Positions 1-64,000 of a DNA stretch of 64,000 bases are shown here, in pieces. Position 1 is the stretch's first letter. Each line of letters starts with the position of its first letter. Under the pieces are notes generated by a model. The model ran no database searches and was not told the DNA's origin. It saw only the letters and a list, made by a program, of their open reading frames with translations. The DNA comes from Muricea muricata (taxonomy: Eukaryota > Cnidaria > Anthozoa > Malacalcyonacea > Plexauridae). The translations under genes were made by a program, and so were the position numbers. The DNA is taken from positions 13,062,383 through 13,126,382 of the forward strand of contig OY979725.1 in NCBI GenBank assembly GCA_963855995.1. Reading direction: 5' to 3'.

Positions 1-480
1 GTAACGTACGTGCTATGACAAATTTAGTAAAAGCTATCGATTTGAGATGCCCTCCAATAATTTTTTCGCTTATTACATAAATGGTATTTCTGTTAAACTT
101 AATAAAACTTGTTATAAAGCTTTACAGAAGATAACGGACCGTTTACATCAACAAAAACCTTAGATTTATGCCAAAATAATGATCGAAATTAGCGTTTTGT
201 TTATCCGCGCGTGCACAATGTTGTCGAAATTGCATAATGTTAATATTCATGAAGTCGATACAAGCTTGAACTATCCGTTCGTAGTGCACGTTAACGGTCC
301 GTTATCTTCTGTAAAGCTTTATAACAAGTTTTATTAAGTTTAACAGAAATACCATTTATGTAATAAGCGAAAAAATTAACAATTTAACTGGCGACCATGA
401 AAGACATAGTGAATTTGCATAATTGGAGGGCATCTCAAATCGATAGCTTTTACTAAATTTGTCATAGCACGTACGTTACG
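1..480. mobile_element. Foldback (MITE-like) element with long terminal inverted repeats
   Basis: The first ~60 bases return as their reverse complement at about 421-479, and the next ~85 bases (62-147) return inverted at about 293-378. The right arm carries ~43 extra bases (about 379-420) that interrupt the pairing. The termini read GTAACGTACGTGC and its complement. No coding capacity is seen, so this looks like a non-autonomous DNA element. The left flank is outside the window, so a target-site duplication cannot be judged. Confidence 0.75.
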
Positions 481-854
481 CGGAGTAAGAATACGAATTA
501 CGGCTTGTTCGAAAGAGAAAAGAACGTGGTTTAAAACAAGTCCAAAATTGTTTTATAAGCTTCAGTAATTTAGAAATAATTAGACACAAAAGATGGGCTC
601 CGTTTTTTTATACACCCTGTACAGTGGCTGGAGTTGAACAAAATAGGTACAAAACGAACAATGGGTGTATTAAACATTTGCCACAGACTGGAACAGTACA
701 AAGTCCTTAAATTTCCCGGAGATATCGGGTAATGGCAGCACAAAGCCCTCACATTTCCCCTACATCTCGGATAAACATTACATTCAAAGTCCATACAGAG
801 TCATCAAATTGCCCCACCACAGCCCGGGGTCCCCAGGGTGGGAAAGCACCATAC

Positions 855-1328
855 CTTTCCATAGCATGTAAAACGACGACGCTTTTTCTCTGTCCTTCGT
901 TCGAAATCCGGTTGCACCACCATGCGAAATCTTTTATCCCATCCCTGCACGAAACTCCTGTCTTCTGCAAAACTTCGTAGTTTCTGGTACTGCATGATAT
1001 CCACTAGGACATCTACATCATCGTCCCATGCAATTATATCGCCTTTTTTGTGCAAGCCAAGCAAGGATCCGAGACCAATAACATAGGAAATATTATGCAA
1101 CTCTGCTGCCTTTTCCCAGTGGCGAAGTATGCCAGATAATGTCCCTCGGTATTTGTTTTCAGGGCAAGTGTACTGTCCAGTTTTCAACCCTCTGTTTACG
1201 CGGCCTGTTTTCAGATTTGAATTACTGTGAAGAATGCCATGCAATCGAAATAAGACCAGCCAAATTCCAGCACTTACAATCACGGTTACGATTAGGCGAC
1301 TATTTTTCGTCTTGACCCATGAATTCAT
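855..1328 (-). CDS. LicD/fukutin-like phosphotransferase, exon 1 (partial gene)
   Basis: This exon encodes 158 residues: a short cytoplasmic start, one membrane segment (about residues 11-29), a lumenal stem, and the nucleotidyltransferase core of the LicD family. The core shows VIGLGSLLG near residue 83 and WDDDVDVLVD at 101-110, whose acidic residues are the expected metal ligands. The layout is that of a type II Golgi protein adding a phospho-linked group to glycans; the substrate is unknown. A GTATGG donor follows the Lys codon at 855, exactly where the plus-strand paralogue (3472-4450) is spliced. The second exon is not found between 480 and 854; the foldback element at 1-480 may lie in the intron and the exon beyond the window. 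The Met at 1328 aligns with the start of the paralogue. Confidence 0.75.
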
Positions 1329-2890
1329 TGCTTAATGTTTGCTGTATTAACACATATATTAATCTGTTGTTGAACAATGGTTGGTGAACATTGCCAATGA
1401 GTTAATTAAAGTTGTCCTCGATGGTTGTTCGACTTGCTTCTAAATGTTGGAAACAGCTTTGCGTGATCAAATCACTAAAACCACGTAAACAAGGGGGCCG
1501 CAACCTCAGCAACCTTTCGTATGGAGATCTTCAATTTATTGAAGCCTTGAAAATGCAGAGGCCTTCCATTTGATACTCTGAGAAGGAAGACAAATTGTTT
1601 GAATTTGGTGGTGTGACATGATAAAGCTAAAAACGGCTTTGCACAACTTCAAGTGTATGAGTATCTAAAATTTGCATGAAGAATCACTAAATTTACATAA
1701 AGAATCACTAATTCACTGTCAACTCTTTTTTGAAGAAGGACATCCGCTGTCTTTAGAGAAGTTACAAATCACGTTATTTCTTGTTTGTCATGTGGCTTCC
1801 TTTAGAGGGGCTTTGTGCTTGTCTTGTGTGTCGTATTGAAGGCATATAATCTAAATAGAACCTAATTTGCTCAGTATAAACATAGGATAGCAATGTAACT
1901 AAAATGCTCTGAGTTTGCCCGATGATACACAGCAGATACTTCTTAAGAGTTGTTGCTACTTTGAAATGAAACTGGTAGCTGAAAGAACAAGGAATATCCT
2001 CACTGAGATCGCCAAGCAATTAAAAATTGCTAAGAGAGTCAGTACGATAGAGAGCACTGGTCATGAGATAGGGAACGAATAGTGTAAACAACTTTGGAGG
2101 TGTTTCCTTAGAGATAATGAGGCATCTTTATATTTTTCGCTTCAGTTTTAAATCCTAAAGTTTGCTGCCACTTTGCGTTGTGCCTTACTAGTTGTACCAT
2201 TTCTGAGTTGCCAAGTAAGCCAGCTAATGATACCCTCTTCGAATCTAATGACTTCATTTCTACACATCATCCTTGGTTACTACGCAACCATACTTGTATA
2301 TCAAAGAAGTTAGAAATGCTGGAAATGAATTATTCATTTTGCTGTTGTGTCGCAAATATCTTGCGTAGGCAAGAAAAACAACTTATGGAAAATAAGTGAG
2401 GTCCCGCACACAAGAGCTATTGGTCAGTGGCGAAGCCAGCCTGACATTTGGTCATGCAAATGCAAATTTTTCAGTGTTTATAAACTGTATATTAAATCAA
2501 TTTCTAAAAAATAAATAATGATAATGATTTAAATTTTACATAGCGTGGCCAAATTGTCGGGCTGGCTTTGTTACTGTGCGGGTGGTTTTGTATCTTATGC
2601 AACCTTTTTTCTCACATCAAACATGTTTGAACGCGAGATAAGGTTGCATGATGCATAAAGGGAATTTAGGACATGAAAATCGGGATAACTACCAACCTAA
2701 AATCCTAAAATGATCCGGCTTTGTTAGTGGACTTTTGAAAACAAAAGCCATCATTGTTTATGATTCGTTCTTCAGAAAACCAATTTCTATAGTTTATTGT
2801 CTTTCATATCTTTGTCATTTCATATCATATGTCATTGTCTTTATTGTCTTTCGTTATAACCAACCACTCACAAAGTTTGTTAGAACATAG
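1329..2890. other. Intergenic, probable shared 5' region of the two LicD-like genes
   Basis: This is the left part of the 2.1-kb space between two divergently oriented paralogues. It is AT-rich with only short chance reading frames. A small inverted repeat built on TTATGCAACCT lies at about 2575-2660. I could not identify promoter elements with confidence. Confidence 0.4.
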
Positions 2891-3016
2891 GCAGCCCAAC
2901 TCAGTGTGTAGTTTTATATAGAGATCAGTGCGCACACACTTCATACATTATAATAATAATGTATGAAGTGTGTGCGCACTGATCTCTATATAAAACTACA
3001 CACTGAATTGGGCTGC
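2891..3016. repeat. Near-perfect 126-bp palindrome
   Basis: Arms of about 59 bases begin GCAGCCCAACTCAGTG on the left and end with its complement GGGCTGC on the right, around a short ATTATAATAATAAT centre. I see a single mismatch between the arms. It could be a very young short MITE or a hairpin-forming palindrome between the two LicD-like genes. Confidence 0.85.
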
Positions 3017-3471
3017 TATGGCTAGAATAGGTTGGTAACGACCCAAGTTTTGCTCAGCCATGCAATACCTGTCGGATTGGTTTAAGAACATGCAATTAAA
3101 TGTTGTCACTTGTCACTGTGTAGGCCTGAATGATATCCGGTCAACAGTAATGTTGCTTTTGACATAAGCAAATATAAAGGTGTGATTAAGCAGCTGAAAA
3201 CCCTCCAGCTTATAATGTAAAGTATGCTTGTCTAGATTTTTATTAGTTCGGTCTACGTGGGCAGCGTACGTAACAACTGCAACTTACAAATGCTTGCGAA
3301 ATGAAATCATACACAATAATAATTGTACTGTTACAAGTCTCGCCAGATATAAAATTTTGTGTTGAGTTGAGCTCACTTTTCGTAATTGCAAATAAAACCT
3401 AATCACGCAAAAAATTTATTCCGTGTCAAGTCTCGACAGTAAGCGTCAGTATACTCGCCAACATTATTAAA

Positions 3472-4450
3472 ATGTCCAAGATAGGACGACTATTTGTATG
3501 CGGAGTAACAGTCATTGCTTGTTTGTCGCTGCTTTTATTTCGACTAAATGATGATAGAAAGGCGAGTTTAAAGTTGAATCGAAGTGAGATACCAAAGCCA
3601 CTGGAATCGCAAAGCGGATTAAGGACATCTCTACAACTGCCTTATAAATGTCTCCCAAACAAGGAAAGGAAATCGTTTGCGGGCTTATTAGCTCATTGGC
3701 ATAAGTTGGCGACATTTTATAAAATCCCATATGTCATCTGTTGCGGTTCTTTGCTGGGTCAATACAGAGATGGAGATATCATACCTTGGGATGAAGATGT
3801 TGACGTCCTGGTGGACATTGAGAAGTTTAAGGCGCTCGAAGCTTTCGGAGAAAAGCGAAATTTCGAACAAGGAAATGATAATAAGTTTCGTTTTGTTGTA
3901 CAGCAAGAGTTTGAACACAGGAAAGAGGAAGATAGGATACGCTTGAGCTGTACAGGCAAGGTATGGTGGTTGGACTTTGTCCAAATTTTATACAGTCCTA
4001 AGACTTGGTAAAAACTTCATCCAGTCCTAAGACTTGATAACAACTACATCCAGTCCTATAACTTGATTAAATTTTGAACCATGTTCACTGTCATGGGTAC
4101 CTAAGCCAATAATAAACATTGAAAACAATAGAAGTTTATTAAATTTTTAGGTCGTGGACAAACAAATGGATAGCTGTTCTTTTATCAGCCCAATGGGCAG
4201 AGTAATTCAAGGTTATGTTCATTTGGACGTCTTTCCACATGTTATTCGTAAAAACCAAGGGAAAGTGCATGATCCCGACATGGGCGTCCACTACAACATC
4301 AGCGATTTCTTCCCTTTCAAAGAATGCGTTTTTATGAACGTAAAAACGTGGTGTCCACGCAACGTTCGTGGGGTTTTAGAGGACGCATATGATGATCTTA
4401 AACCAAAATATAACTGCGTCAACGGAAAATGGGTACGAAATGAGAGTTAA
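3472..4450 (+). CDS. LicD/fukutin-like phosphotransferase (two exons, complete)
   Basis: Exon 1 is 3472-3960 and exon 2 is 4151-4450. The 190-bp intron starts GTATGG and ends TTTTTAG, phase 0, giving 262 residues. A membrane segment at about residues 6-24 and a lumenal stem precede the LicD nucleotidyltransferase core: CCGSLLG near 90-96 and WDEDVDVLVD at 106-115. Exon 2 carries HLDVFPH and ISDFFPFKECVF, the usual C-terminal half of this family. LicD/fukutin proteins transfer phosphorylated groups (phosphocholine, ribitol phosphate) to glycans; the donor here is unknown. The protein is clearly paralogous to the minus-strand exon at 855-1328 (same splice position, same motifs). The start ATG at 3472 precedes the membrane anchor directly. 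Confidence 0.85.
3993..4079 (+). repeat. 29-bp tandem repeat in the LicD intron (about 3 units)
   Basis: The unit begins CAGTCCTAAGACTTG and occurs twice nearly intact and a third time diverged, wholly inside the intron of the 3472-4450 gene. Confidence 0.7.
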
Positions 4451-5197
4451 CAAGTAAAAGTCGCAATAGGGGAGGACTCAAGACATGAAACAAAAATGTA
4501 AAATATGCTGCTCCACTAACTCTTAATGGATTATCATGCACTTTGCTGAAAGAGCTGGTCTGGTAGAGAGTTGAAGTCAGTGACCACAACACTACAATCG
4601 AAAATTTGTTGTTGAAACAACATATTTTTTACTTACATATAGAAATTGTTTATACAATGCTGATATTAGAAAACTAAGTTCATTTATAGATATTATGTTT
4701 TGGTTAAGTATCGAGAAAAAGGGATTTATGTCATATAAAGCCTTTGAATGACATAAATCCCGACTTTCGAGATATTTATCCTACTTTATTTATTTATGAG
4801 GAGGTTTTCTTGTAAAATCCCGACATTGAATAACTGAAGTCGGCATTTTTCAAGATTTTCCCACAAGTCTCATCTAATTATTTATTCAAAGTAAATAACC
4901 TGGATATAATCTGCGGTACATCAAAGAAAACCGACTCAAAAATAAAGTAACGTATATTATACACCGTGTACATTATATTGCACTTTTGTAAGACCTTGTA
5001 ATACCAGAGAGTTATAATAACAGTCAATAAAGTTATATAATAAATGTCATTAGTCATAAATATAGAGTAAAACCAGCGGAGGGCTATTATCGAATTAACT
5101 AGGAAATATTATATCCTACCTCTTCCCTCCCTGTTACGATTTCTGAAATAATAAGTCTCTCAAACACGTTCTGATCTAGTATTGCCCGACAGAAGTG
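4451..5197. other. Intergenic between two convergent genes
   Basis: This AT-rich stretch holds a short palindrome at about 4712-4775 (arms around GGGATTTATGTCAT) and AATAAA-like signals near 4940 and 5025 that could serve the LicD-like gene. Nothing else is recognised. Confidence 0.4.
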
Positions 5198-8182
5198 TCA
5201 CTTAAACAGACATAACTTGATATCAAGTGATATTTCCAAAACAGAATCTGTCGACTTTTCACCGTCTTTAGCACCATTTTCTTTGGATTGTTCATGTTCA
5301 TTTTTTGCTGAATTATCTACAGGTGTCAAACCATCTTTATTTTTTTCTTCATTTTTTGATGTCTCGCTCTCGACTGTGTTGACAGAATTTTCTTCACAAG
5401 ACAAGCCTTCCTCGTGTTTGACTTCATTATCACCATCACAAACATCACTATGATCACCATTACCGCAAACACCACCATCAACATAACTACCACCACTATC
5501 GCCACCATCATCATCACCACTATAATTAACACCACTGCCATTAACACCATCTCCACCGCCATTAGCACCATCACCACCACCACCATTAACAACATCACCA
5601 CCTCCATTAACACTATCACCACAAGCATCACTGACACCATCATTGACACCATCACCATTAACACCATTAAGACCATCATCACAACCACCATTAACACCAT
5701 CACCACCACCATTAACACCATCATGACCATTAACAATATCATCATCACCTCCATTAACATTATGACCACAAACATAATTAACACCATCATCACCACTACC
5801 ATTAACAACATCATCATTAACACCATCATCATTCACACCTTCACCACCATCACCATTAACACCACGATCACCACCACCAACCTTATCACCACCAATATTG
5901 GCACCACAAACATCACCACCATCATCTTCCTCTAGTTCACCATCCTTGACTAATGTATCGTTGTTCTTCTCGGCCACGGCAAAAATTGCTTCAAGACGAT
6001 CGCCACTTCTCGCTTGGGAATCTGATTCAGATTTCGAAACACCGTCACTTTCCTCTCTGTCATTTTCTGCATGTATACCTTCACCTTCTTCACTTTCATT
6101 TAGCAACGCCGAAAATTCATTCTCGGTACTATCAGATGGCTTCCCAGAACCCGATAGCTCAGCTTCCGGTATCGAGTTACCGGCGGACAAACATTCTGTG
6201 CTGATTTCTACACGCGTACCTTGGCACTCTTTATTGCAGAGTTCATTTGGTGATGCACTCTCGTTATCGTCAGATGGGTCCCTGGGATCTGATTTCAAGC
6301 TATCTTGCGGCGGAAAATCTTCTATTTTTCTTTCCCATTTCTCCACATTTGCATCGTTAATCTGCTGGACATACTTGACAGGGGGCAGACTAGCAGGAAA
6401 ATCAGTATCGAGTCGAACGGGGCTTTCTCGTTGCATAATCCGCATGTCCATCTTGTAAACATTTTCTTTGAGCAGCAAAAACGCCACGATGTGTTCATGG
6501 ATCCTTTCATAATCAAGTTCGCTCGGTAGCTCTTTAACAACAAGACAAAAATAGCTTTCATTTTCGTTTAATGTCTTTGCTTTCTTTCGCAACAACTCCA
6601 GGACTGAAATGCTGGAATTTTGAGCCGTAAACCATCCTCCAATCAAGCTTAAAGAGTACTCGTTTCGTGTCGCTTCAAGCCTGCACGAAAGCGCATTTTC
6701 CAATTGCCTTGGGTGGAGCCATTTCAACGTAGTAATATGCACAACAGCACCATGGCTGTGTGTATACAAACCATATATTTCACCATAACACTCGAAATGT
6801 TTGACATGCCGTATCTGTTCCTTCATATACTTGCCAATGCGTATTAATTCACCTTCGAACACGTACATCAAAGGACTATGAACGTGTGGCACACGAGAAA
6901 GATCCTCCACGCCACTCGACTGTGTTTCTGACTTTTCACAAGATGAACTTTCTTCATTTTCTAATTGAACACCTTCCGCCATGTTGGTGCCTTCCCTCCC
7001 TCGGCTGGTATTTTCCTTATTTTGTTCATTTTGCAATGCGAAGATTTTGTCGGGTGCAGAATGTTCAAGTGCTGCTTCTCTTTGCTTGGCGTTGTGGAAA
7101 TCTATTTCCTTGATATCTACCCAAACCTCACCATCACCACAGCAAACATAACCACCATTACATACACCACCATCTTCCTCTTCTTGTTCACCATTCTCGA
7201 CTGACCCACCGCTGTTCTTCTCGGCCACGGCAAAATTTGCTTGAAGATGATCAGCATTCTTTGCTTCGGAAACTAGTTCGGATTTCAAAACATCGTCATT
7301 TGCCCCTCTTCTATTTTCAGCACGTGTACTTTCGCATTCATTACTTTTACTCTCATGTGGCAACGCCGTAAATTCATTCTCGGTATGATCAGATGGCTTC
7401 CCAGAACTCGGTTCCTCAGCTTCCGGTGTCGAGTTACCGGTGGACAAACGTTCATCGCTATTTTCTCTTGTATTATTTCCTGCACGCGTATACTGGCATA
7501 CTTTATCATGGATTTCATTTAGTGATTCTCTCTTGTTGCCTTCAGATGGGTCTCTAGAATCTGATTTCAAGCTTTTATGAGGCGGAAAATCGTTTAATTC
7601 TTGCGACCAAACTTCCTCATTCGCGACATTATTTTGCTCGACATGCTCGACCGAAGGTAGATTAGCAGGAAAATCAGTATCGAGTCGAAACGGACTTTCT
7701 CGTTGCATAATTCGCATGTCCATCTTGTAAACATTTTCTTTGACCAGCAAAAACGTCACGATGTGCTCGTGGATCCTTTCATAATCAAATCTGGTTGGTA
7801 GCTCTTTAACAACAAGACAAAAATAGCTTTCATTTTCGTTTAATGTCTTCGCTTTCTTCTGCAACAACTCGAGGACTGAAATGCTTGAATTTTGAGCCGT
7901 AAACCATCCTCCAATCAAGCTTAAAGAGTACTCGTTTCGTGTCGCTTCAAGCATGCACGAAAGCGCATCTTCCAATTGCCTTGTGGTGAGCATTTTCAAC
8001 GTAGTAACATGCACAACAGCACCATGGCTGTGTGTATACAAACCATATATTTCACCATAACACTCGAAATATTTGACATACCGTATGTGTTCCTTCATAT
8101 ACTTGCCAATGCGTATTAATTCACCTTCGAACACGTACATCAAAGGACTATGAACGTGTGGCACATGAGAAAGATTGTCCAT
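5198..8182 (-). CDS. 994-residue protein with two tandem degenerate JAMM/MPN-like modules
   Basis: This is a single open frame with ATG at 8182. Module 1 (about residues 13-165) and module 2 (about 438-590) are close copies at DNA and protein level, so the gene arose by recent internal duplication. An acidic Ser/Glu-rich spacer follows each. Residues about 759-917 are an Asn/Gly/Asp/Val low-complexity tract. I see no signal peptide or membrane segment. The modules line up with the JAMM protein encoded just upstream (9033-9959): both start PLM, share E-x-x-G-x-x-x-G-L (Glu40 here), then I-G-x-W, then a hydrophobic strand. Where the enzyme has HSH and SxxD, this protein has FTA and no Ser/Asp, so it should not bind zinc. 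I infer a non-catalytic MPN-like scaffold; the homology rests on my own alignment and the function is unknown. Confidence 0.7.
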   Translation of the reverse strand: MDNLSHVPHVHSPLMYVFEGELIRIGKYMKEHIRYVKYFECYGEIYGLYTHSHGAVVHVTTLKMLTTRQLEDALSCMLEATRNEYSLSLIGGWFTAQNSSISVLELLQKKAKTLNENESYFCLVVKELPTRFDYERIHEHIVTFLLVKENVYKMDMRIMQRESPFRLDTDFPANLPSVEHVEQNNVANEEVWSQELNDFPPHKSLKSDSRDPSEGNKRESLNEIHDKVCQYTRAGNNTRENSDERLSTGNSTPEAEEPSSGKPSDHTENEFTALPHESKSNECESTRAENRRGANDDVLKSELVSEAKNADHLQANFAVAEKNSGGSVENGEQEEEDGGVCNGGYVCCGDGEVWVDIKEIDFHNAKQREAALEHSAPDKIFALQNEQNKENTSRGREGTNMAEGVQLENEESSSCEKSETQSSGVEDLSRVPHVHSPLMYVFEGELIRIGKYMKEQIRHVKHFECYGEIYGLYTHSHGAVVHITTLKWLHPRQLENALSCRLEATRNEYSLSLIGGWFTAQNSSISVLELLRKKAKTLNENESYFCLVVKELPSELDYERIHEHIVAFLLLKENVYKMDMRIMQRESPVRLDTDFPASLPPVKYVQQINDANVEKWERKIEDFPPQDSLKSDPRDPSDDNESASPNELCNKECQGTRVEISTECLSAGNSIPEAELSGSGKPSDSTENEFSALLNESEEGEGIHAENDREESDGVSKSESDSQARSGDRLEAIFAVAEKNNDTLVKDGELEEDDGGDVCGANIGGDKVGGGDRGVNGDGGEGVNDDGVNDDVVNGSGDDGVNYVCGHNVNGGDDDIVNGHDGVNGGGDGVNGGCDDGLNGVNGDGVNDGVSDACGDSVNGGGDVVNGGGGDGANGGGDGVNGSGVNYSGDDDGGDSGGSYVDGGVCGNGDHSDVCDGDNEVKHEEGLSCEENSVNTVESETSKNEEKNKDGLTPVDNSAKNEHEQSKENGAKDGEKSTDSVLEISLDIKLCLFK
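5430..5905 (-). repeat. Coding minisatellite (Asn-Gly-Asp-Val tract)
   Basis: On the plus strand this is a run of CACCATCACCATTAACAC-like units; on the coding strand it gives repeats such as VNGGGDGVNG. It stays open in the reading frame, so it is a variable-length C-terminal domain of the 5198-8182 protein. Confidence 0.85.
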
Positions 8183-9032
8183 ATTGGTCGACTGTATTTG
8201 CTACGACAATAATCGTATTGCAAATTAAAATAATGTAATGTTATTATATATGACGTAATTTTAAACCTTAGTCATATCGTTTTCGAGGAAATTTCGCAAT
8301 AGGGGGTACAAAGCCCAATCAACAATATCAATACGGAAATATTAGGAAAGCAAAAGTACTAGGAATTTACAATTGCTGCCCTTAACTGCCTACTGACCAA
8401 AACATTGCGACTGCATATAAAAGAGCGTTTCAATTGAGACAATTTAAAGACATGGGTTTATTATAGGACTGTCACGTTTATTCTGATGAGAGCATAATTG
8501 AAAATACAAAATGAATTTCTAAGACAGTCTTGAAATTACGGCATTAAGTTATGCAGTATTTACAACATTAGGAACTGTAGCATCTGTCATCTATGATTGA
8601 CTAAACATCTACGGCAGACTACAATATGTTTCGGATTATGTAAGATACACAGAATCCATGGAAGTCTTTAAGAATTATGTAATGAAAGTATAAACTGTGA
8701 TAGAGAACTAGATTTATATTGTGAGCAAGCAGGATCCTGAAGGGGTGACATGAGAGCTGGGAATTGCCATTTTTACTGGGAAATTAGAATATGGACATGG
8801 TTAAGATTTGAAGAAGACAGCGACTAGGAAGATGGGATTTGTGCACTTGGATAATGGGATTTAGTCAAAATTTTGGCTGGGAAACGGGACTCCTCACCCC
8901 CTTCAGGACCTGGAGTAAGTGCTAGGGTGACAACGGCCACCAGCGTGCATAGTATAGTGCTTAATCATTAAGGCTTTTGGTGCTAGTTATGCTAAGTGTG
9001 TACAGTGTGAATTGTTAAAAAATCTGATCCCT
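8183..9032. other. Intergenic with a small foldback element at about 8729-8912
   Basis: This is the gap between two same-strand single-exon genes. The left arm AGGATCCTGAAGGGGTGA pairs with TCACCCCCTTCAGGACCT on the right, a short MITE-like foldback of about 184 bp. No reading frame is worth calling. Confidence 0.5.
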
Positions 9033-9959
9033 TCAACACTGTGACATCTTCTGATATGCAGGTCGTTGTGTTAACGGCTGTTGTGATGATGTGACTGACT
9101 GATTCTGATCACGGTTATAGTTCTCTTCATTATCTCTATCTTGCGGGTGAGGTACAGAGGCGGCATTTGAAAATGTTCCCGATTTTCCGCCATCGTCTGG
9201 CAAGTTGGAATATCCACGCTTTCCAAATAAACCAAATCTTTTTTTGCCTTTTTTCGATTCATCTTTGGCCTTTTTCTCTGGTTTTCCTTTTTTTTGCTTT
9301 TTCTTTGATTTCATCTTTATTTTTTTACCCTTTTTCGGGGATGAATTTCGAGGAACATTCGAGCTTTCGTCATTTTCTGATGGCCGCAGTGTTGGCACGT
9401 GAACGTCGGAAACTGCTTCCGCACCTTCGCGTAACGTCGCTATGACATCGGGTTGTCTTCGATACGGATTCGGTCCGGTGAGCACCCGAGTTCGTACGCG
9501 ATCCATCTTCCCAGGAAGTCGTTCATTTCTATGCGCTGTAAACATATAACCGTTTATTTCAACTTGTCCAGTTGGAGTAATCGTCGCAATGATCAGTAGA
9601 AATCTCTTCAACCCATACCCAGGCATATTTCGCCAAACTGTCTCCCTATCTCCACTGCTCGGTTCGGGCAGATTTAGGCTGTGGTGCGAATGCCATTCGC
9701 CGATATTGCAAAGCCCTTTGGACAATGTTAAATATCCTCCGACATTTGTAAGATATTCTTCATCTTGAAAGAACGATGTGTGGGTACGATGGCAGTTTAT
9801 TCCAGGCCCGCTGACTATTTGAACAACAATCTCGCTTTCGCTTTGCCATAATCCAAACAAGTCTCCACCTGTCTCGCGATTTCTATGACCCAGAGTCGAG
9901 TTATAGATGAATTCTTTGTCCTCTGGGTAAATTAACATCAAAGGATCTTGCCCAGCCAT
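9033..9959 (-). CDS. JAMM/MPN+ (JAB-type) metalloprotease-like protein
   Basis: The single open frame encodes 308 residues. All expected ligands of a JAMM zinc protease are present: Glu29 in RETGGDLFG, His90 and His92 in GEWHSHH, and Ser101 and Asp104 in PSSGD. The HSH and PSSGD spacing and the ExGGDLFG start resemble the prokaryotic-type JAB domain more than the proteasome or CSN subunits; that is a judgement from motif shape. Such enzymes cleave isopeptide or peptide bonds at ubiquitin-like proteins. The domain spans about residues 5-165. A Lys-rich stretch (about 205-245) follows, possibly a nucleolar or nucleic-acid-binding tail, then a Ser/Gln-rich end. The 5198-8182 gene lies 850 bp downstream and seems to derive from the same fold. 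Further 5' exons cannot be excluded. Confidence 0.8.
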   Translation of the reverse strand: MAGQDPLMLIYPEDKEFIYNSTLGHRNRETGGDLFGLWQSESEIVVQIVSGPGINCHRTHTSFFQDEEYLTNVGGYLTLSKGLCNIGEWHSHHSLNLPEPSSGDRETVWRNMPGYGLKRFLLIIATITPTGQVEINGYMFTAHRNERLPGKMDRVRTRVLTGPNPYRRQPDVIATLREGAEAVSDVHVPTLRPSENDESSNVPRNSSPKKGKKIKMKSKKKQKKGKPEKKAKDESKKGKKRFGLFGKRGYSNLPDDGGKSGTFSNAASVPHPQDRDNEENYNRDQNQSVTSSQQPLTQRPAYQKMSQC

Positions 9960-9973
9960 TCTTTAGAAGCTCG

Positions 9974-10210
9974 CTATGCTTTCTTCAGCAATGAAAATGG
10001 ATTAGAAACTTTGTGTTTGATGTTCTGCTCGAGTAATTGTAAAGCGAAAGATAACATCGTAATTTCTAAGCATTCCCAGGAATTTTGCATAATGACACAA
10101 CGGGTGGTATTGAATTGAGATGCTAGCCAAAATGAATACGCGACGGGAGCGTCGCATTGGAAGGAAACCTCGCACAGTCGCACTCTACCAGGGAGGTTTG
10201 AATCTGCCAT
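9974..10210 (-). CDS. Possible small upstream ORF (78 aa), unrecognised
   Basis: The ATG at 10210 has a good context (AAATGG). The frame ends 14 bases before the ATG of the JAMM gene and in a different frame. The protein has several Cys and Trp residues and no family I recognise. It may be a real small protein on the same transcript, an upstream ORF of the JAMM gene, or chance; frames of this length occur by chance elsewhere in the window. Confidence 0.3.
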   Translation of the reverse strand: MADSNLPGRVRLCEVSFQCDAPVAYSFWLASQFNTTRCVIMQNSWECLEITMLSFALQLLEQNIKHKVSNPFSLLKKA

Positions 10211-11356
10211 TTATAGGCTATTAAGTAAATAAATCATTTTACGAAAAAGAAATTGTGGCAGACAGCAATGTCGAAACGGTTGAGTGCTAACAAGAATTTT
10301 TATTGCATTATGACATGAAAGAACTCTTAGGACTGCAATACTGACTTTTTTTATACTTTTGTGTCACAGTATATTTTGTCGATAGGATCATTTCACTGGT
10401 AAAACAGTTAGTGCAGATGGATCTTCTTAGAAAAATAGATACAAGAATAATTTCTTATGACATTTTAAAATTTAAGTGTGTTGTCGTTTACAAAGCCGGG
10501 TGTGCATTAACTGTGCTTCGGTGTATTTCAAGGGCAGGTTGTTTAAAGAAGTGATAAAAGTTAACTATGATTAATGGAAACGTCAACCAATCAGAACAAT
10601 GCAGTTTGTAGAAAACAGTGATTAAAAGAGTGATTAATTTGCCTCTCAGCCTTTGCCGTTACGGGAGGTGGTTCGGTCGCGATATATATCACTGGTCTTC
10701 GGGACTTCGAGCTAGTTTTCCCGGCACAAATTTCAACCAATCGTATGATGGCATGATCACATGATGTGGCCCCCACTGTGACATTTGAGGGGCTCCGTAC
10801 GGGATTCGTCGACTTGCTTGCGGACGGACGTCGGATTTGCTCGTGGACGTCGGAAAAAACCGAGTTCAAATTTTTTGTCTCCCTGTCTCAATGAAATGGC
10901 GCGTGTGAAAAACTTTAGAAGAAACTTGAAACAATCCTGCCTTTATTTTAAGGTAATTCGCTTTATTTTTTATCAGTACCTGTAGAAGAGTATTTAGATC
11001 TGTTGTATAGATACATTTTATGTACAACCAGGCCAAATTGAGCAAAATATTTGAACATACAAGTTGTGTACTAAGGCTTAGTATTTCGCACGTGTCTGTA
11101 GGCATTAAATTTCCGGCAGTTTACAGAAAAACATTTGTACATTTTTAAGTGGTTAATTGTGCATTGCAATATTTTCTTGTAACTGACTGGAAAGTTTGCA
11201 AATTGCGTGCCACAGATTTCAAAAATTTACTATAAAATACATAGGGAACATCAAAAGTGTGCAACAGAGATCTTGGTTGCACGACACAAACTTTCCAGAC
11301 TGGTTCCTGTGCTGCACAGGAGTGGTTAAAGGCCCTGAAAGGGGTACTGCCATTTG
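10211..11356. other. Intergenic, no supported gene
   Basis: AT-rich with short chance frames only. A weak inverted repeat (ACTGGAAAGTTTG against its complement) lies at about 11186-11305. Confidence 0.4.
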
Positions 11357-11598
11357 CAATTCACCATAGCAAAAAAGATGGCGACATGTTGATTTTACCA
11401 GAATGCATTGTGAGTATCAAGTAAGAATACCTGGGAAAAGATTACAAGACACAAAGCTAAAGGATTGAAATTTGAACATAAGTGAGAAATTAACCTATTG
11501 TCTTCAAACGATGTTAATTTGCCTTTCTAAACGATTTCAGACCGCAGTGCATTCTGGTAAAATCGACATCCGCCATCTTTTTTCCTATGGTGAATTGA
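11357..11598. mobile_element. MITE family M1, copy 1
   Basis: The ends CAATTCACCATAGCAAAAAA and TTTTTTCCTATGGTGAATTG are inverted, and inside them GATGGCG...ACCAGAATGCATTG pairs with CAGTGCATTCTGGTAAAATC. Related copies lie at 18862-19112 and 21428-21678. Confidence 0.75.
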
Positions 11599-13442
11599 GC
11601 CCGCACATGTGTTATTTACATGTTTGTTTCGTATTATAAAACTTCATGTTTGTTGGCCAAAATTTTCATGTTGCTATTGGTGGAACCAATTTTACTAAGG
11701 CCTATGGGCAGAACCAATGTTACTAAGGCCTTTTGGTAGAGCCAGTGTTGCCAAGGCCTGCCTCAGTATGTCTAAGGTATGCCATTCAATAGTGATTGTA
11801 AAGCCCCTGTGAGTTAACACTGTCTGGAGCATCTTGTTCTGTAAAATATGGATTTGATCCATGCATAGAAATTTCAGTGGTATCAGAGTGGAAAATAATG
11901 CAATCACACCCTCAAACTTCACAGCAATTCATAACTCCCTGCTAAAGTTTCAGGCTGGAATGAGAATCATTGCAAGCAGAACATTTCAATTTATAAAAAA
12001 ATAGTTAAGAGCTATAATATTACACCTAGTGGTACAATTATAGAATACCCGGCCACATAGGGTTAGTGTTATGGTTTGGGTCAGAGTTAATGTTAGGGTT
12101 TTGAACTGGCTCGGTATTCTACGATTGCTCCACATTAATGTCAAAGAATCTCTTATATCACTATCTAAATGCATGTTTTGTTAACATATGCCACTAGAAA
12201 TTGAGTTTCAACACCATGTTTGGATCGACTCAAACAGCTTGTGTCAGCGGTATCACTCACGTCCAACTATTGACATTATTATGACATGTCCAACTATTGA
12301 CATTATTATGACACGTCCAACTATTGACATTATGCAATTCTGTATATTATCTTATTCTGAATATTCTCAAATGATTTCAAAACAACGGACACAGACCAGG
12401 GTTTGCAAAACCACCTGTCTTATGGCCAAGTGAAAAATCGCATAATAGGAAGAAATCCAGACATGTCTACTCAAATTTTAATGTGGTTACTTTAAATATA
12501 TAACTTTAAAATCCTCTTTAGTAAATGACATGTTGCAAGGATGCTTAATGAGCTGATGAGGATGAATTAAGGCTGCTGCTGAACACTGCTGATGATAAGT
12601 GCACAGAAGGTCTCAATATTTTTATTTTTTTCAGTTTGAAATGCTTTGAATACTCTATGGTTTTCATCAATAAGTGGTCATGTTTTGGCAATGTTTCTCA
12701 AAATGATACATAATTCTTTTATCTGTTACAAGAAAGACAATGTTGAATGTCATTTTCAACATTATTGTACAACAATTGGGACATTGTAAATTGTAAATTG
12801 CAGTTTCATTCTTATCTATAATTTGATCGTCATTTTGTGTGACCACTTATCATGGAAATTGTCGTGTGCTCGAGGCATTTTAATCTTAGAAAAAGTCAGA
12901 TAATGATGAACAGTGTTTGCTTTAAATAAATATTACTTCTGTTTGGCCTAATAGTTTTAAAAAACACATTAGAAGGTTTTGAAAGATTTGAAACAATAAA
13001 TCCTAGTGCCTTGAGGGTTTTTTTAGATATTGAAAATTATGTCAAATTTCAGGCTCTTGTTTTTGTTGGTTTATTTGCCAGTTAATCAATTAGCTTTTTC
13101 GGAAGATAAGTTATGCCTGGCTAAGTTGAGACAATGATTGCATATAGTGCTGCTTATTAATGTTTAGAACTTCATGTGGACAAAAAGTCAGTTACAATTG
13201 AAACAGCATTCTCTGCAAGACCAATTTTGCTTTCTGTCATCTTTTTCTGGGAATTTCTGCAACACAGTAATCAGTAACTGTGTTTCTAAACAACACTACT
13301 CTTTTTCTGAAGATTGTTGCCATGGAAATTTTGTAGTAGGCCTAAATGCATGATTATCAATGTGTTTTAACTTGCTAATTTGTTTAAGTTATAAAACAAT
13401 TGAGTTTGTCATTATCTGACTTTGTAATGTGTGTTATGCTAT
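11599..13442. other. Intergenic, with a 27-bp tandem repeat at about 12260-12335
   Basis: There is no supported gene. A 27-bp unit containing GTCCAACTATTGACATTAT is repeated three times near 12260-12335, the last copy being cut short. Confidence 0.5.
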
Positions 13443-14303
13443 TTAAACCCTAGGTAGCCCAAAATTGCTTAGTGTTTTGATAATTCAAACATCCATTCAG
13501 TTTTACATTGAGGTCTGTGGCGTACCGGTAGTTGCGTAATTGTATATATATTAATAAGGTTGGCAACTAAATACAAATTATTACAATTTTACGATCTATC
13601 AACTCAAGAATATCGACAAAAAACATTGAAAATATACCAGTTAACACAAAACAAACTACATAACTATAAAATTTGATATTTTTACTTGCTTCCTGGTAAG
13701 TTTTTTAGTTGCAAACGTCTCGAAAAATAATGAAAATTTAGCAAAGTATTGCGTTGTTATATTTTTTTTTCACCGTAATGATGCTGGATGGTGTTTACCT
13801 GATACTGGTTTTCGCTTCAAACGACGAAGCAGTGATTTCATTGGCTGCTGAAATTACTGAAATTGAGTTTATTGGCTGCTGAAATTTCAGTAATTTCAGC
13901 AGCCAATGAAATCACTGCTTTGTCATTTGAAGCAAAAACCAGTATCAGGTAAACACCATCCAGCATCGTCACGGTGAAAGAATATAACAACACGCAATAC
14001 TTTGCTAAATTTTCATTATTTTTCGAGTCGTTTGCAATCAAAAAACTTGCCAGAAAGCTAGTCAAAACATCAAATTTTATAGTTATGTAGTTTGTTTTGT
14101 GTTAACTGGTATATTTTCAATGTTTTTTGTCGATATTCTTGAGGTGATAGATCGTAAAATTGTAATAATTTGTATTTAGTTGCCAACCTTATTAATATAT
14201 ATACAATTACGCAACTACCGCTACGCCACAGACCTCAATGTAAAACTGAATGGATGTTTGAATTTATCAAAACACTAAACAATTTTGGGCTACGTAGGTT
14301 TAA
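13443..14303. mobile_element. Large foldback element bounded by TTAA (piggyBac-like MITE)
   Basis: The whole 860 bp is an inverted repeat with ~400-base arms meeting near 13865. The left end reads TTAA-ACCCTAGGTAGCCC and the right end GGGCTACGTAGGT-TTAA, so a TTAA target duplication flanks 13-14-base tips. No transposase is encoded. TTAA duplication is typical of piggyBac-type elements, so mobilisation by such an enzyme is inferred. Confidence 0.8.
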
Positions 14304-17300
14304 ACATGAAGATAATTGAGGTGATTTATCAGACACAGAAACATTTTTACTGTACTCAAATTCGAAGCACTGTCAACGAGTGAGTTTGTTCCTGTCAGAG
14401 GACCTATAGTTGGTGATGAATTTTTCTGAACTATTTTCAGCTTGAATCTCTACTCAAATTAAGGACACATTGCTTTTTGTTTTGCCTCCTGGTTTGTCAT
14501 CTCAATCATCTTTTGTTTACATTGACTTTGAGTGTTTCTTTGGAAAGTTTGTCTGAAAATCACAACAGTTTTGGATCTTGCTGGAGCATAATTTGGTTAT
14601 TTTATTTTGAGGAAATTTCAGAACTCATTGAAGTACACACTTCTCAAAATGTAAAAAATTCTTTGTAATGTTTTGCCACATTTTATATTCAAAGCAGACT
14701 TTGTGATTTTGTGGCAGAACTTTCCTCCTTAAGGATGAAATACTTAAGGCCAAAATTAGCTGGCATATTATTGTCTTTACATTGCAAAGTGGAACTTGTT
14801 TGGAATTGAGGTGAACTGAAGCAGTGCATTTTGATTTTAAGGGAAGTATGAAATGGTTAAATTGAAAGGAAATTATTTATCATGCATAATTCATAAAACA
14901 AAACTGCAACTAGACAACATGCAAATTTTGTGAGCTGTTGTATATTAAAGAAAAATGTAAAAAGTATTCAAAAGGTTGTGAGAATTTAAGGAAAAATTGC
15001 ATATGAGTTGCAACAATACTTGAACGATTCCAAAATTGACAGTCATGCAAGACTTGCATACTTGATAAGCAAACATAAAAGAGCTCTCATGCATGATTAG
15101 AAAACAGGATTTTTATTTTGAAAGCTAAGCATTGATACTCGTGATTCAGTAAGATTTATTAGAGTTCTTCATATTATGCAGACTTGAAACAGTTGGTATT
15201 GGGTAATTTTGGATTTTACAGATTTTTTAACATAAATTTAGCTTGTTGAATGTCAGGTATTTTCTATTAGTGATTAAAAATGTCTCACATCAGAAAATTA
15301 TATCAGAAAATTAGTTTGGAAGCTGATTTGATAAAAGTTAAATTGTTATGGTTGCATCATTTTTCTTTAACCTTCAAAAGCCTTTTTGCTTGAACTTTTC
15401 ATATTGTCTGATTGTTGCAAATTTTTTATACATCTGTATCACATGCTTCAGTTCAAGTGTACTTTTCAAAGAGTTCCACTTTGTAGAAGTAGTATAGTAA
15501 TAATGGTATAAGAAAACAGGTTTGCATGGCTTCTGAACATGGTCTTTTCAACAAGTAAGTAAAGATAAAGTTTATGCTTCAAAGAGATCTGTTTTTAACC
15601 TGACAAGAATACTGTATTTATTGACCAAAATTCATTGTTTTCGAGTCTTCTGCTGTACAGACATTGAAATATTCTATGCGTTCAGTTGCTAATAGGTTTG
15701 TTTGTATTTGTTACTTGTGAAACTCATTAATAATTCATAAAGAAAACACAAAAGAAATCATAAGCGTGAAGGAGTCTGTATACTCTGATACAGAATTTTG
15801 TTGATTTTCATAACTTTTAACTTTGATTTTCTCGTCTTATATTTATAATTTCAAAATTACTTCACAAACTGATCTATAAAATTGGAGAGTTTCACAAGCT
15901 ATTTTCAACATTCGCGTCCGTGTTGTATCAGATATACAACTCTCGCCTTCGGCTCGAGTTTGTATATGCTGATACAACATGGCCGCTCATGTTGTAAATA
16001 GTACTTACCATATTTGGTCAATTTCAATTTGCTATTGGAAAAAACGTCCAGCTTTAGTTTTGAAAAATTATAAGAATTGAAAAGAAATTCTAAGAATTAT
16101 TTTAGATTTAGTACAATTAGTACTTTAGATGCTGTATGCTGCATCTATGTAAAGTAAGTTAAATTTGGTAGAAAAAAATAATTTTTTTCAAATCTCATTT
16201 GTTGACAAGTCTTATTCTAAAACTGCAGAACAAAACATTCCTTTTTTGTGCGTCATAAAACAGTTCAAATTTGTATTTAACGCGTATTTTTCTTAGCAAA
16301 ACAAGTAAATATACAGCGAAAAATACATAGATTTGATTTAACTTTATAAAGCATTAAGAAGATAAGAACGAGTCAAAAACATTTGAAGTTTTTGTTTATT
16401 AGCTTTTTCAAACTGCCAATTATAAATTTGGCTTTATCTCCAATAAATTACGTCTTGTCAGGTCTAAAAACTAATGTGAGATATATGGCTTATAAGATGG
16501 AATTGATTACGTTTTTGAATTTTCTTTTTGGAACTTGACAAAAACAGAGATGCGGTTTGTAAGGTTTTTTTACCACACATTCCTTTGATAAGTTTTATAA
16601 GGTACATTCAAGAAGATATTACAAAATGCCAAGGCAATTTAGAGATAAGGATATTTATTTAAAGGAATCGCTAATTCAGCTCAAAAGACTTGGTGTATAT
16701 TCTTGTATTTCAACTAGTCTCGTCCGTCTTGCTTAGCTACCTAAAACTTATCATTGTTTTATCATTGCTTTTAATTAATCATGTTGCTTTAAATACTTGG
16801 GTAAAATTACGGCCAATTTTATGGGGAAGTTCATCCATAATCATTTTCACGCATAAACGTTGACAAAAAGGAATACGAGTGTTCTTATTTCCATTTCTTT
16901 AATTTATTATATCTTTAAGCCATATATTTCACTGTAATTATAAAACAACTTGATGTTATGTTTTGCAATTATTCCGTGCTTGAAAAATTTAATTATTCGC
17001 TCCCAGTTGTTTTGTGATTATTTATCTTGAAGTATAAACATTTATCTTTAATACACCAAGTTTTTTAGGACTTGTGTTTATTCACTCGTGATTGACTTGT
17101 GTTCGTTCACCTATGTTCATTCATTTGTGTTAAACGCAATGTTTATTGTCCTATTTGTGCCATGTTCTGTTTTCTTCTATTGTTATTTGAATAAGTACAA
17201 GTTTGTGGTAGTTAATCTTTTTTTATTGTTATTCAAATTGTAATCTTTACAAATTTTTTTCAATAAATTGTTTACAAGATTTACGTGTGACCCCTTTTAA

Positions 17301-17350
17301 CTAAAAATTCAATTCCCATGGGAATTGAGAAATTGAATAAAAAAAATCCC
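14304..17350. other. AT-rich intergenic DNA, no supported gene
   Basis: About 3 kb of low-GC sequence without a coding frame. The one structure I see is the foldback at 15907-15995, listed separately. Confidence 0.5.
15907..15995. repeat. Short foldback with CTCGCCTTCGGCTCG core
   Basis: Arms such as GTGTTGTATCAGATATACAA pair across a core reading CTCGCCTTCGGCTCGAG. The same core type recurs at 20009-20157 and 29068-29160. Confidence 0.65.
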
Positions 17351-17475
17351 CCTACCCCAGCCAGCTCCCCAAGCGCTACTTCCACCTAAGTAGAAGTACT
17401 TATACATGTAGTACAAGTACTTCTACTTATTTACGGTGGAAGTAGCACTCGGAGAGCTGGCTGGGGTAGCCGGCA
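17351..17475. mobile_element. Short foldback element
   Basis: CTACCCCAGCCAGCTC on the left pairs with GAGCTGGCTGGGGTAG on the right, and GCTACTTCCACC with GGTGGAAGTAGC inside. It is about 120 bp and non-coding. Confidence 0.7.
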
Positions 17476-18418
17476 AAGAGAAGACCAACTTTGCAAATGT
17501 TAATGCAATTGCTAAGTTGATCTTCCCTAGAGAGCAGCCGCGCATACCTAGCAAATTAAAACAACAAACGTTAGTGACTTAAGTACTTAGCATGCAAATT
17601 TGATTCCCAAAGCCAAAATGACAAGTGCCCCCCGCTGATCCTACCAACTGCCTACCTGCCTCAGTTCTAAGCTGTCTTCCTCAGTTCTAAGCTCCTGCAT
17701 TCCATTCGTTACCTTCACTTTCCTCACCATCGCACAGTCACTCACAGCTGATAAACCCGCATGCACCACCACCACCCCGACTGCCACCCATGCAATTACG
17801 AAAATTAAAAGACTTAAAACTTCTGTAAAGTATGCATTTTAAATTCAATTTATTTGGATATTTTAGGCCAAGCGTAAACAGAACAGGTCGTATATAAAAG
17901 CAGGTAAGAATTCTACGTAAATTTACTTGCGAAATAAAAAACCTAATTCGCATTTTGTGAGTTAATAGTATAGATCAATTTAGTTGATGTTGAAACCTAC
18001 TCTTAACTGTTTTGTTGGAAGTGACGTAGATTTTGGTTTTTAAGCATACTTTCAAAAATTTTAATTCCTTCAATAAGCCTAACCCCATGCAACTTACACG
18101 CGGCTCACACCCTCGCAGTCCATACATTTAGCTAATAAATTACGTTATAAACAAAAAAGCAAAATAAAAAGATAAATTACGTTATCTCTAGCTACTTAAA
18201 CCCACTTAGACTGAGTATTTGATTGAGTTTTCAAACGTAAAACCTTAGCTGAAAGGGCATGGGCTTTTCGTTGTGTTAACTGGTCTGAAGTAAAAATGAA
18301 CCTGATACTTACCAAAGTCTAAGGCTGGGTCAAATAAGAGTGAGAATTATGCGAAAATATAAAGCAAATGAAACCCAACTAAAGTCGTGTTTATATTAAG
18401 ACCCATCTATGGCAATTT
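17476..18418. other. Intergenic, nothing recognised
   Basis: I see no coding frame, RNA gene or clear repeat in this stretch. Confidence 0.4.
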
Positions 18419-19960
18419 AAATCCTTAACTGTAGCTGACATGCAATTTTTAATGTCCCGAAAGTTAGTATAGTTACTCTATATAGTTCAAATCTTAAAAC
18501 TTTGCCGTAATTCTCACACTTATTTAACCGAAACGCCTTCATTTGCATGGTACCTCGCAGCTGCTCTCAAAACACCTTCGTAATTTGCTTTAGTGTACAC
18601 AAACAATGACTTAATTGTCCCATTGTTCCTGCTTACTAAAACAAATCTGAAAGCACCAAGATACTTATCATATTAGTAATCAAAGAGGATTCGCATTATG
18701 CAGTAATTAGTCTCACCATGAACAGACACATTACCATCAAAACAAAGCATGCTGTATTCCCATGGGAATTTAAAATGCACAAAGAAATATAATGATCCTA
18801 CTGATTTGCATGGATGTATGAACCAAATTAACTGAGAAACAAAGAAATGATATATTCCCTTGGGAATTTACTGTTGCAAAAAGATGGCGGATGTTGATTT
18901 TACCAGAATGCATTGCGGTCTGAAATCGTTTAAAAACTTAAGGTAAATTAACCTCGTTTGAGGAACAGGCAGATGGGTTATTTTGTCACTTGTGTTAACA
19001 TTCCGTCCATTAGCTTATCTTAAATATCATTTCACTGCTATTCTTGATTGATACCCGCATTGGGTTCTGGTAGGGTCGGCATGCCACCATCTGTTTTGCT
19101 ACGGTGAATTGGAATTGAAGTCACATTTTCTCGCTTTTTAACCAGAGAACACATTCTTTGAAGGTAGAACGACGGAATTGATCGTTTACAATCGACGCCA
19201 TCTTGGTTGACGTTTGAAACACATGGCAACCACAAGGTATCTGTTCATTATATCTGGTCCTATCGGGCCATACATCTTTAAAGTATCATTCATAATACGC
19301 TAAAACTAACGATGAAATAGTAAATTGACACAAGTACTTCGCTGTAAACAGCTGAAGTAACCGGCAGAGTCAACCAAGATGGCGCCCAATCACACGAAAT
19401 GACGTCATGTGCAAACCAAGAATAGTGACAAAATGCATCAACTATAATTTAGTGGCATTATTACGAAACTTATTTTTGTATAACGTTCAGTCCTACATGT
19501 TATTTTGTTTTGTTTTTAGAAATATCCAAATCCAAATGTTAGAGACGAAATTTCCAGGCGTTAAGGTATTTTTTCTTTAAAAAATATTGTCGACATTTAC
19601 CATATTTTTACCTGTTTTTTGACTCGAAAATTGACTGCCAAACTCCTAGATATTCTATTTAATTATGTTGTTGAATGTATTTGATATCAATGTTATTTCA
19701 ATCCAATTTTTTTTCACTTAATTTCATGTCTTTTCTTTTTCATTAACGAGAAATATCTATTAAATCCTCTTTGATCCCTCAATAATAAGTATCTTGTTTT
19801 CTACTAACTTGCACATTACCACTACTTTCAATTACAATGTCGTGCCTTCTCATTCTTGTGGATTGTTGTTTTGTGGGTCTTGTTGTCCAGTATCGTTCAT
19901 TCTTTTCTCTTCTTGTGCGTTTTTTTCACATCCCATCACCCTTTGCAATAGTAGAAAGAA
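18419..19960. repeat. Segment repeat R, copy A (uninterrupted)
   Basis: This ~1.5-kb stretch is repeated downstream at 20384-22660. Landmarks shared by both copies include AACCGAAACGCCTTCATTTG, CCCATGGGAATTTAAAATGC, the M1 MITE, and AAATATCCAAATCCAAATG. Copy A lacks the two insertions of copy B and so provides the empty sites. Confidence 0.75.
18862..19112. mobile_element. MITE family M1, copy 2
   Basis: Left part GCAAAAAGATGGCGGATG and right part CCACCATCTGTTTTGC are inverted, with a GGTGAATT end as in the copy at 11357-11598. It lies inside segment repeat R copy A. Confidence 0.65.
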
Positions 19961-20008
19961 TTAAGTCATGAGATGATAGTTACGAATAATTTATAAACTA
20001 TAACATAT

Positions 20009-20157
20009 TAAACAATTATTGGGTGAGGTTTTTGTGATATGCGGAATTATCAATGTCGAGGTAAGAGTTATCAGCCGAGCCGAAGGCGAGTCAGATAACT
20101 CTTACCGAGACATTGATAATTTTGCATATCACAAAAACCGAATCCGATAATTGTTTT
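20009..20157. repeat. Foldback with CCGAGCCGAAGGCGAG core
   Basis: AGGTTTTTGTGATATGC pairs with GCATATCACAAAAACC and GGTAAGAGTTATC with GATAACTCTTACC across a core of CCGAGCCGAAGGCGAG. It is related in core to 15907-15995 and 29068-29160. Confidence 0.7.
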
Positions 20158-20587
20158 ATTATACATTGTAAGTCTTTTTCTTCGAGCAATTGACGAATTT
20201 CGCCTTCGGAAGAGCTTAAGAAGCAAGATGCCATAACATGAAACAGAAAATATAAAAAAAATGATGTTGCCATGCCAACCATTGATGCTAACGAATACCG
20301 AATACTGCAATAATCTGCACCGTAGGCTCAACATCCAGATAACTCAACAGATTCACTAAAGTTGTTTTTTTTGGCAACTTATATCTTTAAGTGTAGATGA
20401 CATGCAATTTTTAATGCCGTAATTCTCACACTTATTTAACCGAAACGCCTTCATTTGCATGGTACCTCGCAGCTGCTCTCAAAACACCTTCGTAACTTGC
20501 TTTAGTGTACACAAACAATGAATTAATTGTCCCATTGTTCCTGCTTACCAAAACAAATCTGAAAGCACGAAGGTACTTATCATATTA

Positions 20588-21241
20588 TACAGGGTGTCCC
20601 AAAAAAATTCAAAAACTATTGAAAATGATCTATTGTTAACATTTGGATGCACTAGCACTTGTTGAAAAATTAAAATATCTTTGTAAAGTACGTTTGTTTT
20701 GCTCATGCGAATTTACATTTGTAGATTGTTTTCTTTAAATAAAATAACCCATGCATAAAATTTGATTGCATTTTTACAGTCAAAATACAAAAAGTGTCCC
20801 ACTTCCGCTTCTGTACTCTGTTGTGATCTACTGTACTTTGTTCTGTTTTTCAGTAGCGAGGAGCGATTTATTTGCAAATATCGCAACTATCGTTTTTGAA
20901 ATGATATGTTTCAACAAAGTAAGTGTTTTTCGATGATAAATGGTGCGAAATATGTATTTTATTGCGTTTAATCGATATCTAATACGGAAAAATACAACAA
21001 ACTACAGTAAATCGCAACAGACTACAGAAGCGGAAGCGGGACACTTTTTGTATTTTGACTGTAATATGCACTCGTAGGTTTAGTTTTTTTGTCTGGCATA
21101 AAAATGGTTAACACTGAGTATTACTATTAATTATGACGGTTATGTCATTATCCACTCGTGGATTCAATTTAGTGCTAGGCTTTGAAATTCTAACAATAGA
21201 TCATTTTCAATAGTTTTTGGGTTTTTTTTGGACACCCTGTA
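20588..21241. mobile_element. Mariner-like MITE (TA-bounded, CAGGGTGTCC termini)
   Basis: The left end TACAGGGTGTCCC and right end GGACACCCTGTA are inverted, with pairing through CAAAAACTATTGAAAATGAT for about 50 bases. Copy A of the surrounding repeat shows the uninterrupted site (CATATTAGTAATC). TA borders with CAGGGTGTCC tips fit Tc1/mariner-type elements. No transposase frame remains. A second foldback is nested inside at about 20774-21063. Confidence 0.8.
20774..21063. mobile_element. Inner foldback nested in the mariner-like MITE
   Basis: ACAGTCAAAATACAAAAAGT on the left pairs with ACTTTTTGTATTTTGACTGT on the right, and CCGCTTCTGTA with TACAGAAGCGG inside. It lies off the ends of the outer element, which suggests a separate insertion or an old subterminal repeat. 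Confidence 0.65.
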
Positions 21242-21427
21242 GTAATCAAAGAGGATTCGCATTATGCAGTAATTAGTCTCACCATAAACAGGCACATCAC
21301 CATTGAAACATAGCATGCTGTATTCCCATGGGAATTTAAAATGCACAAAAAAAATGATGAATCCTACTGATTTTCATGGGATGTATGAATCAAATTAACT
21401 GAGAAACAAAGAAATGATATATTCTCT

Positions 21428-21678
21428 TGGGAATTTACTGTAGCAAAAAAGATGGCGGATGTTGATTTTACCAGAGTACAATGCGGTCTGAAATCGTTTA
21501 AAAACTTAAGGTAAATTAACCTCGTTTGAGGAACAGACAGATAGGTTATTTTCTCACTTGTGTTAAAATTCCATCCATTAGCTTAGCTTATTATCATTTC
21601 ACTGCTATTCTTGATTGATACCCGAATTGAATTCTCGTAAAATCGACATGCCACCATCTGTTTTGCCACGGTGAATTA
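21428..21678. mobile_element. MITE family M1, copy 3
   Basis: It has the same layout as the copies at 11357 and 18862: GTAGCAAAAAAGATGGCGGA on the left, CCACCATCTGTTTTGCCAC on the right. It is part of segment repeat R copy B. Confidence 0.65.
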
Positions 21679-21729
21679 GAATACAAGTCACATTTTCTCG
21701 CTTTTTAATCAGAATAGTGACAAAACTAA

Positions 21730-22252
21730 TTAAAGGGAAATGGCAACAAGATTTTTTATCGTCTCATTTGAAAGAGACTCCAAAAAAATATACAGAAGTC
21801 TATTACAGAATTTTTACATCTTCCTTATTTCGTGAAATATTTTCATTTAAAATGTTAAGTTGTCCGCCATTTTGAATATTTGTGGACATGCACGATACGT
21901 CACAACAGGGGTCACGCGATTTTTTTTCTTACCACACAATGATTAATATGCTCTTATAACCGCATGCACGGTAGGTGTTTCGGATTTCAGCACGGACTAA
22001 GAAGATTTTAAACAATATTTGATTGTTGGTAGGTATTTAGGTGCAGCTTCGACGGGTTATCCCTGTTGTGACGTCACCAAAACATTTTAATGAGGTTAAA
22101 AATTAATCCAAGATGGCGTACAGTTCATTGATTTAGGTTAGAATATCTTCCAAAGTAAAACAGATATAAAATTTTGCAATAGATTTCTATACATTGTTTT
22201 AGAGTCTCTTTCAAATGAGACAGTTAAGTTTTTTGTTGCCATTTCCCTTTAA
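21730..22252. mobile_element. TTAA-bounded MITE (AGGGAAATGGCAACAA termini)
   Basis: The left end is TTAA-AGGGAAATGGCAACAA and the right end TTGTTGCCATTTCCCT-TTAA, with further pairing of CTCATTTGAAAGAGACTC. Copy A of the surrounding repeat shows the corresponding empty site (AATTTAGTGG). It is non-coding and piggyBac-like by target choice. Confidence 0.8.
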
Positions 22253-22660
22253 GTGGTATTACGAAACTGATTTTGTGAAACTTTCAATGCTACATATCAT
22301 TTTTGTTTTGTTTTTAGAAATATCCAAATCCAAATGATAGAGACCAAATGTCCAGGCGTTAAGGTATTGTGTTTCTTTTTGCTTGATTTTTTTGGACTCG
22401 AAATTTACTATGTAATTACTTTCTCGAAAAGTAATTTTTTATAAAATTTTTCTCTTCAATAAAGATTTAGTGAATCCTCTTTGATCTCAATAATAAGTAT
22501 CTTGTTTTTCTACTAACTTGTAAATTACCAGTACTTCCTATTGCAATGTAGTGTCTTTTTATTCTTGTGGATTGTTATTGATTTGTGGGTGTTGTCGTCC
22601 AGGATCGTTCATTCAGATCTTTTCTCTAGCGTTTTTCACATCCCATCACCTTTTGCAGTA

Positions 22661-25544
22661 AAAAATAGTGTAAGTTATATAAAAACTGTGATATTTAATA
22701 ACTTATAAACTGTAATATCTAATAATTTATAAACTGATTTTCGATAGCAGGCGAAATTACTATTTCTGTTAACTTAAAGATTTTTTATTAAAATTTCACG
22801 ATAATTTCCCCGTTAATTTTCATGTAAAGTATTTTTAAGATCAGTTGAGCGGTTATCAGTTAAAGGTTCTAAACAGAACGTTGCCATTTAGGTTGCGTTA
22901 GGGGGGGAGGTATCTGACAAAAAAGGCTTCGTGTCCATATATACATATAATCCACTAAGATCTATAAATATTCAAACTTCAGGTAAATATCCTATGTTTT
23001 GGTGAACCGAAGATGACAAAAATTGACGTTCAGCAACCAAAAATGTCGTAAATAGTTTTAATTTCACAGACCTAACTCTGATATGTTAATTATTCAAGGT
23101 ATATAGAATTCTTCCAAGTATTCGCAGGCCTTAATTATTCAGATTTAGATCGGTGCACAGACTTCAAGTTCCTAAACTGTAACATTACTTTTTAAATCAA
23201 AATGAAAACTTTAAATCTTAATCCATTCCTGGCAAAATTCCTGGCAGTAGCCCTGCCCATAAAGTAGTGGAAAGGGGTCGGTACTTGAACGTCCGTTGAC
23301 TAAAATTTTCCACTCCCACCCCCCCCCCCCTTTTCGATGTTACGCCTCTTTCCTGTATTAGTTAGAAGGCATGGAATTTCCCCCTTAGCTATACGATGTT
23401 TTAGCGAGAAACACGAGATTTCAATCATATTTATCGTATTCAAATTTTAGAAAAAGACTTTCTTATCAACTTACATTTGTAAACCTTGCTGGTAGACCTC
23501 GGCTGTTCGCTCAATGTTGCATTCTTTAGTATCCCAGCACCCTTTGCGTCCTTTTAAAAAACAAAATATATTTCTATTAGATATGAGTGAAAATCTCAAC
23601 TCTACACTGTGGTAACCACAGCAGCAATAACAATTAACAAGATACAGCTAATTCAATTGAGGTTGACATTGACAATAGTCAAATGTGCAATATGATCGAT
23701 CGAGTGCCAAAAGAATGATGATTTTTTACATGCGAAATTATAAAAGATATCATTATATAGATACTATATTTATAATCCAGCAAGGCTGCTGATGTGTTGA
23801 TCTTATTTAAAACTATATTATTACCATCATTTTTTATGCTCATGCATATTGCACATTTGCCATCTGACTATTGTTGATGTCAACCTTATTTGAATTAGCT
23901 GTATTTTTGAGGTGGGGGAAGCTGCCATAACAACATATTGAAACTATAATTTGATTTAGTAGTGCACCCCGTTAATATGCAGAATTTTCATTAAATTCAT
24001 TCTAAGCAAGACGTTACAATTTAGGTTGTGGTAAGGAAGGGGGGGGGGTTACCCGAGAAAATGAGCCATATTTAACAAGTAGACAATATTTTACCATTGT
24101 TTTAGATACACGGTATGACGTCATAATGTGGTAAGAACAAAAAATGGCCCACGAACCGCCTAGGCGAGGAGGAGGTTTTGAAGAAAAAGGAAACAGAAAG
24201 GATGAATAAAAGTAAGTTAAATTTTGTAAAGAATAATGAAGAAACTATTGGTACAACACTTGATACATGATGATAATCATCATTATAAACTCTCTATTAA
24301 TCCCCATAAGGTGGGTGTGGTCTTACTTGAGAGAAGGGATTTAAAAAGAGCAGGATTTATTTCAGAAAAAATTGATCATGAAAAGAACGTGTAGAGGGCT
24401 CAATTAATTTTTTCAAGTGAATTTCTTAATTGCTCAAGGGGGGGGGGGGTATAATAGAGAATTTATAATAGAGTAAGGATGTTGTAATATTTGGTGCTTA
24501 CCAGTAAATCCTCTTGAAAGTCCTTTTCGGCTGTGGCTTCTGGCATCACAGTTGTCACGTGGTAGCCAGTCCGCTATACCTCTGGAAAATCTATAATGTA
24601 AAGGTCAATATCTAAGATATGTAAAATGCAAAAATTTAAAAAAAGACGTCAAATGCTTTAACTTCTCAAACAAAATCTATCAGTTGTAGAGCTAAATGAC
24701 GCAGACTTTGACGACAATTATTTTACCTTAAATGGTTGTTTTAATCGTGTAACCGGTGTTCCATTTTTCAACGGTTCTCTTACGGTCCTGCTAGAATGAG
24801 AACAACAAAAAGCTCAGTACATATAGCTCAGTACATTTACCTGAATCTTATTAAATTTTAAAAAAAATTAGGTTTCACCCTGGTAATCAGACCGAATGAT
24901 TGTGAAACAAAATAATATTTAAGGAGTAAAACGTGCATAGAATAGTTAGAAAATACGTACATGTCGAATAAGAATCCAATGTTATTGATGTCCAACTACA
25001 AAAGAGCGATTTTCCTTGCATCTCTAGATTGGAGAAGGAGAAGACGCCATTTTGATTTTGAATTTTCCCGACCACACCGTATTTTGCTTCGCAATTTTTT
25101 TACAATTTCTTCATCGTTTTAGCTTGAATTTGCTCCAGATGGCTCCTCTGTATCTTCCTCGCCATTTCTATGGAATAATATCTCTCAAAGTCATAGTTTT
25201 ACTTGGAGTTTGAAGACTTTCAAAATGTTCGTCAGGAGACATAAAAGTCGAAGCTTCTTCTTCGGGTTCCATAAGCAAATGACGTCAGATGACCTTTGTC
25301 CGCCAGCAAATACCCGTATGTATAACATTCAATGATCTTTTTAGGAAGCTGAAAGTCAGTTTTTAATGCGCAAACGAAGTGTTTTTGCCATTATTTCTTA
25401 CGCAGGTCTTTCTTCTACTTCTTTACTCCCAGTTTACATGAGTAATTTGCGAAAAAAAACGCATTTAAGGGACTTTTTTTGCATTTTTTTTTATTTGGAT
25501 GCTAATGAGCAAGGGAAGACCCGTTCAAGCTTTTATTAGCAAAC
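22661..25544. other. Intergenic with a foldback at about 23630-23905
   Basis: AACAAGATACAGCTAATTCA and nearby AGGTTGACAT...CAATAGTCA return inverted near 23850-23905, giving a ~275-bp foldback. The stretch also has G runs (about 24040 and 24430). There is no supported coding frame. Confidence 0.5.
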
Positions 25545-25745
25545 GTCTTTCCCTCCGTGGCCGAGAGGTAAAGGTAACTGTCTTGACTTCGATTTTGGGT
25601 GGATCTAGAACCGGTCCAGTTCAACTGAGTTTGGTAAGAATTTAACTCTGATCGGTTCCCGATCCACCCAAAACTGAAGTCAAAGCTGGGCGTGGAGTGC
25701 ATGAAAACACTAGGCAGTACCGCGAGGCCAAGGAGGCAAACGTTA
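25545..25745. repeat. Foldback with tRNA-like A-box arms
   Basis: CCTCCGTGGCCGAGAGGTAA at the left pairs with the inverted CCGCGAGGCCAAGGAGG at the right, and GATTTTGGGTGGATC pairs with GATCCACCCAAAACTG inside. TGGCCGAGAGGTAA resembles a tRNA A-box, but no full tRNA can be folded, so this is a palindromic element rather than a tRNA gene. Confidence 0.5.
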
Positions 25746-27287
25746 TTGCCTGGCGTTTTTAACTAATATTTAAGCAAATTTCATTAACTTGAATGTCGGG
25801 GACAGGCCTGTAGGGTTGGTGCTTTGAAGACTTCTCCCCGTTATTTCCCTTCCTACAAGAAGACAAATGATTGTCTTCTTCGAGAAATAGCAAAGAGAAG
25901 ACTTCAAGGCACTACTAAACCACCACACTGTGAAGGCACAGTGTAATGGTTTAGCTGGCTAAACCAATACACTGTGCTAATGATATATGGTGGACTTCTT
26001 CCCAAAGATTACGGTGCAAAAAGCATTGGATGCGCAAAGATGCGCAAACCTTTAAAGCCTTTAAAACAAGTGTTTTCTTTCAGGAAAGAGTAAAAGACAA
26101 CGGTGCCTACTAAATCAAAGCCGTCAAGTCATGTTTTAAGTTGTTCAGCAATGTTTAACCGTCTTTTATGGCAAGGTCTTGGCAAGAAGGTATGAAGCAT
26201 AGATGCTCAAACACTTTAAAGCATTTAAAGCAAGTGTTTTCTTTTAGGAAAGAATCAAGGACGACAACGCTTATTAAATTAAAGTCATGTAGTCATGTTT
26301 TTAGTTGTTCAGCTATGTTTAACGATCTTTTATGGCAATATTAGGTCTTCGCACAAAGGAAAGTCGAAGTATAATTATTATTATTGACTTTCCTTCGGCC
26401 GTTTATTTTTTGATCGAGCTTATATTTGCCATTGCGTTCAGTGTCCTTGATATAGGAGTCATGTATTTATGGCCTTGGGTTTAATTCCCAAACACTGAAT
26501 GGCAGCCCTTAGCTCTTTCAAAGCGTCTTCGGTAGAAAAAATATATTATGGTTACAGGTGTGACAAATTAAGCATGGTGAAAATATGGCTTCGAGTTTTA
26601 TTCCAACTGAATGGCAGTCATTAGCTTTATCAAGTAACGAGATGACTTTGCAAGAAGATGGTACTGTTTTATTACTTTGCCTAATTACTATATCACAACG
26701 CAAGCAAACACATGGTATATTCTATAAGTTTTAACACGAAACGCTGCCGGTTCAGTTTCTATTATTTTTAAAGCACATTATTGATGGGTTTTCGTAGTTG
26801 CTTTTAAACATTGCTGAAACTGGTAACGTTGTATCTCGAAATTGTAAAACAACGGCGGCAATGCAGTTTTCTTGTGCCATAACCTGGTTATGACCTGTAA
26901 AAGACGTGGTTTTACATAAACTACGAACGCCAATATTCATTGTTGATGGAAAGCCAGTATTTTTCTGAGTAGTAACAGGTTGATTTTACTGCAACGATAT
27001 CCATGTAGTTCACTCTGCAGTTTTCTTGTGACTAACCCACAAAATGCACTATGTACAAACTGTACCTTCCTATCGGTAGAGAATATAAGTGTCGATGGTA
27101 GGATAAACAGTTTTCTATCAAGGATAAAGCTTGGCGGTCGTAGCTTATATAAATAATAAAACCACCCATTTTACAGGTTACAGAACAAGAAAACTGCATT
27201 GCCGCCGTTGTTTTACAATTCCGAGCTACAACATTAACAGTGTCAGTAATGTTTAAAAGCAACCATGAAATATTTGTCGTCGAGTAT

Positions 27288-28340
27288 GCCACTGTGTTTA
27301 AGAAACTCCACAACGTCGGTTTCTCTCATGATGCAATCTTTTGGGTATTGAATTACCTAACTGGGAGAAAACAGTATGTTCAAATTAATGAGAAACAATC
27401 GCAGGTAGTTGACGTACAGTTTGGAGTGCCGCAGGGATCTATTTTAGGGCCTGTACTGTTTAATTTGCGTATGTAAGCGATTTAGAACCAAATCTGGAAT
27501 GCTCATGTTATCAGTATGCCGATGATACGACCTTGTATCGACATAGTGCCCCTTCAAAGATACATGAATGCGCCAAGAAACTTCAGGATGCAATGACTGT
27601 GCTTGAAAACTGGGCAGCAGAATCAATTAATGAGATAAAAACCAAACAAATGTTAATAACAACCTCGAAAATGTCCAGAGTACACGGACTTGACACTGTC
27701 GTTCCTGATATCAGAGTCAAGGCACGAGCAATAGAGAAAGTTGAAGAATTCAAACTCTTAGGCACATGGTTTAGTGATAACCTCAAATGGGGATGTCACA
27801 TAAAACACGTGACTTCATCTTGTTACGCAGTTCTCTCCACCTTAAAGAAATTAAGAAATCTTACGCCATCTCATATCAAAAAACAGTTGGCAGAATCTCT
27901 GATACTTTCAAAAATATACCATAATATAGTTGTCTATCACCAACTACCTGCGTTCCAAGAAACTACAACGCGTCCAAAACGCAGCTGCAAGCTTTGTAAC
28001 CAATAAATACTGTCGCATAGGAGATGTGTTATCACTGGGATGGCTGCCAATGCATAAAAAAACCAAACTTGAACTTATGCGTTTCGCACACAAATCCATA
28101 TGGGATCATTCCTGGCCTCAATACCTGAGATTAGAACTGCGCACTAACAATCGATTACTACGATCAAGTAATGCTCCACTGTTAATGGTACCACTGGAAA
28201 CAGGAACATTCCAGGATTGTTGCGCGAAGATTTTTAATGAACTACCTACACAATTGAGAAATGAAATGTCCATGATCACAGATCTTTTCTGAACACACTC
28301 AAATCTCTCTTATTGAATAAGGCTCGTGATCGAATCGAAC
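27288..28340 (+). pseudogene. LINE reverse transcriptase remnant (CR1/jockey type)
   Basis: The motif GVPQGSILGPVLF at about 27423 and the catalytic YADDTTLY at about 27517 identify a non-LTR reverse transcriptase. A 2-base shift between them breaks the frame near 27470, and another shift near 27960 moves the 3' part to a third frame. That part contains LQRVQNAAASFV, typical of CR1/L2-like elements, and the end (about 28290-28346) is shifted again. The endonuclease and the fingers region are missing, so it is 5'-truncated and dead. Confidence 0.85.
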
Positions 28341-28399
28341 ATTTATGACATTTTAACTATCTGTGCTTTTTTTTACTATTTTTTTTAAATATTATATAC

Positions 28400-28501
<102 letters not shown>

Positions 28502-28568
28502 ATTATTATGATCCTTGTTTAGAAATTAAGGATGAAGAGCTACGATGTAGATATGCCTTAATAAATTC

Positions 28569-28929
<361 letters not shown>

Positions 28930-29067
28930 TGTATTATCGAAATGATAGAAACTCAATCGGCAACGTTGCTTATAGGATACATCATGTGTTTGGTTACGAT
29001 GTGACATAATGACTAACTACTACTAATAACTGCCATTCAGTGATTAGGCCATATTTTACGTACTGCT

Positions 29068-29160
29068 TAATATACGAGCAGGAGTGCTTTATCGGATTTA
29101 AAACGCGAGGCGAAGCCGAGCGGTTTATATCCGATAAAGCACGAATTGCGAGTATTTTAA
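29068..29160. repeat. Short foldback with CGAGGCGAAGCCGAG core
   Basis: GTGCTTTATCGGATTTAAA pairs with TATATCCGATAAAGCAC across the core CGAGGCGAAGCCGAG. It lies within the composite element. Confidence 0.65.
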
Positions 29161-29885
29161 ATAGCTTCAAAAACGATCCATTTTATACCCATCTTGTCAG
29201 TTTGTTTGCGAAAGAATTTTCAATATAAATGTTGTATATAAGCCGAGAAATTTGAGGCAAAAGTTTTGTGAAAATACACATGTGCTTTTATCACATTTAA
29301 AGACACTGCCACGGTTGTGATTTCCTTTGTATTTTGCTCATAAATTATTAATGAGTTTTTGAAATTATGTTTAATTTGTCACACCTGTAACCATAATATT
29401 TTTCCAATCGGACACGCTTTACACTCACAACTTGTATGTAGGGACCAGGCAAAGTAATAACTGTGTTGCAATGTTATCTCATCTCTTGAAAGAGCTAAGG
29501 ACTGCCATTCAGTGTTTGGGAATTAAACCCAAGGCCATAAATACATGACTCCTATATCAAGGGCACTGAACACAATGGCATTGAAGCTCAATAAAAAAAA
29601 ACGACCAACAGAAGGCAATAATGATATTATACAAACTTCGACTTTCCTTCTTGCAAAGACCTCGCCATAAAAGATGTTAAACATAGCTGAGCAACAACAT
29701 GACTACATGGCTTTGATTTAGTAAATGTTGTCGTCTTTGACTCTTTCCTGAAAGAGAATACTTGCTTTAAAGGCTTTATTTAAAGTGTTTGCGCATCTTT
29801 ACCCATCCATGCTTGTACCGTAAGCTTTGGGAAGAAGTCAGCCGTATCATTGGCAGACAGTGGTGGTTTAGCGGTGCCTTGATTA

Positions 29886-31642
29886 TGAAAACTAACACTA
29901 CTATTCAGTAGATTTTGTATGTTCTAACATTTCAGACTCGGACTGGCCCCAATTAAGGGGCCTTGCCATTCTAGCACTGAGAGGAGCCCTGAAATTTTTT
30001 GTTGTCCTGAATGTTTTAGGTGAAGATTTTATGGTATTCTGGAGAGAACATGAAGAATTATTTAACCGCTTCCCTGAAGAGTTCAAAAAATCCAAATCAT
30101 TCCCATCCGGTCCCTTTTATTTTTGTTTCGTACTACCTGATAGTCTGGAAATTAAACAACAATTGTCAAGGGCCCATTTGATGTCCCAGTAGGGGCCCAC
30201 GTGCCATGGCACAGTGGCACATAGGCCAGTCCGAGCCTGTAACATTTCGCTAAATTCAGCCTGATTGTCCACAAAAACTACATACTCTTCTACAACTACT
30301 GATCGAAAATAAAGCATATTATCTTGGAATAAAGCCAGAATTGCTTGAAAATTTTTTGCCTCGCGGTGAAAAAAATTTTGAACTTCGTATTTTCCGACCA
30401 CCGACAAACAAATTCGACACACGTGCGCCAAAAGTCCATGATACCCGAGCTATACCGAGCAGCTGAAGACAAAAAACTCACGTGGAAGAGTGGGAACAGG
30501 CGGTCTGGTGGTAAAACGAACGGTTTTGTCTTTTATCAAGATAGTGCAGTTGTTCTTACTTGAATTCTTATTTGCCCGGAGTGCAATTAACTGGCCGGGG
30601 CAGTTGAAGTGGCATGCGTAATGCGACACAAGTAGCAGCACAAACCCTATTCGAGTCAGTGACCGTACTCTCTATATTACAGCGTTCTCACTGCTGTTTC
30701 ATACTAAGCGGTAGTCAGGGTCATTAAAGGGGGATAGAAGGGAACAAAAGGAGAAACAAAGAACTTTTGATATGCTATTGACAGTCTTTATATTAGGGAA
30801 GGCAATTTTCTTGGTGTCAAGGCATCAAATATATGTCTTCTAGTGCTGGAATAGAATTAAAATTTTAAATTATATTGGCACGTATATGCTTTAATGAACG
30901 ATCATATAGCACTGGTAGACAGTTTAAATTATCAATAAGTATTAGTAATAGTAATAAGCACTTTATAATGTCAACAACTGAAGCATGTCCTTAAAAATTA
31001 TGAATTCCCGCGAGAGATTGCCATTTAAAATGACATAAAATACACCAAACAAAATGTAAAGAGAAAGCGATACGTTTCTGGCAAAAGTATACGTCGTAAC
31101 AACCAGCTAGGTCAATATTTAGTGTAATTTATGCAGAATAATTCGAGGTTCGTCTTGAGTGATCAAGCATAATTCCAAAGGCAAAGCGAATACCAATCGG
31201 CAATTATGTGGGGATCCATCTTTATTGGAGATCCTCCAGTCACAGCTCAACAGGCCGCATTTGGTGGCAAATTTAACACTGAAAAATAAACTAAAACGTA
31301 ATGGAGAAAGCGAGTATCTTCAAAATCCCTGTGTAAAACGACCTAATTCCAGCAAAATGGAGAAAAAATCAGCGACGCATAACATCACAGCATAATTTTT
31401 ACATTTGCATAAATACCAAGGGCAAGGCAAAGAGCACTCAACGGTAACGAAGATAACGTCTTTGATATCAGCCTTGGTATTATGATGGACGCCTGAAAGT
31501 TTTATCCAGAAAATTTTTCAATCAATTGACTTGTGAGGTTGAGAAATTTGATACCGTGTATGAGGCAAGAAAGGAATTCGAATATTGTATTTCAGTGTAC
31601 ATTCACCGCTAGATAGAATAGATAATTTTTTTGTGCTTGACT
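29886..31642. other. Intergenic upstream of the PTTG1IP-like gene
   Basis: There is no supported coding frame and no clear repeat. The last few hundred bases should contain the promoter of the 31643 gene, but I see no diagnostic motif. Confidence 0.4.
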
Positions 31643-33922
31643 ATGAGTCTTAACGGCTTGCTGCCGTCAAGGCATTGTGGATTTGTTCTACCGTGTCTTT
31701 TCTTATGGATCTGTGTTGGTTGTTGTTACGCCATACCAAGTTCGCTGCATCAAAATGCAACCACGTCTCCGACCTCAACCAACTCCGTTGGTAAGTATGC
31801 AAACATCGCTTGCGAGTCTGTAGTTAATGAATCGCTTGTTTTGGCAGTTTATTTCGTTGTATTATAGCACGCTGAGGGAGGATTTTTAAAGTTTATATAT
31901 ATTTGTTCGCGCTCGATTTCTCGACTCATATTTGAAGTTGTCAGGGTAAATATGAAACCGCCAGTTGACTCAAATCTCGGCAAGCGAAGCGAAATTTTCT
32001 CTTTCAATTTAGTGTGATCTCGGTATAGTGGCAGCTCAACCTTATACTTTATTTATGAGACGCTTATTGCGTGGCGCATGTTAGTCTTTGTCTTTGACAA
32101 TTATTTGGTGAATATGTGACGGTACATTGTCTTGTTTTCTGAACAGCATCAAGCGATTACACGGCATATCATAGTTATATCGAGATCTAAGCAATGACAT
32201 TGTGACATGTGGTCTGATATCTGAGGCGTAGAAACATACTTAACCAGATTCAGTCATTACAAATACCATACCTTGTATAATTGCATTCTACAAATTATAT
32301 TAAATACTGTATACATGTTTTGTGATAATACATTCCTTTTAAAATCGCCACTATCGATCATGTTTAGGGTAGTCTCGTTTCGCATAAATATAAAGACCGC
32401 GTACTGTGAGGTAACGTCGTGCTGTCGACAGTCATGTGAAATTTCGAAGCTCTTCATGGCTGAGCAGCGACAACATAAAGCCTTTTAGAGCATCGAAGAT
32501 TCCATGATTTAAAAGCTTGTAGTAATCGCGCGGTGTTTAGTAAACTTTAACATGGAACTGATGCAAGACTTTAGCAGCAAATAATGAACTTCGAGTCAAA
32601 AATATGAAAATAGCCAACTAATGAAACTAAAGTTAAAATTAAGATTTCATAACCCAGACGAAATTGGTTAAGAGACACAATGAGCTAACAACACGATACT
32701 ATATAAGGGAAAAAATCCTCCTTTCATGCATTGTTTATTTAAGTGGGTATTTCCAATCAATTACCATTATAATATTGATCATTGCACAAATATTGCATTG
32801 TTTATATGTTCGAGTGCTATCTAGTGAACACGCTGGCGTACAAACTTAAGGATCTTCCTCAAAATCCTCTACTAATTGTTTTACTTGTCTACAGGAACCA
32901 CAGCTATCAGAAACACTGAATGTACTCTTAATCCGTTAGGAAATAAAATACTTAAAATTTTAGTAATTAGTTATTTAACAAGAATTACTCTGAATCTCTC
33001 GTACCCAGGTCTTCTGTGTGTGCCGACTCCTGCTCCAGGCATTGGGGGTTTAATCTTGATCAGTGAACTCTATAAATACTGCACGATACCTGCATGCCCA
33101 TATTTGGGTGAAGCCAAGATGGCGGAAATTGGCGTTCAACAACTAAGTATTGTAAACAGTTTAATATCATTTGCCTGGGGGATGTATCGAAAACCAGGTT
33201 ATAAGATGAAACCATAAAATTACATTTTAAATCAAAGCGAAAACATTAACTATGGTGTCAACCGCGCCAACAAAAACAATAAAATAGGAATACTAGAACG
33301 TTAATTTGCCTTCAAAGCTGGTGCTGGATGATCTAATTTATATATGTTAATTTTAGAGTTCACTAATCTAAGCAAGAGCGACTCTCCGTTTAAATTAGCT
33401 ACCAAAAACAAGGAGCTAAGCATTCCTAGGAAATTTTCACCGAGTTTTGAACATGAATGATAATTTTACCTTTTTCTAGTTGTTCCTTCGACATCAAATA
33501 CCACCAAAGCAGTCCCAGTGCTGCTAGAGTGCAGTAGATATGGTTCGTCTTGTTTGAACTGCTCGCAAATAGTAGAATGTGCCTGGTGCTTTTCCGATGA
33601 CACTTGTCGTCCTATAGAGCAACGCGATATAGTGAACAAATGTGATGAAGATGACTGGTATTACGGTGATTGTGATAAACCCGAGAAAGAAGCTGTCTTG
33701 GTTTACGTCCTCATTGGCTGTGCTCTGTTTCTTCTTTTGATTGTGATCTTGTTAGTTTTGTACATTTTCTTCTGCAAGATGCCAAAGAACAAGGACTATG
33801 AGCCGGTCAGCACCAGAGAGAAAAAGAAACGTCGACGTACGCCGCTCATGTCGAAAAAAGTCAAACCATCGCCATCTCGTACAGACGAACTTAAAAAGAA
33901 ATACCGGCTAGATGGCGAGTGA
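31643..33922 (+). CDS. PTTG1IP-like single-pass membrane protein (two exons)
   Basis: Exon 1 is 31643-31790 (donor GTAAGT) and exon 2 is 33480-33922 (acceptor TTTTTCTAG), joined in phase to give 196 residues. A signal peptide (hydrophobic about residues 13-30) is followed by a Thr/Ser-rich linker with N-glycosylation sites. A Cys-rich PSI-type module comes next (C-x-x-C and CAWCF), then one membrane segment of about 26 residues, and a basic cytoplasmic tail ending DELKKKYRL. The PSI module, single membrane pass, basic tail and DE-x-KKKY-x-L motif match vertebrate PTTG1IP (pituitary tumour-transforming 1 interacting protein), whose YxxL-like tail motif acts in sorting. Function in this organism is inferred. 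The 1.7-kb intron holds nothing I recognise. Confidence 0.8.
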
Positions 33923-35109
33923 TTGACACGTTCTCGACTTTTACGCTGAATGAACTACATGATATTTTATATGTTGTGTGAGGTTTTATTAAATCCTATC
34001 TTCCAGGGGCCGGTTGTATAAAACTCACTTTATATTGCGTTTTAATCTCTGCTTTGTAGTCAAATAGTGATTAATACGTAGTTATACAACCGGGCCAGGT
34101 TTAAACAAGATAACTTTATCCCTACTCGATCGACAGCGGAAAACAAAACTCACAAAGATGAGTTGTGACAATTCTGTTCAAGCAAATATATGCAGAAAAA
34201 CAAAGAATTTTTCCTATCAGTAACAAACAAAAAAACATCACCAACGAATGAGAAGTAGTAAGCTTGACACTTTTGTATATCGGCATGTTCAGCACTCGCT
34301 TCGTCCATTCATTTAGTATACCGTTGGATATTTTGCCTAAACCCTGGAGTAACAGAGTTGAAAATATAACAATTGCAAACAATATAAAGTCGGACATTTT
34401 AAGATATCTTTAAAATAAGCCTCTACGTGTTCCATGAATTGCACACAATTTTATATCACTAAGCTGTCTGCACTTGATCGGGTTGTTTTAACATTGAGGT
34501 GTACGTTTTATTGTCGTTGATGTATTTGTAAATGTTATACTTTGCTCTAACATCTCAAATGTCAAGTACGATTAAAATATATATTGATAGACATTGTGAT
34601 ATAATAATTAACAAAGTTTGATTGAATCAGTTGTGTAGTCAATGATGTTGAACACTGATATGGTCTACGCCCTGAATGACGCTATTCACAATTTTTTATC
34701 TGCCGTAGAATGGCATAAAAAGCAAAGACACCAGGAATAATGAACCCACTAGAGATAAAAAGCGACTTTAACTCCAAAATGCTGAACTTTAATATGGTTT
34801 TACCAGTTACTGAAGATGCTTAGAAAGCTTGAAGAAACCACTATTTGGTTAGTGTAAACCCTGGGTTAATTAAGCCAACTGTTTTAATTTATGTATTTCA
34901 ATAAACTTAATATTTCTTAAAACTTAAGAAAAGAAAACTTTGGTCGATCCAAGCAAAATTTGCAAAAAAATACCTTTAAGTTAACAAATAAGCTCTTGGA
35001 AATTACCCCAGGGTCAAGTTAAACCTGCTTCTAAACAACCCCCAGGTAGGACCGAACAAGATCGTGAATGTTACTTAAAGTATGAGCTAATACTTAACTA
35101 CATCGCCGG
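33923..35109. other. Intergenic between two convergent genes, with a small MITE
   Basis: A ~92-bp element at 34006-34097 has inverted ends GGGGCCGGTTGTATAA and TTATACAACCGGGCC. The rest is AT-rich. An ATTAAA near 33988 could be the polyadenylation signal of the PTTG1IP-like gene. Confidence 0.5.
34122..34397 (-). CDS. Doubtful 91-residue hydrophobic ORF
   Basis: The ATG at 34397 has an AAAATGT context. The product would have two hydrophobic stretches (about residues 3-17 and 51-71). I recognise no family and there is no supporting neighbour, so this may well be chance. Confidence 0.15.
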   Translation of the reverse strand: MSDFILFAIVIFSTLLLQGLGKISNGILNEWTKRVLNMPIYKSVKLTTSHSLVMFFCLLLIGKILCFSAYICLNRIVTTHLCEFCFPLSIE

Positions 35110-38100
35110 TTAACAAGCAGACTCGCATAGGTAGGGAGTTTGATATTCATTGTCGCTGTGTTGATCTTCGCGATGAGCCGAAACCAAACATACCATGTTG
35201 TCTGCAAGCATGCTATTTTTAACTGCCAAATCGTAACTTTTTCGCCGCTCTACTTTCGCACCGTACGTCACAGCGTCTCCTTTGTTTAGTCGCGCGCCGT
35301 TCAGAATTGGCAAGAGGAATGTTACTGTTCTTTGTAGGACTGATGAGGCGCGTCTGTCCTCAGGCTCTCGAGGCACAGAATGTCTGGGGGTACTCAACTG
35401 GATGTCTGTACTAAATCTCCCAGGAGATCGGCGAAACATTGAAATCATACTATTACCACTGCCGCTGCGAGAACGAGATTTGTTCGTCGTGCGTGTAAAA
35501 CTTATTCGTATGGATGACTCTGTTCGGTCTCGCCTCAGGGTACATGAGCCCACGCAACAAAGACAGCGGTTGAACATCGTGTGCAAATCTTGCTGAAAGC
35601 GTTTTGTGACGAGGAAATACAAAAACGGATTTGTTAAGGCATTAATCGGAAAAACAAAGACCATTAAGAATTTTGAGGTCGGAACATCCATTAGCGGTTC
35701 TCCGTAAATGGCGACCAAAGAAGACATTGCAATGGGAGCCCAACACGCAAAATTTGTTAATACTATCACCGCCATTTTTCTCGCGATATTTAAGTCAGCG
35801 AACGTCACTCGTGCGGTGTGTTGAATATTCAAGTACATTTTAATGTAAGCAAAAAGTACGGCGAAAAAAGACGCGCCGTTACTGGCAAGTAGAAATGTGA
35901 CGTAAGCTTTGGATGCGAAACTGGTGACGTCAAATGGTAAACAGATTGCGACCTTGGTGTAGGAACTGATACCGGTCAGCGGTAGAGCCGCCAATACAAG
36001 CGCGGCTAGGAAACTGAGCACTAGCGAGATTGCTGTTTGTCGGACGGTCATCCACTTTGTTTGGTGAAGAGGAAATAAGATCGTGTAGTAACGTTCCAGA
36101 GTTATGATATTGAGCGTGAAAACCGATAACTCCGTGGAAAATATAGAGAGAAAGCCGGCGACTTTGCAGCCAATTCCATGTTGCCATTGCTTGGTATATT
36201 TACTATAATCTCCTCTTGTCCTGGCGTCGACTGCGGCGAGGATAATCAAATACACAGCCATACAAAGACTGGAGAAGGCTAGAGTGCACATCAACAGTTT
36301 ATGGTTGCTAACTTTGCGACGGTTCAGCAGAATGACAAACAATGTGACCAGGTTACCTATGACAGCACACACGGAAATGAACCATGCCGATACTCGAAGA
36401 GGCATCGAGCCTAGCAGGTCTTCGCAGGGGTTGAAATCATCGGGTTTTGGCCGACATATTACGCGCTTCTTTTGCAGTTGAGAGACTTCGATACGTCCCG
36501 TAGGCAAAGGTCCTAAATCACATGGATCAAGAGTGAATACCAATAAGGAATCATTATATGACAGCGTGATGAACTTATTTTGAGCTCGCGAGCGTGCTGT
36601 TCGCCAGTACATCTGAGTGGGAAACTCTAAGGAATGTTTCGTAGGGTAGAGAGAATAGCTGGAATGAATCGATGGAAATCTCGTAGGTGTTGCCAATAAT
36701 GTGGAAAGCGAACTAGCAGGTTTCTCGTCGCTTTGTGCTGCAGACGCTTGAAATTCTTTGGTAGCGTTTTTGGTACTGGTAGATTCTTCGCTGATTTTCG
36801 GCAATGATGTTTTGAGTTTCGTAGGCGAACTCCACGACGGTAGACTTGAAATCTTGTTATAATTGGATAAAGAGTTTGCAAGAGAAGAAACTGCAAACTT
36901 AGTGGTTGGTCGGCTTGTAAATATTGATGAAGGCGAGATGAAAGGTGCGGAAGTTAATCTGGTCGAAGGTTTCGCCCGAAGATTGGAGGGTGAACGATTA
37001 AGAGTTCCTTGTGGATTTATTGTGAAACGGGACGAAGGTGAGGGAGAAACCACATCAGTGGCGTACTTGCACTCCTGTAGCACGCCATGTTCTTGTCTAC
37101 CAACCGCCCAGGTATCGTCAAAAATGTTATCGGCGAAAGAACAACAGAGAAACTCGTATGTGAGCAAGAGATGTCTGATCTTTGGTAGTTGCGATGCGTG
37201 TAATTGCCAGAGATTATAAACGTCCTCTAAGTTAAGGTTGACAAGCTCTTCCAGACCCTTAACGGGAAGACTACGGATACGAGTTCCTTGTAAAGCCCTG
37301 GTGAGAGAACAAAGGTTTGTATTTTTTATATGGCAACAAATATTGTGTTATTTTCTTTTAAATTCCGCTGGTAATTTATTGCTATGCTTTCATTTTATAA
37401 GAAAAGTAAATTTTTGGATAATTTTAACGCCTAGTATCATAATGTATGATTTAGCGTGATGTTTTATTGCATGGCATGGCATGGTATGACATGGGAAGGT
37501 TGGTATGGTATGGTATGGTATGGTATGGTATGGTATGGTATGGTATGGTATGGTATGGTATGGTATGGTATGGTATGGTATGGTATGGTATGGTATGGTA
37601 TGGTATGGTATGGTATGGTATGGTATGGTATGGTATGGTATGGTATGGTATGTTATGGTATGGCATGGGAAGGTTGGTATGGTATGGTATGGTATGGTAC
37701 GGTACGGTACGGTACGGTACGGTACGGTACGGTACGGTACGGTACGGTATGGTATGGTATGGTATGGTATGGTATGGTATGGTATGGTAAATGAAAACTC
37801 ACAGTGTATGAAGTTGAACACCGTCAAAAGCGTCTTCTTCTATGTGATCCAGATTTGAATGCTCCATCAACCTGTGTAAAGTTTGGCTGTTAACTAAGGT
37901 TTCAATTTCGTTTTCTTTATTCGACAAAGTTAAAAAACAAAGCACCTATTACTTACAGGTATTTCAAGTTTTTTGCGTGTTGAAAAACACCATTAACAAG
38001 GCGCTTGATTTTTGATCTTTTAAGGTATCTAAAAATGAAGAAAAAACCGCTTAGAATTGTTTTGCTGATCAATGGCAATTTAGGATTATCCTTGTTTTCG

Positions 38101-39370
38101 ACAGATGAACAGCTATGAACGAGATGAAACAAAGTGAAAACGCGCAAGTATACTTACAAGCCTTCCAACCTCGAGTAGTGTTTCAAACTGTCTTGAGTGA
38201 GTTCTTGAATGTTAGTGTTGTCTAAATGACTGTAAAAATCGATACATGATCATGATTTTTGATAATATTTTCACTGTTGACATTTTCTGGAAAGAGCATG
38301 TAACCCTTAGAAGGCAAATAAACGATTGATCAGAAATTTTACAGACTTTTCTTCAAAAAGAAGCTTTTCATTGACTTACAGGTGCACAACGGATGAAGCA
38401 ATGTTGAATACAGGAATTGACTCGATAGATGTCTCACTCAAATCTCTAGGCAACAAAACAGTAGGAATTCATATTTTAAGCTGATTTACGAGTTGTTGTT
38501 GCAGGCAGCAACTTCATGTCCACACTTATTCCACAGCGAGTAGATGGGCAGCAATACTTACAAAGTTTGAAGCGATGTAAGATGATCAAATGCGCCGCTT
38601 GAAATTTCTTTGATTGGATTGTCAGTTAGTTTCCTTAAAAGTTTGATAGCAAGGTGTTTAAGGTGTCATCCAGTGCAGCTATTAGAAATTGAATTGTACG
38701 CAATAATAGTTAAACAGTACTTACAACTCTCGCAGCAAGGTCAGATCACGAAAATGCTTAACAGAAATATGCGACACTCGATTTGAACTCAAATCGCTAA
38801 AGCAAGAAGAGAATCGTGACAAAATTATGCGTATCTGCTAACATAGGATATCAGTGCTGTAGAGGTTGATTTCCATTCAGTGCAATTTGACGAACGCTGA
38901 GAGTTTTGCGATCGCTATCTTTTGAACACATTTCAAAAGAAAACAGTCGCACAAATCCGTGCGTTCGCTAAAGTGCTCTGACTGGAAAAACGGTTTAAGG
39001 ACGTGACCACGTACATGATTAATATTGCGACATATAGTAAATACTTACAGCTGTTCCAGATTTTGCAGTCGATTCAATACGTCTTCTTTAAGGACAGCGA
39101 TACGGTTGTTTCTTAGCGATCTAAAGGAAAGTTGAAATCTCAGACAGATGTTTTCCTGCAAATTTTAGAAACAGATTGTAAACCCTCACTTGTGACCTGA
39201 AACGCGTCAGACTTACAAATTCGTCACATTTGGGTGAATATTCTTGGGGATTGACTGGAGACCAAGACCTGCACAGGATACAAAGTTCATGAAGGACGCA
39301 GGAGAGAAAGATGTAGCGGCCTCATGGTATGTTTGACAGTGACAACGTCGAGGGCAAAGGCTCGTATTTG
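35110..39370 (-). CDS. Type A LGR: glycoprotein-hormone-receptor-like GPCR (5' end missing)
   Basis: Nine exons: 39217-39370, 39049-39120, 38725-38796, 38562-38633, 38380-38445, 38158-38229, 37957-38028, 37803-37871, 35110-37297. All join in phase to give about 944 residues; the signal-peptide exon was not found. Exon 1 here is the Cys-rich LRR cap (CPRRCHC...SIPKNI). The next seven exons (66-72 bp) each encode one leucine-rich repeat and split a Leu codon. The last exon has one more repeat, the hinge motif LTYEFLCCSF, a Ser/Thr-rich mucin-like hinge, NPCEDLLG before TM1, seven membrane segments with LERYY (ERY) and NPFLY, and a Ser/Arg-rich tail. LTYxxxCCxF and NPCED are hallmarks of TSH/FSH/LH-type receptors. 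The ligand is presumably a cystine-knot glycoprotein hormone; this is inferred. Confidence 0.88.
37467..37793. repeat. (GGTAT)n array with GGTAC block, in LGR intron
   Basis: About 290 bp of GGTAT units plus a degenerate leader, interrupted near 37651-37680, with a block of about ten GGTAC units at 37696-37747. It fills most of the intron before the last LGR exon. The many open frames across it are artefacts of a stop-free pentamer. Confidence 0.95.
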
Positions 39371-41034
39371 CTGACGGTTGAAGGAGAATGATGATAAAAA
39401 TTGGAAGACATTGAAATCTACAGTAATATAAAATAAAATGTGTAATTAAGTACTTGTAACAGTTGTGTTGACCGGATGATTAAATTTGTACATTTCTCCG
39501 GACCGGAGACCTCGAATTAAGTAGTGCAGTCAAAAGACGACACTTCCTTCGTACACTACAATGCAATATAGCAGTACACAACGAGATTGGGAAATTAATT
39601 TGTCCGATTAACTTCATTCGTAAATATTTACATAAGCTCGAATGCCCAGACGCACTTGAATGCAAATGGATAAGGGTTTGTTCGACGAGTTTTTTTATGA
39701 CGCGCATGCTTGCCATTCGCAATCTGATTCAAATTTCACTTCCAAGCTTTTGCTCGTTTAATCTAGGGTCGTTGTACGATAAGTGGATAGCGCTACCCAG
39801 TAACTGGTAAAACCCATACCAAATTTCAGAATTTTCGAGTTCAATTCACTGTCTACCCCTTCCTATTTCAATATCCCTGGTGTCATTGTTTTTTATGCCT
39901 TTCTGCAGCTGTTGAAGAAATGCCTATCCAGCGGATAGCGGTATCCATCTTTGGTACAATTGCCCCTTGGCCGAGATTAGTCCACGGTGCTTAATCAATT
40001 TACTATAGGTTGCTCCAGTGACTGATTTGAAAAGCCAGTAGCCAGTGAAAACGTATTTCAGGAATACTCAACTTTATATTTCCAAATAATCATATTTACC
40101 TTGCTTTCATATTGATCGTGCACAAATACAGCTACATGTAATTTAGCAGGTAATCTTGTTCGACTCGCCCTCGACAAATTACTTCATCCAAGAGCGCAAC
40201 TGAGGATAACTGCTCCATGCCTTGGCACTTAACCGGGGAAAAGAGGACGCGTTTTTGAATTGAATTGCTTACAGCAAGGAGAAGAAATACATCTCTCGAA
40301 ACGCTTTCTTCCAAAACACGACGTGTCATTAGAACGGATTATGGCTGATTGTTATATTCAAACAACCCTGTTTCAACTAGTTGGACATTTGCATAAGAAT
40401 TGAATGTTTCGAAAGTGTAAATTAAATATATGCTAATTTCCAGGTGCTTGCATGTATCTTGGAGATTTGCATCTCGCTTTATTAGTACAGACTTGAGTTT
40501 AAGTGCAAATCAGGCTAAATATCGTAAAAATGTGTTCGGATTTCGGTTGATCGAGAAAGCAATACATCATTTTGCCAGCTGAATAACAGTACACATTGAC
40601 TCGTTAGCAGAAAACGACCTTCGACAAAATGAATAATTGATGCGGTCTGTTAAGTATCTTTCTGCGTTTTCATTATATTTAAACTAATTTCGTACTGTCT
40701 CTAATTAGAGTACATCTTTAAAATGCAAAAATACTACCGCTAAACAAAATTCCCTGGAAATCTTGTTCCCTGGAAATTTTTGTTTAAGTTGATAGATTTT
40801 CTCGTATGCTAGCCCAGAAAGTATTGAACCTTTTTTCGGAATGATTATATTTTAAAATATCAATAATAGCTTAGTGTCATAAATATACAAAGATATGCTA
40901 CAAAAATACACGCGAATAATTCAAAGCTTAAACCAGAGCTTGTTCCAGTATTTACAAACATGACTGCACAGCAGAGTTCAAATGAAAAGCTCCAAGGACA
41001 TTACAACAGCGATTTGAGTTGTGAAAGTGAGATA
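39371..41034. other. 5' region of the LGR gene and 3' flank of the dynein gene
   Basis: The missing signal-peptide exon of the LGR should lie here or further right. I could not settle on a candidate with both a hydrophobic core and a phase-compatible donor. No other gene is supported. Confidence 0.4.

Positions 41035-64000
<22,966 letters not shown>

Follow-up and report, generated by a model that had tools for sequence, protein, structure and literature searches.

The window, the whole 64,000-nucleotide stretch of Muricea muricata DNA analysed here, probably carries two scattered genes of a ubiquitin-like conjugation system of bacteria, horizontally acquired and then expanded in this animal lineage. 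Judged by its sequence, one of the two, P0002, has a JAB/JAMM domain that is intact and belongs to a bacterial subfamily. By the same measure the two modules of its neighbour, P0001, are JAB-derived and have lost the histidines and the SxxD motif, making them predicted dead relatives of the family and not members by activity.

Results

An intact JAB domain of bacterial type

The active-looking gene has the following features.

P0002, 9033-9959, minus strand: 308-aa single-exon ORF with a bacterial-type JAB/JAMM domain and a Lys-rich tail
P0002 JAB domain with the segment aligning with the family's ESPxR end, 9405-9959, minus strand: residues 1-185
P0002 Lys-rich basic stretch, 9210-9359, minus strand: residues 201-250, net charge +20

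The preliminary description had held that this protein retains Glu29, His90, His92, Ser101 and Asp104 of the JAMM site and that its JAB is prokaryotic-looking, and both points stand. All five residues are present and invariant in an alignment of 40 sequences, P0002 and 39 bacterial relatives (39 of 80 loci), so that the JAMM motif (Glu, HxH, SxxD) is complete in P0002, and the domain reaches 46% identity to bacterial proteins and is nested among bacterial sequences in the tree described below. Its bacterial relatives were confirmed at 96 loci, 80 of which were kept, with identities of 31-46%. The spacing of the active site, HxH-x8-SxxD, is common to P0002, its Bradyrhizobium relative P0003 and other relatives, and P0002 has its Lys-rich tail where these relatives have the bacterial C-terminal region. 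The AlphaFold2 model of the domain is confident (pLDDT 92.7, pTM 0.88), and the order of its elements is presumably that of JAMM domains. The PADLOC JAB profile matches P0002 at 2.2e-14, and the best PDB chain matching P0002 or its profile is 9ild, named 'Peptidase' (3e-7). Among phage sequences P0002 had no match, and viral contigs gave three pattern stretches per query, none of which was confirmed.

A tandem pair of JAB-derived modules without HSH

The neighbouring gene is organized as follows.

P0001, 5198-8182, minus strand: single-exon ORF of 994 aa; two JAB-derived modules lacking HSH, plus acidic spacers
P0001 HSH-less JAB module 1, 7655-8182, minus strand: residues 1-176
P0001 acidic spacer 1, 6905-7654, minus strand: residues 177-426, net charge -30
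P0001 HSH-less JAB module 2, 6383-6904, minus strand: residues 427-600
P0001 acidic spacer 2 and Asn/Gly/Asp-rich tail, 5201-6382, minus strand: residues 601-994

As had been described before, the protein contains two duplicated modules with FTA in place of HSH and no SxxD, together with acidic spacers and an Asn/Gly/Asp tail; its net charge is -101 and the Asn/Gly/Asp-rich stretch spans approximately residues 741-920. The modules are 88-89% identical to each other (aligned residues 1-172 and 427-596) and are enclosed in a longer repeated unit of 71% identity. Both have IGGWFTA at the place of IGEWHSH in P0002, the catalytic Glu is kept (Glu40 in module 1), and near the end of module 1 the motif RESPFR resembles the bacterial ESPxR. 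Between the repeat copies the synonymous divergence is 0.12 for the domain and 0.36 for the linker, which speaks against the repeat being an obvious haplotype artefact, a reading that we rejected. Selection on the module pair appears moderately purifying only (Ka/Ks 0.47, P 0.047), and Ka/Ks between the repeats spans 0.47 to 0.78. A whole-genome search with a module found the two window copies only, a count to be read as a lower bound like that of our whole-genome family search, which gave 2 places, yet ten JABs were read later.

We consider it very improbable that these modules are unrelated to JAB and that the likeness in PLM, ExxGxxxGL and IGxW arose by chance, even though direct searches lend that view some substance. 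Scans of P0001 against Pfam, NCBIfam, PADLOC and PDB gave no JAB match, BLASTP against P0002 gave nothing notable, and the modules matched neither P0002 alone, nor 25 more distant JABs, nor two Cap3-like JABs; an AlphaFold2 model of the two modules alone (pLDDT 41.6), the kind of fold check that the preliminary description had suggested, is too poor to be used for the fold. Profile comparison points the other way. With hhalign, the modules align to a bacterial JAB profile lacking P0002 at E 1e-4 over 147 columns; with animal JABs added to the profile, the alignment over 147 columns has E 1.4e-5 and a probability of 80%. Column shuffles reached the modules' score in 0 of 400 trials, and in 0 of 1000 with the larger profile, and 76 unrelated proteins scored at most 16.8 against 28.6 for the modules. 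When the query was extended by a related ORF on the same chromosome (C10:11539538), E fell to 1.7e-10 (97%), and this bridging ORF on its own matches JABs at E 2.7e-7 over 44 columns. When the ORFs of 184 kb, a small set, were searched by hmmsearch with a joint JAB profile, P0001 came out at E 2e-8. Predicted secondary structures of modules and JAB agree at 59.5% of positions, compared with a maximum of 50% in 169 shifts, with a helix opposite a strand at 15 of 148 aligned positions. The earlier suggestion that the neighbour is a duplicated JAB relative without HSH is in this way upheld. Short library matches of P0001 to coronavirus DPUP (2e-4, 17 residues), PapD_N and TNP-like families lie below their cut-offs and were dismissed.

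Bacterial cassettes of the closest relatives

In the closest bacterial relatives of the P0002 JAB, the genes are arranged as JAB-E2-small protein-E1 cassettes. Across 55 close loci (L005-L059), E1 was found in 53, an E2-like protein in 54 and a small protein in 51; among the 51 loci with at least 2.3 kb downstream, the counts are 51, 51 and 49. The cut-off of the small-protein profile search was loose (E 0.01), and 9 of the 51 best matches resemble, by eye, the ends of E1 ORFs (L015, L017, L029, L038, L039, L041, L048, L051 and L059), leaving about 42. The small proteins mostly finish in GFA or GFF. The E2 label of the cassette proteins rests on Pfam matches, all sub-threshold. The bacteria that carry the cassettes are chiefly Cyanobacteriota, Bacteroidota and Actinomycetota.

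A cluster of putative conjugation genes on the same contig

The chromosome-scale contig that holds the window also has relatives of all four cassette parts, at a distance of about 1.5 Mb. A 160-kb cluster there holds one E1 gene with introns, 12 E2-like ORFs, one tag-like ORF, 10 HSH-intact JAB genes and 5 HSH-less ones, interspersed with TRIM-type genes and including RING and B-box ORFs (hmmsearch E-values for cluster ORFs were computed on small ORF sets). A DUF294/NTP_transf_2-like ORF also lies within the cluster, at 11526329.

The animal E1 has a ThiF match at 2.8e-37 and GT-AG introns, and is 57% identical to a Hormoscilla E1 (304 aa) and 45% identical to a Prochloron E1 (440 aa). The E2 label of the animal ORFs means likeness to the bacterial cassette proteins: one of them is 46% identical to a Prochloron E2-like protein, and the cysteine (ICH/ICF) is present in all ten that were read, while 2 of the 12 are short (58 and 111 aa). 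Pfam RWD scored 19.8 bits on one animal E2-like ORF against a cut-off of 22.8, a Pfam scan of a second gave no match, and a PDB search with one gave no significant match. The tag-like ORF was found by tblastn at E 4e-10 with 44% identity over query residues 1-61, and the tag has no Pfam match; because a long extension follows GFF, the mature end of the animal tag is a guess. As for the JABs, the HSH-intact gene at 11439443 has Gln in place of the catalytic Glu, and the paralogue C10:11485012 has an intron with GT-AG ends within the region matching P0002.

A JAB lies about 1 kb, the tag 1.6 kb and the nearest E2-like ORF about 22 kb from the animal E1, and the four-gene adjacency of the bacterial cassette is not seen in the animal. 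The earlier proposal, in which active and inactive JABs belong to a ubiquitin-like system that came from bacteria, is largely borne out; the part of it in which the window pair made up the whole system did not survive, since E1, E2 and tag lie 1.5 Mb from that pair.

Phylogeny and origin

Of the 11 animal JABs known with an intact HSH, 8 entered the JAB tree, together with 69 bacterial rows from 84 loci; three split animal JAB genes and the HSH-less JABs were left out. The eight animal sequences cluster together (98/88) within a group that holds 55 bacterial rows (100/100). P0002 sits on a long branch, so that the tree places it among bacterial JABs without singling out an exact sister. In a tree with 67 bacterial E1s, picked by length and score, the animal E1 groups with cyanobacterial and actinobacterial E1s (87/90). 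At the level of sequence, it looks as if the animal has adopted a complete ubiquitin-like system from bacteria. That P0002 and P0001 are intronless while the paralogue of P0002 has an intron probably reflects retroposition or intron loss. Among the titles and abstract openings listed in our literature search, which covered neither preprints nor most subscription papers, none reported that an animal has an E1-E2-JAB cassette of bacterial type.

Discussion

In the model we favour, that of an acquired and expanded bacterial conjugation system, E1 would adenylate the tag protein, of roughly 60 aa, at its C-terminus, and E2, via its conserved ICH/ICF cysteine, would hand the tag to targets. JABs such as P0002 might trim the C-terminal extension of the tag precursor, release the tag from targets, or both, zinc presumably being coordinated by His90, His92 and Asp104, and Glu29 serving as the base. 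P0001 would then be a catalytically dead, bivalent paralogue, most likely a non-cleaving binder of the tag or of JAB/E2 partners, perhaps as a scaffold, decoy or regulator. A further-reaching proposal seems to us plausible without quite being probable: the animal would run a complete second ubiquitin-like system from bacteria, with E1, as many as a dozen E2s, a GF[A/F]-ended tag of 60 residues and JABs, possibly coupled to TRIM-type RING ligases as a module of innate immunity, in which dead tandem JABs like P0001 act as readers or decoys.

Could the JABs retain the fold and now serve ubiquitin or some other modifier of the host, so that the present job of P0002 has nothing to do with the imported E1, E2 and tag? 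The divergence of P0002 and its long branch, the replacement of the bacterial C-terminal region by the Lys-rich tail, the distance of about 1.5 Mb between its gene and those of E1, E2 and tag, and the RING and B-box ORFs of the cluster would all suit such a change of substrate. Still, the same genome retains E1, E2-like ORFs and tag with conserved motifs, and ten HSH-intact JABs lie near them, and we regard this change as unlikely. It is distinctly unlikely, in our estimate, that P0001 and P0002 are functionless, decaying retrocopies and that the live system is confined to the cluster; both genes are intronless while C10:11485012 has an intron in the matching region, and Ka/Ks between the P0001 repeats is 0.47 to 0.78, but the frames are open over 308 and 994 codons, P0002 retains every catalytic residue, and in the P0001 domain the non-synonymous rate of change is below the synonymous one. 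Contamination with bacterial DNA or a chimeric mis-assembly, which the bacterial look of the cassette parts might suggest, is scarcely credible and was rejected: the contig runs to 13.9 Mb, and neither the window nor the stretches that were counted contain any N, E1 and JAB genes have GT-AG introns, dynein, GPCR, RING and B-box genes share the contig with cluster and window, and the ten JABs and twelve E2-like ORFs form a diverged, multi-copy cluster.

The ubiquitin systems of eukaryotes are usually derived from an archaeal source, a view also expressed in the title of PMC4327156. In the present case a complete conjugation cassette of bacteria appears to have entered an animal genome later and to have been diversified there, with catalysis lost in several JABs. 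A living animal might thereby offer a direct test of how ubiquitin-like systems arise and are rewired, and one may ask whether relatives of anti-phage machinery have found a second use in animal immunity.

Relation to known systems

Active-looking and inactive-looking proteins of presumed JAMM fold within one genome are a feature shared with the eukaryotic MPN+/MPN- pairs Rpn11/Rpn8, CSN5/CSN6 and BRCC36/Abraxas. P0001 and P0002, in contrast, belong to a bacterial subfamily, and the PDB chains that P0002 or its profile matches include no chain named as a eukaryotic MPN protein.

With CBASS Cap3, as described in PMC10097602, the animal set shares a JAB, in the animal a predicted isopeptidase, beside E1/E2. 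We nevertheless rejected P0002 as a Cap3: the NCBIfam Cap3 profile matches it weakly (2.2e-5; 24.8 bits against a cut-off of 200), and its HxH-to-S spacing is one residue longer than that of the CBASS JAB P0004. No cGAS/DncV-like partner was noticed by eye among window ORFs of at least 80 aa (10 of them Pfam-scanned), a survey that split genes could escape. The Bil and Bub systems, as outlined in PMC11354881 and PMC13373217, combine bacterial E1, E2 and JAB with a ubiquitin-like protein, as does the animal set; BilA is there described as two ubiquitin-like domains, whereas the tag here has about 60 residues and no Pfam match. In the PDB search the animal E1 matches Citrobacter BubCD weakly (8e-5), and MoeB, ThiF and UBA5 better (8.7e-15 to about 1e-13).

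The bacterial JAB-E2-small protein-E1 cassettes, for which rows 6a-6e of Iyer et al. (2006; PMC1779556) offer a possible comparison, share with the animal genes the JAB subfamily and its active-site spacing, and their E1, E2-like and small proteins are homologous to the animal ones. In the bacteria the genes are adjacent, whereas in the animal they are dispersed, intron-bearing and expanded, with HSH-less JABs and added tails.

A JAB gene and its neighbour in animal DNA

Both open reading frames of the preliminary description lie where it had placed them, on the minus strand, in a stretch that also holds LicD-type ORFs and long tandem repeats:

5198-8182 (-): P0001, 994 aa, two modules lacking HSH, with acidic spacers
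9033-9959 (-): P0002, 308 aa, bacterial-type JAB/JAMM domain, Lys-rich tail
804-1328 (-) and 3472-4450 (+): LicD-type ORFs close to the pair (Pfam matches for 804-1328 and 3472-4011)
37390-37858, 46332-47035 and 47820-48350: ACCAT/ATGGT-type tandem repeats, opening several frames

The DNA of the window is animal, because it contains dynein heavy-chain exons, two rhodopsin-type GPCRs and the two LicD-type ORFs, has no N, and lies on the 13.9-Mb contig C10 of a genome of 453 Mb in 74 contigs, of which 280 kb were inspected beyond the window.

The model of P0002 residues 1-185 has pLDDT 92.7 and pTM 0.88, and the residues claimed for its JAMM site (Glu29, His90, His92, Ser101, Asp104) are unchanged across 40 sequences. 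Judged by its profile matches, P0002 is a JAB but not Cap3, since it matches PADLOC JAB profiles at 2.2e-14 and its NCBIfam Cap3 score of 24.8, under the cut-off of 200, rules out that identity by the NCBIfam standard; Pfam Prok-JAB gives 22.6 bits, under its cut-off of 25. Elsewhere on C10 an exon (372277-372489) with GWYHSHPTYQPDPSVRD resembles an ordinary eukaryotic MPN+ protein and has a Prok-JAB match. A single scan of a genome collection described as 84,980 species yielded 141 candidate stretches, 96 of them confirmed and 80 kept as loci, with relatives of P0002 at 31-46% identity.

A bacterial cassette and its animal counterpart

The nearest bacterial relatives of P0002 belong to cassettes that encode a JAB, an E2-like protein, a small protein and an E1. 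An E1 accompanies the JAB at 53 of the 55 close loci, an E2-like protein at 54 and a small protein at 51; in the 51 loci with at least 2.3 kb downstream the counts are 51, 51 and 49. By eye, 9 of the 51 best small-protein matches resemble the ends of E1 ORFs, so the last count is more safely put at about 42. The name E2-like has weak backing in Pfam, where the RWD, UQ_con and Prok-E2_E matches each fall under cut-off.

A family search returned a JAB paralogue at C10:11,485,153 (ORF 11485012; 37% identity to P0002 over 253 aligned positions), surrounded by homologues of all cassette parts, and the 160 kb around it (C10:11,410,000-11,569,999) were analysed.

Table. ORFs of the 160-kb cluster, by C10 position
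JAB, single ORF, with [E/Q]TGG and WHSHH (n = 7): 11428233, 11429486, 11431008, 11439443 (catalytic Glu replaced by Gln), 11485012, 11522581, 11535247
JAB, read as split over two adjoining ORFs (n = 3): 11447352/11449400, 11534139/11532270, 11540940/11542439
JAB-like, LWCSG or FWFYG instead of WHSH (n = 3): 11494621, 11497736, 11501740
P0001-type (n = 2): 11539538, 11553486
Tag-like (n = 1): 11490490

The cluster further contains 12 E2-like ORFs, including two short ones, with the ICH/ICF cysteine kept in all ten that were read, and one E1 of 452 aa, modelled by joining three exons by hand across introns with canonical GT-AG ends, which shares 57% identity with an E1 from Hormoscilla (304 aa aligned) and 45% with one from Prochloron (440 aa aligned). 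In a 184-kb control (the window with the preceding 100 kb and following 20 kb), the E1, E2 and tag profiles gave no match at E 1e-3; with the JAB profile, only P0002, itself in that profile, and P0001 (E 2e-8) came up.

Several other ORFs accompany these genes. RING and B-box (TRIM-type) ORFs are interspersed with them (11465211 and 11466028 by Pfam; 11480654 and 11443416 by eye), as are kinase-like ORFs named by eye amid the JABs (11537751, 11546518, 11547828). ORF 11526329 has a DUF294/nucleotidyltransferase match and neighbours that look TPR-like by eye; 11435709, 625 aa, low-complexity and acidic-looking, adjoins JAB genes and recalls the P0001 spacers. An orphan exon (11467457-11468140) resembles the tail of JAB 11485012, and no JAB domain exon was found beside it.

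P0001 as a remote JAB relative

P0001, a single open frame whose modules are 89% identical and lie inside a repeated unit with acidic spacers, had been proposed to be an inactive JAMM relative. Profile libraries and BLASTP found no link from P0001 to JAB; profile-profile comparison with shuffle controls did connect the two. Against 84 bacterial JABs plus P0002, the modules scored 28.6 (E 3.5e-4, per single comparison like the other E-values of this series; probability only 37%) over 148 columns, end to end, while none of 400 column shuffles reached that score (top 22.7), the reversed control gave 17.8 and none of 76 other proteins exceeded 16.8. Removal of P0002 gave E 1e-4 and 57%, the 55-member close subfamily E 1.6e-4 and 50%, and addition of the animal JABs E 1.4e-5 and 80%, with none of 1000 shuffles reaching 37.5 (best 29.8). 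Profile comparison with 25 distant JABs, two Cap3-like JABs, the E1 and E2 profiles or P0002 alone returned no match. The alignment pairs module FECYGEIYGL with JAB RETGGDLFGL, IGGWFTA with IGEWHSH, and RESPFR with the family's ESPxR end. Secondary structure, predicted for the modules without any JAB sequence as input, agrees with P0002 at 59.5% of positions, against 50% or less in 169 shifted alignments; the modules' model is too poor to trust.

BLASTP aligns ORF 11539538 with a module (E 5e-6; 36% over 47 residues), while hhalign matches it to JABs (E 2.7e-7, 44 columns); modules and this ORF together match the JAB profile at E 1.7e-10, probability 97%, over 144 columns. ORF 11553486 also resembles a module (31%, 3e-4) and has ESPFR. 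As the module, searched against the whole genome, returned only the two window copies, these bridging ORFs are remote.

Origin

The bacterial origin suggested earlier for the JAMM domain is supported by JAB and E1 trees built from bacterial rows and this animal's own cassette-type sequences. P0002 falls within the bacterial family (95/97; 85 rows) on a long branch, and the eight animal JABs of a later tree group together (98/88) inside a larger group that includes 55 bacterial rows (100/100), for which a single transfer followed by expansion is the simplest reading. The animal E1 clusters with those of cyanobacteria and actinobacteria (87/90); this cluster belongs to a group of 50 (94/84), itself part of one of 63 rows (100/100). 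P0002 and paralogue 11485012, both long branches, group together (88/73); since P0002 lacks the GT-AG intron that interrupts the paralogue's coding region and P0001 is one open frame, retroposition or intron loss is suggested for the pair.

A proposed mechanism

At the level of sequence, cassette genes, catalytic residues and homology are established in the animal. We propose that the tag would be activated by E1, transferred by the E2s, and processed or removed by the JABs; the cluster's RING and B-box ORFs, two of which were scanned, might act as ligases. P0001 would be bivalent and dead, binding without cutting. Given their opposite charges (net -101 for P0001, +20 for the Lys-rich stretch of P0002), one may speculate that the two attract each other.

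The bacterial proteins between E2 and E1 in the close loci are about 60 aa long, and one that was scanned had no Pfam match. True small proteins end mostly in [DE]GF[AF] or a close variant, making such a protein a candidate minimal tag. In CBASS, according to PMC10097602, a conserved C-terminal Gly or Ala is the conjugated end of cGAS, a pattern that the GFA end of the small protein would fit.
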